64,000 bases of DNA from Fusobacterium ulcerans (lineage in GTDB: Bacteria; Fusobacteriota; Fusobacteriia; Fusobacteriales; Fusobacteriaceae), in the NCBI RefSeq assembly GCF_003019675.1, contig NZ_CP028105.1:884282-948281 (forward strand), in the 5' to 3' direction. The notes below the pieces were generated by a model. That model was not told the origin of the DNA. It ran no database searches and saw only the letters and a list, made by a program, of their open reading frames with translations. A program made the translations under genes and the position numbers. Below, piece by piece: positions 1 to 64,000 of this stretch (within the stretch, counting starts at the first letter, position 1; each line of letters starts with the position of its first letter).

Positions 1-454
1 TTTTAAGTTCAAAGTCTATCTCCCATTCTTCGTGAAAATTTCCCTTTTTATACAGAATATATCTTTTATTTATCTCTCTTAATACAGGTTTTTCATATTC
101 CTGAAAATCTTCAAAATATTCTATATTCTTTTTTTTATCTTCAAGTTCTTTTTTTAATTCAGAAAGCCTTTTCAATTTTTCTTCTATTTTTATAAGCTGA
201 AAATCTATTACCTCTTTTGTTTTTATTAAGCTTCTGTCCTCCATAAAATCTGTTATTTCTTTTAAGCCAACTCCCAAATTTCTTAAATTTCTTATATTAT
301 TCAGTTTCCATATCTGTTTTTGAGAATAATATCTGTATCCATTTTCATCTCTTGCATCTGGAATAATCAGACCTATTTTTTCATAATGTCTCAAAATATC
401 ACTACTTATATTATACAGTTTGCTTATCTCTCCAATCTTATATAGTTTCTTCAT
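1..454 (-). CDS. MerR family transcriptional regulator (partial, runs off the window start)
   Basis: The start codon is at 452-454 and the frame stays open to base 1, giving about 151 visible residues, so the C-terminus is missing. The N-terminus reads MKKLYKIGEISKLYNISSD, followed by LRHYEKIGLI and a GYRYYS motif. This is the winged-helix layout of MerR proteins: helix-turn-helix, then wing. A charged stretch around residues 90-115 (KLKRLSELKKELEDKKKN) fits the dimerising coiled coil. The effector domain lies outside the window, so the ligand is unknown. The gene is divergent from a MATE efflux gene, and the shared intergenic region holds a MerR-type operator. It therefore probably controls that pump and itself. 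A GGGAG site precedes the ATG. Confidence 0.9.
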   Translation of the reverse strand, partial: MKKLYKIGEISKLYNISSDILRHYEKIGLIIPDARDENGYRYYSQKQIWKLNNIRNLRNLGVGLKEITDFMEDRSLIKTKEVIDFQLIKIEEKLKRLSELKKELEDKKKNIEYFEDFQEYEKPVLREINKRYILYKKGNFHEEWEIDFELK

Positions 455-513
455 AATAACTCCCTAAAAAAATTTTCTTTTAAACTTTTCTCTCTAATTA
501 TACCACATTTCTC

Positions 514-544
514 TTGACCTTAGAATCGTTCTAAGGTTTAAAAT
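514..544 (+). promoter_or_regulatory. MerR-type promoter and operator for the MATE gene
   Basis: A -35 box TTGACC (514-519) and a -10 box TAAAAT (539-544) are separated by 19 bp, the overlong spacer typical of MerR-activated promoters. The spacer region holds a perfect dyad: CCTTAGAA (518-525), TCG, TTCTAAGG (529-536). In the family, the regulator binds such a dyad and untwists the promoter when the effector is present. Confidence 0.85.
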
Positions 545-573
545 GTATATAACTATTAAAAGGAGTGATTTAT

Positions 574-1896
574 ATGAAAGAAAAAAAATCGTTAATAAGG
601 ACCATACTGAGGTATAGTATACCCTCTGTAATCTCTATGTGGATGTTCACTATTTATACTATGGTAGATGGTATCTTCATTGGAAAATATGTTGGTCCTT
701 TAGGTCTTGCAGGAGTAAATATTACTATGCCTCTTATCAATTTTACATTTGCCATTGGAATAATGATAGCTGTTGGAAGTTCAACAATGATAGCTATACA
801 TTTTGGTGAAGGTGACTGAACAGCTGGGAATAAAATATTTACTACAGCAACTTTGTCTTTGGCTGTCTTTGGAATAATCCTCTCTGTTCTTATAACAATA
901 TTTATAGAGCCTGTTATCCATTTTTTAGGTGGTGGTGGAGTATTATTCCCATATGTAAAAGATTATATGAGTGTTGTTATTTTATTCTGTACTTGTTATA
1001 TGGTTGGTTATGCTCTTGAAATATATATAAAAGTAGATGGCAATCCAGTGTATCCCGCTATTTGTGTTATGACTGGAGGTCTTATCAATATAGTTTTAGA
1101 TTATCTTTTTGTGGTAGTATATCCCTATGGGATAAAAGGAGCTGCTTTTGCTACTGGTATGTCACAGCTTACTTCTACTTCTATGCTTCTTTTTTACATA
1201 CTATTTAAAACTAAAAAAATAAAATTTGTAAAATTAAAATTCTCATTTAAAGAGTTATTGAAAATTTCCAAGGTAGGTTTTGCTGAATTTCTAGCAGAAG
1301 TTTCTACTGGTATTGCTATTTTTGTTTTTAATATTATTATTCTGAGAGAATTAGGAGAAAAGGGAGTATCCGCTTTTGGTATAATTGGATATATCTCATC
1401 CTTTGTTGTTATGACTATGATAGGATTCAGTCAAGGAATACAGCCTATTGTCAGTTTTAATCTAGGAGCAAAGAAATATGCCAATGTAATAAAAACATTA
1501 AAAATAAGTCTTTTGATGATAATTGCCACTGGAGTTGTTTTTTATGGAAGTATCAATTTCTTCTCCAATAAAATAATTTCTACTTTCTTAAATGATACTG
1601 AAACATTTAAGATGACTAAATACGCTCTTGCAGCTTACAGTTTTGCCTATATAATTACTGGACTGAATATAGTTACAGCTGGATATTTTACCGCTGTAAA
1701 AAAAGTTAAAATATCTACTATAATAACTATTTTAAGGGGAGTTGTTCTTATAATTGTCTTCCTTGAAATTCTTCCTAAAATATTTGGTACAGCAGGTATT
1801 TGGTGGTCTGTTCCTGCTGCTGAATTAGTAACCCTTGCTTCATCAATATACTTCATAAAAAAATATATCCATAAATATGAAGCTCTTAGAGTGTAA
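574..1896 (+). pseudogene. MATE family efflux pump interrupted by an in-frame TGA
   Basis: The reading frame from ATG 574 (preceded by AAGGAG at 560-565) matches a MATE multidrug/Na+ antiporter: the start region reads SVISMWMFTIYTMVDGIFIG, and many hydrophobic segments follow. A TGA at 817-819, codon 82, breaks it. Translation in the same frame continues to 1896, giving about 440 residues in total, the usual MATE length. The downstream part retains MATE-like features such as GFSQGIQPIVSFN. No good ribosome-binding site precedes the next possible start (TTG 853), so reinitiation looks unlikely. The gene is either a recent nonsense allele or carries a sequence error. It lies directly downstream of the MerR-type promoter. 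Confidence 0.8.
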
Positions 1897-2046
1897 TTTT
1901 TCCTATATACACTCTACTCAAAATATAGACTTTTAGTTCTTAAAGCATTCAATGAAAATTAAATTTTCCCTATATATCAAAATTATTCCAACTTTTCTAT
2001 TTAGTATGATAAAATAAAGAAAAATTATATGGAAAGGTTGATATAA

Positions 2047-2829
2047 ATGGTAAAACTGATTATTACAGATATGGATGGAACTTTGCTCGATGATAACAAT
2101 AATATAAATGAAGAGTTCTGGAATATTGAAAAAGAACTTAATAAGAAAGGGATCATCTTTGCTGCTGCAAGTGGAAGACAGTACTACAATCTTCTTCACA
2201 GATTTTCTCCTATTAAAGATGATATGCTTTTTATAGCTGAAAATGGTACTTATGTTATGTATAAAAATGAAGAGTTGTACATAAATACTATTCCTAAAGA
2301 GGAAGCTGTTGAACTTATAAATGCTTCCAGAGGAATAAAAGAAACACGTGTAGTTCTATGTGGAAAAAAATCTGCATATATAGAGCCTGGAAATGAAAAA
2401 TTTATGAATGAAGTTAATAAGTACTATACTGAATTAAAAATAGTTGATGATCTTACTAAAGTAGATGATGATATTTTAAAATTAGCTGTATGTGATTTCA
2501 TTGGTTCAGAAGAAAACAGCTATACTCATTATAAAAAATTTGAAGAAAGATATAAAGTAGTTATTTCAGGAAAAATATGGCTGGATTTAATGATGCCTGA
2601 TGCTAACAAGGGAAAAGCAGTAGAAATGATTCAGAAAAAACTTGGAATATCATATGATGAAACAATGGTATTTGGAGACTATTTAAATGATTTAGAAATG
2701 ATGTCTACAGGAAAATACAGTTTTGCCATGAAAAATGCTCATCCTCTTCTGAAAGAGCACTGCAATTTTACAGCTGAGAGCAATAATGATAATGGAGTAA
2801 TAAAAGCTATAAAAAAATATGTTTTATAA
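2047..2829 (+). CDS. Cof-type HAD-IIB family hydrolase
   Basis: This 260-residue protein is a haloacid-dehalogenase-like phosphatase of the Cof/YbiV type, which usually dephosphorylates sugar phosphates or flavin/PLP-type cofactors in the cytoplasm. Motif I, DMDGTLLDD (residues 8-16), supplies the nucleophilic Asp8 and acid/base Asp10. Motif II is around AASGRQY. The acidic motif IV is GDYLNDLEMM (from about residue 210). The cap domain sits between motifs II and III, as in class IIB. Length is normal. The start ATG follows GGAAAGG. It stands alone and a hairpin terminator follows. The substrate cannot be read from sequence. Confidence 0.9.
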   Translation: MVKLIITDMDGTLLDDNNNINEEFWNIEKELNKKGIIFAAASGRQYYNLLHRFSPIKDDMLFIAENGTYVMYKNEELYINTIPKEEAVELINASRGIKETRVVLCGKKSAYIEPGNEKFMNEVNKYYTELKIVDDLTKVDDDILKLAVCDFIGSEENSYTHYKKFEERYKVVISGKIWLDLMMPDANKGKAVEMIQKKLGISYDETMVFGDYLNDLEMMSTGKYSFAMKNAHPLLKEHCNFTAESNNDNGVIKAIKKYVL

Positions 2830-2927
2830 ATATTATTATTTCTTTTGTCTGTAACAGAATTGCCATAAAGTAATGGTATATTTTAAACATAAATAAATCT
2901 TTCCCCAAGATGTTTTATATATAGATA

Positions 2928-2967
2928 AAAAAGAGAGCTGTTCATGTTGGAACTGCTCTTTTTTTTA
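2928..2967 (+). terminator. Intrinsic terminator after the HAD gene
   Basis: An imperfect hairpin (AAGAG-AGCTGTTC paired with GGAACTGCTCTT) is followed by a run of T, about 100 bases past the stop codon at 2829. Confidence 0.65.
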
Positions 2968-3048
2968 TTGTCTTTTATTTTTTACTGCTTTTTATTCTAC
3001 ATTGTTCTTTCTTCTTTGTTACCTTTTTTCTTTGTTATTCTCTCTCTG

Positions 3049-4227
3049 TTACTCTTTCTTTAAAAGTTTTTTATAACTATAATCTATTGCAAATGCCCCC
3101 AATGGAGCAGTTATTAATATAGAAAGAACTGCAACTGTCAAAGTGAGCTCTCCACAAGCAAACCCCATAGCCAGAGGTATTCCTCCAATAGCTGCCTGTA
3201 CTGTAGCCTTTGGAGTATATGCCATCATTGTAAAAGCTCTTTCTTTTGTATTGAGTCTGCTTCCTAGCAGACAGCAGAAAACTCCTGCCATTCTGAATAT
3301 CAGTACTCCCAGTATCAATATCACAGCCAGTAATCCTGCTGCAACAGCATATTTTATATCCACAGTTGCTCCGACTAATACAAAAAGAAGTATCTCCGCA
3401 GCCACCCATAGTTTTGAAAACTTTGCTGAAAGCCTTTTAGCAAGAACATCATAGTTTTTCAAAATACCTATTCCTATACTCATAACTGCTATCAAGGCAG
3501 AGAAAGGAACCTTTTCTCCTATTCTTTTTTCAAGTTCAAGAAGTAAAAATGACATACTCAACAAAATAACTACTTTCACAGAATCTCTCATATGAAACTT
3601 TTTAAAAAATTTCACTAAAATATATCCCACAATCAAACCAGTTATTATTCCAACTATTATTGAAACAGGGACATATACCAGTTTTACTGCTGACAGTCCT
3701 CCTCCTTTTTCAAATCCCAAAAATGAAGTAAATAATACAATAACAAATACATCATCTACAGAAGCTCCTGCCATTATAAGCTGAGGTATACTTTTTCCTG
3801 TTCCCCTTTTTTCCTCTATTAATTTCAGCATTCTGGGAACTACAACTGCTGGAGAGACTGCTGCTATTACGCTTCCTATTATGGCAGCTTCCAATACTGT
3901 TATTCCTAAAAGTTTAGGAGCTATAAGTACTGTTCCTGTTATCTCAAAGAGTGCTGGTAAAAAACACATAAGAAGAGCTGGTCTCCCTGCCCTCTTCAGA
4001 TCTTCTATATTCATTGCCAGCCCTGCTCTTGTAAGTATTATAACCAGAGCTAGCTGTCTAAGGCTTGGAGATATTGAAAGTATTGAATTGTCCAAAAGAT
4101 TTAAAGCATACGGTCCTAATATTATTCCAGTTAATATCATTCCTAAAAGAGCTGGAAGCTTCAGCTTGGTAAATAAAGCCCCTAATATTAATCCCAATAA
4201 AAATATAAATGCCAGACTTGTTAACAT
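3049..4227 (-). CDS. Cation:proton antiporter family (CPA2/Kef-like), under a fluoride riboswitch
   Basis: This is a roughly 392-residue polytopic membrane protein of the Na+/H+ exchanger fold. It has about 12 hydrophobic segments, a LPALLGMILTGIILGP segment near the N-terminus typical of Kef/NhaS3-like carriers, and acidic residues in membrane helices (ASVDDVF). No TrkA-N or other cytoplasmic regulatory domain is attached. I choose ATG 4227 because AAAGGAGG sits just upstream; an ATG at 4263 would fall inside the riboswitch terminator. The leader is a fluoride riboswitch, so the physiological job is probably fluoride tolerance, either by F-/H+ exchange or by ion balance during fluoride stress. 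Antiporter genes are known members of fluoride riboswitch regulons; the actual transported ion is inferred. Confidence 0.85.
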   Translation of the reverse strand: MLTSLAFIFLLGLILGALFTKLKLPALLGMILTGIILGPYALNLLDNSILSISPSLRQLALVIILTRAGLAMNIEDLKRAGRPALLMCFLPALFEITGTVLIAPKLLGITVLEAAIIGSVIAAVSPAVVVPRMLKLIEEKRGTGKSIPQLIMAGASVDDVFVIVLFTSFLGFEKGGGLSAVKLVYVPVSIIVGIITGLIVGYILVKFFKKFHMRDSVKVVILLSMSFLLLELEKRIGEKVPFSALIAVMSIGIGILKNYDVLAKRLSAKFSKLWVAAEILLFVLVGATVDIKYAVAAGLLAVILILGVLIFRMAGVFCCLLGSRLNTKERAFTMMAYTPKATVQAAIGGIPLAMGFACGELTLTVAVLSILITAPLGAFAIDYSYKKLLKKE

Positions 4228-4242
4228 TTTTCCTCCTTTAAT

Positions 4243-4288
4243 AAAAAAACTGATGATCTGCATAACAAAAAAATGCAGAAGTCATCAG
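4243..4288 (-). terminator. Riboswitch-controlled intrinsic terminator
   Basis: On the minus strand, CTGATGA-CT-TCTGCAT (4288-4273) pairs with ATGCAGATCATCAG (4263-4250), followed by seven T (4249-4243). The 5' arm includes the last conserved bases of the fluoride aptamer (CTGATGACTTCT). Aptamer folding and terminator folding therefore exclude each other, the layout of an ON switch. Confidence 0.85.
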
Positions 4289-4338
4289 CTTATAAGCGGT
4301 TTTTGTGTTGCCACAAAGGGAGAACCTCATTCCCAAAG
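4272..4338 (-). ncRNA. Fluoride riboswitch (crcB motif) aptamer
   Basis: Read on the minus strand, the leader contains the conserved pieces in order: GGGAATGAGGTTCTCCC, a short stem (GTGGCAACAC), AACCGC, then GCTGATGACTTCTGC. These match the known fluoride aptamer pattern (a hairpin with ATG..TTC, then AACCGC, then GCTGATGAC). The ligand assignment follows from the established family. No covariance search was run. Confidence 0.88.
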
Positions 4339-4355
4339 TATTAAATTTTCAATTT

Positions 4356-4384
4356 ATCCTATCACTTTTATTTGTTCTTGTCAA
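4356..4384 (-). promoter_or_regulatory. Promoter of the fluoride riboswitch transcript
   Basis: On the minus strand TTGACA (4384-4379) and TAGGAT (4361-4356) are spaced by 17 bp. Transcription would begin near 4349, a few bases before the aptamer. Confidence 0.75.
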
Positions 4385-4393
4385 CTATTCTTA

Positions 4394-5017
4394 TTACAAA
4401 GCCAGATGAGCTTGTAATATTCCCATAAGCCCACTGAAAAATATTCTTATTCCTATAGACATAATAAATATCTGCATCACCCTAGAAAGTATATATAGGA
4501 CAAGAGTTCCAACTATTTTCTCCAGATAATTTCCAATAATAAAAGTAATATATATAAATATAAAAGCTATTAAAATTGAAAAGCTTGTCATCATAACCCC
4601 TTTTTCTGCTTTAAGTATAAGGACAGTCGTCAGACTTCCAGGACCTACCATCATAGGAAAAGCCATTGGTATTACAGCTCTTTTTATCTGATCTTCTGGT
4701 GAAATTTCTTCAAGGGGGGTATTTTGTTTACCTGATGAAAAGATCAAATTTCTAAAAGCCATTACAACAAGAATCATTCCTCCTGCCATTTTCAATTCTT
4801 TCATATCTATTTTATAGAAATTTGTCATTAAAAATTCCCCTACCAGACTGAACAGCCACATTATAAAAAATCCTGTTACAGCAATAGTTTTAAAAAGTTT
4901 ATCCCTTGTTTCTTTTTCCATATTTGCCGTCATTCCTACAAAAAGAGGAACATTTCCAAATGGATTGAGCACTGCTATAAGCATTAAAGTTTCAGTAAAT
5001 ATCCCATAAATATTCAT
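4394..5017 (-). CDS. MarC family integral membrane protein
   Basis: This 207-residue membrane protein has about six hydrophobic segments. It shows MarC-family features: an N-terminal LNPFGNVPLFVGMT motif around residues 17-30, RNLIF, and a second-half repeat PMAFPMMVGPGSLTTVLIL. The length matches MarC proteins (200-220). Members sit in the inner membrane and their function is unsettled; the old link to multiple antibiotic resistance has not held. GGAGGAAGAGA precedes the ATG. The stop lies just upstream of the promoter for the antiporter gene, so the two genes appear to be transcribed separately in the same direction. Confidence 0.88.
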   Translation of the reverse strand: MNIYGIFTETLMLIAVLNPFGNVPLFVGMTANMEKETRDKLFKTIAVTGFFIMWLFSLVGEFLMTNFYKIDMKELKMAGGMILVVMAFRNLIFSSGKQNTPLEEISPEDQIKRAVIPMAFPMMVGPGSLTTVLILKAEKGVMMTSFSILIAFIFIYITFIIGNYLEKIVGTLVLYILSRVMQIFIMSIGIRIFFSGLMGILQAHLAL

Positions 5018-5150
5018 TTCTCTTCCTCCATTAAAATTAGTCTCTATATAAGTTCTTATATAATTTCCATCTGTTTTCCTTTTTTAATTTACACTTCAAA
5101 TACTTTCATATTTGGGTTATAATTATAATAATTGTAAGCTGGAGGTAATT

Positions 5151-6188
5151 ATGGGAATAGAAAATTTTAATATAAAAATAGGAGAATTTCCTTCTGGAAA
5201 AAATAATCTGATAACTGATGTAGAGGGAATAAAAGTCGGACACACTACTTTAGATGAAGAAAAAATAAAAACAGGAGTTACTGCTCTGATTCCCCATGGT
5301 GGAAATATATTCAGAGAAAAGCTTATGTGCTCTTCTTATGTAATAAACGGCTTTGGAAAAAGCTGCGGTCTGGTACAGATTGATGAACTTGGAACTCTGG
5401 AAACTCCCATTATTCTCACTAATACTTTGAGTGTTGGAACTGCTTCCACTGCACTTATCAGATATATGCTTGAAAATAATGAAGATATAGGAAAAACTAC
5501 TGGAACTGTAAATCCTGTTATCTGTGAATGTAATGATGGTTTTCTGAATGATATAAGAGGACTTCATATAAAAGAGGAACATATTTTTCAAGCTATTGAA
5601 AATGCTCATATAAAATTTCAAGAAGGAAATGTAGGGGCTGGAACAGGAATGAGTTGTTACCAGTTAAAAGGTGGTATTGGTTCAGCTTCAAGAGTAATAA
5701 AATTAGATGATGAAGAATACATAATTGGCGCTCTGGTTCTTTCCAACTGCGGTTTAAAAAAAGATCTTATGGTAGATGGAAAGAAAATAGGAGAAAAGAT
5801 TATCTCTTTAGAGAATGAAGAGGAGTTGGAAAAGGGATCTATTATAATTATAGTTGCCACTGATATCCCTTTAAGTGAAAGACAATTAAAAAGAATTTCT
5901 AAAAGAGTTCCTGTTTCTCTTGCTAGAACTGGTTCACATATTGGAAACGGAAGCGGTGATATTGTTATTACTTTTACCACTGCAAATAAAATTAATCATT
6001 ATGAAGAAAAAGATATTGTAAATATGAAAATGATCAATGAAAATAAAATAGACACTATCTTCAGAGCTGTCATTGAAACTGTGGAGGAATCCATTCTGAG
6101 TTCTCTCCTTCATAGTACTGCAACAACTGGCAGAGATGGGAATACAAGGGAATCATTAAATAAATATATTGATTTTATACTCAAATAA
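5151..6188 (+). CDS. P1 family (S58, DmpA-like) aminopeptidase
   Basis: This 345-residue N-terminal-nucleophile hydrolase belongs to the DmpA/BapA family, which removes N-terminal residues (including D- or beta-amino acids) from peptides. The N-terminus reads NLITDVEGIKVGHTT, as in the family. The self-cleavage site is NGSGDI with Gly267-Ser268: in DmpA the chain splits before this Ser, which becomes the nucleophile. A conserved GNVGAGTGM motif lies near residue 160-170. I choose ATG 5151, with GGAGG at 5141-5145; the frame is open further upstream without a better site. No signal peptide is seen, so it should act in the cytoplasm. It appears monocistronic. Confidence 0.88.
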   Translation: MGIENFNIKIGEFPSGKNNLITDVEGIKVGHTTLDEEKIKTGVTALIPHGGNIFREKLMCSSYVINGFGKSCGLVQIDELGTLETPIILTNTLSVGTASTALIRYMLENNEDIGKTTGTVNPVICECNDGFLNDIRGLHIKEEHIFQAIENAHIKFQEGNVGAGTGMSCYQLKGGIGSASRVIKLDDEEYIIGALVLSNCGLKKDLMVDGKKIGEKIISLENEEELEKGSIIIIVATDIPLSERQLKRISKRVPVSLARTGSHIGNGSGDIVITFTTANKINHYEEKDIVNMKMINENKIDTIFRAVIETVEESILSSLLHSTATTGRDGNTRESLNKYIDFILK

Positions 6189-6283
6189 TCCCTAGCAATT
6201 CTTTAATAAATATGTTAAAATATAAAGTCGTTTAAATTACAATAATTAATTTTTTTATTTTTATAATTTTAAAGGAGAGATGA

Positions 6284-7795
6284 ATGAAGATAGGATTTGA
6301 TCATAACAAATATCTTGAAGAACAGTCAAAATATATTCTTGAAAGAGTAAATAATTTCGATAAATTATACCTTGAGTTTGGAGGAAAACTTTTGTTTGAC
6401 CTTCATGCTAAAAGAGTTCTTCCTGGTTTTGATGAAAATGCCAAAATAAAACTATTGCACAGATTAAAAGAAAAAGTAGAAATTGTTATCTGTGTATACT
6501 CTGGAGATATAGAGAGAAACAAAATCAGAGGAGACTTTGGAATTACTTATGATATGGATGTCTTCAGATTGATAGATGATCTTAGAGAGTATCAATTAGC
6601 AGTAAACAGTGTAGTTATTACAAGATATGATGATCAGCCTGCTACAACTCTATTTATCAATAAATTAGAGCGTAGAGGTATCAAAGTATATAAACACAGA
6701 TCAACTAAAGGATATCCTACAGATATAGATACTATTGTTAGTGATGAAGGTTATGGAAAAAATCCTTATATAGAAACAACTAAACCTATAGTTGTTGTAA
6801 CTGCTCCTGGACCTGGAAGTGGAAAGCTTGCCACTTGCCTAAGTCAGTTATACCATGAATACAGAAGAGGAACTTTTGCAGGATACTCAAAATTTGAAAC
6901 TTTCCCAGTATGGAATGTACCTCTTAAACACCCATTAAACATTGCATATGAAGCTGCTACTGTAGATCTTAAAGATGTAAATATGATTGATCCTTTCCAT
7001 TTGGAAGCTTATGGAGAAACAGCAGTAAACTACAATCGTGATATTGAAGCTTTTCCTTTGTTAAAAAGAATAATAGAAAAAATAACAGGAAAAGAATCTA
7101 TGTATAAATCTCCTACAGATATGGGAGTAAACAGAGTAGGTTATGGAATAATTGATGATGAAGTTGTAAAAGAAGCCTCTAAGCAGGAAATAATAAGAAG
7201 ATATTTTAAAACTGGATGTGAATATAAAAAAGGTTATGTAGATAAAGAGACTTTCCAAAGAACACAAATGATAATGGAATCTCTAAATTTAAAAGAGGAA
7301 GACAGAAAAGTTGTATCTGTTGCCAGAGAAAGATTAGCTAAATTAAAAACAGAGCACAATGATAAAAATGGTATCTGTTCTGCTATTGCTTTAGAACTTT
7401 CTGATGGAACTATTGTTACTGGAAAGAAATCAGCCTTAATGGATGCTGCTTCTGCTGCTATCCTTAATGCTATTAAACATTTTGCAAATATAAATGATGA
7501 GATACTTCTTATCTCTCCAGTTATACTTGAGCCAATTATCAATCTAAAATCTAAAACATTCAAAAGCAAAAATATAGCTCTTGACTGTGAAGAAATATTA
7601 ATAGCTCTAAGTATCTCTGCTGCAACTAATCCTATGGCTCAGGTAGCTATGGATAAAATACATATGCTCACAGGAGCTCAAGCTCACAGTACTAATATTC
7701 TTGGAAGAAATGATGAACAAACTCTAAGAAAATTAGGTATTGATCTTACTTGTGATCAAGTATTCCCAACTGAAAATCTTTATTATAATATTTAG
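6284..7795 (+). CDS. DUF1846 domain-containing protein
   Basis: This 503-residue protein spans the whole DUF1846 family length. It begins [19 protein letters not shown] and contains the P-loop-like sequence APGPGSGK at residues 174-181. Family members are conserved in Firmicutes and other anaerobes. Structures of family members exist, but to my knowledge no accepted reaction does. The P-loop-like motif suggests binding of a phosphate or nucleotide. A C-terminal segment ([33 protein letters not shown]) is also typical. AAAGGAGAG precedes the ATG and a strong terminator follows the stop, so the gene is monocistronic. The function is not known. Confidence 0.88.
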
Positions 7796-7803
7796 ATAAA
7801 TTT

Positions 7804-7857
7804 AAAGGATAACCAAAAAGACAGATTAATTTCTTCTTAGAGGTTATCCTCTTTTTA
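7804..7857 (+). terminator. Intrinsic terminator after the DUF1846 gene
   Basis: AGGATAACC (7806-7814) pairs with GGTTATCCT (7842-7850), followed by CTTTTT. Confidence 0.8.
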
Positions 7858-8000
7858 TTTTTATTAAAATTTTAATATCTTGGACTCATAATGCAACTAT
7901 CCTATGACAAAATGGAAAGAAAGATTTCTTGTATTCAAATTAAGTTTATGATATATTTGTTATTACACATATTAACGATCTGAACATCAAGGGGGAAAAA

Positions 8001-8594
8001 ATGAATAGAGAAAAAGCATATTTTTTTGTAGCTGTTTTAGGTATTATTACATTAATGATTATTTTTCTTATTTCAAAACTTATGTCTAAAGTTTTAGAAA
8101 ATAAAAAATATCCTAAGGATAATTTAATTGAAATATTATTTACAACTTCTAAAGCTGGAGGCAATTCTAAGGGAAATCTAAAAAAATCCTATTCTGGAAA
8201 AAATAATTCTATATTGAAGATATTTGAGAATGCTTTGGTTATTTCAGGAAAAGACAGAGAAAAAGTTTATTTCTTTTCTGAAATAGCTCTTATCAGTTCT
8301 TTTATAATTATGAACAGCTGGGGAAAAATATATGGTTATGGCTACCATATTTACAATAATAAAGGAATTCTTATTGAAACAATAACTAATAGCGAGAACA
8401 ATCTTGGAGCTGATACTTCATCTCATACAAGTTTTGAAAATCTGGATGATTTTGAAATTGAACTATTAAAAAATAATAACTGGGTACTTGATATACAATG
8501 TCTAAAGCCTCATGATGGAAAATTTAAGCTGCCTTACGCTGCTGTTGATAAAGCTTTTAAACGTCGTGATGAAATGTTAAAAGCTGTAGTTTAG
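8001..8594 (+). CDS. Hypothetical membrane-anchored protein
   Basis: This 197-residue protein was not recognised. One hydrophobic segment near residues 8-28 (AYFFVAVLGIITLMIIFLIS) is followed by a soluble domain of about 165 residues. The topology is a single N-terminal anchor with no lipobox or clear signal cleavage site. The tail is mixed-charge (KAFKRRDEMLKAV). A strong AAGGGGGAAAA site lies before ATG 8001 and a terminator follows, so this is a real single gene. The next gene, on the opposite strand, encodes a YcxB-like membrane protein, but the two face each other and need not be linked. Confidence 0.7.
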   Translation: MNREKAYFFVAVLGIITLMIIFLISKLMSKVLENKKYPKDNLIEILFTTSKAGGNSKGNLKKSYSGKNNSILKIFENALVISGKDREKVYFFSEIALISSFIIMNSWGKIYGYGYHIYNNKGILIETITNSENNLGADTSSHTSFENLDDFEIELLKNNNWVLDIQCLKPHDGKFKLPYAAVDKAFKRRDEMLKAVV

Positions 8595-8626
8595 AATTTA
8601 AAGCTGTTATAAATTCAAAATAACTC

Positions 8627-8665
8627 AAAGCTGACTTGAAGTTTTCTTTCTTGTCAGCTTTTTTT
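8627..8665 (+). terminator. Intrinsic terminator
   Basis: AAAGCTGAC (8627-8635) pairs with GTCAGCTTT (8653-8661), followed by T residues. It ends the transcript of the membrane-anchored hypothetical gene. Confidence 0.8.
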
Positions 8666-8670
8666 AAAAG

Positions 8671-8725
8671 AAAAAGGCTGTTTAAATTAGTTTATAAATC
8701 CCTAATTTGCAACAGCCTCTTTTTA
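8671..8725. terminator. Bidirectional hairpin between convergent genes
   Basis: AGGCTGTT plus TAAATTAG pairs with CTAATTTG plus AACAGCCT. It is flanked by A-rich and T-rich runs, so it can end transcription from both sides, including the YcxB-like gene. Confidence 0.75.
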
Positions 8726-8732
8726 TATTTTT

Positions 8733-9242
8733 CTATAAAATTGTTCCTAGTTTTTTCACTTCACTGCATTTCATTCTAATAAAATGTAAAAAATCTACAT
8801 AATCACCTGAATAAAATCCATTTTTCTTTAATATAATTCCATTTGTTTTTCCAATCATCAAAATACAAATACCTTTAAGGTTGTATAGAGAAGTTATATC
8901 TTCATAATCAAAGTATTCTTTATTTTCACCAATTTTTACTGTTATTCTGTCTGTAAAATCTACCTCTGTTTCTAAAAGTCCTTTTTCTTCTAATGAATTT
9001 TTATATATTATCTCACTCTCTAAAGTATAGAGGAAATTTATCAAAGCAAGAAGTACAATCATTCCAATCATACAGATAACAAATTTTGCATCTGCTACTC
9101 CAAATTTATTAGCTATAGCCAGACAAAATACAGTCATTATAGTAAGAAATACAATTCCACCATGTAAATATCTATATTTACAGTATTTTACAAACTCTCT
9201 AAACATCTGCTGGGTATAAATATATTTATTTTTAAATTCCAT
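8733..9242 (-). CDS. YcxB-like family membrane protein
   Basis: This 169-residue protein has two adjacent membrane segments (about residues 30-70: GGIVFLTIMTVFCLAIANKF and FVICMIGMIVLLALINFLY). A C-terminal soluble domain contains TVKIGENKEYFDYEDITSLYN and a glycine/lysine-rich end. This layout is that of the YcxB-like family: two helices, then a small PH-like beta domain. The role of the family is unknown. GGAGGGG precedes the ATG. It is monocistronic, ending at the shared hairpin. Confidence 0.65.
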   Translation of the reverse strand: MEFKNKYIYTQQMFREFVKYCKYRYLHGGIVFLTIMTVFCLAIANKFGVADAKFVICMIGMIVLLALINFLYTLESEIIYKNSLEEKGLLETEVDFTDRITVKIGENKEYFDYEDITSLYNLKGICILMIGKTNGIILKKNGFYSGDYVDFLHFIRMKCSEVKKLGTIL

Positions 9243-9338
9243 TTTTACCCCTCCTTCTGTCCTTTATAGAAAATACTTATTTATATAATTATTCTAGAAA
9301 GAGTTAACATTTCTTCTTTTTTTACTAAATTTATCTTA

Positions 9339-9368
9339 TAAAAAAATACCAGATCACCTCTGGTATTT
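9339..9368 (-). terminator. Intrinsic terminator after the K+/H+ antiporter gene
   Basis: AAATACCAGA (9344-9353) and TCTGGTATTT (9359-9368) form a 10-bp stem. On the minus strand it ends in a T run. Confidence 0.85.
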
Positions 9369-9375
9369 TAATTTC

Positions 9376-10770
9376 TTATTTAGTTGAGAACAATATTTTA
9401 TCTCCAACTTTTAATATTACATCTCCTCTTGGAGTTATATCTTCATCTCCACGTCTGATAGATATAATATGCATACTTTTTGGCAGCTGAAGATCCTTTA
9501 TTCTTTTATCCACATACTCTGAATGCTTGTCCAGATAAAGCTTCTTAATAGAGAGCTCTTCTAATTCTTCTAAATCTATTTCATTTGCTTTATCATCTAC
9601 TACATCTTCTACTAATCCAAGATATTTTGCAAGGGGCTTCAACGTCATTCCCTGTATCAATACTGAGAAAACAACCAGATAGAATACCATATTAAATATC
9701 CCCTGAGAATTATCTATTCCCGCTGTGATTGCTGTTGTAGAAAATATAATTGGCACAGCACCTTTCAGTCCTGCCCATGACATAAAGAATTTCTCCTTTT
9801 TACTGTAATTGAATGGTGCCATAAGGGAAAATACAACTGCTGTTCTGGCAACAATAGTTATCATTATTGCTAGAATACTTCCAGTTATCATAACCATTTT
9901 TAACTGGCTTGGAAAAACAAGAAGTCCAAGGATAATAAACATTGTTATCTGCATCAGCCATGAAGCTACTCTCATATTTCTGATAGTATTCATCCTGAAA
10001 TCAAATCTTTCATTTCCTACTATTATTCCCATAAGATATATTGCAAGGAATCCATTTCCTCCAATAAGGTTAGTTGCAGAAAAACATATAAATAACACTG
10101 CAATCATATGAATAGTAAGAAATTCTTCTCTCTCTATCCGAAGAAGTCTTCCCATTGGAAGTGTTATTTTACCAAATAATACTCCCATAAGAGCTCCTAC
10201 TATTATTTGCTGAATAAGGAACAGTATACTCATGAAGATATTTGAATCTCCAGCTTGAAACATAGATAGGACAAAGAGGATTAGTGCATATGCCATAGGG
10301 TCATTACTTCCTGATTCTATCTCTATTACTGTTCTTATTCTTTTCTTTAAATTGGAACCTCCCAGCATAGATATAACTGCTGCTGCATCTGTCGAAGAAA
10401 CTATTGCTCCAAAAAGAAAAGCTTCTTTCAGAGTAAAGTCTGTTATCATATATGCTGCAAAGGCTGCCAGTACTGCTGTAAGAAAAACTCCTGCTGTTGC
10501 TAATATACCACTGGGGTAAAGTGCCATCATGGCATCTGATTTTTTAGTTTCCAAAGCTCCTGCAAAAAGAATAAATAATAATGCAAAGTTCCCTATATTC
10601 TGAGTTAATCTTGCATCATCAAATTCAATTTTTCCAATTCCTTCTGAACCTGCTGCCATTCCTATAAAAAGGAACATTATCAGCAAAGGTACCTGTACTT
10701 TTTTCGTTACTCTTATTGAGAGTAAACTTATTAATAACAAAATTCCACATACTAAAATTTTATAATCCAT
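9376..10770 (-). CDS. Potassium/proton antiporter of the NhaP2 (CPA1) type
   Basis: This 464-residue protein has about 12 membrane segments followed by a C-terminal cytoplasmic TrkA-C (RCK_C) domain from about residue 400: KRIKDLQLPKSMHIISIRRGDEDITPRGDVILKVGDKILF. The membrane part shows CPA1 signatures: FLFIGMAAGSEG, the ion-site helix GAIVSSTDAAAV, and SWAGLKGAVPI. In characterised members (CvrA/NhaP2) the protein exchanges K+ or Na+ for H+ at the inner membrane, and the TrkA-C domain senses a nucleotide or K+. AAAGGAG precedes the ATG. It appears monocistronic, with a possible promoter (TTGTAT-17-TAAAAT) just upstream. Confidence 0.88.
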   Translation of the reverse strand: MDYKILVCGILLLISLLSIRVTKKVQVPLLIMFLFIGMAAGSEGIGKIEFDDARLTQNIGNFALLFILFAGALETKKSDAMMALYPSGILATAGVFLTAVLAAFAAYMITDFTLKEAFLFGAIVSSTDAAAVISMLGGSNLKKRIRTVIEIESGSNDPMAYALILFVLSMFQAGDSNIFMSILFLIQQIIVGALMGVLFGKITLPMGRLLRIEREEFLTIHMIAVLFICFSATNLIGGNGFLAIYLMGIIVGNERFDFRMNTIRNMRVASWLMQITMFIILGLLVFPSQLKMVMITGSILAIMITIVARTAVVFSLMAPFNYSKKEKFFMSWAGLKGAVPIIFSTTAITAGIDNSQGIFNMVFYLVVFSVLIQGMTLKPLAKYLGLVEDVVDDKANEIDLEELEELSIKKLYLDKHSEYVDKRIKDLQLPKSMHIISIRRGDEDITPRGDVILKVGDKILFSTK

Positions 10771-10888
10771 AGCTCAACTCCTTTAGCTTAAAGGTTTATA
10801 CTATATTTTATAATATATTTAAAAAACATACAACTTAATTTACTTTATAAACAAAATTACTTGAAATTAGTACGGAAATCGAACCTTA

Positions 10889-12199
10889 TTACTTCTTTTT
10901 AAAGATAATACTGAACAAAACAGCAAATATTAAACTTGGCATTACCCATGCAAGTCCAAAAGTTTGCAATGGAAGTTTTATATATATTTTATTCAAAAAT
11001 TGAAGGTTAATTCCAAGAGTCTGAGTCATTTCAAAAAAACCTATTATCCCTGCTCCTATTACTGCTCCAAGATAAGTTTTATCTGAAGAGATATATTTCT
11101 TGAAACAGTTAAGTACTATCAAGACTATTGCTATTGGATAAAGAAATGTAAGTATTGGAGCTGAAACCTTTACTATTGCATCCACTCCAAAACCAGCAAA
11201 AACAAAGCTCAATATAACTGTACCTATAACTATCTTTTCATAAGAAACTTTTAAAAGACCACTGAAATAATCTCCAACTGTAGCTGTAAGCCCTATTGCT
11301 GTAGTAAGACAGGCTCCTGCTACACATATTCCCAATGCTAGATTTCCTTCTTTACCTAATAATTTATTTACTATATCTGTAAGAAGCTGAGTAGTTCCTG
11401 TACTATGAAGCACTCCATAAGATGTCGCTCCTATATATAAAAGTCCTCCATATACAATTGACAATCCACATACTGCTATCATACTTGAATTGCTTAAAAA
11501 ACTCATCTCTTGTTTTGCAGTGAGGGTTCTTCCATTTCTTATTGCTTTCAATATTATGCTTGAAAAGATTATAGCTGCAAGAGTATCCATGGTCTGATAT
11601 CCATTATAGAATCCATATCTGAATGTATTGCTTATCTCTTTAGCTGCTGGTTCTCCCATTGGGAAAAATACTCCTTTTACAACAATCACTGCCAATATTA
11701 TTAATAATATTGGAGTAAGAATCTTTCCTATTCTCTCTATTACTGCATTTGCTTTTATAGAGAATAAAAATACAATTATAAAGTAACAAGCTAAAAAACC
11801 ATATTTATACATTTCATTATTCCCATCTACATGGGGAAGAAGCATTAATTCAAAAGCTGTGGCTCCTGTTCTGGGAATCGCAAGAAAAGGTCCTATAGCT
11901 AAGATTAATACTACATTAAATATTTTACTAAATAGAGGTGATACTTTATCAGCAAAATCATCCAGCTCTTTTCCTGCTAATGCTGAAGACAATATAGCAA
12001 GAAGAGGGAATCCTATTCCTGTTATGAAAAAACCTGCTGCTGCTGATACCCATTTATCTCCTACCACATATCCTACCATAGGAGGAAATATAAGGTTTCC
12101 TGCTCCAAATAACATTGCAAATAAAGCAAATCCTGTCAATATGACATCTTTCTTCTTATAAATATAAACCACTCCAATCTTAAAAATTATCTTATTCAT
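10889..12199 (-). CDS. brnQ: Branched-chain amino acid carrier BrnQ, copy 1
   Basis: This LIVCS-family cation symporter for Leu/Ile/Val is about 424-436 residues long with about 12 membrane segments. Typical sequences are DVILTGFALFAMLFGAGN near the N-terminus and GYQTMDTLAAI mid-protein. It is strongly similar to the next BrnQ gene. The start is uncertain. ATG 12199 lies against the T-run of the preceding terminator and lacks a ribosome-binding site. Aligned with its paralogue, the natural start falls on an ATT codon (12163-12161) with GGAG eight bases upstream; GTG 12172 overlaps that GGAG. Coordinates here use the outermost start. Confidence 0.9.
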   Translation of the reverse strand: MNKIIFKIGVVYIYKKKDVILTGFALFAMLFGAGNLIFPPMVGYVVGDKWVSAAAGFFITGIGFPLLAILSSALAGKELDDFADKVSPLFSKIFNVVLILAIGPFLAIPRTGATAFELMLLPHVDGNNEMYKYGFLACYFIIVFLFSIKANAVIERIGKILTPILLIILAVIVVKGVFFPMGEPAAKEISNTFRYGFYNGYQTMDTLAAIIFSSIILKAIRNGRTLTAKQEMSFLSNSSMIAVCGLSIVYGGLLYIGATSYGVLHSTGTTQLLTDIVNKLLGKEGNLALGICVAGACLTTAIGLTATVGDYFSGLLKVSYEKIVIGTVILSFVFAGFGVDAIVKVSAPILTFLYPIAIVLIVLNCFKKYISSDKTYLGAVIGAGIIGFFEMTQTLGINLQFLNKIYIKLPLQTFGLAWVMPSLIFAVLFSIIFKKK

Positions 12200-12258
12200 A
12201 AAAAATAGTATGCCTTAAAAGGAATATTTATCTTTTCCACCTGCTTTAAGGCATACTT
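12200..12258 (-). terminator. Intrinsic terminator between the two brnQ genes
   Basis: A perfect 13-bp stem (12207-12219 with 12245-12257; loop about 25 bases) ends on the minus strand in ATTTTTT, directly before the first possible brnQ copy 1 start codon. It would stop transcripts coming from brnQ copy 2, or act as an attenuator. Confidence 0.8.
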
Positions 12259-12303
12259 ATTTATTTTTAGTTATTAAATTGTAACATTTTTTATAAAAAA
12301 ATA

Positions 12304-13575
12304 TCAATGTTTTTTGAAAAAACTAAATATTACTCCACCTAATATTCCTGGAAGTACCCAAGACAGACCAAAACTTTCTAAAGGAAGTTTTGAATAAATA
12401 GTATTAAATAATTCAATATTTATTCCCATAGCCTGCATAGCTTCATAAGCACTTACTATTCCAGTTCCCACAACAGTTCCTACATACACATTATCATTCT
12501 TTATCATATTTTTCATAAAGTTTAAGAATATAAGAGCAATAGATATTGGATAAATAAATACCAATACAGGTACTGCCAGCTTAACTATAACATCTACTCC
12601 AAAGCTTGCAAAAATAAAACTGATTATTACTGTTATTATTGCTAACTTTTCATATGCTATTTTCAGAAGTCCGCTGAAATAATCTGCTACTGTTGCAGTA
12701 AGTCCAATAGCTGTAGTCAGACAAGCTCCTGCTACACATATTCCAAGTACGACTTTTCCTATTTTTCCTAAAAGAAGAGTCACTACAGTAGAAAGAAGTT
12801 CTGTACTTCCAATTCCCTGTGCTAATACTCCTGTTGCTGTTCCACCAATATATACCAACCCTCCATATACTATTGTAAGTCCCCCAATAGCTATGAAACT
12901 TGCTTTTATCAGAAATGAAAACTCTGCTTTAGCACCTAGATTTCTTCCTTTTCTTATTGATTTTAATATAATTTCTGAAAATACTATTGCTGCAAGAGTA
13001 TCCATTGTCTGATATCCATTAAGAAATCCATATTTAAATGGTGTTGATGTTCCCATTACTTTTGGATCCCCCAGTGGAGAAAATACTCCTTTGAATATTA
13101 TTATTGCCAATACTACTAAAAGTATTGGAGTAAGAATTGCTCCTACTCTATCTACAACCTTACTTGACTTTAATGAAAACATAATAGTTATTGCAAAGAA
13201 TACTGTTAAAAATCCAAATTTATACATTTGAAAATTCTCTATATTTTGAGGAACCATCATTTCAAAAGCTGTAGCTCCTGTTCTAGGTAAAGCTAAAAGA
13301 GGTCCAATAGATAAAATAAGTGCTATATTGAAAACCTTACTAAACAAAGGAGAAACCCTTGTAGCAAAACTATCAAGATCTTTTCCTGCCACTGCTGCTG
13401 CTATTATTGCTAAAAGTGGAAATCCAGCTCCTGTCAATATAAATCCTATAGCTGAAACTATCCAATTATCTCCATTAGTAAATCCTACAACTGGTGGAAA
13501 TATTAGATTCCCTGCTCCAAACAGCATTGCAAATAAGGCAAATCCTGTCAATATAACATCCTTCTTTTTATACAT
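12304..13575 (-). CDS. brnQ: Branched-chain amino acid carrier BrnQ, copy 2
   Basis: This 423-residue LIVCS-family carrier aligns with copy 1 along its full length, including the MYKKKDVILTGFALFAML start, GYQTMDTLAAIVFSEIILKSI and the GICVAGACLTTAIGLTATV segment. It imports branched-chain amino acids with Na+ or H+. AGGAGGAAGAA precedes the ATG, so the start is secure. A consensus promoter lies about 110 bases upstream. The tandem arrangement shows a duplication; the two proteins have diverged clearly, which allows different substrate preference or expression. Confidence 0.92.
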   Translation of the reverse strand: MYKKKDVILTGFALFAMLFGAGNLIFPPVVGFTNGDNWIVSAIGFILTGAGFPLLAIIAAAVAGKDLDSFATRVSPLFSKVFNIALILSIGPLLALPRTGATAFEMMVPQNIENFQMYKFGFLTVFFAITIMFSLKSSKVVDRVGAILTPILLVVLAIIIFKGVFSPLGDPKVMGTSTPFKYGFLNGYQTMDTLAAIVFSEIILKSIRKGRNLGAKAEFSFLIKASFIAIGGLTIVYGGLVYIGGTATGVLAQGIGSTELLSTVVTLLLGKIGKVVLGICVAGACLTTAIGLTATVADYFSGLLKIAYEKLAIITVIISFIFASFGVDVIVKLAVPVLVFIYPISIALIFLNFMKNMIKNDNVYVGTVVGTGIVSAYEAMQAMGINIELFNTIYSKLPLESFGLSWVLPGILGGVIFSFFKKH

Positions 13576-13683
13576 TTCTTCCTCCTAAAAATTATATATC
13601 TTTACTTCAATATATCAAGCCTTTAAATTCCTATCTTCAAGTTTAAATTTTAGACTTAATGGTTAATAAGTGTACTAACAAAA

Positions 13684-13712
13684 ATTATATCAACATTTTT
13701 ATTCTATGTCAA
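13684..13712 (-). promoter_or_regulatory. Consensus sigma-70 promoter of brnQ copy 2
   Basis: On the minus strand TTGACA (13712-13707) and TATAAT (13689-13684) are separated by exactly 17 bp. Both boxes match the consensus fully. The rest of the 293-base gap between brnQ and the ArsC-like gene (13576-13868) is plain AT-rich DNA with no other signal I can support. Confidence 0.88.
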
Positions 13713-13868
13713 TATAATAATATTAACAGACTATTTTTTTAGTATAAAATTCATATATAATTTTTACTATTTTCTCTTCATTTCTTTAGAGAATATCTGT
13801 ATATAAATATTAAAATTTGTTGTATAATAGTCGTAGTAAATAAAAACAAATTTTTAAGGAGGATATTT

Positions 13869-14228
13869 ATGTCAGTACTATTTATTAATTACCCTAAATG
13901 CAGCACTTGTATCAATGCTAGAAAATGGCTTGAAGAAAATAATATTAAATTTACAAGCAGACATATTGTAGAGGATAATCCAAAAGAAGATGAATTAAAA
14001 AAATATATAAAACTAAGTGGACTTCCTGTAAAAAAATTCTTTAATACAAGTGGTATGCTTTACAGAGAAATGAACCTAAAAGAAAAAACTGCTTCAGCTA
14101 CTGATGATGAAATGATAAAAATACTAGCTACTAATGGTATGCTTGTAAAAAGACCTTTAGTTGTAACTGAGGATGGAGTTTTGATTGGTTTCAAAGCTGA
14201 TCAATGGAAAGAGTTTTTTAATAAATAA
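13869..14228 (+). CDS. ArsC/Spx-like thioredoxin-fold protein
   Basis: This 119-residue protein belongs to the arsenate reductase/Spx family (YffB/MgsR-like). A redox CxxC motif (Cys11, Cys14) in YPKCSTCINARKWLEENNI is followed by the family pattern GLPVKKFFNTSGMLYREM and the cis-proline region MLVKRPLVV. Length is right for a complete protein. Whether it reduces arsenate or acts like Spx on RNA polymerase cannot be told; no ars genes are nearby. AAGGAGGA precedes the ATG. The nucleotidase gene starts 23 bases after the stop, so the two probably form one transcript. Confidence 0.85.
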   Translation: MSVLFINYPKCSTCINARKWLEENNIKFTSRHIVEDNPKEDELKKYIKLSGLPVKKFFNTSGMLYREMNLKEKTASATDDEMIKILATNGMLVKRPLVVTEDGVLIGFKADQWKEFFNK

Positions 14229-14251
14229 TAATAAATTTTGGGGAGTGAAAT

Positions 14252-15835
14252 ATGAATATAAAAAAGTTAGCAATTTCCTTTATTGCTGGTACTTTTCTCT
14301 TAGCTGGATGCAGCAGCCTTCAATCTAATCCAGATGGGAAATATGAACTTGTTGTCATTCATCTGAATGATGTACATGGAAGAGCTGAAGAGGGAAATTA
14401 TAATGGAATGGGGTATCCTAAAGTTGCCTCTATAATCAATGAGTACAGAAAAGTTTTAGGACAGGAAAATGTTCTTTATCTTGATGCTGGAGATAATACT
14501 CATGGAACTACCTTTGCAACACTTGAAAAAGGTGAATCTATGATAAAACTCTCAAACGAAATGAAACTTAATGCCATGACTCTGGGAAATCATGACTTTA
14601 ATTATGGAATGGAACAATTGTATAAATTAGAAAATTTGGCAGATTTTAAATTCCTTACATCTAATGTATTGAATAAAAATGGAAAACCTATTGGTGAAAA
14701 ATATATAATAAAGAAAATTCGTGGTGTAAAAGTTGGAATATTTGGTCTGATTACTCCTGAAACTATGTATAAAGCTAATCCTCAAATTGTTAAAGATTTG
14801 ACTTTCAGTGGCCCAATAGACACTGCTAAGAAAATAACTGAAGAACTTAAAGGAAAAGGTGTTCAATTTATTATTGCTGTCACTCATCTGGGAGATGATC
14901 CTGCTACAAAACATGAATGGCAGAGTATAGGTCTGGCGGAAGCTGTCCCTGCTATAAACCTCATTGTTGATGGACATAGTCATACAGCTTTAAAAGATAA
15001 AACTGTAGTCAATGGTGTAACTATAGTACAGACAGGTGAATATGATAAAAATCTTGGCATTGTAAAAATAGATTTTGATGAACTTGCGTATGGAGAAAAG
15101 GCTATTTATCCTGTTCTTTTATCTAAAGCTGAAGTAGAGAACGGAAAAGATTTATCTGTAAAAATGGAGTTAAACGAAAAATTTGTAGCTAAAGATGATG
15201 CAAAAATAGCTTCACTAATATATGATATAAAAGAGAGACAGGAGAAAATAATATCAGAAGTAATTGGAAAGACACCTGTATTATTAGAAGCAAGCAGAGA
15301 ACTGGTAAGAACAAGTGAAACTAATCTTGGGAACCTTGTTGCTGATGCTATCCTTGAGAAAAGCGAAGCTGACATAGCTATAACAAGTGGGGGAAGTATA
15401 AGAAGCTCTATTGGTGCAGGAGATATAACAGTTGGAAATATCATAAGTGTTCTTCCTTTTGGAAACTATGTTATAGTAAAAGAACTCACTGGAAAACAGG
15501 TATGGGATATGTTTGAGAATGGATTCAGTAAATATCCTGAAACTGATGGAAGATTCCCTCAATTCTCTGGAGCTGTAGTTACTTTCAATCCTAAAAAACC
15601 AGCTGGTAAGAGAGTAGAGAAAATAACACTGAAAGATGGAACTTCTCTTGATTTAAATAAGACATATAAAGTAGCCAGTGATGACTATATTGCTGTAGGT
15701 GGAGATGAATATAATATGTTTATTAATGCCAAAACAATTGCTAATTATCCTGCTCTTTCTGAAATAGTTATAGAAAATATAAAGAAAAATGGTGTAACTA
15801 ATCTCACAACTGATAATAGATTAATAAGAAAATAG
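14252..15835 (+). CDS. 5'-nucleotidase/UshA-like lipoprotein
   Basis: This 527-residue secreted metallophosphoesterase has a lipoprotein signal (residues 1-20, lipobox LAGC with Cys20). The N-terminal metal-binding domain contains HLNDVHGR, LDAGDNTHGT, LGNHDFNYG, a THLGDD segment and DGHSHT, which together supply the two-metal site. The C-terminal 5_nucleotid_C domain (about residues 335-500) binds the nucleotide base, with SGGSIRSSIGAGDIT and GGDEYNMF. It should hydrolyse nucleotides outside the cytoplasm, anchored in a membrane, allowing nucleoside and phosphate uptake. GGGGAGTG precedes the ATG. It follows the ArsC-like gene and ends at a terminator. Confidence 0.9.
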   Translation: MNIKKLAISFIAGTFLLAGCSSLQSNPDGKYELVVIHLNDVHGRAEEGNYNGMGYPKVASIINEYRKVLGQENVLYLDAGDNTHGTTFATLEKGESMIKLSNEMKLNAMTLGNHDFNYGMEQLYKLENLADFKFLTSNVLNKNGKPIGEKYIIKKIRGVKVGIFGLITPETMYKANPQIVKDLTFSGPIDTAKKITEELKGKGVQFIIAVTHLGDDPATKHEWQSIGLAEAVPAINLIVDGHSHTALKDKTVVNGVTIVQTGEYDKNLGIVKIDFDELAYGEKAIYPVLLSKAEVENGKDLSVKMELNEKFVAKDDAKIASLIYDIKERQEKIISEVIGKTPVLLEASRELVRTSETNLGNLVADAILEKSEADIAITSGGSIRSSIGAGDITVGNIISVLPFGNYVIVKELTGKQVWDMFENGFSKYPETDGRFPQFSGAVVTFNPKKPAGKRVEKITLKDGTSLDLNKTYKVASDDYIAVGGDEYNMFINAKTIANYPALSEIVIENIKKNGVTNLTTDNRLIRK

Positions 15836-15849
15836 TATTTTCAATTAGA

Positions 15850-15886
15850 AAATCCCTCTGTAATAATATACAGAAGGGATTTTTTT
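15850..15886. terminator. Intrinsic terminator between convergent genes
   Basis: AATCCC-TCTGTA pairs with TACAGA-AGGGATT, followed by seven T on the plus strand and by TTTTC on the minus strand. It closes the nucleotidase transcript and probably the HU-like pair. Confidence 0.82.
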
Positions 15887-16166
15887 AGTTTATTTCTAAT
15901 ATTTTTGATTGTACAAATTTTATTGTTTTTTTAGGAACTATTTCTCTTACTTCTTTTGAGGTTGGACTGCCTATTCTTCTCTTTTTTCTTTTTAAAAGTG
16001 AAAATATTCCTCTATTTCTAAATTTTACCTCTTCATCCATAGCTATTACTTCTGCTATAAGATTAAATATCTCTTCTATTTCCTCTCTTGCCTCTTCATA
16101 TTCTACTATTTCATCCTGTTCTTTTCTCAATTTCTTGTAATATGATACAAATTCTCTAGTGTTCAT
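15885..16166 (-). CDS. Small HU-like protein (divergent), copy B
   Basis: This 93-residue basic/acidic protein has the layout of the HU/IHF fold in a worn form. An N-terminal helical part (residues 1-45) is followed by a short VKFRNRGIFSLLKRKKRRIGSP segment, where HU proteins have GFGxF and a basic arm, and then KKTIKFVQSK, where HU proteins end in the FKPGK-like strand. It overlaps the upstream HU-like gene by 11 bases (GGAGGAAGAAT before ATG 16166). Assignment to the HU superfamily rests on this pattern and on similarity to its neighbour; a fold search would settle it. The role is unknown. Confidence 0.55.
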   Translation of the reverse strand: MNTREFVSYYKKLRKEQDEIVEYEEAREEIEEIFNLIAEVIAMDEEVKFRNRGIFSLLKRKKRRIGSPTSKEVREIVPKKTIKFVQSKILEIN

Positions 16167-16467
16167 ATTCTTCCTCCATTAGAGTATTGAGCTCATTTAC
16201 TTTATCTATCATTTTCATTCTGGGTCTAAATTTAATAACTTTCTTTTCTTCTGTCACCATCATTTCTCTTGTTGCTAAATTTAATATCTTTCTGGGTTTT
16301 ACTTCCCTTTTCTCAAATATTCCCCAGTCTTTTATTATTACTTTTTCTTCTTCTTCTAAAACATCAAAAAGAGCTTTCCAGAAAGAATCTAATCTTTCTT
16401 TTGCCTCTCTTATGCTTTTTAGATTCCTTCTTTCTTTGTATAAGGTTAAAAACTCTTTTTCTGTCAT
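16156..16467 (-). CDS. Small HU-like DNA-binding protein, copy A
   Basis: This 103-residue protein is more recognisably HU-like than its neighbour. SFWKALFDVLEEEEKVIIKDWGIFEKREVKPRKILNLATREMM corresponds to the HU stretch ending in GxGxF..R..PR...NP.T, and KKVIKFRPRMKMIDKVN to the C-terminal strand and helix. The conserved beta-arm tip Pro-Arg (PRK) is kept. It starts with ATG 16467 after GAGGAGAG, 24 bases downstream of the last polysaccharide gene. It is probably cotranscribed with that operon and coupled to copy B by overlap. Confidence 0.6.
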   Translation of the reverse strand: MTEKEFLTLYKERRNLKSIREAKERLDSFWKALFDVLEEEEKVIIKDWGIFEKREVKPRKILNLATREMMVTEEKKVIKFRPRMKMIDKVNELNTLMEEEYEH

Positions 16468-16491
16468 TTTTCTCTCCTCATCAAAAAAATA

Positions 16492-17841
16492 CTACTCTTT
16501 ATTTTTAAAATTTTTTCTTAAAAATTTATTTATTATTTCATTTATTATTTTAATTTCAGAAATTTTTAGTTTATATGTTTCTTGTCTATTTTGATTTATC
16601 ATAGTTAAAAACTCTGCTATTTCATACCTTAAGCCTTCTCCTTGAAAAGAATAAAAATATTTTCTATTCTTACTAAAATTTTCAAATCTTAATTCAAAAT
16701 ATTCTGTTTTCCACCAAGGAGAAGGAGCATATATATATCCTTTTGTTCCTGAAATAATTAACTCTCCTTCTGATTTCACTCCTAATCCAACTTTTGCTAC
16801 TGGAGTTACTCCATTTTGATATCTTAACAAAATTTTAGTATATAAATCTATTTTTTTCTCTTTATCAATATAGGAATAAAATTTTACATTTTCTGGCTTA
16901 CCTAATAGCTTTACTATTGCTAAAAGTGGATAGGAGGCTAGCTCTGTCACACTTCCTCCAGATTCTTTACAGCTAAGTTCTCTTATCTCCCCTTCTACTA
17001 ATTTCGTAAAACAAGCTTCCACATCCTTAATTTCTCCTATTATTCCTGATTTAGCAATACTTATCAATTTTTCAAATCCTGGACAAAATGCTGTTTTTAT
17101 TGCTTCCAATAATACTAATTTATATTCTTTAGTTATCTCATATAATTCATTAGTTTCTTTTGATGATAATGTGATTGGTTTTTCACAAAGAACATGCTTT
17201 TTATTTTCTAAAGATCTTTTTATGTAATAATAATGAGTATTATGAGGAGTCGCTATATATACTGCATCTACTTTTTCTATAAATTCTTCAAAGTTATTTG
17301 TATAAAATTCTAATTCAAATTTTTCTGCAAATTTTTTTGAATTCTCTATATTTCTGCTCATTACACCTTCTACATTAACTCCACTAACATATTTAGATTC
17401 TGTTACAAATCTCCTTGCTATTCTTCCAGCTCCTATAATTCCAATTTTTAGAATTTTATTTTTATCTTCTCTAATTTGAGTACTGGATATTCCCTTTGTT
17501 CTTTCTAAATAAACTACTTCACAAAATTCCTTCAAATAATCAAATTTACCTTTCCAATCTGACCCTATAATAAAAGTATCTATATTATATTTTTGAATAT
17601 CTTCAACCTTTTGTCCTTCATATTCTTCAATTATTATTTCATCAACATAACCAGTTTTTTTTATATTTTCTATTCTATTAATTATTGAATCATTAACATT
17701 TAATTTCCCTCTAGTTTTATCATAAGAATCTGTTGTTACCCCTACTATTAAATAATCTCCATATTCTTTTGCTCTTTTTAATAAGTTAATATGTCCCTGA
17801 TGTAATAAATCAAAAGTTCCATATGTTATTACTTTTTTCAT
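16492..17841 (-). CDS. Fusion: TagD-like cytidylyltransferase + Gfo/Idh/MocA oxidoreductase
   Basis: This 449-residue two-domain protein begins (residues 1-125) with a glycerol-3-phosphate cytidylyltransferase-type fold: GTFDLLHQGH at 8-17 (HxGH CTP site), GSDWKGKF at 93-100 and SSTQIRE at 119-125. From residue 132 follows a Gfo/Idh/MocA NAD(P)-dependent oxidoreductase: GIIGAGRIARR at 134-144, ATPHNTHYYY, and the family EKP motif in HVLCEKPITL. In TagD, CTP plus glycerol-3-phosphate gives CDP-glycerol, which the TagF-like neighbour could use. The oxidoreductase half suggests that the activated group may be oxidised or reduced first. It is the last gene of the polysaccharide block, one base after the flippase gene. 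Confidence 0.85.
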   Translation of the reverse strand: MKKVITYGTFDLLHQGHINLLKRAKEYGDYLIVGVTTDSYDKTRGKLNVNDSIINRIENIKKTGYVDEIIIEEYEGQKVEDIQKYNIDTFIIGSDWKGKFDYLKEFCEVVYLERTKGISSTQIREDKNKILKIGIIGAGRIARRFVTESKYVSGVNVEGVMSRNIENSKKFAEKFELEFYTNNFEEFIEKVDAVYIATPHNTHYYYIKRSLENKKHVLCEKPITLSSKETNELYEITKEYKLVLLEAIKTAFCPGFEKLISIAKSGIIGEIKDVEACFTKLVEGEIRELSCKESGGSVTELASYPLLAIVKLLGKPENVKFYSYIDKEKKIDLYTKILLRYQNGVTPVAKVGLGVKSEGELIISGTKGYIYAPSPWWKTEYFELRFENFSKNRKYFYSFQGEGLRYEIAEFLTMINQNRQETYKLKISEIKIINEIINKFLRKNFKNKE

Positions 17842-17842
17842 T

Positions 17843-19300
17843 TTAATTTCTCCTAGTTAATAATATCTTTATTTTCTTTACTCCTAAACTAATAAAATAT
17901 TCTCTAAACATTAGTAAAACACTCATATATATAACTCCAAAAACTACTAAAATAAATAAAAATTCAAGGTATATGTCTAAAATTTTACTAAAGTATTTTA
18001 AAAAAATGCATATAATAAAAGATAATAATGATGTTATTATATATATACTCCTTTCTTTAGTAAACATGTTATATTCTTTAAAGATCTTTTTTACTTTATA
18101 AAATCTAAATATACATACTAAAAATTCTGTTATTAGAGTTGCTGTTCCTGCTCCTAATATTCCATATTTTGGTATCAATAAAAAATTTAATAAAAAATTA
18201 CTGCCTAATCCTATTAATGAAACTTTAAAAACTATACTTTCTTTATCATATGGAATTAAAATTTGACCAGCACTAAATCCACTTATTGGAATAAATATTA
18301 TTATTGGTAACATTATTTGCATTGGTAATATTGATTCTAAATATTTTTTCCCTGAAAAAATTAAAACTATATTGTTTGATAAAATAAACAATACACATAC
18401 CGTAGGTATTGAAATAAAAAATATAAAATTTAAATATAAATCCATGTCTTTTATCAAAGATTCTTTTTCTTTATTTTTTATTTTCTCTATCATCCTAGGA
18501 GCAAGAACAAGTCCTAATGAAGTAATCAATGGAATAATTATTTTAGTCATTTTTACTGCTACATTATAATATCCTACTTCTTTATCCCCCTTCATTATTC
18601 CTATCATAGTTGAATCTATATTTAGATAAATATTAGTAGATATTACATAGAAAAAAATTACTATCAATGGTTTAATATGTTTTTTTAAAGTTAAATTTTT
18701 TATATCAAATAGTAAATATTTTCTTACTGAAATAAAATCTATTATTTTAGCAATTATTTCAGGTAAAGCCATAATCAAAGCAAACTTTAAATAATCTTCT
18801 GGTTTTTTAACTAATGAAAATAAAAATATCATTGATATAATTCTTACTATTAATAATCTTATTGTTCTTCTTTTATGATTTTCTATAGTTATAAAAAAAT
18901 AATCCAATGTTGAAAAAGAAAATATAATAGACATTCCCAGAATTAAAAATAAAACATACTCTTTTTTCAATTTATCAAAATATATTATTGTTATAAAAAA
19001 AATAATACTACTTATAAAACTTGAAATAATTGAAATTATTATTATTTCTGTAAAATTTTTTTTGAATTGATTTTCTCCATTAACTTTGCTTCTCGATAAT
19101 TCTCTAATTCCATATATGGGTATTCCTAAATTAGCAATAGTTACAAAATATGAAATTATAGATAATGCAAAAGTATATTTTCCATAATAGACTGGTGTTA
19201 AAATCCTTGATGAATATGGAAAAAATAATACTGGAAATAATATTGAAGTAAAAACAATTCCTACATTATATACATAATTTTCTAAAAGTTTTGATTTCAT
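17843..19300 (-). CDS. Polysaccharide flippase (Wzx/RfbX-like)
   Basis: This 485-residue protein has about 14 hydrophobic segments and the N-terminal pattern of oligosaccharide translocases (PYSSRILTPVYYGKYTFALSIISYFVTIANLGIPIYGIRE). Members move undecaprenyl-linked repeat units from the cytoplasmic to the outer face of the inner membrane. A polymerase candidate lies in the same operon, consistent with a Wzx/Wzy-dependent polymer. The start overlaps the stop of the upstream TagF-like gene by four bases (ATGA type). Length is normal. Confidence 0.88.
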   Translation of the reverse strand: MKSKLLENYVYNVGIVFTSILFPVLFFPYSSRILTPVYYGKYTFALSIISYFVTIANLGIPIYGIRELSRSKVNGENQFKKNFTEIIIISIISSFISSIIFFITIIYFDKLKKEYVLFLILGMSIIFSFSTLDYFFITIENHKRRTIRLLIVRIISMIFLFSLVKKPEDYLKFALIMALPEIIAKIIDFISVRKYLLFDIKNLTLKKHIKPLIVIFFYVISTNIYLNIDSTMIGIMKGDKEVGYYNVAVKMTKIIIPLITSLGLVLAPRMIEKIKNKEKESLIKDMDLYLNFIFFISIPTVCVLFILSNNIVLIFSGKKYLESILPMQIMLPIIIFIPISGFSAGQILIPYDKESIVFKVSLIGLGSNFLLNFLLIPKYGILGAGTATLITEFLVCIFRFYKVKKIFKEYNMFTKERSIYIITSLLSFIICIFLKYFSKILDIYLEFLFILVVFGVIYMSVLLMFREYFISLGVKKIKILLTRRN

Positions 19301-20445
19301 TTCTTATCCAATCTTAAATATTTAATTATTCTTTCACAAGATTTATTATCTTTATATTTATTATATTTATTTGTAAATTCTCTATTGTTCATATCAATAT
19401 TTTCATAATTTTCTAAAAATCCTATAAATTTTTCATAAGTATCAATTACTGGATATGGAGAAATATTTATAAAGTCTTCGAATAATAACCCTCTTGTATT
19501 TTTATATTCTTCATAATCATGAATAGCAAAAAATATTGGTTTATTCAAAATTTCATAATCAATCCAAACAGATGAATAATCTGTAATCAATGCATCTGTT
19601 GTTCCTAGTAAAGGATATAAGTGTTCATCTATATTTTCTAAATCCTCATTTTTTAGAATAATAATATTAGTAAATTCTTTAAATTTTTCTTCTTGTAAGA
19701 TATCAAATGGATGTAGTTTTAATATTAATAGAAACTGTTTTTTTTCTAATAATTTATTCAAATTACTTAATTTACTAAAAGGTAATATTGAAATATAGTT
19801 TTCCACATACTTACCATCTTTAGCCCAACTACTCTCAGAATCAACTATAGATTTTCTAAATGTAGGCATCCACATTAATATTTTTTTAAACTTTTCTTTC
19901 TTTAAGTTAATTTTACAAAAAAAATCTGTCTCCTCATAAAGCAAATCATTTCTTGGTTGTCCTGTTATTATAACTTTATTTATATCAATATTAAATGCTT
20001 TTGCCATAAAACATTGAAATAATTCAGATGTAGCAATTATCATATCATATTTTGTTTCAATCGTTTTATTGGTACGTTTATCTAGATTTCCTATTGGTTT
20101 TAGAGGCATTCCATGCCATAAATTTATTATTTTTCTATTCTTATTTGAAGAAAAATTAGAATATAATCCATGAGTTGTAAAAATATATTTTGATCTTAAA
20201 AAATAATATATTCCTGCCAAGCTTATTTTAGGATAAATTTTTGTTCTACTATTTTCTCTCTTATTTGAATTTATACTTTTATTTTCAGTTATCCAGATAT
20301 ATTTATAAGCTGGAAGTTTTTCTTTCAAGTACTTATAGATAGCAAAACTATTATCTGTTAATTCTATAAAACTATTAAAGATAATAATATTACTCTTTGG
20401 AATAAATTTATCTAATAAAATCATAAATTTCTTAATAATTTTCAT
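19297..20445 (-). CDS. CDP-glycerol glycerophosphotransferase family protein (TagB/TagF-like)
   Basis: This 382-residue protein has the Glyphos_transf domain. Recognisable motifs are NLWHGMPLKPIG (about residues 112-123, with the catalytic-type His), VIITGQPRNDLLY, LKLHPFD and LITDYSSVWIDYEILNKPIFF. Enzymes of this family transfer glycerol-phosphate (or ribitol-phosphate) from CDP-alditol to a glycan. The cytidylyltransferase fusion in the same operon could supply the donor. The protein is shorter than the processive TagF polymerases, so single addition of glycerol phosphate to the repeat unit is more likely than a teichoic-acid chain; that is inference. Confidence 0.85.
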   Translation of the reverse strand: MKIIKKFMILLDKFIPKSNIIIFNSFIELTDNSFAIYKYLKEKLPAYKYIWITENKSINSNKRENSRTKIYPKISLAGIYYFLRSKYIFTTHGLYSNFSSNKNRKIINLWHGMPLKPIGNLDKRTNKTIETKYDMIIATSELFQCFMAKAFNIDINKVIITGQPRNDLLYEETDFFCKINLKKEKFKKILMWMPTFRKSIVDSESSWAKDGKYVENYISILPFSKLSNLNKLLEKKQFLLILKLHPFDILQEEKFKEFTNIIILKNEDLENIDEHLYPLLGTTDALITDYSSVWIDYEILNKPIFFAIHDYEEYKNTRGLLFEDFINISPYPVIDTYEKFIGFLENYENIDMNNREFTNKYNKYKDNKSCERIIKYLRLDKK

Positions 20446-20454
20446 TTTTAACTC

Positions 20455-21522
20455 CTATTCTTTTTCAGTGAAAATATAATCAGGTATTATAAAATAAATT
20501 ATATTAAAGTAATAAAATAATGCTGTGCTTTCCATAAAACCAAAAATTAATACTATCGAAAAGATCTTAACTGCTTTATAATCTTTATTTCTAAATAGTA
20601 TTTTCATTACATAAAAAATTAAAATATTTAATGAGATAAAACCTATTATTCCATTTTCAAATAATGTTCTTAAATAAACATTGTCTAAAGGATATATTTT
20701 ATAACATTCTATAATTTCCTTATTTCCAAAAATCGTTATTTGAGATTTAGTTAAATAATTGTAAAATAAAATAAGTCTTCCACTAAAAAGTTTATTCAAA
20801 AACGTATTTCTAAAATAATATGGAAGAAAAAATGTAAAAAATATAATTATTCCTCCCTCTAATAAAAATATTCTTTTTAATTTTTCTATATATTTTTCAT
20901 CTACTAAAATAAGAAAAATAAATAATAATATCAATAAAAATGTTGTTCTTGAATAAGTATAATTAAATACTATTTTTCCAATAAGAAAAATAAATATAGA
21001 AATTAAAATCTTTACTTTATCATAATATAAATAATATAATAAGAAAAATATTGGTAATAGTAATGACATAGCTGTATTAGGATGAACAAATCCTAAAGTA
21101 TATCTAAAGACTTTAAAATCTTCAAAGTACCTTATTGCTGATTTGAGATTATTTGTTTCTAAATATCCAAGTTTGTTCAATAGTAATGTCAACAAATAGA
21201 AAAATACTGATAAAAATAATAAAAATTTTAATCTTTTATTATTTTTTATAAACTTAGAAATAATTATTATATAAAAAGAAATATAAAATTTGGGTAAAAT
21301 CAATATAAAGATAATTAAAAAAATTATTATTTTTAAATCTTTTTTCTTAATTTTTTCATCTATAAAAAAAGGTATTAAAGAAAAAAATAATAAAATTACT
21401 ATGCTAATTAGTTTTATCATTCTATATTCTTCCCATAAATAAATACTAAACATATAAAAATTAAAGAATATTATTAGCAATAAAAAACCACAATTTATTT
21501 CATTTAATTTTTTTTTTACCAT
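20455..21522 (-). CDS. Candidate O-antigen/capsule polymerase (Wzy-like) membrane protein
   Basis: This 355-residue protein is very hydrophobic, with roughly 10-12 membrane segments and a hydrophilic loop near residues 225-280. It includes FRYTLGFVHPNTAMSLLLPIF, which resembles the G-H-PN pattern of O-antigen ligase/polymerase proteins. Such proteins join lipid-linked repeat units in the periplasm. Sequence conservation in this class is too weak for a firm call; operon position beside a Wzx flippase supports it. The start overlaps the previous gene by seven bases. Confidence 0.7.
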   Translation of the reverse strand: MVKKKLNEINCGFLLLIIFFNFYMFSIYLWEEYRMIKLISIVILLFFSLIPFFIDEKIKKKDLKIIIFLIIFILILPKFYISFYIIIISKFIKNNKRLKFLLFLSVFFYLLTLLLNKLGYLETNNLKSAIRYFEDFKVFRYTLGFVHPNTAMSLLLPIFFLLYYLYYDKVKILISIFIFLIGKIVFNYTYSRTTFLLILLFIFLILVDEKYIEKLKRIFLLEGGIIIFFTFFLPYYFRNTFLNKLFSGRLILFYNYLTKSQITIFGNKEIIECYKIYPLDNVYLRTLFENGIIGFISLNILIFYVMKILFRNKDYKAVKIFSIVLIFGFMESTALFYYFNIIYFIIPDYIFTEKE

Positions 21523-23210
21523 CTCTTTTTCCTCTTTATATTACTAACAATTTTATTTAAAAATTTTATAAGAAATTTTTTTGGAAAGAGCTTAATAATA
21601 TTAAATAAAATTATTTTTTTCCATTCTTCATCTTTCAATACTTCATCATACCTGTTGAATATAAAATTATTTTTTTTTATCTCTTTCAAATATTCTTTTA
21701 AATATTTATCAAAATTAGAATTTTTATAAAATTTTTCTCCTAGCAACATTCCTATTAGCCTTAAATTTTTCTTTCTGGAAACTAGATTTCTAATCTTCTC
21801 TTCATTATTTTTTGTATAAAAGTTTTCCAAATTTTTAAAACAATTAATTGTATCTGTTAAATGTTTTAATTTTATATTATTAAATGAACCATTATTTTTT
21901 CCTATTATATAATGGTAAAAAGCTTTATTTATTTTTCCTATTTTTTCAGCAAAATATCCTAATCTTCCCACTACTTCAACATCTTCTAATAAAAAAATTT
22001 CTTCATTATAAATAATTTTATTTTTAAAGTACAATTCTCTCTTTATTAATTTATTTACAGTGTATCCTAAAAAATTTTGTGTATAAAATTTTTTTAAATA
22101 AGTTATATTACTTATTACATCATTTTCATTAATATTTAAATCTTTTCTATATTCAGTTTTATTTTTATTTAAATAATCAATTTTTATATCTGAAATAGTT
22201 ATGTCTAGATTATCCTTTTCTGCTCTTTCATATATTGCTTTAAAGTACCCCTGTTCTATCCAATCATCACTATCTATATTTAAGCAATATTTCCCTCTAG
22301 CTATTTTTAAAGCAGCATTTCTAGCACTACTTGAGCCTCCATTTTTTTTATTTACTATAACTATTCTTTCATCTTCTTTTTGAAGACTTTCTAATATTTC
22401 TAAACTCTTATCTTCAGAACCATCATTAACACATATTATTTCTATATTTTCAAAGTCTTGTTCTATTACACTTCTAATACACTTCTCTAAATGTTTTTCT
22501 CTATTATATATTGGTATTATTATACTAATTTCAGGACTTTTTTGTTTTTCTTTAAATAAAAAGTAATCTTCAGGTACTCCTATATCTATAAAGTATCCCT
22601 TACTTTCATACGAATACTTTTCTATTTTTTTATCTTCTAATACCTCTTTTTCAAATGAAAAATTTTCTTTCTCCACTCTATTCAATAAATCTTTTTTTAT
22701 TAGATATATTCCTCCATTTATTTTTCCTTTAGCTTTCTTCTTTTTTTCTTCAAATTCTATTATTTTATTTCCTTTTATTATTAAAGAGCCATATCTATCA
22801 AAATTTTCCATTTCTTTTACTGTAACTGTTAAGATACTTTTATTTTCAGTGTGAAATTCTTTCATTCTTTTTAAATCAATATCAAAGAAAGTATCTCCAT
22901 TAACTATAAAAACATCTTCTTCTTTAGCTAACTTTAAAGCTTTTTTTATAGCTCCTCCTGTTCCTAGAGGAGTTAATTCTTCTGAATATGTTATTTCAAT
23001 ACTTTCATATCTATTTTTAAAATATTCTTTTATTATTTTCTTTTTATAACCAACCGCTAAAATAATATGTCTTATTCCTTTTTCTCCTAAATCTTTTATT
23101 AAATATTCTAAGAAAGGCTTTCCATTTACTGGAGCCATCGGTTTAGGAACATCTGATACCACTTCTTTTAATCTTGTTCCAAAACCTCCAGCTAGTACTA
23201 TAGCTTCCAA
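21516..23210 (-). CDS. Fusion: HddC-like sugar nucleotidyltransferase + family 2 glycosyltransferase
   Basis: This 564-residue protein has two enzymes in one chain. Residues 1-220 are a nucleotidyltransferase of the HddC/RmlA type (EAIVLAGGFGTRLKEVVSDVPKPMAPVNGKP split over 2-32, VNGDTFFDID at 103-112, GGIYL), the kind that makes GDP-D-glycero-alpha-D-manno-heptose. From 227 a GT-A glycosyltransferase follows (EISIIIPIYNREKHLEKCI, VNDGSEDKS, NIDSDDWIEQGY with the DxD metal motif). Joining donor synthesis to transfer suggests channelling of the heptose. The start is TTG 23210, supported by GGGAGGAA six bases upstream. It lies directly after the gmhA-like gene. Confidence 0.88.
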   Translation of the reverse strand: MEAIVLAGGFGTRLKEVVSDVPKPMAPVNGKPFLEYLIKDLGEKGIRHIILAVGYKKKIIKEYFKNRYESIEITYSEELTPLGTGGAIKKALKLAKEEDVFIVNGDTFFDIDLKRMKEFHTENKSILTVTVKEMENFDRYGSLIIKGNKIIEFEEKKKKAKGKINGGIYLIKKDLLNRVEKENFSFEKEVLEDKKIEKYSYESKGYFIDIGVPEDYFLFKEKQKSPEISIIIPIYNREKHLEKCIRSVIEQDFENIEIICVNDGSEDKSLEILESLQKEDERIVIVNKKNGGSSSARNAALKIARGKYCLNIDSDDWIEQGYFKAIYERAEKDNLDITISDIKIDYLNKNKTEYRKDLNINENDVISNITYLKKFYTQNFLGYTVNKLIKRELYFKNKIIYNEEIFLLEDVEVVGRLGYFAEKIGKINKAFYHYIIGKNNGSFNNIKLKHLTDTINCFKNLENFYTKNNEEKIRNLVSRKKNLRLIGMLLGEKFYKNSNFDKYLKEYLKEIKKNNFIFNRYDEVLKDEEWKKIILFNIIKLFPKKFLIKFLNKIVSNIKRKKRW

Positions 23211-23213
23211 TTT

Positions 23214-23864
23214 TTATTCCTCCCCAAACATTTCATTTTCTACTCCTAAACATAGAGTATGGTAAATCGGCAAATGATATTCTTGAATAATATATGTTTC
23301 CTCTTCTTCAACATTTATATTTATATCTGATATATCTTTTAATTTTCCACCAAACTTTCCTGTCAACGAAATTATTTTCATCCCTTTAATTTTAGATATT
23401 TGCGAAGCATAAATAACATTTTTTGAATTTCCTGATGTACTTATAGCTATTAATATATCTCCTTCATTCCCATAACCTAATACCTGTTGAGCAAAAACAA
23501 GTTCAGAATTATTATCATTGCTATAAGCTGTTATCAATGAAATTTCACTTACCAAAGCTATTGCAGGTAATGAGCTCTGTAAGTTATTTATAAAATATTC
23601 TGCTTCTTGTGGAAATGTATTTTTAATTTTATCTATATATTTATTTTCTAATTTTCTTGGAAGAACAAAGCTTTTCATGAGTTCTCCTACTATATGTAAA
23701 GAATCTGAAGCACTTCCACCGTTGCCACAAATTAGCAATTTCCCTTTATTTTTATAGCAATTTACTATCTCTAATATTGAATTCTCTATTTCTACCTTAC
23801 AATTAGATAATTTAGGAAATCTTATAATTAAATTCTCTATTAATATATTTGTAGATTTTTTCAA
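23214..23864 (-). CDS. gmhA: Sedoheptulose-7-phosphate isomerase (GmhA-like)
   Basis: This SIS-domain enzyme of about 216 residues converts sedoheptulose 7-phosphate to D-glycero-D-manno-heptose 7-phosphate, the first step towards activated heptose. Key pieces are LLICGNGGSASDSLHIVGEL (phosphate-binding loop and metal/catalytic region), ISTSGNSKNVIYA and QEYHLPIYHTLCLGVE near the C-terminus, where GmhA has active-site Glu/His residues. I prefer TTG 23864, which has AGAGGTG seven bases upstream. An in-frame ATG at 23885 overlaps the hddA end and has a weaker site. It sits between hddA and the HddC fusion. Confidence 0.87.
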   Translation of the reverse strand: MKKSTNILIENLIIRFPKLSNCKVEIENSILEIVNCYKNKGKLLICGNGGSASDSLHIVGELMKSFVLPRKLENKYIDKIKNTFPQEAEYFINNLQSSLPAIALVSEISLITAYSNDNNSELVFAQQVLGYGNEGDILIAISTSGNSKNVIYASQISKIKGMKIISLTGKFGGKLKDISDININVEEEETYIIQEYHLPIYHTLCLGVENEMFGEE

Positions 23865-23877
23865 TTTTATACACCTC

Positions 23878-24909
23878 TTATTCATATAAAGTCCAAGCCT
23901 GTGCCCCTTTTTCTGAAAATTGTGCCAATATAACTTTCCCTTCTTTTCTTCTTAATTTTTCTATTAGAGCATATCTTTCTTTTGGATCACAAAGTATCAT
24001 CATAAAACCCCCTCCACCTGCTCCTGATACTTTAGCTGCTTTTCCACCATTATTCATTATAAAATCATAAGTTTCATTTATAAAATTATTAGAAATTGCA
24101 TTTGACATTTTCTTTTTAGATATCCATCCATTTTTTAGACACTCAGCAAACCTTTTGAAGTCACCTCTTAAAATTGCATTTTTCATCTCAATGGCTGATT
24201 CCTTTAATTCATGCATTCCTTCTAAACTTTTTTCAGACTTTTCTTTTACATTTTTGATTTGCTCATCAATTATTTTTGCAGATTCTCTTGAAGTTCCTGT
24301 ATAATATAGAATAAGTGAACTTTCTATCTCATTTTTTATCCATTTTTTCAATCTTAATGGATTTACTATCACTCTATTTTCTGAATAAAATTCCATAAAG
24401 TTAAATCCACCAAATGTAGCAGAAAATTGGTCTTGTTTCCCTCCACTTAAATTCAAATCTATTCTTTCTATCTCATATGCCAAATTAGCTATATCATATT
24501 CCCCTAATGGTAAATTTAACCATTCCATATATGCTTTTATTATAGCTACTACCATTGTTGAAGAAGAGCCTAAACCTGAACCTGCTGGAGCATCTGAATA
24601 AGTTGTCATTTTAAAAGATAATGGTTTCCCATCATTGTACCTTTTAACGATTTTATTATAGACTCCTTTATGAAGCAAAAGATTATTATCTATTTCTAAA
24701 TAATCCTTACTCTCTCCTTCAAATATTTCATGTCTATCAGTTGAATTAAAAATTATCCTATTATCAGCAGTAGGCTCAATAGTACAATAGGCATACATAT
24801 CTACTGTAACATTAAGCACAACTCCTCCATATTCATCACAATATGGAGATACATCTGTTCCTCCTCCAGCAAGTCCTAATCTTAAAGGTGCTTTAGATCG
24901 TATTATCAT
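23878..24909 (-). CDS. hddA: D-glycero-alpha-D-manno-heptose 7-phosphate kinase (HddA-like, GHMP family)
   Basis: This 343-residue GHMP kinase begins [20 protein letters not shown], as HddA proteins do. It carries the GHMP ATP loop [14 protein letters not shown] at residues 106-119 and the C-terminal motif [14 protein letters not shown]. HddA phosphorylates the C1 position to give heptose 1,7-bisphosphate in the GDP-heptose branch. Neighbours supply the isomerase and nucleotidyltransferase; the GmhB phosphatase step is not encoded in this window. It overlaps the upstream glycosyltransferase by 17 bases. Confidence 0.9.
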
Positions 24910-26065
24910 TTGTATTTCCTTTCACTTCTAGTTCTTCAAATAATTTTTTAAATTTTTTTATTGAAGAATTATAGCTATATTTTTCTATAAAAATTTCATT
25001 TGTATATTTATTTATTTTAGGCATTCCATTATTTTTCCAATATTTTATATAATTATTTATTTTTTCTATAAATTCTTTTGAAGAATTACAAATACCGCCA
25101 ACTTTGTCATAATCCATTTCATAACCTTGAAAGGATTCTATAGTTCCAAAGATAGTTTTTCCATAAGATAGCGCTTCTCCAGTTTTTACTTTCATCCCTC
25201 CTCCAGCAAAAATAGGAGCTATTACTGCATCAGCATCTAAATAGTAATTATCTAAATTTTCAACTGTTCCAATAACTTTTACTTTTTTATTTAATTTTTC
25301 AAATTTTTCTTTATATTTTTCCATTCCCTTGCCTACAATATATAAATCTGCTTCTACTCCTTCTAAAACATTTTTTATAAAAAATTCTACTCCATTTAAA
25401 TTAGGTTTTAAACTTGCTGTTCCCACAAAAAGTAAATTAAATTCTACTGAATTAAATAATTTCTTTAATTCTTTTTCTATTTTAGGTATAGGTAAAGTTA
25501 CTTCTATCTCTGCATTAGATTTATACCCATACTCTTTTTCTAATAATTTTGTATCTCTGCTATTAAGAGTTATAATCTTATCTGAATTTTTAAAAGATTT
25601 ATTTTCATTTATTTTTGCATTAAAGATTTCTTTTTTAGCTTTTAATATTCTAAAAAAGCTTTTTAAATTAAATTTATCTTTTTTATATTCAATAAGTATA
25701 GAAGAGAAAAAGCAATAATTAATATCATGGCAAAATATTATTATTTTCTTTTCAGGAAATTTTTTTTTAATTTTTTCTGCTAAATAACCAAATCCACTAT
25801 TATCTAAAAAAATAATATTATAATTTTCTATTTCTATTTTCTTAATTATTTTATTTTCTATAATTAATGAACTGGATTCTAATCTATTAAAAAAAGTTAT
25901 ACTCACAATTCTTGAAAAAATATTTTTAGATATAACATCATAGATATCAACTTTTTCTTTTCCAAAAATAGTTACTATATTTTCTAAATTTCTTTTAGAT
26001 CCTAAATAACCTCCACTTTTATTATCTTTTTTTAATCTATTCGTTATAAATAAAATTTCTTTCAT
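24893..26065 (-). CDS. Family 4-type glycosyltransferase
   Basis: This protein of about 390 residues has a GT-B layout. The second half contains the donor-binding Rossmann domain with [54 protein letters not shown] and [18 protein letters not shown], the typical retaining GT4 pattern ending in the EALSYGKTI element. The sugar cannot be predicted. I choose ATG 26065, preceded by AGAGGTG; the GTG at 26071 overlaps that site. The stop of the upstream GT2 gene is two bases before this ATG, so translation is probably coupled. Confidence 0.83.
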
Positions 26066-26067
26066 TT

Positions 26068-26898
26068 TCACCTCTTTTTTAACTCTTTTCTTAGAAAGTT
26101 TTTATAAATTATTTTTCTTAGCCTATTTCCACAAATTCTTACCCCTGATCTAATTACAATATTTGTTAGATAATAATAAGTATTCATATATCCTTCTTTA
26201 TAAAACTTTGTTAAAGCTTTTATTTCATTTTTGATATATGAAATCCCTCCTCTTCTGTCATAAACATCCAAATTACTCCTTATGTAAAGTAAATTTTCTT
26301 GAATATTATATCCTTTGCCTAACTTCAACATTCTTAAAAATAAATCATAATCTTCAAACCAAAAACAATCATGATAATTTCCTACTTTTATTACATAACT
26401 TTTTTTAAAACCTATTCCTGCATGTATAAATGGACATCTTCTTTTTGAAAATTTTAAAATTTCTTCATTCTTTTCAGGTAAAATTCTTTCTGAGATAATA
26501 TCATTTTTATCTTTATCAAAATCATATCCATTAGTTCCAACTAAGATTAAATCTTTTTTTTCAGTAAAAATTTTTACTTGTTCAAATATTTTCTTAGGAT
26601 GCATAATATCATCTGTATCCATTCTTATTATTATTTCATTTGAACAATTTAGTACTCCTTCTCTTAATGCTAGTCCTAATCCTTTATTTTTTTCTAAAGG
26701 AACTGTTTTCATGTTTATCTTATTTTTATACTCTTTTATTACTTGTTCTAATTCCTCTGTTAAAGGCCCATCTTTTACCAAAACTATTTCATCTGGCAAA
26801 TAAGTTTGCTCCAATATACTATTCAAACTTTTTCTAAAATACTCAGCTTTTTCTTTAGAGTATATTGACATCAAAACTGATACTTTTGTTTTCTCCAT
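26068..26898 (-). CDS. Family 2 glycosyltransferase
   Basis: This 276-residue GT-A glycosyltransferase reads VSVLMSIYSKEKAEYFRKSL at the N-terminus, then VKDGPLTEEL, RMDTDDIMHPKK (DxD-type metal motif) and WFEDYDLFLRML (catalytic-base ED motif). Members of this subgroup add sugars to lipid-linked intermediates on the cytoplasmic face. The true start is ATG 26898, which overlaps the TGA of the upstream sugar-phosphate transferase by one base (TGATG), with GGGGGC upstream. Confidence 0.87.
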   Translation of the reverse strand: MEKTKVSVLMSIYSKEKAEYFRKSLNSILEQTYLPDEIVLVKDGPLTEELEQVIKEYKNKINMKTVPLEKNKGLGLALREGVLNCSNEIIIRMDTDDIMHPKKIFEQVKIFTEKKDLILVGTNGYDFDKDKNDIISERILPEKNEEILKFSKRRCPFIHAGIGFKKSYVIKVGNYHDCFWFEDYDLFLRMLKLGKGYNIQENLLYIRSNLDVYDRRGGISYIKNEIKALTKFYKEGYMNTYYYLTNIVIRSGVRICGNRLRKIIYKNFLRKELKKR

Positions 26899-28259
26899 CA
26901 ATATGCCCCCTTTTTCCCAACAACATTCTTTATTGTTTTCACTGTTATTATTATGTCCAGCCACAATGACCAGTTTCTTATATAGTAAAGATCCAGCGCT
27001 ATTCTTTCATCATAGTTCTCAACATCTGACCTTCCATTTGCCTGCCACATTCCTGTTATTCCTGGTTTTACTCCAAATATCTTTTTGCTATTTTCTTCCC
27101 CATAATATAAATCTACTTCTTTTTGTACTACTGGTCTTGGACCTACAAATGACATTTCTCCTCTTATTACATTTATAAATTGTGGAAACTCATCTAATGA
27201 TGTCTTTCTTAAAAACTTTCCTACCTCTGTTATTCTTGGATCATCTTTTAACTTAAAGTTCTTATAGAACTCCTCTTTTAGTTTTTTATCTTTAGATAGC
27301 ATCTCTTCCAATCTTTTCTCTGCATCAGCATACATAGTCCTAAACTTATACATCTTAAAAGTCTTTAGATATTGCCCTATCCTTGTATGGAAAAATATTG
27401 CTTTTCCACCATCCTTTTTTATCTTTGGAGCATATATTAAATAGAGCATTCCTAAAACTATGCACCCTACTGTTCCTGTCGCTATATCAAAGCTTCTTTT
27501 TAAAAACTTATTAGTTCTTCTATTCATTCCATTGTATGAAGATACAAGCATTATTCCATCATAGTCTTCTATAGTTGCGTTAAAAGTATATGTTCCATTT
27601 AACTCTGGTGTAAATTTTATCTTATTTACTTTTCCATCCAATCTATTTATTATCTCTGACATCTGTTTATTATCTGCTAGCGGGAGAGCTATTATTACTT
27701 CATTTATTTTATTTTCTTCTATTACTCTCTCAATATCACAGCAGTTCCCCAGTATCTTTTCTTCTTCTACTTTTATACTTTGATTAACTCCCTCTAAAGA
27801 ATTAGCTGATATATATCCCAGTAAGTTGTACATTGTAAAATTATTTTCTTTTATTACATGAGTTAATTCTCTAGCTGTATTTCCTACTCCTATAATAAGA
27901 AGCCTTTTTTCCAATGATTTTCTAAATATATTTCTTATAATTTTTATTATAATTAAGTTAAAGAAAGTAAATGTTATTCCCACTATCAGATGAACTGGTA
28001 TATACTTGCTTCCCCAGAATGCTGCATCATTTATCAGCATTATTATGAGATATTCTGTATGAACAAAAAGTTGTTTTTTCAGTTCTTCCCATATAAGTAT
28101 AGTTTTAAAGGAATACATATTCTTAGTAAGATTTAATGCAAGATAGATAAAGAAAGTGTTGTACATAATTCTATCTGGAACTTTAAATATTTTATTTATT
28201 AAAAAATAGAATATGAATTGTAATACTATCATTAAAATCTTTGAACTCTGTCTTTTCAC
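26898..28259 (-). CDS. Polyprenyl-phosphate sugar-1-phosphate transferase (WbaP/WcaJ-type)
   Basis: This 453-residue initiating enzyme of the polysaccharide operon starts lipid-linked synthesis by moving a sugar-1-phosphate to undecaprenyl phosphate. It has an N-terminal four-to-five-helix membrane region, a central Rossmann-like domain (LLIIGVGNTARELTHVI, about residues 120-136) and a C-terminal catalytic domain with KRSFDIATG, FKMYKFRTMYADAE, FLRKTSLDEFPQFINVIRGEM and SFVGPRPV. The start is GTG 28259 with AAGGGG just upstream. It is the first gene of the transcript, about 380 bases behind the promoter. Confidence 0.92.
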   Translation of the reverse strand: MKRQSSKILMIVLQFIFYFLINKIFKVPDRIMYNTFFIYLALNLTKNMYSFKTILIWEELKKQLFVHTEYLIIMLINDAAFWGSKYIPVHLIVGITFTFFNLIIIKIIRNIFRKSLEKRLLIIGVGNTARELTHVIKENNFTMYNLLGYISANSLEGVNQSIKVEEEKILGNCCDIERVIEENKINEVIIALPLADNKQMSEIINRLDGKVNKIKFTPELNGTYTFNATIEDYDGIMLVSSYNGMNRRTNKFLKRSFDIATGTVGCIVLGMLYLIYAPKIKKDGGKAIFFHTRIGQYLKTFKMYKFRTMYADAEKRLEEMLSKDKKLKEEFYKNFKLKDDPRITEVGKFLRKTSLDEFPQFINVIRGEMSFVGPRPVVQKEVDLYYGEENSKKIFGVKPGITGMWQANGRSDVENYDERIALDLYYIRNWSLWLDIIITVKTIKNVVGKKGAY

Positions 28260-28555
28260 TTTCCCCTTGCTCCTTGACTTTTATTTTAAGATGTTTTTTT
28301 TTATATTTTTATCCGAATTATTTATTTTATATTTTAAATTTATCTATTTTATATATTTTGTAATATTTTTTATTCAAAATATACATTTAATAGTTTTATT
28401 TATAAAAATTAGATTTTTACTTATATTTATTAATCCTTATCTCTTTTATTTCTAATATTTTCTAAATTTTGATTTCTATATTTTTTCCAGCTTTCAAAAT
28501 TAAATATCAATTTTCAATTTTTGTAAAAATTATTATTTTCAACTAATTTAAAAAA

Positions 28556-28774
28556 GTTCGCATTATTACAAAAAGGCGTCCTGTAGAAATTTTTTTCAAA
28601 AAATTTATTCGTGAAACTTTTTAGAATTATAGATTGGTATAGTGAAATAATACTACTAAAATAGAATATTGTCAATACTAAAAAAACCTATAATTTGACA
28701 TTTTTAAGAAATCTTAGAACGATTTTATTGAGTTTTGGAAGAGAAAAAGTTCTCATTATTGTAATAATGCGAAC
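28556..28774. repeat. 16-bp inverted repeat flanking the operon promoter, with an outer palindrome
   Basis: GTTCGCATTATTACAA at 28556-28571 recurs as its exact reverse complement at 28759-28774. The right-hand copy is itself half of a near-palindrome at 28749-28774 (GTTCTCATTATT..AATAATGCGAAC, 11 of 12 pairs). The copies lie on both sides of the promoter at 28647-28675. Confidence 0.75.
28647..28675 (-). promoter_or_regulatory. Promoter of the polysaccharide operon
   Basis: On the minus strand TTGACA (28675-28670) and TATTAT (28652-28647) are spaced 17 bp. The expected start of transcription is near 28640. Confidence 0.8.
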
Positions 28775-29154
28775 ATTTACACCTCATAACTTCCCATTTT
28801 TTAAGAAGTCATTTTTTTACCTCTCTCTTTTAGACATCTTTCCTTTTCTCTTCTCTTGTGTAATTTTTTTCTTTTTCTACATGTCAATTATTAATTTTTT
28901 ATATATTGCATCATACTTTATTTGTTTTTCTATATTTCAATTTCTTATTTTTTCTATATCCAGCTCCCATTTATTTAGTCATATTTAAAAATTATTAAAT
29001 AGTGTCATTTTCTCTATATTTTCTCTTACAATTTTCTTTTTATTTTTATCAATTTTTCTTAGTTTAATATTATAATTAATTTTTTTATACTCTCTTTCAA
29101 AAATATATATTATATTTCATCAAAATATATACTTTAAAAATTTTACAAATAAAA

Positions 29155-29184
29155 AAAGACCAGCTTATATTTCAAAACTGATCT
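29155..29184 (-). terminator. Terminator of the lysine operon
   Basis: On the minus strand GATCAG and CTGGTC form a 6-bp stem (one G-T pair) followed by a T run. It begins inside the end of the aminotransferase gene. Confidence 0.6.
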
Positions 29185-30331
29185 CACTATTATTTCTATT
29201 TTCCTCTACATATTTTCTTATTCTTTTCACAGCCTTCTCTAATTTAGGTATATCCACTGTAAGTGATATTCTAAAATATTTTTCTGTCCCAAAAGATATC
29301 CCAGGAACTACTGCCACCTGCACCTTTTTCAGCATATCCATTGCAAAGTCAAAAGAATTTAACTCTGAAACTGCTGAATACTCTGCAAATATGTAGAAAG
29401 CTCCTTTAGGTTCAACTACATTAAATCCCAGCTCTGTCAGAGCATTTTTCATATACAGAGCTCTTTCTTTATAGATATTCATAAGCTCACTTCTATCTTC
29501 AAACTTTTCCAATGCAACTTCTCCTGCTACAATAGACAGAGCCATTGGAGAGCTTAAAGTATACAATGTAGTATTTAAAAAATTTCTTCTATATTCAAGT
29601 GGAAAAATAGTATACCCTATTCTCCATCCTGTCATTGAATGAGATTTTGAAAATCCATTTATTACAATGAGCTTATCTTTTATTCTGTCAAAAGAGCTGA
29701 AAGAATGAAAATTATAAAATGCAAGCTCACTATATATCTCATCAGCTATGAGAAAAATATCTCTCTTCTCTACAAAATCTACCACTATATTCATCTCTTC
29801 AAGAGTCAGCACATTTCCAGTGGGGTTACATGGGTTGCTCAAAAGGATAGCTTTTGCTTTATCAGAATAATTTTCTTCCAACAGTTCTGCTGTTATTTTA
29901 AAATCTGTTTTTGTTATATCCATAAAAATAGTTTTGGCATAGCACAGATTTATCATTGGGGGGTATCCCGGATAAAAAGGTGCTGGTATCATTACTTCCT
30001 CTTCTGGATTCAATATTGTCCTCAAACATGAAGACAAAGCTTCTGATGCTCCTACATTTATTATCACATTATCAGGTATATAGCTGGAACCATATTTTCT
30101 ATTATAGTAATCAGCTACTAACAGTCTGATTTTTTCTCCACCCCCAGTAGGAGGATATCGCAGCTGATGTTCTGTTCCATACTGCAATGCCTCTGTTATC
30201 AGTTCTTTTGGGGAAGGAATATCTGGCTCTCCTATTGTCAGATCTACTGCATCTGAATATTTCCTTGATTCCTCATTGAGAGCTCTGATAAGGGAATATT
30301 GAAGTTTTGATACTTCTCTGCTTATCTCCAT
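29165..30331 (-). CDS. PLP-dependent aminotransferase, probably N-acetyl-L,L-diaminopimelate aminotransferase
   Basis: This 388-residue class I/II aminotransferase has DLTIGEPDIPSP near the N-terminus, the SNPCNPTGNV substrate-binding motif, LIADEIYSEL and the PLP-lysine motif VINGFSKSHSMTGWRIGY. Position decides the likely substrate: it ends an operon of aspartokinase, Asd, DapA, DapB and DapH. In the acetyl pathway the next step is transamination of N-acetyl-2-amino-6-oxopimelate, as assigned to PatA/DapX in Bacillus. GGAGGG precedes ATG 30331, ten bases after the dapH stop. The leading lysine riboswitch supports the role; the exact substrate is inference. Confidence 0.88.
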   Translation of the reverse strand: MEISREVSKLQYSLIRALNEESRKYSDAVDLTIGEPDIPSPKELITEALQYGTEHQLRYPPTGGGEKIRLLVADYYNRKYGSSYIPDNVIINVGASEALSSCLRTILNPEEEVMIPAPFYPGYPPMINLCYAKTIFMDITKTDFKITAELLEENYSDKAKAILLSNPCNPTGNVLTLEEMNIVVDFVEKRDIFLIADEIYSELAFYNFHSFSSFDRIKDKLIVINGFSKSHSMTGWRIGYTIFPLEYRRNFLNTTLYTLSSPMALSIVAGEVALEKFEDRSELMNIYKERALYMKNALTELGFNVVEPKGAFYIFAEYSAVSELNSFDFAMDMLKKVQVAVVPGISFGTEKYFRISLTVDIPKLEKAVKRIRKYVEENRNNSEISFEI

Positions 30332-30340
30332 TTTTCCCTC

Positions 30341-31045
30341 CTATTTTCTCAAATCATCTACTAGCTGTGTCTTTCCTAATGTTTTTTCATCTACATTTTT
30401 TATTATTCTAGCTGGGTTTCCTGTAACCACTGCTCCAGCAGGCACATCTTCAAGAACTACTGCCCCTGCTCCTACCACTGCTCCTGTTCCTATTCTTACT
30501 CCTTCTATAATTACAGCATTAGCTCCCACAAGGACTCCATCTTCTACTACTACTGGCTTAGCTGAAGGTGGCTCTACTACTCCTGCAAGAACTGCCCCTG
30601 CTCCTATGTGGCAGTTTTTTCCAACTGTAGCTCTTCCACCAAGGACTGCTCCCATGTCTATCATAGTATTATCTCCAATGACAGCTCCTATATTTATTAC
30701 TGCTCCCATCATGATAACAGCATTATTTCCTATAGTTACTTTATCTCTTATTACTGCTCCTGGTTCTATTCTTGCATTTATATTTCTATAGTCTAAAGTT
30801 GGCACTCCTGAATTTCTTCTGTCATTTTCAATATAGTAATCTGTTATGTCAGATGCATATACTTCTAAAATTCTATTTATTTCATCTGATTCTCCAATCA
30901 AAATATATGAGCCGTTTCCTCTAAAAACTTGTGCTGTAGTTTCTAAATTCTCTATATTTCCATTTATATATGCTTTTACTGGCGTCCTTTTTTGTGAATT
31001 TTTTATAAAGGCTATTATCTCTTCTGCTGTATTTAAATTTGTCAT
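30341..31045 (-). CDS. dapH: Tetrahydrodipicolinate N-acetyltransferase
   Basis: This 234-residue acetyltransferase has a small N-terminal DapH domain (about residues 1-80) followed by a left-handed beta-helix of hexapeptide repeats ([20 protein letters not shown], then [20 protein letters not shown], through [21 protein letters not shown]). DapH transfers acetyl from acetyl-CoA to tetrahydrodipicolinate, which defines the N-acetyl variant of the lysine/DAP pathway rather than the succinyl one. The active site forms between subunits of the trimer in this fold. AAGGAGG precedes the ATG. It lies between dapB and the aminotransferase. Confidence 0.93.
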
Positions 31046-31139
31046 TTTTCCTCCTTAGATATGTAAATATGAGCTAGTTTTTATATTTACTTTTCTCTTA
31101 AAATTATTTTTTCTTTAGGTACTATGTATTAGTTTTTTT

Positions 31140-31841
31140 CTAATTTCTAAAAATATCTTTCATAGTATATAGCCCAGCTTCTTTTCCAACAAGAAATCTA
31201 GCTGCTTTTAAAGCTCCCATAGCAAATATCTTTTTAGACATTGCTGTATGTCTTATCTCTATAATTTCATCTTCTCCACAGAAAAGAACTGAATGTTCTC
31301 CAACAATAGTTCCCCCTCTCAATGAATGAATTCCTATCTCATTTTTCTCTCTTTTACTATTCCCTTCTCTTCCATATTGTTCTATCATCTCTTCAGGACA
31401 ACTTCTCTCTATAGTTTCAACTAAAGTTTTAGCTGTACCACTTGGAGAGTCTACTTTTTTATTATGATGTTTTTCTATTACTTCTATATCATAATTTCCA
31501 TAGAGTACTGGAACTATTCTTTCGAGAATATCATTTAAAAGATTTACTCCTAAAGACATATTTGAAGATAGAAATATAGGTATTTCCTTGGCAGTCTCTT
31601 CCACTTTTCTCAATGTTTCATCTGAATATCCAGTAGTAGCTACAATCAAAGGAATTTTTTTATTCTTTGAATAATCTAAAAGAGTGTCCAGCCTTGAATA
31701 ATGAGAAAAATCTATTATTATATCTCCTGCTTCATCAGTAAGCTCATCTGTAAAACCTGTAACTTTTATATCTTCATAACCTTCTGCCATTTCCTTCAGC
31801 AGTCTTCCCATTGCTCCTGTTCCATGTATTATTATTTCCAT
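31140..31841 (-). CDS. dapB: 4-hydroxy-tetrahydrodipicolinate reductase
   Basis: This 233-residue enzyme reduces the DapA product to tetrahydrodipicolinate with NAD(P)H. It shows the dinucleotide motif GTGAMGRLLKEMAE at residues 6-19, the conserved ATTGYSDETL segment and the DapB signature EKHHNKKVDSPSGTA with the catalytic His/Lys. Length is slightly below E. coli DapB (273), as usual for shorter members. It overlaps the end of dapA by ten bases, implying coupled translation. Confidence 0.93.
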   Translation of the reverse strand: MEIIIHGTGAMGRLLKEMAEGYEDIKVTGFTDELTDEAGDIIIDFSHYSRLDTLLDYSKNKKIPLIVATTGYSDETLRKVEETAKEIPIFLSSNMSLGVNLLNDILERIVPVLYGNYDIEVIEKHHNKKVDSPSGTAKTLVETIERSCPEEMIEQYGREGNSKREKNEIGIHSLRGGTIVGEHSVLFCGEDEIIEIRHTAMSKKIFAMGALKAARFLVGKEAGLYTMKDIFRN

Positions 31842-32719
31842 CCTGTCACCTCATGAGCAGTTAAGATATCTGTTAATCTTGCTCTATTTGATTCATTCAT
31901 TGCTCCTAGAGGAAGCCTGCAATTTCCTACTTCATATCCTAGAAAATTCATAGCTTCTTTTACTGGAACTGGATTTGTTTCAAGAAAGAGAGCATTTACA
32001 AGATCATTATATTTCAGCTGTAATTCTCTAGCTTTTTTTATATCTCCCTTTAGAAATGAAACTGTCATATCATGACTTATGTCAGGAATTATATTAGCTG
32101 ATACAGAAATGACTCCCTTTCCTCCCAATGAAAGAACTGGTACCACCATATCATCATTTCCAGAATAAATATCAAGCTCTGGGACTTCTCTTGCTACCTC
32201 TGCAACATATGAGATATTCCCACTGGCTTCTTTCAATGCTGTGATATTTTCTATCTGTGCCAATCTTTTCAAAAGCGGTATAGAAAGATTTACCCCTGTT
32301 CTTGAAGGAACATTATACAGTATCACAGGAATTTTAACTCCTTCTGCTATTGCTTTGTAATGTTCATATATTCCATTTTCATTTCCCTTGTTATAGTAAG
32401 GAGTAACTACTAAAAGTCCATCTACTCCCAATTTCTCTACTCTTTTGCTGAATTCCACAGCATGTCTTGTATCATTTGATCCAGTTCCTGCTATTACAGG
32501 TATTCTGCTATTTATTATATCTACTGTAAATTCTATTACTGAAATTTTTTCTTCGTCACTGAGAGTGCTCCCTTCACCAGTAGTCCCAGTTACTATTATT
32601 GCATCTGTATGATTTATTACATGAAATTCAAGTATCTCTCTAAGTCTTGAGTAATTTACATCACCATTTTCATCAAAGGGAGTTATGAGGGCAACTCCCG
32701 ATCCTGTAAACAATTCCAT
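31832..32719 (-). CDS. dapA: 4-hydroxy-tetrahydrodipicolinate synthase
   Basis: This 295-residue TIM-barrel lyase condenses aspartate semialdehyde with pyruvate. Expected motifs are present: GVALITPFDENGDVN, the GTTGEGSTLS loop, YNVPSRTGVNLS with the catalytic Tyr, and the Schiff-base lysine in TALKEASGN. AGGAGGAAATAG precedes the ATG. A 240-base AT-rich gap with imperfect repeats separates it from asd upstream; no terminator is obvious there, so one transcript from lysC is likely. Confidence 0.95.
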   Translation of the reverse strand: MELFTGSGVALITPFDENGDVNYSRLREILEFHVINHTDAIIVTGTTGEGSTLSDEEKISVIEFTVDIINSRIPVIAGTGSNDTRHAVEFSKRVEKLGVDGLLVVTPYYNKGNENGIYEHYKAIAEGVKIPVILYNVPSRTGVNLSIPLLKRLAQIENITALKEASGNISYVAEVAREVPELDIYSGNDDMVVPVLSLGGKGVISVSANIIPDISHDMTVSFLKGDIKKARELQLKYNDLVNALFLETNPVPVKEAMNFLGYEVGNCRLPLGAMNESNRARLTDILTAHEVTGWK

Positions 32720-32810
32720 CTATTTCCTCCTAGGTTACATTCTTCTATAATATTGCTCTATTTTCTTCAACAATCACATTTTTCACTCTTCTTTTTTGAT
32801 CATATTTCCT

Positions 32811-32942
32811 AATTATATATTTCTGTCTTCCTTTGTAATTAAATTTTTTAATCATATTTTTTCTTTTCTTCCTCACCCATATTTCTCAATTATATCTTTC
32901 TTCTTTAGCAATTAAATTTCTTAATTATATTTTCTCTCTTAT
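32811..32942. repeat. Two imperfect copies of a roughly 55-bp AT-rich sequence between asd and dapA
   Basis: Copy 1 (32811-32868) and copy 2 (32888-32942) share the order AATTATAT..TTTCT..CTTC..AATTAAATTT..TTAAT.ATATTTT.TCT. The AATTAAATTT..AATT core is close to palindromic. It lies in the spacer of the lysine operon and encodes nothing. Confidence 0.55.
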
Positions 32943-32961
32943 TCTCCATTAAATTTCTCTA

Positions 32962-33942
32962 TTACATCCCTCTAAAAAGTTCTGCAATTTGAACAGCGTT
33001 TGTAGCTGCTCCTTTTCTTATATTATCAGCAACTACCCACAAATTTATTCCTTTTTCTGTGCTGAAATCTCTTCTCACTCTTCCTACCAATACCTTATCC
33101 TGTCCAGTAGCATCAGAAGCCAATGGATACTCATTAGAATTTACATCATCTACAAGCACCATTCCAGCAAAATTTCCCAGAGCCTCTTTCAATTCTTCCA
33201 AATCAAAATCTCTTTCCAACTCTGCTGTAATAGAAACAGAATGTGAATTCATTACTGGAACTCTTACACAAGTAGCTGTTACAGGAAGGTCTGGTATTCC
33301 CAATATCTTTCTTGTTTCATCTATCATTTTTATCTCTTCTTTTGTGTACCCATTCTCCAAAAATTTATCTATGTGTGGAAGGCAGTTATTTACTATTGGG
33401 TGAGGATAAGTCTTTGGTTCCTCTCCCCTAAGTCCATTTTCTAAATCTTCTATTCCCTTATGACCGCTTCCAGATACAGCTTGATAAGTACTGTAAATAA
33501 CTCTTTTTAAACCATATTTTTCTTCTAACACTTTTAGAGGAAGCATACACTGAATAGTCGAACAGTTAGGATTTGCTATTATCCCACTATTTTTAAAGGC
33601 TGTCTCAGGATTTACTTCTGGTACTACCAGAGGAACTCCACTTTCCATTCTCCAAGCAGATGAATTATCTATAACTAGCACCCCTTTTTCTGCTGCTATT
33701 GGAGCAAATTTCTTACTTATATCTCCCCCAGCTGAAAATAGTGCTATGTCTATATTTCTGTCAAAACTACTCTCTGTAAGTTCTTCCACTGTATATTCTT
33801 TACTTTTAAATATCACTTTATTTCCTGCACTTCTCTTTGATGCAAAAAGATAAAGTTCTGTTATATCAAAATCTCTTTCTTCCAATACTTTTAAAAATGT
33901 TCCCCCTACTAATCCAGTAGCCCCTACTATAGCTATTCTCAT
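32962..33942 (-). CDS. asd: Aspartate-semialdehyde dehydrogenase
   Basis: This enzyme of about 326 residues reduces aspartyl phosphate to aspartate semialdehyde with NADPH. It has RIAIVGATGLVGGTFLKVL at the N-terminus, DNSSAWRM, and the active-site cysteine in ANPNCSTIQ, with the conserved histidine region SHSVSITAELE and the YQAVSGSG motif. Two adjacent ATG codons occur. The second, 33942, is better spaced from AGGAGG and is used here. It starts ten bases after the lysC stop. The product feeds DapA. Confidence 0.94.
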   Translation of the reverse strand: MRIAIVGATGLVGGTFLKVLEERDFDITELYLFASKRSAGNKVIFKSKEYTVEELTESSFDRNIDIALFSAGGDISKKFAPIAAEKGVLVIDNSSAWRMESGVPLVVPEVNPETAFKNSGIIANPNCSTIQCMLPLKVLEEKYGLKRVIYSTYQAVSGSGHKGIEDLENGLRGEEPKTYPHPIVNNCLPHIDKFLENGYTKEEIKMIDETRKILGIPDLPVTATCVRVPVMNSHSVSITAELERDFDLEELKEALGNFAGMVLVDDVNSNEYPLASDATGQDKVLVGRVRRDFSTEKGINLWVVADNIRKGAATNAVQIAELFRGM

Positions 33943-33951
33943 CATTTCCTC

Positions 33952-35157
33952 CTAAAGTCCAAATTCTACAGCAGCTGACTCTACCGCTCTATTTATTAAA
34001 TTTCTGTCTACACTGCATGATATACTTATTTCAGAAGTAGTCACCTGATAAAATTCCACTCCAGCACTGCTCAATGCTGAGAAAAATCTTCCTGCTATTC
34101 CTGAATTATTTATCATTCCAATTCCCACAACTGATATCATTCCTAAATTATCCTGATACTCTATCTCAATTTCTGGGTATCTGTTTCTTATCTGCTCTAC
34201 TACCTGATCCAACAGATATTTTTCTCCAAGAGTGCAGCTGAATGATATATCTGTCTTTCTATCTCTGCTTATATTTTGAGTGATCATATTTATATTCAGT
34301 CCGCAATTATTTATTGTAGAAAATATCTCTGCTATCTTCTCTGCTGAGTAATCTATATTTGAGATTGTTGTTACAATTATTTCATTTGCTATGCTAAGTC
34401 CAGTTACTAATTTTTCTTCTAAAGCACTATTTTTTTCCATGATATATGTTCCTCCTGTTTCACTTAAACTTCTTCCTACAAAAATTGGTATATTAAATTT
34501 TTTCCCTAATTCCACTGCTCTTGTTTCCATTACTCCTGCACCAAGGTGTGCCATCTCCATCATCTCCTCATATGAAATTTTATCCAGTAATTTTGCATCT
34601 CTATATCTTCTGGGATCTACACTGTATATCCCTTCCACATCTGTATATATTCTGCATTCACACCCTAGAGCAGCTGCCAGAGCCACAGCACTTGTGTCTG
34701 ACCCTCCTCTCCCTAGAGTTGTTATATCTCCATCGTCATTAACTCCCTGAAAGCCAGTTACTATGACAATCTTCCCATCTTTCAGATGATTTTCTATTCT
34801 CTCTACATCTATACTTTTTATCTTACTCTTTGTATGAATCCCCATAGTTTTTACATTTGCCTGAGATCCAGTAAGTGATACTGCCTTTTCTCCTTCTGCA
34901 TTCAATGCTATAGATAAAAGCGTCACTGTCTGCTGTTCTCCAGTTGATAGTAGAGAATCAAGTTCTCTCTGATCAGGATTTGAAGAAATTTCATTAGCCA
35001 TCTTTATTAAAGCATCTGTTGTCTTTCCCATTGCTGAAGCAACAACAACGATTTCATCATACTTTTCCCTCTTCAGCTTACTGATATATCCAGAAATCGC
35101 TTTTATTTTTTCTATCGTTGCTACACTTGAACCACCATACTTTAATACTACTCTCAT
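33952..35157 (-). CDS. lysC: Aspartate kinase with two ACT domains
   Basis: This 401-residue enzyme catalyses the first committed step from aspartate. The amino-acid-kinase domain has KYGGSSV at residues 6-12, GFQGVNDDGDITTLGRGGSDTSA (here given as two parts, GFQGVNDDGD and TTLGRGGSDTSA), and DVEGIYSVDPR. The C-terminal third carries tandem ACT domains (from about residue 265: ITTISNIDYSAEKIAEIFST, then SVVGIGMINNSGIAGRFFSA), which bind the feedback amino acid. AAAGGAG precedes ATG 35157. A lysine riboswitch and terminator lie immediately upstream, so control is both allosteric and transcriptional. Confidence 0.95.
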   Translation of the reverse strand: MRVVLKYGGSSVATIEKIKAISGYISKLKREKYDEIVVVASAMGKTTDALIKMANEISSNPDQRELDSLLSTGEQQTVTLLSIALNAEGEKAVSLTGSQANVKTMGIHTKSKIKSIDVERIENHLKDGKIVIVTGFQGVNDDGDITTLGRGGSDTSAVALAAALGCECRIYTDVEGIYSVDPRRYRDAKLLDKISYEEMMEMAHLGAGVMETRAVELGKKFNIPIFVGRSLSETGGTYIMEKNSALEEKLVTGLSIANEIIVTTISNIDYSAEKIAEIFSTINNCGLNINMITQNISRDRKTDISFSCTLGEKYLLDQVVEQIRNRYPEIEIEYQDNLGMISVVGIGMINNSGIAGRFFSALSSAGVEFYQVTTSEISISCSVDRNLINRAVESAAVEFGL

Positions 35158-35189
35158 AAAAAAATCTCCTTTAAAAAATATTTTGTAAT

Positions 35190-35220
35190 AAAAAAAACCA
35201 GCAGATTGCAGTCCGCTGGT
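35190..35220 (-). terminator. Lysine-riboswitch terminator upstream of lysC
   Basis: On the minus strand ACCAGC..GCTGGT (35220-35197) forms the stem, followed by a run of T (35197-35190). It sits between the aptamer and the lysC start, the OFF-switch position. Confidence 0.82.
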
Positions 35221-35285
35221 CGATATTCATCACAAAAAAATTAAAATAAGGCTACTATTAAAATTTTCCATTAGAAAAAAGACTC

Positions 35286-35458
35286 AACAGAAAGCACAAC
35301 ATTGGTTCCCCAATGACAGTTATACAGATGTTATCTGCATTCCAAAAATCAATTTGTCAGCCTCACAAAATCGAAATTTCGGCAATCTCCCCTTTCACTG
35401 TGTTTCATAGCTGGCTAGCTCCACATAGTTACTCTTGTTGATTGCTCCTCAATCTGTT
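35286..35458 (-). ncRNA. Lysine riboswitch (L box) of the lysC operon
   Basis: On the minus strand, AACAGA (35458-35453) and TCTGTT (35291-35286) close P1. Inside are conserved lysine-aptamer segments: GAGGAGC, GAGTAACTATG, GTGAAAGGGGAGATTGCCGAA, GAGGCTGACA, then TTGGGGAACCAA. The order and these strings match the L-box pattern. Lysine binding is expected to favour the downstream terminator. Confidence 0.9.
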
Positions 35459-35594
35459 TATTTATTTAAGTGAGATTTTACAACACAATTTAAAAATTTA
35501 ATAATTCAAAAAATATATATAAAGAGTATAAAAAATATATTATTATTTTTTCCTAAATTGCTATATACTTCTTTAAATATAACTTAAATAATTT

Positions 35595-35760
35595 GATAGA
35601 GGTGCAGAGAACATCAGTAAAAATACTTAGTCTGGCAAACTGTGAGGTATTTTGAAAGGGAACTTTGCCGAAATGAAGGTATCAAGCCCTGATATTTTTG
35701 TTGGCAGTATGGAAAATATTTATACTGTTGTCATTGATTTTTATCAATGGAGTGCTGTCT
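35595..35760 (+). ncRNA. Lysine riboswitch (L box) of the deacetylase gene
   Basis: GATAG (35595-35599) and CTGTC (35755-35759) close P1. Conserved blocks follow in order: AGAGGTGC, ATCAGTAA, GAAAGGGAACTTTGCCGAAATGAAGG (two pieces: GAAAGGGA and TTTGCCGAAATGAAGG), TTGTTGGCAGTATGG, TACTGTTGTCA and AATGGAGTGCTGTCT. This is a second, separate L box on the opposite strand from that of lysC. Confidence 0.9.
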
Positions 35761-35803
35761 GGAAATAGATTTTTTTTGATGCTTTTTGTTGTCAAAAATT
35801 TTT

Positions 35804-35832
35804 ATCACAGCTCTCATAGCTGTGATTTTTTT
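35804..35832 (+). terminator. Lysine-riboswitch terminator upstream of the deacetylase gene
   Basis: ATCACAGCT and AGCTGTGAT form a 9-bp stem with a five-base loop, followed by seven T. It lies between the aptamer and the ribosome site (GGAGG, 35845-35849). Confidence 0.88.
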
Positions 35833-35856
35833 ATTACATAACTTGGAGGTTAGGAA

Positions 35857-37047
35857 ATGAATTTGAAAAATATTTTTTTTGATGGTATAGAAAATTCTGA
35901 ACAATGGTTCATAAGTGTGAGAAGAGAGCTTCATGAGCATCCTGAACTGGACTTTGATCTGCCGGAAACTACTGGTATAATATGCAGATATCTTGATGAA
36001 ATTGGAATTCCATACAAGACAGGTATCGGAAAAAGTGGTATAGTTGCTGATCTTACAGGGAAAAACAGTAATATTACCATAGCATTGAGAGCTGATATTG
36101 ATGCTCTTCCAATTCTCGAAAATACAGGTTGTGAATATTCATCAAAAAACACTGGAAAAATGCATGCATGCAGTCATGATGTTCATACATCCATTCTTTT
36201 AGGTACTGCTAAAATTTTAGCTGATAAAAAAGAAGAACTTCCATGTAATGTGAGATTTATATTCCAGCCTGCTGAGGAAACTACTGGAGGAGCTGTTCCA
36301 ATGATAGAAGATGGTGTACTTGAAGGGGTAAATTGTATATTTGGACTCCATGTAGATCCTTCTACAGAATCAGGGAAAATAGCTGTTAAATATGGAGCAA
36401 TGAATGCCTCGGCTACAGATGTAAATATTAAAATTACAGGAAAAAGCTGTCATGGTGCATATCCAAGTGGAGGAGTAGATGCAGTAGTTACAGCTGCTTA
36501 TGTCATTACAGCATTGCAGAGTATTGTGAGCCGAAATATTGATTCAAGAGATTCTCTTGTATTGACTTTTGGAACTATGCAGAGTGGTACAAAAGAAAAT
36601 ATTGTAGCTCAGGAAGCTTTTTGCTGTGGTACTATGAGAAGTCTTTCAAACTCTGTAAGAGATAAGGCTAAAAAAAGAGTAAATACTATAGTTGAATTGG
36701 TAAGTGCTGCCTATGAAGCTAAAGGAGAGGTTTTCTATCGTGACAGTTACAATGCTCTTATTAACCACAATGAGTATATTGATTTGGTTAAATCTAATGG
36801 TGAAAATATTCTTGGAATAGACAAGGTAAAAGTAAAAGAACTTCCTGATATGGGAGTAGAGGACTTTGCATATTTCCTTGAAAAAATTCCTGGTGCTTTT
36901 TTTAATTTAGGCGTTGGAAACAGAGAGAAGAAAATCACTGCTCCTCTTCATAATGATAAGTTTAATATTGATGAGTCAGCTTTAATTATTGGAGTAAAAA
37001 TGCAGATAGCTAATATTCTTTCAGCTTATGAAAAATTAAATAAATAG
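35857..37047 (+). CDS. M20 family amidohydrolase, probable N-acetyldiaminopimelate deacetylase
   Basis: This 396-residue metallopeptidase-fold enzyme shows the M20D pattern: RRELHEHPELDFDLPET at the start, ALRADIDALPI, MHACSHDVHTSILLG (metal ligands), FIFQPAEETTGGA with the catalytic Glu, and GVEDFAYFLEKIPGAFFNLG. Family members remove acyl groups from amino acids. Here a lysine riboswitch drives the gene and the divergent operon encodes DapH, so the likely substrate is N-acetyl-L,L-diaminopimelate, the last acyl step before DapF. GGAGG precedes the ATG. M20 sequence alone would also allow a hippurate-type hydrolase. Confidence 0.88.
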   Translation: MNLKNIFFDGIENSEQWFISVRRELHEHPELDFDLPETTGIICRYLDEIGIPYKTGIGKSGIVADLTGKNSNITIALRADIDALPILENTGCEYSSKNTGKMHACSHDVHTSILLGTAKILADKKEELPCNVRFIFQPAEETTGGAVPMIEDGVLEGVNCIFGLHVDPSTESGKIAVKYGAMNASATDVNIKITGKSCHGAYPSGGVDAVVTAAYVITALQSIVSRNIDSRDSLVLTFGTMQSGTKENIVAQEAFCCGTMRSLSNSVRDKAKKRVNTIVELVSAAYEAKGEVFYRDSYNALINHNEYIDLVKSNGENILGIDKVKVKELPDMGVEDFAYFLEKIPGAFFNLGVGNREKKITAPLHNDKFNIDESALIIGVKMQIANILSAYEKLNK

Positions 37048-37126
37048 AAAAATTAATTTTTTTAGAAATTGATATTCTTTTTATACAACTCTCTCTTTAT
37101 TATAAGTTTTTTATAGGAAATATTTG

Positions 37127-37135
37127 TGATATAAT
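37127..37135 (+). promoter_or_regulatory. Extended -10 promoter element for the exonuclease gene
   Basis: TGATATAAT matches an extended -10 box (TGn plus TATAAT), about 45 bases before the ATG at 37183. No good -35 box is visible. Confidence 0.55.
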
Positions 37136-37182
37136 AATTACAAGATAAGACATTAAATAAATATTTTTAAGGGAGATTTTTT

Positions 37183-37743
37183 ATGAAGATACTTTTTGTA
37201 GATACAGAAACTGGAGGAATAACTGAAAGATCAGCACTTATTCAACTCTCAGGAATAGTACAGATAGGAAAAGAAGTTGCAGAAGAATTTAATTTCTATA
37301 TAAAGCCCTTTCCAGGTTCAGAAGTCACAGATGAAGCTTTAAAGATTCAAGGAAGAACCAGAGAAGAAGTTGAAACATACGATTCTGAAGAAGAAGTCTT
37401 CATAAAATTTATGAAAATTTTAAATAAACATATTGATAAATACAACAAAGAGGATAAGTTTCTTGTGGGAGGCTATAATGTCAGATTTGATATAGATGTT
37501 ATAAACAGGTTTCTAAAGAGAAATGGAGAAAAATATCTTTTCAGCTATATTCAGGCAACAACACTGGATCCACTTCAATGGATTGCAGCATTGCAGCTTT
37601 TGAAAAAAATTCCTGTACTTAAAGATAACAAGCTTGAAACTTGGTGCAATCATTTTGGAATAGAATTGAAAGCTCATGATTCTTTAGAAGATATTAAGGC
37701 AACAAAAGCTCTTACTAAAAAAATGATGTTATTAATGAGATAA
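37183..37743 (+). CDS. DnaQ-like 3'-5' exonuclease (DEDDh family)
   Basis: This 186-residue protein consists essentially of one exonuclease domain. Exo I is LFVDTETGGI (Asp and Glu), Exo II is VGGYNVRFDIDVINRF, and Exo III is HDSLEDIKATKAL with the late His and Asp. It lacks helicase or polymerase domains, so it may be a stand-alone DNA or RNA trimming enzyme. AAGGGAG precedes the ATG and a strong hairpin follows the stop. It lies 135 bases downstream of the deacetylase without obvious linkage. Confidence 0.87.
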   Translation: MKILFVDTETGGITERSALIQLSGIVQIGKEVAEEFNFYIKPFPGSEVTDEALKIQGRTREEVETYDSEEEVFIKFMKILNKHIDKYNKEDKFLVGGYNVRFDIDVINRFLKRNGEKYLFSYIQATTLDPLQWIAALQLLKKIPVLKDNKLETWCNHFGIELKAHDSLEDIKATKALTKKMMLLMR

Positions 37744-37747
37744 AAAT

Positions 37748-37769
37748 AAAAAGGGGGAACCCCCTTTTT
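37748..37769. terminator. Short GC-rich bidirectional terminator
   Basis: AAAAAGGGGG and CCCCCTTTTT are separated by two bases, giving a tight hairpin with A/T tails on both sides. It separates the exonuclease gene from the convergent DUF2752 gene. Confidence 0.85.
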
Positions 37770-38154
37770 ATTTTATAATATTTTTTATTGCATTAAATAC
37801 TCTTACATATACAGCTCTATTATTAAATTTCATAGGCTCAATGTCTGGAAAATAAAGGTACATTCTCACTATCCATACTCCTATAAAAATTATTCCAAGA
37901 AGATATATAATCTTTTTATTCTTATACCCAAGTAAAATAAATGGCACACTCCAGAAAAGAGGGTGATAATAAAATGCTCCTCTTATATCTAAATGAGCAA
38001 GGGACATATAGGCTCTTGTCATTCCACATGCTGGACATGGTATTCCAAATATATTGATAAAGAGGCATATGCTTTTATTGAAAAAAACTACCACTAAAAA
38101 ACTTATAACTGCTCCAATTAATATTACTCCTATAAGTTCTCTATTTTTGGACAT
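37768..38154 (-). CDS. DUF2752 family membrane protein
   Basis: This 128-residue protein has three to four hydrophobic segments and the DUF2752 signature CPACGMTRAYMSL (residues about 40-52). The family function is unknown; the cysteine pair lies next to a membrane segment. It overlaps the end of the DUF4234 gene by 25 bases, so the two are cotranscribed and probably coupled. It ends at the GC-rich bidirectional hairpin. Confidence 0.82.
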   Translation of the reverse strand: MSKNRELIGVILIGAVISFLVVVFFNKSICLFINIFGIPCPACGMTRAYMSLAHLDIRGAFYYHPLFWSVPFILLGYKNKKIIYLLGIIFIGVWIVRMYLYFPDIEPMKFNNRAVYVRVFNAIKNIIK

Positions 38155-38462
38155 AATTCATTTTCCTGATGCTGGATAAGAGCCATTGCTATTATTCCAA
38201 AACCAAAAAGACTTAAAAGAAGATAAGCTATACCTTCATTTTTTCCTCCTGCTTTTTCTATCTCTTCTCCCATTCTATATATCCATACGAAATAATATAT
38301 TCCACATGTAATTATGCTTAAAAATATCATCATCCAACCATTTTTTTCTTTCCCATTATGTTCAGCAAAATCATTATTAAGATTTACATTCCAAAATAAA
38401 CTGTAAATTCCACAAGTTACAAATGTTAAAATTATGCACAAAGCTATGTTTCTATTTTTCAC
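38130..38462 (-). CDS. DUF4234 family membrane protein
   Basis: This protein of about 110 residues has three hydrophobic segments and the repeat ILTFVTCGIYSLFWNVNLN / LSIITCGIYYFVWIYRM, typical of DUF4234 (two copies of TCGIY-FxW). The function of the family is unknown. I choose GTG 38462, because AGGAGAG lies just upstream; the longer frame to 38513 begins inside the promoter. It is the first gene of a two-gene unit with DUF2752. Confidence 0.78.
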   Translation of the reverse strand: MKNRNIALCIILTFVTCGIYSLFWNVNLNNDFAEHNGKEKNGWMMIFLSIITCGIYYFVWIYRMGEEIEKAGGKNEGIAYLLLSLFGFGIIAMALIQHQENELCPKIENL

Positions 38463-38493
38463 TTTTTCTCTCCTTTTTCTAGTTTTATATTCT

Positions 38494-38523
38494 AGTATAT
38501 CGTGTATTCTCAAGGGTTGTCAA
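38494..38523 (-). promoter_or_regulatory. Promoter of the DUF4234-DUF2752 pair
   Basis: On the minus strand TTGACA (38523-38518) and TATACT (38499-38494) are spaced 18 bp. Confidence 0.75.
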
Positions 38524-38615
38524 ATTATTATTTAATGGAATTATTTCCTTCCAAAGCTATAACTCCTATTTTATATCTATATTCCTTCAGATTACCTCTG
38601 TTTTTTCTGATAAAT

Positions 38616-38666
38616 CAAAAAGATGGACAAAAGAATTCTTTCTCAGACCTTCTTTTTTATCCATCC
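38616..38666 (-). terminator. Terminator after proC
   Basis: On the minus strand GATGGA and TCCATC enclose a second stem (AAAAGAA with TTCTTTT), followed by TTTTT. Confidence 0.6.
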
Positions 38667-38678
38667 TTTTATATAAAA

Positions 38679-39488
38679 CTATTTGTCTTTTTTGCTCATC
38701 TCTTTAGATTTGTTTATAGTTTCTATAACTGCTTTAATTATAGCCCCTCTAAATCCATTCTCCTCTAAAGATTTTACCCCAACTATAGTAGTTCCTCCTG
38801 GAGAACATACATTGTCCTTTAATTCTCCTGGATGTTTTCCACTTTCAAGAAAAAGCTTTCCACATCCTATAAGAGTCTGTCCTACAAGTTTATAAGCTGC
38901 TGCTCTAGGAAGTCCTTCCAATACTGCTGCATCTGCAAGAGCTTCTATAAACATAAACATAAATGCTGGAGATGACCCCGATGCTCCTATTACAGCATCA
39001 AAAAGTTCCTCTTTAATCTCTATTGCCATTCCAATTTTTTCAAAAAGTTCCTTAAAGAAATCTTTTTCTTCATCTTCAAGATTCTCATTGAATGAATAAG
39101 CTATACATCCTTCCTGTACCATCAATGGAAGGTTAGGCATAGTTCTTACTATTTTGCTGTTTCTATTTTCTGTTTCTTCAAGAATATCTTCCATAGTTAT
39201 TCCCGGTGCCATTGCTACTAATATTTTGCTGCTGTTGATACTATCTTTGATTTCATCAATTACATCAAAGTAAATATTAGGTTTTACAGCAAGAAAAATT
39301 ATATCACTGTTGTGAATTACATCAAGATCACTTTCTAGAGACTTCACTCCATACTTATTTTCTATCTCTTTTCCTCTTGCTAAATCATAAACACTTATAT
39401 CACTTATTTCAACCATGAGAGAATTGATTATTCCTTTCAGAAAAGCTTCTCCCATATTTCCGCAGCCGATAAATCCTACTCTTTTCAT
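38679..39488 (-). CDS. proC: Pyrroline-5-carboxylate reductase
   Basis: This enzyme of about 269 residues completes proline synthesis, reducing pyrroline-5-carboxylate with NAD(P)H. It has GFIGCGNMGEAFLKGI at the N-terminus, FLAVKPNIY, RTMPNLPLMVQEG, the GSSPAFMFMFIEALADAAV helix and the C-terminal signature CSPGGTTIVGVKSLEENGFRG (given here only in part: PGGTTI and GFRGAI). I choose ATG 39488 because AGGAGAG is correctly spaced to it; ATG 39494 overlaps that site. It may be cotranscribed with the tRNA-binding protein gene, 28 bases upstream. Confidence 0.94.
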   Translation of the reverse strand: MKRVGFIGCGNMGEAFLKGIINSLMVEISDISVYDLARGKEIENKYGVKSLESDLDVIHNSDIIFLAVKPNIYFDVIDEIKDSINSSKILVAMAPGITMEDILEETENRNSKIVRTMPNLPLMVQEGCIAYSFNENLEDEEKDFFKELFEKIGMAIEIKEELFDAVIGASGSSPAFMFMFIEALADAAVLEGLPRAAAYKLVGQTLIGCGKLFLESGKHPGELKDNVCSPGGTTIVGVKSLEENGFRGAIIKAVIETINKSKEMSKKDK

Positions 39489-39516
39489 TTTCATCTCTCC
39501 TATTTTATGTATAAAA

Positions 39517-39855
<339 letters not shown>

Positions 39856-39873
39856 TCATCCCCCACAAATATA

Positions 39874-40725
39874 CTATTTATCTATATATATATTAAATCT
39901 GTCAGTGATTTCCTTTAATTTGTCAAATCTATTCATAACATTTTCTTTGTCTTCCATTCCAAGCTTTACTAGAAGGGCATTTATTAAAACTATTCCTGGA
40001 ACAAAAGTATATGCTTTTTCACCATTTTTAGTAGTCAGTACAAGATCAGATATATTTCCCAGTGTTGAATCTTTTTTATCTGTTACTGTAATTACTTTAT
40101 TTCCATGTTCCTTGAAGAAGTCTGTTACTTGACATGTAAAATTTGTATATGGATGGAAAGAAATTGTAAACAGTAAATCTTCCTTTTGTGAATAAAGAAG
40201 TTTATCAGTAAAATCAGATGCACCTGATATCATCAATTCTACTCCCTCTCTAAATTCTTTCAGCATAAAATAAAGATAATATGCAAGAGCATATGATCCT
40301 CTAGCCCCTAATACATATAGTTTTCTACTGCTCTTTATCCATTCTACAGCCTGATCTAAAGATTTTTCCAATTCTACTATATCCATTTCCTGAAGAAGCT
40401 CTATATTAGTATCAATAATATCTTTGATTATATTACTTCCAGTAGCTGCCTCTCCTATACTATTTTTAAGACCTTTCATATATGATGTCTCTTTTTCTAC
40501 TTCCTTTTGGAATATCTTTTGAAAATCCGGATATCCCTTAAACCCAAGATTTTTTGAAAATCTTGTGATAGTAGCCGGACTTGTTTCTGTTTCTATTGCT
40601 AATTGATTTATTGAAATGAAAGATATTATACTTTGATTATATTTGATATAATCAGCTATTTTCTTAAAACTTTTACTGAAGCTTTCATAATTTCCATCCA
40701 AATAATTTAGTATTTTTTTCTTCAT
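39874..40725 (-). CDS. RpiR/MurR family transcriptional regulator
   Basis: This 283-residue regulator has an N-terminal helix-turn-helix (residues about 1-75, with INQLAIETETSPATITRFSKNLGFKGYPDFQ) followed by a SIS sugar-phosphate-binding domain (about 110-240, LYVLGARGSYALAYYLYFML, TDKLLYSQKEDLLFTISFHPY). Members sense phosphosugars and repress or activate sugar or amino-sugar genes. No sugar catabolic gene is adjacent, so the target is unknown; the downstream tRNA-binding and proC genes may share its transcript. A promoter lies upstream. Confidence 0.88.
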   Translation of the reverse strand: MKKKILNYLDGNYESFSKSFKKIADYIKYNQSIISFISINQLAIETETSPATITRFSKNLGFKGYPDFQKIFQKEVEKETSYMKGLKNSIGEAATGSNIIKDIIDTNIELLQEMDIVELEKSLDQAVEWIKSSRKLYVLGARGSYALAYYLYFMLKEFREGVELMISGASDFTDKLLYSQKEDLLFTISFHPYTNFTCQVTDFFKEHGNKVITVTDKKDSTLGNISDLVLTTKNGEKAYTFVPGIVLINALLVKLGMEDKENVMNRFDKLKEITDRFNIYIDK

Positions 40726-40760
40726 AGTTTTTCCCCTCTTATTTAAATGATTTTATTTTA

Positions 40761-40789
40761 ATTATAAACTATAATTTATATAAAAGCAA
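40761..40789 (-). promoter_or_regulatory. Promoter of the RpiR-family gene
   Basis: On the minus strand TTGCTT (40789-40784) and TATAAT (40766-40761) are separated by 17 bp. Confidence 0.7.
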
Positions 40790-40933
40790 AGTAAAATATT
40801 ATAATTTTTTCACAAACTTAGGTAATTTACCTTTCATTTTTTCTAAGTTTTTTATACATATCAGTCTAATACCAAAAGAAGTACAAAAACTCTTTATAAT
40901 TTCTTATTAATTTTTTAAATAAATATTTAAAAT

Positions 40934-40980
40934 AAAAAACAGATAGCTCTTAAATAGAAATATAAATTTCTGGCTGCCTG
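40934..40980 (-). terminator. Terminator after the dicarboxylate symporter gene
   Basis: On the minus strand CAGGCAGC pairs loosely with GCTATCTG around an inner AGAAAT/ATTTCT stem, followed by six T. Confidence 0.55.
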
Positions 40981-40997
40981 TCCTAGATAATTTTTAT

Positions 40998-42275
40998 TTA
41001 TGCTTTTGCCTTTTCAAATTTCTGAGCCTCTGCTCCCTCTAAAATTTCTCCTTCACTTTTAGCAATTACTAAAGTACACACAGCATCTCCAGTAACATTT
41101 ACAGTCGTTCTGAACATGTCCACAAATCTATCTATTCCCATTACAAGACCAATTCCTTCTAGAGGAAGTCCTACCTGCACAAGAACCATTCCAAGCATGA
41201 TTACCCCTACACCAGGAACTCCAGCTGTTCCTATAGAAGCAAGAGTTGCTGTCAGTATTATAGTTATATAATTTCCCATTGTTAAATCAATGCCATATAT
41301 CTGAGCTATAAATATTGTAGCCACTCCCTGCATAACTGCTGTTCCATCCATGTTGATTGTATTCCCAAGAGGAATAGTGAAAGATGAAATACTCTTAGAT
41401 ACTCCAAATCCTTCCTGCATACATTTCAAAGAAGATGGAAGACATGCACTGCTTGATGCTGTAGAAAATGCTACCATCATTGTTGGAGAGAATTTTTTAA
41501 AGAATTTTATTGGGTTGTATTTTCCTATTAACACAAGTATTCCTTGATAAGTAACCAAACAATGTACAAGAAGAATTATAACAACACCTATGAAATATTT
41601 AAATAATGGAAGTATAGCTGAATATCCCATAGTGGCAAAAGTTTTAGAAATCAGCCCATATACCCCCAATGGAGCAAAGAGCATTATTATTTCAACAAGT
41701 TTTAAACTTATATTATTTCCTTCTTCAAATAGTTTTTTTATTCCAGCTGCCTTTTCTCCAAGAAGCGATAATGCTACTCCTAAAAGAATTGCAAATACTA
41801 TTATCTGAAGCATATTTCCTGTTGCCAAAGCTTCAACTGGGTTTATAGGAATCATATCTAAAAGTATATCTACAAATGGTTTGCTCTCAGCAACTTTTAC
41901 TGACCCTACTGCTATATCTGATACTCTTACACCAAGCCCAGGATTTATTATATTTCCTCCTATCAGTGCCAGAGTTACTGCTGCTGCTGTAGTTCCAAGA
42001 TAAAAAGTAAGAGTTTTTATTCCTACTCTTCCCAGCTTAGTTATATCTTCTATCCCTGCTGCTCCCACTACAAGAGAGCAAAGAACTAGAGGTACCACTA
42101 CCATTCTGATTGCTCTTACAAATCCGTTTCCTAAAAAGTGAAATAAAAATCCTATCAAATATGTTTTAACAAAAGCATTTTCCCTCATTGGGTAAAGAAT
42201 CAGCCCTGTTGCCATTCCTAACAGAAGTGCTATAAATATTTTGTTGGTTAAACTTATTGTTTTGGTACTTTTCAT
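40998..42275 (-). CDS. Dicarboxylate/amino acid:cation symporter (DAACS family)
   Basis: This 425-residue transporter of the GltP/DctA family has eight or so membrane helices and two hairpins. Family signatures are AFSTASSSACLPSSLKCM (the serine-rich reentrant loop), GNTINMDGTAVMQGVATIF (the NMDGT cation/substrate motif) and GVPGVGVIMLGMVL. It takes up glutamate, aspartate or C4-dicarboxylates with Na+ or H+. The substrate is not certain: the residues that separate the subgroups need an alignment. It has its own promoter and terminator, so it is separate from the aldolase gene upstream. Confidence 0.9.
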   Translation of the reverse strand: MKSTKTISLTNKIFIALLLGMATGLILYPMRENAFVKTYLIGFLFHFLGNGFVRAIRMVVVPLVLCSLVVGAAGIEDITKLGRVGIKTLTFYLGTTAAAVTLALIGGNIINPGLGVRVSDIAVGSVKVAESKPFVDILLDMIPINPVEALATGNMLQIIVFAILLGVALSLLGEKAAGIKKLFEEGNNISLKLVEIIMLFAPLGVYGLISKTFATMGYSAILPLFKYFIGVVIILLVHCLVTYQGILVLIGKYNPIKFFKKFSPTMMVAFSTASSSACLPSSLKCMQEGFGVSKSISSFTIPLGNTINMDGTAVMQGVATIFIAQIYGIDLTMGNYITIILTATLASIGTAGVPGVGVIMLGMVLVQVGLPLEGIGLVMGIDRFVDMFRTTVNVTGDAVCTLVIAKSEGEILEGAEAQKFEKAKA

Positions 42276-42350
42276 AAAATTCCTCCAGATATATTTAAAA
42301 TTATTTTTTATTTTTATTTTTTTAGAAAATTTTATTTTAAAAACATTTTA

Positions 42351-42378
42351 ATTATACTACATATTTTCTTTTTTTCAA
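42351..42378 (-). promoter_or_regulatory. Promoter of the DAACS symporter gene
   Basis: On the minus strand TTGAAA (42378-42373) and TATAAT (42356-42351) are 16 bp apart. The remaining gap 42276-42602 contains this promoter, an aldolase terminator and AT-rich filler. Confidence 0.65.
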
Positions 42379-42535
42379 GTATTTTTTAAATTTTTTTTTC
42401 TTTTACGATGAAAATAAAATTATTTTATCATTAAAAATAAAAAAATTACACCTTAATTTTAGCTGTAATATATTTTAGTTATTTTATTTTTATAGATTTT
42501 GGTGAAACTTTTGCTCAAACTATCCTATTATAAAT

Positions 42536-42572
42536 ACAAAAATCCCCAATAATTGCATATCGGGGATTTTTT
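42536..42572 (-). terminator. Terminator of the catabolic operon
   Basis: AAAAATCCCC (42538-42547) pairs with GGGGATTTTT (42562-42571). It follows the aldolase stop at 42603 in the minus-strand direction and ends in T residues. Confidence 0.85.
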
Positions 42573-42602
42573 AATTTTATTCTTTTTTATGTGAAAAATT
42601 TT

Positions 42603-43586
42603 TTATACTATTGTTGATTTCTTATATGCCCCTTCAGAGCCAAATACATTGATAATTTTAGTTTTGTAATAGGCTTTCATTTCTTCTTTAGCTGCTCCTA
42701 AATATTTTTTCAAATCAAATTCTTCTGGTTTTTCTGCTAAAGCTTTTCTCAATGCTCCTGTAAAAGCTAGAGAACCATCTGTACTGACATTAATTTTAGC
42801 AACAGCTGATCTTGTAGCTTTTCTTAATTCTGTATCTGGTATTCCAATAGCATCTTTTATTATTCCTCCATATTGTTTTATCATTTCAATATATTGCTTT
42901 GGTACTGCTGAAGAACCATGAAGAACTATTGGAAATCCTGGTATCTTTCTTTCAATTTCTGCCAATACCTCTAACTTTAATTTGGGATCATCTCCTGGTT
43001 TAAACTTATGAGCTCCATGAGAAGTTCCTATGGCGATGGCAAGAGAATCAACTCCTGTTTGTTTAACAAAATTTTCTACTTCCTCAGGTCTTGTAAATTC
43101 ATGTTTTTCTACTTTCTTTCCCTCTTCTACTCCTGCTAATACCCCAAGTTCAGCTTCTACTGTGACATTTTTTAAATGAGCATACTCTACAATTTCCTTT
43201 GTTTTAGCTATATTTTCATCAAAGGGATAATGAGATCCGTCAAACATTACAGATGAAAAACCAATATCTATACATTTTTTAGTCATTTCAAAGTTTGAAC
43301 CATGATCTAAATGCAATGCTACTGGAATCTCTGACCCTGATGCTTTTACATAGTCCACTGCCCCTTTTGCTATCAAGGGTATCATTGTTGCTCCTATATA
43401 TTCTATAACCTCTTTTGAACATTGAAGTATCACTGGCGACCCTGTTTCTGCACAAGCTTCTATTATTGCCAAAGCCTGTTCTAAATTATTAAAATTGAAA
43501 GCTGGAACTGCATATCCATTTTCATTAGCTTTCTTAAACATCTCTCTAGTGTTTACCAGCCCTAATTCTTTATAATTATAAGACAT
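42603..43586 (-). CDS. Class II (zinc) fructose-bisphosphate-type aldolase
   Basis: This 327-residue TIM-barrel aldolase of the FbaA/KbaY superfamily has VPAFNFNNLEQALAII near the start, the zinc/catalytic region VALHLDHGSNFEM, GFSSVMFDGSHYPFDENI, EAELGVLAGVE, AIGTSHGAHK and VLHGSS. It cleaves or forms a ketose (bis)phosphate through a metal-bound enediolate. By sequence it could be the glycolytic Fba. Being the last gene after a DUF1537 kinase, it may instead cleave the phosphorylated product of that pathway. 33 bases separate it from the kinase gene, and a terminator follows. Confidence 0.9.
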   Translation of the reverse strand: MSYNYKELGLVNTREMFKKANENGYAVPAFNFNNLEQALAIIEACAETGSPVILQCSKEVIEYIGATMIPLIAKGAVDYVKASGSEIPVALHLDHGSNFEMTKKCIDIGFSSVMFDGSHYPFDENIAKTKEIVEYAHLKNVTVEAELGVLAGVEEGKKVEKHEFTRPEEVENFVKQTGVDSLAIAIGTSHGAHKFKPGDDPKLKLEVLAEIERKIPGFPIVLHGSSAVPKQYIEMIKQYGGIIKDAIGIPDTELRKATRSAVAKINVSTDGSLAFTGALRKALAEKPEEFDLKKYLGAAKEEMKAYYKTKIINVFGSEGAYKKSTIV

Positions 43587-43619
43587 TTCCCCTCCTGATT
43601 AAATAATTTAGCAATCTTT

Positions 43620-45056
43620 CTATTTTCTATTTAATAAAATTTCCACAGCTTCTTTTAATGTTGTTACTTCTCCTACATTTCCCGGAAAAATAATATATGG
43701 TATCATTGGGAATTTGCTCTCTGCTCCTGTCTGCCAAACTGGTATTCCTGGACATATCTGCCCCAGCACATTAGCTTTTCTTACTTGAAGAGCCTTTGTT
43801 CCCACATCACTGGAAGTTATTCCCCCTTTTGCTATTACAAAAGCTGGAGTTACTTTAAGTTTTCCAACTAAAGACTGCACTGCATCAGAAATTTTTACAG
43901 AACGTATAAGAGCATCTTCCTTAGTGTCATTTTCCACAACAAGCAATTTTCTTTTTGTATATACTACAACTGTTTTTCCAGAAGATATCAACTCTTCCTC
44001 AGTTTTTAGTGTATTCTCTATCTCTTTTTGAAAAGCTGCTTCATCTAGTACCAGATCAGAATCAAATTCCATAAAAACAAGATCCTTCAATTTTTTCAAT
44101 TCCTCTACCTGACTTGTTGTTTTTTGAGTATGTGAACCAACTACAATTATTCCTCCATTTTTTGTTTCTTTAACTACCATATCTTTTCTTGTAAGAAGAG
44201 GTTGATCAGAAATTCCACCAATAACTTTAACAATCGCTGCTGCTACACGAAACATGAAATTCTTCCCTTGTTCCATTGCTTTATACAAAGCTATTACAAA
44301 AACTTTTAAGTCGCAGTAGTCCACTGCATTGACTACCACTTTTCCAAAATTTTCCACTTTTAATAGCTTTTCTGTTATTTCATCAATTTTAATTCCACGA
44401 AGTTCTTCCAAAGAAATACAAGTTACTTCATCAGCCTGATACTTTCCTTCTGTTTTTTCCTCAATATATTCACATAAATTTGAAGATGTATATCCAAATG
44501 TTTTATCCTTAGAAAATTCTGTCTGCCCTGCTGGTACTAAAAGATTTTCATTTTTAACATAGTGAATATTTCCTATGGTAAATCTTCCTCCCTCTTTAAA
44601 AAATGGACACATAATCTCACCATCTACATGTTTTGCCTCATCGGCTTCAAACCCTTTACGAAGCAGTTCTGTTTCTAAGGGATAATGCCCTCTTAAAGTG
44701 GAGTCTCCTCTACTTATAATCATATATTCTTTCTTAGTTTCTTTAGAAATCTTATTTACATTCTGAATTATCTCTGTATGACATTTTGTAGTCTGCTCCA
44801 CAGTAAATCCTCTGGAATTAGTTAATATATAGAAGAGTTTCCCAGCTTCATTAAATCCTTCACGAATACTCTCTTCTGACCAGTCTGTATATACAGACAC
44901 ATCATGCACTGTCTGTACTCCAGTAGGATCATCATCTAAAACAATGATTTTTTTCTCATTTTTTTCTACGCATTCTAAAAGCTCTTTATTTAGTTCTTCT
45001 TCATTCATTGATTTGTATGAGTCTAATATTTCAATCCCCAGTGCAATCTCTTTCAT
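43620..45056 (-). CDS. Four-carbon acid sugar kinase family protein (DUF1537)
   Basis: This 478-residue protein has the two DUF1537 parts: an N-terminal substrate domain with IIVLDDDPTGVQTVHDVSVY (residues about 34-53) and ISRGDSTLRGHYPLE, and a C-terminal nucleotide-binding domain with FVIAKGGITSSDVGTKAL and FPGNVGE. Characterised members phosphorylate tetronate-type acid sugars such as erythronate, threonate or their oxo forms. No DUF1537-associated dehydrogenase or PdxA2-type partner is present here, so the substrate may differ. It is eleven bases after the BKACE gene. Confidence 0.88.
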   Translation of the reverse strand: MKEIALGIEILDSYKSMNEEELNKELLECVEKNEKKIIVLDDDPTGVQTVHDVSVYTDWSEESIREGFNEAGKLFYILTNSRGFTVEQTTKCHTEIIQNVNKISKETKKEYMIISRGDSTLRGHYPLETELLRKGFEADEAKHVDGEIMCPFFKEGGRFTIGNIHYVKNENLLVPAGQTEFSKDKTFGYTSSNLCEYIEEKTEGKYQADEVTCISLEELRGIKIDEITEKLLKVENFGKVVVNAVDYCDLKVFVIALYKAMEQGKNFMFRVAAAIVKVIGGISDQPLLTRKDMVVKETKNGGIIVVGSHTQKTTSQVEELKKLKDLVFMEFDSDLVLDEAAFQKEIENTLKTEEELISSGKTVVVYTKRKLLVVENDTKEDALIRSVKISDAVQSLVGKLKVTPAFVIAKGGITSSDVGTKALQVRKANVLGQICPGIPVWQTGAESKFPMIPYIIFPGNVGEVTTLKEAVEILLNRK

Positions 45057-45067
45057 TCTTTTTCCCC

Positions 45068-45865
45068 CTACATATTCAGCATTTTTCTTGCTTCATCTGG
45101 CGTCATTGCTTCCTTATCCATTGCATGAAGAAGTTTCACTACTTTTTCTACCAATGGAACATTCGTATCTACTCTAGTTTCTGGATCTAAATAGTCGCTG
45201 TCTTCAAAACCAATACGTACTGTCTTAGCTCCCAGTCCAAGAGCCCCTGCTATAATTCCAAAATCTTTTCTATGAGCATGTGTAATTCCCCATATTGCAT
45301 CCTTAGGAATAAAATTTACCATTGCCATTAAAGCTTCTGGTGTTCCTGGAGCTTCCCCAGGATGACCAAGTACGACACTGAATAAAAGCGGCATCTTCAT
45401 ATTATATTCTTTGCAAAGCTCTGTTGTTTGATGTGTATGTCCTATCTCAAATACTTCTATCTCTGGTGTTTTACCTGTTTTTATAATTTCTTCTATACAA
45501 TATTTTACCTCTGGAATAGGGTTGCAGTAAACTGCATTTCCAAGATTTGTAGATCCTACATTTAAAGAACAAGCTTCAACTTTATCATAGTATAAAGGGG
45601 CGCAACGTTCCTCTATAGTGAGATTAGATATTCCACCAGTTGATGCTTGAATAATAATATCTGATTCAGCTCTTATTAATTCTACTGTCTCTTTCAATAC
45701 AGTAAGATCAGGTGTCAAACTTCCATCTTTCTCACGTACATGAAGGTGAACCATTGCTGCTCCTGCCTTTGCACATTCAATTACATCTTTTGCTATTTTT
45801 TTTGGATCTATATGTTTATCCGCAGCGGAAACTGGTGCCACAGAAATTAATACTTTATTTGTCAT
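45068..45865 (-). CDS. BKACE family enzyme (DUF849, beta-keto acid cleavage)
   Basis: This 265-residue TIM-barrel enzyme has LISVAPVSAAD near the start, the metal ligands in AAMVHLHVREKDGSLTPD, STGGISNLTIEERC, EVFEIGHT and the C-terminal VRIGFEDSDYLDPET, where the usual RVGLEDN motif is slightly changed. Family members use acetyl-CoA to cut a beta-keto acid, giving acetoacetate and a CoA ester; the founder is the 3-keto-5-aminohexanoate cleavage enzyme of lysine fermentation. No other lysine-fermentation genes are here. The substrate is not predictable from sequence alone. Confidence 0.85.
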   Translation of the reverse strand: MTNKVLISVAPVSAADKHIDPKKIAKDVIECAKAGAAMVHLHVREKDGSLTPDLTVLKETVELIRAESDIIIQASTGGISNLTIEERCAPLYYDKVEACSLNVGSTNLGNAVYCNPIPEVKYCIEEIIKTGKTPEIEVFEIGHTHQTTELCKEYNMKMPLLFSVVLGHPGEAPGTPEALMAMVNFIPKDAIWGITHAHRKDFGIIAGALGLGAKTVRIGFEDSDYLDPETRVDTNVPLVEKVVKLLHAMDKEAMTPDEARKMLNM

Positions 45866-45885
45866 TTTTTCCTCCTGATCAATTT

Positions 45886-46241
45886 TTATTCATATAATAC
45901 TTGAGCTATTACTACTAAGGGTTCCTCTCCCTCGCACGCGCTATACTGTGAGTATCTCCTGGCATTGCTCCGATAATATCTCCAGCTTCTAAATGCTGTA
46001 TTTCTCCATTGACAATATGTGTAGCTTTCCCTGATACTACCACCATTGTTTCCATTTCTTTTTCATGAGTATGCATTCCTATACTTACTCCTGAATTAAG
46101 TGTATGACGTACGTATGCTCTCCCTTTTCCCAGCATTTCATCTGGAGCATTTAAAAGTTTTTCCATCATTACAATTCCTTCTCCACCCATACAATGTTCT
46201 ATTGGTACAGGTTTTATTTCTTTTGCTTTTCTATAAATCAT
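45886..46241 (-). pseudogene. Cupin-domain protein with a frameshifted C-terminus
   Basis: The frame from ATG 46241 (preceded by GAGGAG) encodes a small cupin: YVRHTLNSGVSIGMHTHEKEMETMVVVSGKATHIV and LEAGDIIGAMPGDTHSI carry the two cupin motifs with their metal-binding histidines. It ends early as ARARERNP at 45915. In another frame, right behind the break, the sequence reads EGEEPLVVIAQVLYE then TAA at 45886, a typical cupin tail. A dinucleotide change in the GCGCG run at about 45937-45942 would explain it. Cupin core residues are intact, so partial function is possible. It lies in the operon between the GntR regulator and BKACE genes. Confidence 0.75.
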
Positions 46242-46260
46242 AATATTCTCCTCTATCCCA

Positions 46261-46295
46261 AAAATAAAAGCGGACTTCAAGTTAAAGCCCGCTTT
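46261..46295 (-). terminator. Hairpin between the GntR regulator and cupin genes
   Basis: On the minus strand AAAGCGG-GCTT pairs with GAAGT-CCGCTTT, followed by TATTTT. A second GC-rich hairpin (GCCGC..GCGGC, 46300-46318) lies just upstream, after the regulator stop. It may attenuate expression of the catabolic genes. Confidence 0.65.
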
Positions 46296-46324
46296 CCAGG
46301 CCGCATTATTTTCGCGGCTATTTT

Positions 46325-47035
46325 TTATTTTTCCCAGTATTTATAGTGTTTTTCAACTATTTCATGAATTTTTTCTGCTTGTTTTTCTCTGAACATTTCA
46401 ATTATTTCTCTATGAAGTGCTATAAAGTCTTCTTGATGCCCATGATCTAAAATATATTCATTTGCAACTATACGACTGGATTTTGTGATTTTATCTACAT
46501 AATATCCTATGCTTTCCAGAAGACGATTATCTAATATTCCTACAATAACTGCATGGAATTTTACATCAGCTTCAAACATTTCCTGTGATGATGGAGTCTC
46601 TTTATTAATCTTTTCCTCCATCTTTGCCAGTTCATCTTCCAGCTGTTTGAAATCTTCTTTAGTCATTCTTTTCATAGCTTCCTGAAAAATTCCCACATCA
46701 ATTACTTTTCTCAGTTCTACTATCTGCTCTTTAGAATCTTTTTGTAAAATAATTCCATACAAGATTGGATACAGCATCTTATCATCATAACCTTGGCGTA
46801 TATATGTTCCATCTGCACGTCTTATTTCCAAAACTCCATAAGCTTCTAAAACTTTTATTGCTTCACGTACAGAATTTCTTCCTACACCAAATGATTCACA
46901 CAGCTCCACTTCAGTAGGGATTTTATCTCCAGGTTTCAATTCTCCATTAATAATTGCATTTGTAATTTGATCAGTTATCCGTTCCACCACTGACTTATTA
47001 GCTAATGAAACTGACATAAATTTATTCTCTTTCAT
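46325..47035 (-). CDS. GntR/FadR family transcriptional regulator (FCD domain)
   Basis: This 236-residue regulator has an N-terminal winged helix-turn-helix (residues about 15-80: GELKPGDKIPTEVELCESFG, VGRNSVREAIKVLEAYGVLEIRRADGTYI) followed by an all-helical FCD ligand domain (about 90-235, with EMFEADVKFHAVIVGILDNRLL). FCD domains bind carboxylic acids through a metal, usually releasing the operator. Placement inside the TRAP/kinase/BKACE operon makes it the probable local regulator. It has its own promoter just upstream. Confidence 0.9.
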   Translation of the reverse strand: MKENKFMSVSLANKSVVERITDQITNAIINGELKPGDKIPTEVELCESFGVGRNSVREAIKVLEAYGVLEIRRADGTYIRQGYDDKMLYPILYGIILQKDSKEQIVELRKVIDVGIFQEAMKRMTKEDFKQLEDELAKMEEKINKETPSSQEMFEADVKFHAVIVGILDNRLLESIGYYVDKITKSSRIVANEYILDHGHQEDFIALHREIIEMFREKQAEKIHEIVEKHYKYWEK

Positions 47036-47074
47036 TATTATTACTACCCCTTCTATATAACATGCCTATAGTTA

Positions 47075-47103
47075 AGTATATAACAAACTTAATTTTTGTG
47101 CAA
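47075..47103 (-). promoter_or_regulatory. Internal promoter of the GntR-family gene
   Basis: On the minus strand TTGCAC (47103-47098) and TATACT (47080-47075) are 17 bp apart, starting at the very end of the dctM gene. Two copies of TATATAACA lie in this leader and could be regulator sites. Confidence 0.6.
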
Positions 47104-47106
47104 TTA

Positions 47107-48372
47107 TTATATTAAACATGTTGTCAGCCAAGGAACAAATGTAATAATTAAAAGTGCTACTAAAGACATTATTAACAATGGAACCATCTTACGACAAATT
47201 ACTTCAAATTTGACCTTACCTATATCAGCCGCGACATAAAGATTTGGTCCTACTGGAGGTGTAACCTGTCCAATTGATAAGTTCAATACTAAAATTACTC
47301 CTAAATGAACTAGATTAATATCTAATGCTCTTGCTATTGGAAGAATTATTGGTACAATTATGTAAAGTGCACTTGTGTTATCCATAACACATCCTGCCAT
47401 TAAGAATACAACGTTTATTATTAGAAGCATTACATATTTATTTGTTGTAAATCCTATTGCCAATTCTGTTAATTGAGTTGCAATTCCCTGTTGTGTCAAT
47501 ATCCAAGAGAAAATTCCTGCATTCATTATAATCAACAGAATAATTCCAGTAGTTTTTGCTGTACTGAATAATGTTTCTCTTAAAGCTCCAAAAGTTAGTT
47601 CTTTATATACGAATTTTCCTACAATAAAACTATATATTACAGCTACTGCTGCTGCTTCTGTTGGTGTAAAGAAACCAGAGTAGATACCACCTAGCACAAT
47701 AACTGGACTTAAAAATCCTGGCAGTGTTCCCCAGAAAATCTTCATAATTTCCTGTCTAGTTGCTTTTGGCTTATCCCCTTTCCAGCCATTCTTTTTAGAA
47801 TAGATAAACACAGTCAGACAAAGCATCGCTGCAAATATTATTCCTGGAACTATTCCTGAAAGAAACAGATCACTTATAGATTCCCCTGTAATCATTCCAT
47901 AGATTATAAATGTAATACTTGGTGGAATTACAGTTCCCAATGACCCCGATATTGCTGATAATGCACTTGAAAATCCTTTATCATATCCCTGCTTTACCAT
48001 TGCTGGTATTAAAATTGATCCCATTGCAGCTACTGTAGCTGTTCCTGATCCTGATATTGCAGCAAAGAACAAAGCACTTATAACTGCTACATACCCAAGA
48101 CCTCCATGAATAGGACCCATCATACTATCTGCAAGATTAATAAGCCTTTTTGAAATTCCTCCTTTGTCCATCAATACTCCTGCCAGTACAAATAATGGAA
48201 TTGTAAGCAGTGAGAATTTCTGTACAGTTGCCTGCATCATTGAAGGAATTACTCCTAATGGCGATCCTGTAGCCATCAAAGTCAAAGCACTTGATAGCCC
48301 CAAAGAGATAGAGATAGGAATATTTAAAAATATAAAAACCGCTAATGATATAAATAATATTGCTGCTGCCAT
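47107..48372 (-). CDS. dctM: TRAP transporter large permease (DctM)
   Basis: This 421-residue inner-membrane protein has about 12 helices and the DctM signatures GSGTATVAAMGSILIPAM, GTVIPPSITFIIYG and GQVTPPVGPNLYVAAD. With the small permease it moves an organic acid delivered by the periplasmic receptor, driven by a Na+ or H+ gradient. It begins four bases after the dctQ stop. Order P-Q-M is the standard TRAP arrangement. Confidence 0.93.
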   Translation of the reverse strand: MAAAILFISLAVFIFLNIPISISLGLSSALTLMATGSPLGVIPSMMQATVQKFSLLTIPLFVLAGVLMDKGGISKRLINLADSMMGPIHGGLGYVAVISALFFAAISGSGTATVAAMGSILIPAMVKQGYDKGFSSALSAISGSLGTVIPPSITFIIYGMITGESISDLFLSGIVPGIIFAAMLCLTVFIYSKKNGWKGDKPKATRQEIMKIFWGTLPGFLSPVIVLGGIYSGFFTPTEAAAVAVIYSFIVGKFVYKELTFGALRETLFSTAKTTGIILLIIMNAGIFSWILTQQGIATQLTELAIGFTTNKYVMLLIINVVFLMAGCVMDNTSALYIIVPIILPIARALDINLVHLGVILVLNLSIGQVTPPVGPNLYVAADIGKVKFEVICRKMVPLLIMSLVALLIITFVPWLTTCLI

Positions 48373-48376
48373 CTAT

Positions 48377-48886
48377 TTATTCCCCCTTTCTCTTAGCCTG
48401 TTCTTCAGGACCTTTACTTATAGCTACCTCATACTGAATCATTCTGATGATAGAAAATACTGCTGATAATGGAATTGCCAGTCCTATCAGCCAGCTTGGC
48501 ATCTCTAAAACTCCAGTAAGCAGTCCATATTTATATTGTCTATACACCATAACTGTTCCCCAAACGACCCAGATACCATAGTTTGCACAGCAGATAATCA
48601 GACGGAACCAGGCATGTACTACTCTTGTGTTTCCTCTAAATTTATCTGTTATATAGGCAAATCCCATATGAGAGTCTGTTTTAAAAGCACTTGCTGCCGC
48701 CAGGCAACATACCCATACAAACATTGTTGTTACCAACTCTTGACTGAATGACATATTGAACCAAGTAATTTTACGTGAAAATACATTCATAAATGTTACC
48801 ACTGCCATTACTACCAGGGCTATGGAACATAAATATTCTTCGAAATTATCCCAAAATTCTTTTAAGAAACCTTGTGATTTACTCAT
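48377..48886 (-). CDS. dctQ: TRAP transporter small permease (DctQ)
   Basis: This 169-residue protein has four membrane helices and the DctQ pattern: VFSRKITWFNMSFSQELVTTMFVWVCCLAAASAFK with the conserved Trp/Glu region, and LLTGVLEMPSWLIGLAIPLS. It is the small membrane partner of DctM. AGGAGGA precedes the ATG. It sits between the receptor gene and the large permease. Confidence 0.9.
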   Translation of the reverse strand: MSKSQGFLKEFWDNFEEYLCSIALVVMAVVTFMNVFSRKITWFNMSFSQELVTTMFVWVCCLAAASAFKTDSHMGFAYITDKFRGNTRVVHAWFRLIICCANYGIWVVWGTVMVYRQYKYGLLTGVLEMPSWLIGLAIPLSAVFSIIRMIQYEVAISKGPEEQAKRKGE

Positions 48887-48904
48887 AACAATATCCTCCT
48901 CCTA

Positions 48905-49918
48905 TTATTTGCCCTGGAACAAATCGATAACATCTGGTCCTACCACATCTACATACTTAACAAAAATTCCTGCACAGGCTTCTTTAAATTCCTGTCTCTC
49001 TTCATCTGTCAATCTTGCAAACTTTGTACCATTCTTTTCCAGATTTTCTATGATTGAAGATTCATTTGCTGCAAGGTAATCATTTCCCCATTGAAGAGCT
49101 TCTGCTGCACTTTCTTGAATAATTTTTGCATCTTCAGGTGATAATTTTTCCAATGTCTTATTGCTTATTACCCAAATATTTGTGTCACGAACTCCATCCC
49201 ACAACAATACATTTGACTGAACCTCAGCAAATTTTGATGAGTTGAAAACTGCAATTGGATTTTCCTGTCCATCAATAGTTTTCTGCTGAAGAGAAGTATA
49301 TACTTCTGAGAAGTCCATAGCTGTTGGATTTGCCTTAAAGTAATCTCTATACAAGTCTATAAATACATTTGCCCCTGGAACACGAATATTCATTCCTTTT
49401 AAATCTTTAGGTGAATGTATCTCTTTATTACTTGAAATCTGTCTAGATCCTGCATTATTTATTCCTAGCATTGTCATTTCCAAATCATTGCACCATTTAT
49501 TTATTTCATTTTTAGCTCTTTCACTGTTTACAAATCTAACTAGATCCTCTGTTGAATCAAATAGAAATGGAAGCCAGAAAGCATAAAATTTTGGATTATA
49601 GTTTGCAATATTTGCTGGTGCACATGCATGAATATCTATATTTCCTGCCTGAACTAATTCAATGGCCTTAGTTAAATCTCCCCCAGAAAGTCCGCAGTTT
49701 TGATAAATTTCAATACGAATTCTTCCATCTGATTTTTTATCTACATATTTTTGAAACTCTTTTGCTGTTAAATCACTAATAGATTCTGGCTGTTGTGTAT
49801 GAGTCATACGAATGATTATTTTCCCATCCTGAGAACTGTCTCCACATCCCATTAAGGAAAAAAGCATTATTCCTGCTGCTGCTATTGAGAAAATCTTTGT
49901 TAATTTTTCTTTAAACAT
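48905..49918 (-). CDS. dctP: TRAP transporter substrate-binding lipoprotein (DctP)
   Basis: This 337-residue receptor has a lipoprotein signal (FSIAAAGIMLFSLMGCG, lipid-bearing Cys at about 25). The mature part has the DctP fold signatures: FQKYVDKKSDGRIRIEIYQN, PKDLKGMNIRVPGANVF (with the conserved Arg that pairs with the ligand carboxylate), and DFSEVYTSLQQKTIDGQENP. Ligands are usually organic acids; this one is unknown. It stands between the racemase-like enzyme and dctQ. Confidence 0.92.
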   Translation of the reverse strand: MFKEKLTKIFSIAAAGIMLFSLMGCGDSSQDGKIIIRMTHTQQPESISDLTAKEFQKYVDKKSDGRIRIEIYQNCGLSGGDLTKAIELVQAGNIDIHACAPANIANYNPKFYAFWLPFLFDSTEDLVRFVNSERAKNEINKWCNDLEMTMLGINNAGSRQISSNKEIHSPKDLKGMNIRVPGANVFIDLYRDYFKANPTAMDFSEVYTSLQQKTIDGQENPIAVFNSSKFAEVQSNVLLWDGVRDTNIWVISNKTLEKLSPEDAKIIQESAAEALQWGNDYLAANESSIIENLEKNGTKFARLTDEERQEFKEACAGIFVKYVDVVGPDVIDLFQGK

Positions 49919-49948
49919 TTCTATTTCCTCCTAGTTTTTATTTATTCC

Positions 49949-50623
49949 CTATTTTATCATTCCTTTTGCTATTAATGCATCTCTCAAAGCTGGAGCTCCA
50001 TATCTAGGACTTGATGCAACCATTTTACCATATTTTTCTCTGATTATGTCTTCACAATATGCCATAGACCCTTGAGCAAATAGTATAACATCTGCTTCAT
50101 CAGCTACTTTACCTGCATATTCTGTCATCAATGTTTTAAATTGTTCTTGGTCTAAACCGAATGCTCCGTCTACTAGACAATCTATTAATTCAACATGTTT
50201 GTTCATTTCTCTCGCTACACGCTTTATAGTATTTTTTGTAGGTTCAAGTGTTGTAGAAAGCGTTGCCATAACTACAATCTTATTTCCGTTTCTAACTGCA
50301 TCTCTGCACATTTCTTCATCTATTCTTACAATTGGAATTCCTGTATACTTAGCAACGTCCTGTGCTGAATCTGCTACCTCTCCTACTGAAGAACAAATAT
50401 TTAAAACTGCATCTGCCCCTGCGCTTACCGCTTCCATATACATCCCTATCAAGCGAGCTGCTGGAGCTGGAGTCACATATCCTGCTGCTCTTACATCTGC
50501 TAATATGCTAGGATCCTGATATGATAAAATTTCTGTTCCCTCTGGAAGTACTTTTCCTACTTCTTCCTCTACTAATTCTATTAATTCTGGTGTAGTACTT
50601 GTATAAACTAAAGCTACTTTCAT
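49949..50623 (-). CDS. Aspartate/glutamate racemase superfamily protein
   Basis: This protein of about 224 residues has the two-cysteine plan of Asp/Glu/hydantoin racemases: NICSSVGEVAD (first Cys, about residue 80) and ELIDCLVDGAF (second Cys region, about 155), plus VVMATLSTTLEPT. Such enzymes invert or isomerise carboxylic acids without cofactor; maleate isomerase and arylmalonate decarboxylase share the fold. As first gene of the TRAP/BKACE/kinase locus it may act on the imported acid. I choose ATG 50623, with GGGGGA upstream; the longer frame to 50644 overlaps the operator region. Confidence 0.83.
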   Translation of the reverse strand: MKVALVYTSTTPELIELVEEEVGKVLPEGTEILSYQDPSILADVRAAGYVTPAPAARLIGMYMEAVSAGADAVLNICSSVGEVADSAQDVAKYTGIPIVRIDEEMCRDAVRNGNKIVVMATLSTTLEPTKNTIKRVAREMNKHVELIDCLVDGAFGLDQEQFKTLMTEYAGKVADEADVILFAQGSMAYCEDIIREKYGKMVASSPRYGAPALRDALIAKGMIK

Positions 50624-50641
50624 ATAATCCCCCTGCTTTTT

Positions 50642-50664
50642 CATCCTTTGTATAACGTAGGATG
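50642..50664. promoter_or_regulatory. Candidate operator palindrome in the catabolic operon leader
   Basis: CATCCT (50642-50647) and AGGATG (50659-50664) are inverted arms around TTGTATAACGT; 8 of 11 symmetric positions pair. It lies just downstream of the predicted transcription start, a place where a bound repressor would block elongation. Confidence 0.6.
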
Positions 50665-50682
50665 TTTAATGTTGATAAATGT

Positions 50683-50711
50683 ATTATACTACCTTTTTAT
50701 TTTTTTGTAAA
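50683..50711 (-). promoter_or_regulatory. Promoter of the racemase-TRAP operon
   Basis: On the minus strand TTTACA (50711-50706) and TATAAT (50688-50683) are spaced 17 bp. Expected start near 50676. Confidence 0.75.
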
Positions 50712-50854
50712 TAGTGTTTTTAAAAAAATATAATTGTACTATTTAAATTCATATAAAACTTTTTTAGCATTAAAATTTTAAAATTATCAAACCTTATCTC
50801 CAGGCTATTTTTAGAATACAATTCAAATTAAAATGTTCATTCAATTTAATTATA

Positions 50855-50908
50855 TAAAAAAATGAGAGTGCTATATTAGGATAAATTCCTATTATTTCAT
50901 CTCTCATT
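50855..50908 (-). terminator. Terminator after the NfeD-like gene
   Basis: AATGAGAG (50861-50868) pairs with CTCTCATT (50901-50908), with an inner AGGA/TCCT stem, followed by T residues on the minus strand. Confidence 0.75.
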
Positions 50909-50914
50909 CTTTAC

Positions 50915-51340
50915 TTATTCAATATTGCTTTTGTATTTAACTTTTTCAAGGACAAGTTTTATTCCCTCTATCCTTAGAATTTTTACTTTATCTCCAATTT
51001 CTAACTCTTCATCAGACTTTCCAATCCAATGTTTTCCATCAAAATAGATTTCATAGTTTCCATTTGGAGCTATTCCTTTTACTTCAACAACACTTCCAAT
51101 TATACGGTCTACACTACCATCTTTTCTTTCAAGCATCTTTTTAGAAAATTTTCTAGTTGATGCAAGAAGTACAGCTGATAGTATTACAAAGAAATATCCT
51201 TGATATAATCCACTGTCTACTGCCATAGAAAAGAATATGGTAATAGCTGCTGCCAAAGCAAACCAAATAGAAATAAGTCCAGGAACTATAAGTTCCACCA
51301 CTGCAAAAAACACTGCTCCTGCTAGCCAGTATACTGCCAT
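50915..51340 (-). CDS. NfeD-like family membrane protein
   Basis: This 141-residue protein has three N-terminal membrane segments (about residues 1-60) and a C-terminal OB-fold domain (RIIGSVVEVKGIAPNGNYEIYFDGKHWIGKSDEELEIGDKVKILRIEGIKLVLE is the region; key parts GSVVEV, GKHW and GDKVKI). NfeD-like proteins usually work with SPFH/stomatin proteins in membrane quality control. No SPFH gene is in the window. GGGGGGA precedes the ATG. It is the last gene of the nadE-containing minus-strand run. Confidence 0.85.
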   Translation of the reverse strand: MAVYWLAGAVFFAVVELIVPGLISIWFALAAAITIFFSMAVDSGLYQGYFFVILSAVLLASTRKFSKKMLERKDGSVDRIIGSVVEVKGIAPNGNYEIYFDGKHWIGKSDEELEIGDKVKILRIEGIKLVLEKVKYKSNIE

Positions 51341-51351
51341 ACGTATCCCCC

Positions 51352-51783
51352 CTATTCAGCTTTTTGTTGTTCTTCCTCTACACTTTCAGTCTCTTTCTCT
51401 TCTACATCTTTTTTAACTTCTTTATCTTTAGTTAAAAGTTTTTCTATTTTCTTTACTCTTCTATCCACTTCATTGATCCTATATTCCAATGAGTTTAAAA
51501 TCCAAAATTGAAAATGACTTGCTCTCTGTGCTTCATAGAACATCCATATAAGTTTGAATATTCCTAGAAGTACAGCTACTTCTAAAGTTAAAAACAATGT
51601 TATCTTTTGAAGTACTACTCCCAAGATAAGAAGAGCTATTATCAATACAACAAACAAAAGGTTTATTATCTTATGTTGTGAATTATTTGCTCCTCCAATT
51701 TGCCCAACGATACTTCTGATTCTTTCTTTCTCCTTCTGAAATTCATCTAATTCTTCTCTAAATTGCGCTTCTTTTTTTGGCAA
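51352..51783 (-). CDS. Hypothetical membrane protein with charged coiled-coil ends
   Basis: This protein of about 143 residues is not a family I recognise. A charged N-terminal helix (QFREELDEFQKEKERIRSIV) is followed by two membrane segments (about 45-85: IINLLFVVLIIALLILGVVL and LFLTLEVAVLLGIFKLIWMF). A Lys/Glu-rich tail (YRINEVDRRVKKIEKLL, then KKDVEEKE) looks like a coiled coil. I choose TTG 51783, because GGGAG lies eight bases upstream. It is eleven bases before the NfeD-like gene, suggesting joint expression with it. Confidence 0.7.
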   Translation of the reverse strand: MPKKEAQFREELDEFQKEKERIRSIVGQIGGANNSQHKIINLLFVVLIIALLILGVVLQKITLFLTLEVAVLLGIFKLIWMFYEAQRASHFQFWILNSLEYRINEVDRRVKKIEKLLTKDKEVKKDVEEKETESVEEEQQKAE

Positions 51784-51816
51784 TAAAATCACTCCCTCTG
51801 TATATAAGATAATTTG

Positions 51817-52638
51817 CTATACTCCCCAATCTCTAGGATATCTAAATTCCATTCCCATAGTTCTTTTTGATACCTTAGCTATTGTTGGTAGTTTTCTTTT
51901 ATATTGTGAAAGTTTTATTTTTTTAATTATTTTTTCTACAGTATCTTTTAGAAATCCTTCTTGAATTATCTCTTCTGGAGTCATTCTTTCATCTATAAGT
52001 CTGTACAATATTTCATCTGCCATCTTGTATGAAAATCCAAGTTCCTGTTCATCAGTTTGCCCTTCCCAAAGATCAGCACTTGGTTTTTTCTCAATAAGTT
52101 CTCTAGGAACTCCCATATGTTTTGATAAGTTCCATACATGAGTCTTGTATAAATCTCCAATAGGATTTACTGCTGAAGCTGAGTCTCCAAATTGTGTACT
52201 GTACCCCAGCATTATTTCTGTCTTATTTGAAGTTCCCAGTACTAAAGATTTTTCTTTAGCTGAGTGATCAAAAAGTATAGACATTCTTTCCCTTGCCATT
52301 TTATTTCCTTTTCTAAGACTATTCATATCTGGATCTAAAGCAAAGTAAGCATCTACCATAGGTGTTATCTCAATTTTTTTGCTTCTTATTCCAGAAGCTT
52401 TTACTACAAGCTCAGCATGTTCTACACTTTCTTTACTTGAAGTTTTATATGGCATCATTATTCCCAAAACATTTTCAGGTCCAAACGCTTTTGCTGCAAG
52501 AAATGCTACAAGAGCTGAGTCTATTCCTCCAGACAAGCCTAATACCACTTTATTAAACCCTACTTTTCCTACTTCTTCCCTCAAAAAATTGACTAGTGTT
52601 TCCTCTAAAACATTCAAGTCTATATTTAGTTTTTCCAT
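51817..52638 (-). CDS. nadE: NH3-dependent NAD+ synthetase
   Basis: This enzyme of 273 residues makes NAD+ from nicotinate adenine dinucleotide, ATP and ammonia. It has the ATP pyrophosphatase P-loop [17 protein letters not shown] (about residues 30-46), [32 protein letters not shown] (parts GTSNKTE and GDSAS) and the late [18 protein letters not shown] motif. No glutaminase domain is fused, so it uses free ammonia. I choose ATG 52638 with TGGAGGA upstream; the frame to 52665 lies inside rbgA. It begins ten bases after the rbgA stop. Confidence 0.93.
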
Positions 52639-52648
52639 TATTCCTCCA

Positions 52649-53512
52649 TTACTTGTCCAAACCAAATTTGCTCAATCTACAGTTTCTGTAATCTCTAAGG
52701 ACTGTATATGCTGCCTGCTGTATATTAAGACTTTCCCCTTTATTGAACATTTTATTTCTAAGTGCTATCTTTTCAAGAATTTCTCCCATGATCTCACTTT
52801 TATCCTCATCTAAAAGTTTATATCTTTCTTTAAGAATATTCCATAATCCATATTTAATCATTTTTGAAATCAAAATACAAGAAATATCTTCTATAGGAAG
52901 TATTTCATCTCTGATTGCTCCAGTTATTGCCAGATTTTGCCCTACTTCATCACTTTCAAATTTAGGCCATAAAATTCCTGGAGTATCTAACAGCTCCAAT
53001 CCCTCTTTTATTCTTACCCATTGTTTTCCTTTAGTGAAGCCTGGCTTATTTCCAACTCCAGCACTGCTTTTTCCAACAATTCTATTAATAAGTCTAGATT
53101 TCCCAACATTTGGTATACCTACTACCATCAGTCTTGTATTTACTTTTCTCAAACCTTTAGCTTTCATTTTTTCTTTTTTTTCAGCTGATACTTTATCTAT
53201 AATAGAATAAAGTGCTTTTATATTAAAACCTGTTTCAGCACTTATTTCAAGAACTTCATCAGCCAGATTATTTTCTTTAAAATATTTTTTCCAGTATAAT
53301 ATTTCTGATTTTTCTACAAGATCAGATTTATTTAAAACTATAACTCTTTTCTTATTTTTAGCAAAAACTGAGATATCTGGATTTTTACTAGACAGAGGTA
53401 TTCTTGCATCTACCACTTCTAAAACGATATCTATCAGCTGCATATTTTCTTTTATCAGGTCTTTTGTTTTTTTCATATGACCTGGATACCAGTTTATTTT
53501 TGTCATTGACAT
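52649..53512 (-). CDS. rbgA: Ribosome biogenesis GTPase RbgA (YlqF)
   Basis: This 287-residue circularly permuted GTPase has the order G4 (VLNKSDLVE, about residues 55-63), G5, G1 ([14 protein letters not shown], about 131-144), G2, G3 (LDTPGIL), which is diagnostic of the YlqF/RbgA group. The N-terminal [15 protein letters not shown] motif is also characteristic. RbgA assists late assembly of the 50S subunit. It lies between rsmI and nadE on the same strand. Confidence 0.93.
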
Positions 53513-53533
53513 GATTTACACTACTCCCTTAAA

Positions 53534-54199
53534 TTAATCTTCTTGCCCCTTGATAAGAAGAACTATCTCACCTTTTATTGGATTTTTGGCAAGTCTTTCT
53601 ATAAGCTCTGTAGTTGTTCCTCTCAATATTTCTTCATAGATCTTTGTAATCTCTCTTATAATTACTACTTCTTTTACTCCCATAAACTGCTCTATATCTC
53701 TCAGAGTTTTCTCTATTCTGAAAGGAGATTCATATATTACTATTGTTCTTTCTTCCTCTGCCAGAGCTTTTAAAAGTGTCTGTCTTCCTTTTTTCTTAGG
53801 AAGAAAACCTTCAAAACAGAATCTTCTCATAGTTATTCCTGCTGCTGAAGCTGCTGCTGTTAAAGCACTTGCTCCTGGAATAGGGACTACTCTTATTCCC
53901 TCATTATGAGCTGCATCTACCAACTCATAACCAGGGTCTGATATACATGGTGTCCCTGCATCTGTTACCAGTGCAATCTCTTTTCCTTCTTTTAATAGAT
54001 TTATTATATTTGCAATTTGATGCATCTTTGTATGTTCATCATATCTATATACTGTATTTTCTATTTCATAATGATTCAGAAGCTTTCTTGTAACTCTCGT
54101 ATCCTCAGCAAAGATGTAGTTTACCTCTTTTAGAGTACGAACAGCCCTGAAAGTCATATCCTCAAGATTACCTATTGGAGTTGCTACTATATAAAGCAT
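53534..54199 (-). CDS. rsmI: 16S rRNA 2'-O-ribose C1402 methyltransferase (short form)
   Basis: This protein of about 221 residues belongs to the tetrapyrrole-methylase fold group used by RsmI: MLYIVATPIGNLEDMTFRAV at the start, FAEDTRVTRKLLNHYEI, VTDAGTPCISDPGYELV, VPIPGASALTAAASAAG and RFCFEGFLPKKKGR. It methylates C1402 of 16S rRNA with S-adenosylmethionine. It stops right after GEIVLLIKGQED, about 60 residues short of the E. coli and B. subtilis enzymes, which carry an extra C-terminal domain. The start is ATG 54199, with AAGGTG upstream. Confidence 0.9.
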   Translation of the reverse strand: MLYIVATPIGNLEDMTFRAVRTLKEVNYIFAEDTRVTRKLLNHYEIENTVYRYDEHTKMHQIANIINLLKEGKEIALVTDAGTPCISDPGYELVDAAHNEGIRVVPIPGASALTAAASAAGITMRRFCFEGFLPKKKGRQTLLKALAEEERTIVIYESPFRIEKTLRDIEQFMGVKEVVIIREITKIYEEILRGTTTELIERLAKNPIKGEIVLLIKGQED

Positions 54200-54212
54200 A
54201 TTTTTCACCTTT

Positions 54213-55499
54213 CTACTTACTGTTTTCTTTATTCAGAAGAAGTCCTTTAAGTATTCCTACTGCTGTATCTAATTGTACATCTTTGTGTTGAGCATATTTT
54301 TCTGCTTCTTCTTCACCTTTAATTTCTTTTATTATCTCTTTTTTATTTTCTTTTGTTCCAGCTTCATCTATGTTAGTTACCATACTATCAAAAAGCATAT
54401 ATCCTTCTTTTTCTTCTACTACTACATCTGGCTCTATTCCTTTTCCATGGATAGATATTCCACTTGGAGTATAGTATTTAGCAATAGTAAGTTTCATTCC
54501 ATCTCCATCTGGTAATGGAATAAGAGTTTGTACACTTCCTTTACCAAAAGATTTTTCTCCTACCAGTATACCTCTTTTATTATCTTTTATAGCCCCAGCT
54601 ACAATCTCAGATGCAGAGGCACTTCCTCCATTGATAAGGATAACAAGTGGGAAATCTCCATAATATTTACCCTCTCTGTTAGATACTTGTTCAGCTCCCT
54701 CTTTAGATTTTACGCTTACTACTCTTCCTTCTTTTAGGAACATAGAAGATATTTTTATAGCTTGATCCAATGCTCCACCTGGATTGCTTCTCAAGTCAAA
54801 CACAAGAGCTTTCATATTATTCTTCTGTAAATCTTCCATAGCTTTTTTCACATCTGGATATACATTTTCTCCAAATTGAGTAAGTCTTAAATAACCAATT
54901 TTATCATCAAGCATTCTATGTTTTACATATTTAAGTTCAACAACAGCTCTTTCTATTTCTATATCTTTAGTTTCTTTTGTAGCTTCTCTATACACTGTTA
55001 CTTTTACTTTTGTATTAGGTTCACCTTTAAGTTTTTTTACACTTTCTTCACTTGTAAGTTTATATGTAGCTTCACCATCAATAGCTATTATTTTATCTTT
55101 TGGTTTCACTCCAACTTTAAAAGCTGGTCCATCTTCTATAGGAGATACTACTGTAAGAGGTTCATTAACTCTTTTTTGTACTACCATTCCAACACCTACA
55201 TAAGTTCCTTTCAAATCTTCTTTGAAACTTTCCAGTTCACTTTTAGTAAAATAATTTGAATGAGGATCATCTAAAGATTCCAACATTCCTTTTACTGCAC
55301 CTTGAAGGAGGATTTTCTTATCTATTTTCTTTTCACCTACATAATTTTCATTAAGTATATCCATAATATCAGAAAGTTCTTTTAACTCTCTTATGTTTGA
55401 AAGAAATCCACTTTTATCTTCATTTGCTGAAAAACAATTAGAGAAAATAATCATTGAAAATAACAGCACTATTACCTTGTTCTTAAACAATTTTTTCAT
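54213..55499 (-). CDS. ctpA: Carboxy-terminal processing protease (CtpA, S41 family)
   Basis: This 428-residue secreted protease has an N-terminal signal (VIVLLFSMIIFSNCFSA), a PDZ domain (about 95-180: GVGMVVQKRVNEPLTVVSPI, GPAFKVGVKPKDKIIAIDG) and the S41 catalytic domain with VFDLRSNPGGALDQAI, INGGSASASEIVAGAI (nucleophile Ser) and GEKSFGKGSVQTLI (Lys general base). It trims C-termini of envelope proteins. The signal ends near NCFSANED, so either signal peptidase or lipid attachment at Cys is possible. It overlaps the tlyA stop by four bases. Confidence 0.92.
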   Translation of the reverse strand: MKKLFKNKVIVLLFSMIIFSNCFSANEDKSGFLSNIRELKELSDIMDILNENYVGEKKIDKKILLQGAVKGMLESLDDPHSNYFTKSELESFKEDLKGTYVGVGMVVQKRVNEPLTVVSPIEDGPAFKVGVKPKDKIIAIDGEATYKLTSEESVKKLKGEPNTKVKVTVYREATKETKDIEIERAVVELKYVKHRMLDDKIGYLRLTQFGENVYPDVKKAMEDLQKNNMKALVFDLRSNPGGALDQAIKISSMFLKEGRVVSVKSKEGAEQVSNREGKYYGDFPLVILINGGSASASEIVAGAIKDNKRGILVGEKSFGKGSVQTLIPLPDGDGMKLTIAKYYTPSGISIHGKGIEPDVVVEEKEGYMLFDSMVTNIDEAGTKENKKEIIKEIKGEEEAEKYAQHKDVQLDTAVGILKGLLLNKENSK

Positions 55500-56305
55500 A
55501 CAGCTCCTCCTAAATTCCTACCATTTTCCACGGTCCCATCTATATCTATATTTTTTTTGTTTTCAACTTTAAGTCCAAATATTGATATATACTCTACATT
55601 TCCCTTTGTTCCTGTTATTGGAGAAAAATCTAATCCTTCAATAAAAAAGCCATTCTTTTCTCCCTCTTCAATAACTTTTTTCACAGCTTCTGCATGGTGC
55701 TTAGTATCTTTTACTATTCCACCTTTTTCTATATATTCTCTGTCTGTCTCAAATTGAGGCTTGATTAATGCCATGAGTTTAGTCTCAGGGTGACAGAACT
55801 TTACCAAATGTTCCAATACCTTTGTTATAGATATAAAGGAAACATCCATTACTATATAATCTACTCTCTTATTCTCCAAATCCTTTTCTGTTAAATCTTT
55901 TATATGAGTATTTTCTATTGATTTTACTCTTTTATCATTTCGAATCTTCCAGTCCAGCTGATTAGTTCCAACATCCATCGCATATACAAATTCAGCTCCA
56001 TTTTGAAGTGAACAGTCTGTAAATCCTCCAGTTGAAGCTCCTACATCCAATATTATCTTCCCAGTGAAATTAAGTTCAAAAACCTGCAAGGCTTTTTCAA
56101 GTTTCAAACCTCCTCTGCTCACATATTTAGACATTTCTCCTTTGATTCTTATAACAGGATCTTTATCCAGCTTTATGAGAGTTCCACTCTTGTCTATTTT
56201 TTTGTCATCTACTATTACCAGTCCAGCCATTATAGCTCTTTGAGCTTTCTCCTTGCTTTCAAAAAAACCATTTTTCACTAAGAGAATGTCTAATCTCTCT
56301 TTCAT
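55496..56305 (-). CDS. tlyA: TlyA family rRNA 2'-O-methyltransferase
   Basis: This 269-residue protein has an N-terminal S4 RNA-binding domain (ERLDILLVKNGFFESKEKAQRAIMAG, residues about 3-28) and a FtsJ-like methyltransferase domain (KIILDVGASTGGFTDCSLQNGA, VYAMDVGTNQLDWKIRND, YIVMDVSFISITKVLEHL). Members methylate 16S and 23S rRNA; in mycobacteria this affects capreomycin sensitivity. It also has the usual hemolysin A label in older annotation. GGTGGAAA precedes the ATG. It is coupled to ctpA by overlap. Confidence 0.92.
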   Translation of the reverse strand: MKERLDILLVKNGFFESKEKAQRAIMAGLVIVDDKKIDKSGTLIKLDKDPVIRIKGEMSKYVSRGGLKLEKALQVFELNFTGKIILDVGASTGGFTDCSLQNGAEFVYAMDVGTNQLDWKIRNDKRVKSIENTHIKDLTEKDLENKRVDYIVMDVSFISITKVLEHLVKFCHPETKLMALIKPQFETDREYIEKGGIVKDTKHHAEAVKKVIEEGEKNGFFIEGLDFSPITGTKGNVEYISIFGLKVENKKNIDIDGTVENGRNLGGAV

Positions 56306-56327
56306 TTTCCACCTCTAAAAATATCGT

Positions 56328-57164
56328 CTATTTATCTTCATTTTTTTTGAAAATAACATTGTCATCAAAATATGGAAGAAGAGGACTTTCAAGCATTATA
56401 TTTTTGAACCCTTTTCTATCTACCATTCTTTTTAATTTTTCTGTTTCTCTTACCCTTTGGATAAAGAAATTATCTCCAATTGGAATTTTTTTATTTTTCT
56501 TATAATAATTTATAAGCTGTTTTGTATTTTTTAGATTGAGCTCCTGTTTAGCTCTCTTTAATCTATCTTTTACAACTCCCTGAGTACAATTCAATTTCTC
56601 AGCTATCTCTTCAAGCTGAGCTCCCTGAGCCATAAGTTCAAGTATTTTATCAGCACCTATAGGATTTATTCTATGATACTTCGCAGAATACATATCTGCT
56701 CTGTGAACTATATGAGCTTCTTTACTGTTTGGCTGTATTTTTCCCCACTTCCCATGGTGAGATAATACTATATGAATTATATTTTTTCTTATAGCATCAT
56801 TAAGCTCTGCTCCAATAATCTCTTCTACCTCTTTTAATACTCTGTCTGCTTCCTTTGTTATATACTCAGGTTTTTTAAGCATCATCTGTGAATGTGAAAA
56901 TTTTTCCTCAGTTTTTCTGATACTTCCTTTGCTGAGATCATGGATTATTATTCCCACTGTCATTGCAAAAAAATCTACTCTCTGTTTTGCTTCAGAAAAA
57001 TTTTTATAGTCTCTTTTGAGTTCATCGATAGATATTTTTAAGACGTCATAGGTATGAGTTGATACTTTCACACCCTGGTCATCAAAAAGTTCCAAATCTT
57101 TTACCATTTCTGATTCTAAAAGATTTTCTATGAATTCCAATGCTTTCTTATTTTTTTCCTGCAT
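56328..57164 (-). CDS. HD-domain phosphohydrolase with C-terminal helix-turn-helix
   Basis: This 278-residue protein has an HD-type metal site: His in VSTHTYDVL (about residue 37), HD in IIIHDLSKG, His pair in IVLSHHGKWG, and Asp in IVHRADMYSA. From about residue 195 a helix-turn-helix of the sigma-70 region-4/LuxR kind follows (MAQGAQLEEIAEKLNCTQGVVKDRLKRAKQEL). HD plus DNA-binding-type helix in one chain is unusual. It could be an HD hydrolase for nucleotides or RNA ends. The substrate is unknown. It overlaps dxs by 17 bases and precedes tlyA by 22. Confidence 0.75.
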   Translation of the reverse strand: MQEKNKKALEFIENLLESEMVKDLELFDDQGVKVSTHTYDVLKISIDELKRDYKNFSEAKQRVDFFAMTVGIIIHDLSKGSIRKTEEKFSHSQMMLKKPEYITKEADRVLKEVEEIIGAELNDAIRKNIIHIVLSHHGKWGKIQPNSKEAHIVHRADMYSAKYHRINPIGADKILELMAQGAQLEEIAEKLNCTQGVVKDRLKRAKQELNLKNTKQLINYYKKNKKIPIGDNFFIQRVRETEKLKRMVDRKGFKNIMLESPLLPYFDDNVIFKKNEDK

Positions 57165-58971
57165 CTATTTTTTCCTCAATTCTTTTAATTAAATTTTCTC
57201 CTTTTAAACCGAACTCTTCCAAAAGTTCTCCCCGCTTTCCATGTGGCACGATTCCATTTTCTATTGCTATTTTATTTATCAGTTTTTTCTTCCCCATTTC
57301 ATTAATAAAATCTAGTATGCTGCTTCCAAATGAATTTTTTTCGTAAGCTTCTTCCATAACAAAAATATTATCATATTTATCCAGATTGTCCAATAAGTAT
57401 TTTTCATCAAAAGGTTTTATTGAAGCCGCGCTTACTATTGTTCCATCAATTCCTTTTGATTTTAACTGCTCATCTATACTTAAAATCTCTTTCAGCATAC
57501 TTCCTGTTGCTATAAAAAGATATTTTTTCCCTTTTTTTATCTCTTTCCATTTACCTATCTGAAACTTTTCATCATTTTCCAACAAAAAAGATATCTCTCT
57601 AGGTATTCTTATCATCATAGGTCCATCATTAAAATCTTTTGATATTTCCAGAGCCTCTACAAGTTCATCACAAGTAGTAGGAGCAATGACTGTATAATTA
57701 GGTATAGAAGTAAACATAGAAATATCATAAAGTCCATTATGAGTTTTTCCGTCTTCTCCTACAATACCTGCCCTATCTATTATGAATCGAACTGGTAGTT
57801 TTTGAATGGAGATATCGTGAATAAGCTGGCTGAATCCTCTCTGCATAAAAGTAGAATAAATTGCTACATATGGTTTTTTCCCCATAGAAGCAAGCCCCCC
57901 TGCAAAAGTTACAGCATGTCCTTCAGCAATTCCTACATCTACACCTCTTTTAGGAAATTTTTCAAAAAATTCCCCAAGTCCTGTTCCTTTTACCATTCCA
58001 GCTGAAATGGCATAAATATCTTCATCCTCTTCTCCAAGCTTCACCATTTCTTCCCCTAGTATGCTTGAGTAAGTTTTTGTTTTGCAAGGGATAGAACCTG
58101 TTTTCATATCAAAAGGTGATATTCCATGAAACTTTTCCTGATCTTTTTCAGCAAACGAATAACCTTTTCCTTTTTGAGTTTTTATATGTATAAAGATTGG
58201 TCCTTCCATATCTTTTACTTTATTAAATGTATCAGTCAATTCTTCTATATTGTGTCCATCTATGACTCCCAAAAACTTTAATCCAAGGCTTTCAAGAATA
58301 CTCAATGGAAGAAAGAAATTTTTTACAGAAAATTCCATTCTTTCAAGTGTATCAGATACTCTGTTTACTATTCTTATCTTATTTATAATGGCTTTTACAT
58401 CGTCTCTAAAACTCATATATTTTTCACTTACCATTAATTTTCCAAAAAACCTAGAAAGAGATCCCACATTTTTTCCAATAGACATCTCATTATCATTTAA
58501 TATTATGATAAGGTTTTTAAGTTTAGCGCCAATGTTGTTCAAAGCCTCCAGAGAATGTCCATTAGAGATAGAAGCATCTCCAATAACTACTATTACTTTT
58601 TTGCTGGGATCAGCTAATGCTATCCCTGCTGCTGCTGAAAGAGCTGTTCCTGCATGTCCGGATATAAATGGGTCATAAGAACTTTCTTTAGGATCCATAA
58701 ATGGTCCAATACCATTTCTCTGCCTCAATGTAGAAAATCTTTCCTCTCTCCCTGTCAATATTTTATGTACATATGACTGGTGTCCTACATCAAAAAGCAA
58801 TTTGTCTTTGGAAAAATCAAAAACTTTATGTAGACATAGAGTAAGTTCTACTACTCCTAGATTCGGACCAAGATGCCCCCCGTTTTTGCTTACGGTCTCT
58901 ATTAACATTTTTCTTATCTCTTCAGCTCTTTTTTCAATTTCACCTACACTTGCATCTTTCAAATTTTCCAT
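57148..58971 (-). CDS. dxs: 1-deoxy-D-xylulose-5-phosphate synthase
   Basis: This 607-residue thiamine-diphosphate enzyme makes DXP from pyruvate and glyceraldehyde-3-phosphate, the first step of the MEP isoprenoid pathway. It has GGHLGPNLGVVELTLCLHKVFD (given in part: GGHLGPNLGVVEL), the TPP motif region VVIGDASISNGHSLEALNN, KGKGYSFAEKD, AEGHAVTFAGGLA and DRAGIVGEDGKTHNGLYD. Length is normal. AAGGAAT precedes ATG 58971. In the housekeeping run it sits between a PAP2-like protein and the HD protein, so its product may serve undecaprenyl phosphate supply. Confidence 0.95.
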   Translation of the reverse strand: MENLKDASVGEIEKRAEEIRKMLIETVSKNGGHLGPNLGVVELTLCLHKVFDFSKDKLLFDVGHQSYVHKILTGREERFSTLRQRNGIGPFMDPKESSYDPFISGHAGTALSAAAGIALADPSKKVIVVIGDASISNGHSLEALNNIGAKLKNLIIILNDNEMSIGKNVGSLSRFFGKLMVSEKYMSFRDDVKAIINKIRIVNRVSDTLERMEFSVKNFFLPLSILESLGLKFLGVIDGHNIEELTDTFNKVKDMEGPIFIHIKTQKGKGYSFAEKDQEKFHGISPFDMKTGSIPCKTKTYSSILGEEMVKLGEEDEDIYAISAGMVKGTGLGEFFEKFPKRGVDVGIAEGHAVTFAGGLASMGKKPYVAIYSTFMQRGFSQLIHDISIQKLPVRFIIDRAGIVGEDGKTHNGLYDISMFTSIPNYTVIAPTTCDELVEALEISKDFNDGPMMIRIPREISFLLENDEKFQIGKWKEIKKGKKYLFIATGSMLKEILSIDEQLKSKGIDGTIVSAASIKPFDEKYLLDNLDKYDNIFVMEEAYEKNSFGSSILDFINEMGKKKLINKIAIENGIVPHGKRGELLEEFGLKGENLIKRIEEKIDAGKK

Positions 58972-58980
58972 ATTCCTTCC

Positions 58981-59466
58981 TTACCCTTGTAGATATGCTT
59001 TAAATATCAATCCAACTATTATTCCAAGAGCACATCCCACTACTACCTCAACAGGTGTATGTCCCAGGAGTTCCTTTAATTTTGCTTCTTTTTCCTTACT
59101 AAAATGTTTATTATATTGATCTCTTCCAATAAATAATGGTATTTTTTCTACAAGAGAGTTTATTATCCCTGCCTGTTTTCCAGCTGCTCTTCTTATTCCA
59201 GCAGAGTCGTACATAACTATTCCAGAAAAAATAATAGTTATTGCAAAAATATCACTTCTTATACCATAACGTATTGCTATGCATGTAGTCAGACAAGATA
59301 CTGTAGAACTGTGAGAACTTGGCATTCCTCCAGTATCCCACAGCCTTGTTATATCAAATTTTCTTTTTTTAAATATAGGTGTCAGTACTTTATAAAATTG
59401 AGCTATAAACCATGCTATAAATACTACATCTAATACTCGATTATTAAAAATTATTCCGGGACTCAT
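58981..59466 (-). CDS. Divergent PAP2 family protein (DUF212)
   Basis: This 161-residue membrane protein has about four hydrophobic segments and the DUF212 pattern: WDTGGMPSSHSSTVSCLTTC (residues about 43-62), MYDSAGIRRAAGKQAGIIN, and LGHTPVEVVVGCALGIIVG near the C-terminus. These resemble the three PAP2 phosphatase motifs with partly retained Arg/His/Ser. It may be a lipid phosphatase, such as one for undecaprenyl pyrophosphate; this is inference. GGGAGGGA precedes the ATG. Confidence 0.88.
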   Translation of the reverse strand: MSPGIIFNNRVLDVVFIAWFIAQFYKVLTPIFKKRKFDITRLWDTGGMPSSHSSTVSCLTTCIAIRYGIRSDIFAITIIFSGIVMYDSAGIRRAAGKQAGIINSLVEKIPLFIGRDQYNKHFSKEKEAKLKELLGHTPVEVVVGCALGIIVGLIFKAYLQG

Positions 59467-59489
59467 AACTTCCCTCCTAAATACATTTT

Positions 59490-59798
59490 CTATCTAATGC
59501 TTTTTAATTCCAATGAAATAGTTGGCTTATCTTTATTCTCTCTAAATAATATAATAGTTCTTCCAATTATTCCTACAACTTCAAATTCACTGCATTTTGA
59601 AAGCTCTTCCAATACTTCATTTTTTTCTTTTTCACAATTTTGAAGTATTTTTACTTTCAATAATTCTCTAGAGTCTATAGCCTCCAATATACTTTGAATA
59701 AGGCTGTCAGTTATTCCATCTTTTCCAATTCTTACTAGAGGATCCAATTCATGAGCCTTCTTCTTTAAAAATGCTCTTTGTTTGCTTGTTAATGCCAT
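59490..59798 (-). CDS. yhbY: YhbY family RNA-binding protein (CRM domain)
   Basis: This 102-residue single CRM-domain protein has LTSKQRAFLKKKAHELDPLVRIGKDGITDSLI and LKVKILQNCEKEKNEVLEELSK, followed by VGIIGRTIILFRENKD. The GxxG loop seen in many CRM proteins appears as RIGKDG. Members associate with pre-50S ribosomal particles. AAGGAGAAAA precedes the ATG. It follows the RNase J gene by 13 bases. Confidence 0.93.
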   Translation of the reverse strand: MALTSKQRAFLKKKAHELDPLVRIGKDGITDSLIQSILEAIDSRELLKVKILQNCEKEKNEVLEELSKCSEFEVVGIIGRTIILFRENKDKPTISLELKSIR

Positions 59799-59811
59799 AT
59801 TTTTTCTCCTT

Positions 59812-61686
59812 TTATATTTCCATGATTATCGGTAGTACTACCGGATTTCTTTTTGTTTTATTATAAAAATATTTTGATGCTATATCTCTAGTAGTGTTTT
59901 TGAATGTATTCCAGTCTTTTGTTGAATGACCTTCTATGTTGCTTAATTTAGCTTTTATTGCTTCAATAGCTTCTTTTATTATATCATCAGATTCTTTAGA
60001 ATATACAAATCCTCTTGTTACAATATCAGGACCTGCTATTATTTTACCAGTTTCTTTGCTAGTTGTAAAAACTATTACTACTACTCCATCTTGTGATAAT
60101 TGCTGTCTGTCTTTTAAAACTATATTTCCTATATCCCCTACACCTAATCCGTCTACAAGTGTAGAACCAGCGTTTACTTTTCCTTTAATTTTTACTGCTG
60201 ATTTTGTTACTTCTACTTTACTTCCATTTTGAGCAATTATAACATTATTTTTTGGCACTCCTGTTTCTATTGCTGTATCTTTATGAGCTTTCAGCATTTT
60301 ATGCTCTCCATGTACCGGCATAAAATATCTTGGTTTTATAAGATTAAGCATAAGTTTCTGCTCATCTTTGCTTCCATGTCCTGAAACGTGTATTCCAGCT
60401 ATTTTCTTAAATACAACTTCAGCATCATATTTCAGAAGATTATTTATATTATTAGAAACAGCTTTCTCATTTCCTGGTATTGGAGTTGCAGAAATTATTA
60501 CTGTATCTCCCTCTTTTATTTTTATATGCTTATGCATATTTTTAGCTATTCTAGATAGAGCAGCCATTGGCTCTCCCTGTGTTCCTGTACATAAGATAAC
60601 TACTTTATTATCTTTCAAGCCATCTACTTCTGATAATGCTACCATCATTCCTTCTGGAATTCTAAGATATCCAAGATTAGAAGCTATTTCAAATACTTTT
60701 ACCAAACTTCTTCCATCAATAGCTATCCTTCTTCCATACTCTTCTGCTGTATTTATTATCTGCTGCAATCTATGAACATGTGATGCAAAAGCTGCCACAA
60801 TTATTCTTCCTTTAGCTTTTGAGAATTCCTGCTTAAATGCTTCTCCTACACTTCTTTCTGATGGTGTAAATCCTTCTACTTCTGAGTTTGTTGAGTCAGA
60901 AAGCATTAAGTCTACTCCCTGCTCTCCTATTTGAGAAAGTCTTGCAAAGTCTACTCCTTCACTGTCCACAGGAGTAAGATCTATTTTAAAGTCTCCTGTA
61001 TGAAATACTACTCCTGCTGGTGATGATATTGCTAATGAGTAAGCATCAGTTATAGAGTGAGTTACCTTTATAAATTCAACTGTAAAGTATTTTCCTACTT
61101 TTACTTTACTTCTTCCTTTTACTTCTTTCATTTTTGGAAGTTCTTTTGAAAATCCTGGGTTATCGAATTTTGATTTAGCTAGAGCTAATGTAAGCTTCCC
61201 TCCAAACATTGGAACGCTTTTATCTATTTTTTGATAAAGATATGGAATTGATCCTATATGATCTTCATGTCCATGAGTTATAAAAAGACCTTTTACTTTA
61301 TCTTTATTATTCTCTATAAATGAAAAGTCAGGTATTACCAAATCTATTCCCAACAAATTATCATCTGGGAAAGTTACCCCTGAATCTATTATTATTATTT
61401 CATCTCTATATTGGATGACTGTCATATTTTTTCCTACTTCTTCAAGACCACCTAGAGGAATAACATACATTTTCTCTTCTTTAGTTCCTTTTGTCTCTTT
61501 TACTTCAATAGTTTTTTCTGCTTTAACTTCAGCTTTACTTTCTTCTTTATCTTCTTTTAATTCTTTTATTCCAGCTTTTATCGCTTTTAATTTTTCTTTT
61601 ATATCTTTTACTTCCTTTATTCCACTAGTTTCTGTTTTTTTCTTTTTTGAATATTCTTTTTCTGTATCTTTGTTTCTTCTTATCAT
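59812..61686 (-). CDS. rnj: Ribonuclease J with a charged N-terminal extension
   Basis: This 624-residue metallo-beta-lactamase/beta-CASP nuclease has catalytic residues in FITHGHEDHIGSIPYL, HTGDFKIDL and SDSTNSEVEGFTPSE, and the beta-CASP part ILCTGTQGEPMAALSRIA with PVHGEHKML. The C-terminal RNase J domain follows. It acts in mRNA decay and rRNA maturation with 5'-exo and endo activity. Residues 1-72 are an added Lys/Glu-rich stretch (KEVKDIKEKLKAIKAGIKEL); the core starts at MYVIPLGGLEEVGKN. AAGGAGAA precedes ATG 61686, so the extension is translated. Confidence 0.94.
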   Translation of the reverse strand: MIRRNKDTEKEYSKKKKTETSGIKEVKDIKEKLKAIKAGIKELKEDKEESKAEVKAEKTIEVKETKGTKEEKMYVIPLGGLEEVGKNMTVIQYRDEIIIIDSGVTFPDDNLLGIDLVIPDFSFIENNKDKVKGLFITHGHEDHIGSIPYLYQKIDKSVPMFGGKLTLALAKSKFDNPGFSKELPKMKEVKGRSKVKVGKYFTVEFIKVTHSITDAYSLAISSPAGVVFHTGDFKIDLTPVDSEGVDFARLSQIGEQGVDLMLSDSTNSEVEGFTPSERSVGEAFKQEFSKAKGRIIVAAFASHVHRLQQIINTAEEYGRRIAIDGRSLVKVFEIASNLGYLRIPEGMMVALSEVDGLKDNKVVILCTGTQGEPMAALSRIAKNMHKHIKIKEGDTVIISATPIPGNEKAVSNNINNLLKYDAEVVFKKIAGIHVSGHGSKDEQKLMLNLIKPRYFMPVHGEHKMLKAHKDTAIETGVPKNNVIIAQNGSKVEVTKSAVKIKGKVNAGSTLVDGLGVGDIGNIVLKDRQQLSQDGVVVIVFTTSKETGKIIAGPDIVTRGFVYSKESDDIIKEAIEAIKAKLSNIEGHSTKDWNTFKNTTRDIASKYFYNKTKRNPVVLPIIMEI

Positions 61687-61759
61687 CTGTTCTCCTTATT
61701 CTAATAGTATTTTTTCTGTACCTCCACTACTTCGAAATTACTATAACACTAAAATATAC

Positions 61760-63607
61760 CTAATTAATTTTCTCTCCATTATTAGTTGGATTTCCATTTA
61801 TAGCATTATCCCTATCTTTTATCTCTAAATATTTATCTATGAATTTTCTAGCCATAGCCCCACCCATAGCTCCTCCTCCTCCAGCTCCTTCCAGTATAAC
61901 TGAAAAGACTATCTCAGGATTGTCAGCAGGGAAATAGCCTGCTACCCATGCATGTGTAGTTTTAGAATGAGGGTTCTGTGCCGAACCGCTTTTTGCTGCA
62001 ACTTTCATCCCAGGAGTTCTAAGTATTTTTGTTGTCCCATTATCCTGTGCAACTGTTGCTATCAAAGCTTCATTTAATTCATCATAATATTTTTTAGGAA
62101 ATTTTGTTATTTCATGTTTTTCTCCTGTTATTGGAGTTACATTCTTTCCGCTAAAATCCACTAACTCTTTTACTAAATGAGGAGAATACACATATCCTTT
62201 ATTTGCAATTGTAGCATAAAGAACAGCTATCTGTAGAGGAGTTACTGTAAGATACCCCTGCCCAATTGATAAAAGTATTGTGTCTCCCTTGTACCATCCG
62301 CTTCCCATTACTTTCTTTTTCCATTCAGTATCTGGAAGCAGTCCTCTTTTTTCTCCAGGAATATCTATTCCTGTTTTTTCATTAATTCCAAATAAACGAG
62401 CTGTATCTACTATCGGCTTATGACCTACTTGATCAGATAGTCTATAGTAGTAAGGGTTGGCTGACTCAACAATAGATTTTTTCATATCAACATATCCGTG
62501 TCCCCCAACTTTCCAAGCTCTCCATCTCCATTTACCTATTTCATAATACCCAGTTTTATCTAGATATTTTTCTTTAGGGTCAATTCCGCTGTCAAGAAAT
62601 GCCATTGCTGACACTACTTTAAATACCGATCCTGGAGGATACTCCCCTGCTATTGCTTTATTAGTCAGCGGCCTTCCCGGATCAGTTATTATTTTTTGCC
62701 AGTCCTCATTTAAGATTTGAGAACTAAACATATTTAAAGAGTATGTAGGATAACTTACCATAGTAATTATTCCCCCAGTCTTAGGGTCCATAGCTATAAA
62801 AGCTCCTACTCTCCCATCTTCTTTAAATTGCTCTTCCATATATTCTTGAAGTTCCATATCCAATGTCATATATAGATCTTTTCCAGGCACTGGATCTTTT
62901 TCTTCTGCAACTCTTCTTTGCACTTTGTTAAAAGCATTTACTTCTATATATTCATATCCATCTTCACCTTGAAGCTGTTTATCATAAGCTCTTTCTATTC
63001 CATCTTTACCAACTATATCTCTTGGTGAGTATCCCTCATCTTTCAATTTCTCATACTCTTTTTCTGATATTTTTTTTACATAGCCTATACTGTGAGAAGC
63101 TACTGAATCATAAAGATATCTTCTTTTAGAATAAGTCTGTACTTGAAGATATGGATAATCAACTATCTTTTCCATTAATTTATGTGCTGTTTCTTCATCA
63201 AGACTTTCTATTAATACATTCTCTCTGGTATAAGGAAATATTTCTCCATTTCTTATTCTTTTCTTTATATAGTCTTCATCGTATCCAGTTACTTCACTGA
63301 TCTCTCTGACTATTTCAGGATCATTGTCCCTCTCTTTTAAATATACAAGCCTATATCCAGCACCATTTGTTACTACTAATCTCCCATCTCTATCATATAT
63401 TTTTCCTCTTGGAGATTCTATTTTCTTTAATTTAAATCTATTCTTTTCAGAAAGATATGCATATCTATCCCCTCTTACAAGCTGAAGATACATCATTCTT
63501 GAACCAAGTCCTAAAAATACAAGCAAAATAAAAACTTTAAATATCACATCTCTTTTGCTATTATCTGACCCTAATTTTATTTGAATTTTTCCATTTTTCA
63601 TAGTCAT
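61760..63607 (-). CDS. mrdA: Penicillin-binding protein 2 (elongation transpeptidase)
   Basis: This 615-residue class B PBP has one N-terminal membrane anchor (VIFKVFILLVFLGLGSRMMYL), a dimerisation domain and the transpeptidase domain: SxxK in GEYPPGSVFKVVSAMAF, SxN in ESANPYYYRL, and KSG in AAKSGSAQNPHS. It crosslinks peptidoglycan during rod elongation, working with RodA and the Mre proteins. The start ATG 63607 overlaps the stop of the MreD-like gene (TAATG). Three genes downstream lies the DUF212 phosphatase candidate. Length is in range. Confidence 0.94.
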   Translation of the reverse strand: MTMKNGKIQIKLGSDNSKRDVIFKVFILLVFLGLGSRMMYLQLVRGDRYAYLSEKNRFKLKKIESPRGKIYDRDGRLVVTNGAGYRLVYLKERDNDPEIVREISEVTGYDEDYIKKRIRNGEIFPYTRENVLIESLDEETAHKLMEKIVDYPYLQVQTYSKRRYLYDSVASHSIGYVKKISEKEYEKLKDEGYSPRDIVGKDGIERAYDKQLQGEDGYEYIEVNAFNKVQRRVAEEKDPVPGKDLYMTLDMELQEYMEEQFKEDGRVGAFIAMDPKTGGIITMVSYPTYSLNMFSSQILNEDWQKIITDPGRPLTNKAIAGEYPPGSVFKVVSAMAFLDSGIDPKEKYLDKTGYYEIGKWRWRAWKVGGHGYVDMKKSIVESANPYYYRLSDQVGHKPIVDTARLFGINEKTGIDIPGEKRGLLPDTEWKKKVMGSGWYKGDTILLSIGQGYLTVTPLQIAVLYATIANKGYVYSPHLVKELVDFSGKNVTPITGEKHEITKFPKKYYDELNEALIATVAQDNGTTKILRTPGMKVAAKSGSAQNPHSKTTHAWVAGYFPADNPEIVFSVILEGAGGGGAMGGAMARKFIDKYLEIKDRDNAINGNPTNNGEKIN

Positions 63608-64000
63608 TATCCTCTAGTATTTTTCTTCTTTCGCATAATTGCCACATACAAGTAATTAAATATTACAAACCCAATAAAATTAAATATCAAATAATGTAGG
63701 TTATAATTTTTATACACCATTATAAAATACATTCCAAGCTGCACTATAGAAATGCTTAGAATATTTTCTTTGCTATAAACAAAATTTAAAAATATAAAGT
63801 TAAACAGATAGTAAAATACTGCCATTATCAAAAACAATCTTACAAAATCATGAGTCTGTAATGAAAGAATTACAGTCATCAAAAATATACAGCTCACTGA
63901 ACGAATCCTCTTCAAAGTTACTAAATAAGTAAAAAATGGAACCGCTATTATTAATACAGGGCTGTTAAAAGGTAAGCTTGCTTCTATTATTATTCCTAAA
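63607..64000 (-). CDS. mreD: MreD-like rod-shape membrane protein (partial, runs off the window end)
   Basis: The frame ending at 63607 is open through base 64000, so the N-terminus is outside. About 130 residues are visible: SLPFNSPVLIIAVPFFTYLV, then VSCIFLMTVILSLQTHDFVR, and further hydrophobic segments ending in YVAIMRKKKNTRG. Several membrane helices and a position directly before mrdA match MreD, the usual order being mreB-mreC-mreD-mrdA. Sequence alone is weakly conserved in MreD, so the call rests on context. Its TAA overlaps the mrdA start. Confidence 0.75.
   Translation of the reverse strand, partial: LGIIIEASLPFNSPVLIIAVPFFTYLVTLKRIRSVSCIFLMTVILSLQTHDFVRLFLIMAVFYYLFNFIFLNFVYSKENILSISIVQLGMYFIMVYKNYNLHYLIFNFIGFVIFNYLYVAIMRKKKNTRG

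Follow-up and report, generated by a model that had tools for sequence, protein, structure and literature searches.

The window (the whole 64,000-nucleotide stretch of the Fusobacterium ulcerans genome that was analysed) carries a gene for a predicted NHA (SLC9B)-type antiporter, which stands alone behind a fluoride riboswitch and probably serves as fluoride defence on its own, not as a helper. The explanation as a whole, i.e. a single-gene, fluoride-induced defence operating through NHA2-like cation/proton exchange, is assigned a probability of roughly 0.48. The unit and its surroundings comprise the following features:

4356-4384, minus strand: predicted sigma-70-type promoter, TTGACA-17-TAGGAT with TG before the -10 element (consensus scan, 10 of 12 matches)
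4269-4343, minus strand: fluoride riboswitch aptamer RF01734 (47.4 bits; gathering score 34)
4243-4289, minus strand: intrinsic terminator (folding, sequence, conservation in relatives)
4231-4239, minus strand: ribosome binding site AAAGGAGGA (sequence)
3049-4227, minus strand: NHA (SLC9B)-type antiporter gene, 392 aa, PF00999 (ORF, Pfam, nearest solved relative NHA2, AlphaFold2 model)
4394-5017, minus strand: MarC-family membrane protein gene (PF01914, 120 bits)
2929-2968, no strand assigned: hairpin between an A-run and a T-run (-21.2 kcal/mol when folded as plus strand)
2047-2829, plus strand: HAD-type gene, convergent with the antiporter gene and named by sequence reading only

The leader has the anatomy that the earlier note had proposed, namely a promoter, a complete aptamer and a mutually exclusive terminator. 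The covariance search with RF01734 detected the aptamer with E 5e-10 within the window and E 7e-12 genome-wide, and this is the one fluoride riboswitch in the whole complete 3.54 Mb genome. Apart from a score over the curated threshold, the aptamer possesses the conserved core and the pseudoknot. In an alignment of 21 members of the phylum, 98.8% of the pseudoknot cells are paired, a value that none of 500 shuffles reached, and the pseudoknot covaries, reading GGAG/CUCC in some members and GAAG/CUUC in others. A covariance model of our own (R1) was set aside, as its RNAalifold structure lacked the pseudoknot. The promoter pair TTGACA/TAGGAT is retained in two relatives of the same genus; in the consensus scan, promoter-like patterns are no rarer in the surrounding region than expected by chance. 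The 3' arm of the aptamer (GCUGAUGACUUCUGCAU, 4289-4273) is reused as 5' arm of the terminator, whose 3' arm (AUGCAGAUCAUCAG, 4263-4250) is followed by U7 at 4249-4243. Since this arm is common to both structures, terminator and folded aptamer are mutually exclusive, and the arrangement predicts fluoride-driven transcription antitermination. By itself, the terminator hairpin folds at -18.8 kcal/mol, and the entire leader fold has a z-score of -3.4, its stability exceeding that of all 200 shuffles. The antiporter gene starts with the ATG at 4227, 42 nt past the aptamer end and with GGAGG immediately upstream. An alternative start at ATG 4263 (404 aa) was rejected, because it is located inside the terminator and a strong ribosome binding site precedes 4227.

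The riboswitch unit consists of this single gene. The MarC-family gene located upstream ends 9 nt before the promoter and presumably does not belong to the unit. HAD genes are known partners of fluoride riboswitches; however, an operon of antiporter and HAD-type gene is ruled out by the convergent orientation of the latter, and the hairpin at 2929-2968 likely serves as terminator common to both genes. A second Na_H_Exchanger protein is encoded in the window at 9376-10770 (minus strand); it carries a TrkA_C domain, matches a K+/H+ antiporter equivalog (484 bits) and has no fluoride riboswitch. Elsewhere in the window, a MATE-like multidrug exporter, recognized by reading only, is split over the adjacent ORFs 565-819 and 853-1896 (plus strand) and is possibly a frameshifted gene, and a divergent pair of lysine riboswitches is located at 35284-35460 (minus strand, 84.3 bits) and 35589-35765 (plus strand, 122.6 bits), with 128 bases between them.

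The antiporter had been described as a Kef-like, CPA2-type protein without regulatory domains. The latter part holds: Na_H_Exchanger (PF00999, 148 bits) is the sole Pfam domain of the 392-aa protein, and an RCK/TrkA (RCK/KTN) regulatory domain was absent from the Pfam result. The Kef-like identity was rejected, as no C-terminal RCK/KTN domain is present and the CPA2 subfamily model TIGR00932 yields 46 bits, far under its cut-off of 238. The CPA2/Kef label also proved too loose, since a profile built from 78 relatives identifies NHA2/SLC9B2 as nearest solved relative (E 6e-57, compared to 9e-15 for MjNhaP1). An AlphaFold2 model of the antiporter (mean pLDDT 88.5) superimposes on MjNhaP1 with Z 46.0, on PaNhaP with Z 43, on NapA with Z 40.1 and on NHA2 with Z 38.6 (31% identity), and NHA2 takes the top rank in Foldseek. 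Eight residues are invariant across 158 homologues (E95, S125, D158, D159, R312, K340, T342 and Q344), of which E95, D158, D159, R312 and K340 align with E215, D278, D279, R432 and K460 of NHA2, while T342 aligns with the Thr that follows K460. Thus, the DD motif, the Glu-Arg pair (E214/E215 and R431/R432) and the Lys and Thr at the TM12 break that mark NHA/SLC9B members are all found, and by these residues the protein is classed with NHA/SLC9B. Work on NHA2 assigns Na+ binding to the aspartates, finds function severely impaired when the Glu, Arg or Lys is replaced with alanine, and considers the Glu to be specific to NHA2 members (PMC8850199, PMC9174904).

The genome of this gut-type bacterium lacks the known fluoride exporters. 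PF02537, i.e. Fluc/CrcB, has no match in the complete 3.54 Mb genome, and the single CLC protein encoded there carries GSGIP, GREGP and GGIFLP, the published CLC-F signatures being GNNLI/GMGLI, GREGT/V and GEVTP (PMC11139923). As judged by these signatures, which are absent from it, the sole CLC of the complete genome is of the chloride type and not of the fluoride type. The antiporter itself matches PF00999 only and belongs to neither Fluc/CrcB nor CLC-F. The suggestion that it is the sole visible fluoride gene hence extends to the entire genome, which has one riboswitch, no crcB and no CLC-F signatures.

Fluoride riboswitches upstream of Na+/H+ antiporters are already known (PMC11139923, PMC11477304), and the linkage is widely retained. 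Among 98 Fusobacteriota genomes we counted 50 riboswitches and 52 antiporters, with 42 of the 50 riboswitches located 38-79 nt upstream of an antiporter-family gene; others include riboswitches before CLC-F (G002, G053, G087, G090) or CrcB (G057). For the 10 antiporters of the phylum without riboswitch match, a permissive Rfam search finds none upstream either; its match in locus L100 belongs to a CLC-F gene. In the window's genus, where the antiporters fall on three branches of the tree with differing neighbourhoods, 11 of 12 genomes have the riboswitch. A scan of GTDB species yielded at least 580 relatives of the antiporter. The 79 closest readable ones (57-67% identity) come from Clostridia, Brachyspira, Bacteroidota, Fibrobacter and other taxa, and in 61 of these the 3' motif of the aptamer is present within 350 nt upstream; because the upstream pattern search overlooks weakly matching aptamers, 'none' labels in the tree represent an upper bound. 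An Rfam riboswitch match was obtained in 43 of 50 tested genomes of close relatives. Altogether, about three quarters of the close relatives retain the riboswitch directly upstream. Four IMG/VR viral contigs (L295-L298) encode a relative over most of the protein (54-59% identity), which is either carried as cargo or belongs to host DNA included in the prophage calls. A 5'-truncated relative is present on the Klebsiella pneumoniae plasmid NZ_CP095654.1 (L299:8016-8564) and on many of 794 PLSDB plasmids, spanning query residues 206-392 (~60% identity) or, in some plasmids, 311-392 only. It adjoins rmtB in both of the enterobacterial multiresistance plasmids inspected and, as the half with the DD site is missing, looks like a relic riding with the rmtB segment.

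A tree divides the antiporters into subfamily 1, which includes the window protein (at least 42% identity), and subfamily 2 (35-40%), and these differ in their relation to known exporters; CLC-F proteins were called by GREG[TSV] plus GEVT. Within the 98 Fusobacteriota genomes, 39 encode only the antiporter, 28 only CrcB or CLC-F, 13 both and 18 none (Fisher p 5e-4, shared ancestry ignored), and CrcB and CLC-F never occur together (0/98). The effect is strongest for subfamily 1: CrcB or CLC-F is found in 1 of 28 genomes carrying it versus 28 of 46 antiporter-less genomes (p 3e-7, shared ancestry ignored), and in 12 of 24 genomes with subfamily 2. Among 393 clostridial genomes drawn evenly from one class, CrcB is present in 84, the antiporter in 66 and both in 2, both of these with subfamily 2; none of the 62 subfamily-1 genomes has CrcB, as compared to 84 of the 331 others (Fisher p 1e-7, ancestry ignored). 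Thus, subfamily 1 avoids the known exporters and subfamily 2 co-occurs with them freely. In 50 genomes of close relatives, CrcB over cut-off was found in 3, a clear CLC-F in 4, a CLC with GREGA/GEIVP in 18 and none of these in 25. The GREGA/GEIVP type of Clostridia (L239-L256) scores ~340-400 bits with the CLC-F profile and lies outside the published signatures; it was kept out of the CLC-F count and may yet move fluoride. A clean exporter swap within a genus is seen in g21 (G068-G080), where 7 of 13 near-complete genomes have CrcB, 6 have CLC-F (L104, L109, L110, L112, L114, L124), none has both and none has the antiporter. It is very improbable that the exclusion simply reflects common ancestry or overlooked exporters and is as such uninformative on function. 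The genomes are related, and the GREGA-type CLCs in antiporter genomes speak for this possibility. However, the pattern recurs in two phyla, in one case in a sample drawn evenly from its class, the antiporter gene moves between lineages, and the swaps inside genera g11 and g25 (G047/G048; G087/G088/G090), together with the three antiporter branches in the window's genus, argue against ancestry alone.

According to the reading that we prefer, in the absence of fluoride the leader would fold the terminator and transcription would end before the gene. Cytoplasmic fluoride would bind the aptamer, which would then hold its 3' arm, so that no terminator is formed and the NHA-type antiporter is made. 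This protein would act as main fluoride-resistance transporter, replacing Fluc or CLC-F. Working as NHA2 does, by proton-coupled exchange in which Na+ (or another cation) leaves the cell and H+ enters it, the antiporter would reduce the pH difference by which HF is trapped as F-. The switching, the resistance conferred, the substrate and the transport direction are all predictions from the features described above. Since the ion site is unchanged relative to NHA2, cation/proton exchange is at least as likely as export, and the observation that fluoride acclimation of yeast goes along with tolerance of lower internal pH (PMC11139923) fits this chemistry. Against cation exchange it must be said that a collapsed pH difference gives at best equal fluoride inside and outside, and that exclusion this complete is more like that of Fluc versus CLC-F, which are two true exporters, than like what a pH device would be expected to show. 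The stand-alone role under this reading would also be weakened if the GREGA/GEIVP CLCs in 18 of the 50 relatives' genomes move fluoride.

Exchange is favoured by the ion site but export by the exclusion pattern, and it is conceivable, if somewhat doubtful, that the antiporter itself exports F- as an F-/H+ exchanger with NHA fold and forms a third bacterial class beside Fluc and CLC-F. In that case proton transport would fall to the aspartates, and the region of R312 and K340 would help to hold the anion. Such a role would account for the near-complete exclusion with CrcB in the clostridial class and with CrcB/CLC-F in Fusobacteriota, contrasting with the free co-occurrence of subfamily 2, and for the antiporter being the only riboswitch gene of its genome; moreover, the funnel of NHA2 is not strongly negatively charged as it is in other exchangers (PMC8850199). 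A weak precedent is provided by a fly NHA reported as H+-Cl- cotransporter (PMC9174904, PMC9644288), but the same reviews call this result only "proposed" or "possible", and the human paralogue has no residue change favouring chloride. The tested residues of the cation site are all identical to those of Na+/Li+-binding NHA2. No report of a fluoride transport or anion assay of bacterial members was found in the open-licence papers searched. As to the earlier note's idea of another type of fluoride exporter, a stand-alone defence role is made likely by the lack of known exporters and the exclusion in two phyla, whereas export itself does not follow, exchange being at least as likely with the Na+/H+ site intact. 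An accessory role, in which a Na+/H+ antiporter repairs cytoplasmic pH and the exporter is encoded elsewhere in the genome or is not needed, appears unlikely for the window protein. Na+/H+ antiporters are the second commonest class linked to the riboswitch and have been read in terms of pH homeostasis (PMC11139923), and C. difficile has a CLC-type and a NhaP-type gene behind one riboswitch (PMC11477304). A helper is expected alongside exporters; subfamily 2, accompanied by exporters in half of its Fusobacteriota genomes, fits this expectation, but subfamily 1, including the window protein, does not, which argues for a stand-alone role of subfamily 1. In addition, uninterrupted proton cycling by HF would require that F- is exported too, and it is in such cells that subfamily 1 is missing.

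The association of riboswitch and antiporter is thus not new. The placement in NHA/SLC9B, the division into one subfamily that stands alone and another that co-occurs with exporters, and the avoidance of Fluc and CLC-F by the antiporters were not found in the open-licence papers searched. A 2024 review counts two fluoride exporters in bacteria and lists Fusobacteria with the groups that have members lacking them (PMC11139923). If the NHA antiporter works alone, fluoride resistance has been overlooked in a large part of gut anaerobes; protection against fluoride would then require no more than a cation antiporter, or else a halide can be carried by the exchanger fold seen in human NHA2. Should export be true, subfamily 1 would explain resistance in many exporter-less Fusobacteriota, Clostridia and Brachyspira.

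Among known systems, the mammalian Na+(Li+)/H+ exchanger NHA2/SLC9B2 (7b4l, 7p1i) is closest, with 31-32% identity over the whole length and in common the PKATVQAAIG motif, the DD pair, the E-R pair and the Lys and Thr at the TM12 break. The 13-TM members have an arginine at this break and NHA2 a lysine (PMC8850199), and the window family sides with NHA2. Unlike NHA2, the bacterial protein starts ~113 residues later, without the N-terminal extension, and its gene is under a fluoride riboswitch. MjNhaP1, PaNhaP and NapA share the fold (Z 46, 43 and 40) at only 16-22% identity. The NhaP-type CD0657 of C. difficile (PMC11477304), compared by gene arrangement, is likewise an antiporter gene under a fluoride riboswitch; however, it is located in an operon behind a CLC-type gene, whereas the window gene stands alone in a genome without known exporter. 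The CLC-F F-/H+ antiporters are controlled by the same riboswitch class and are also proton-coupled, but represent an unrelated family (Voltage_CLC as opposed to PF00999). Fluc/CrcB channels, again an unrelated family and absent from this genome, are linked to the same riboswitch class as well, and the exclusion pattern suggests that the antiporter fills the same genomic role.
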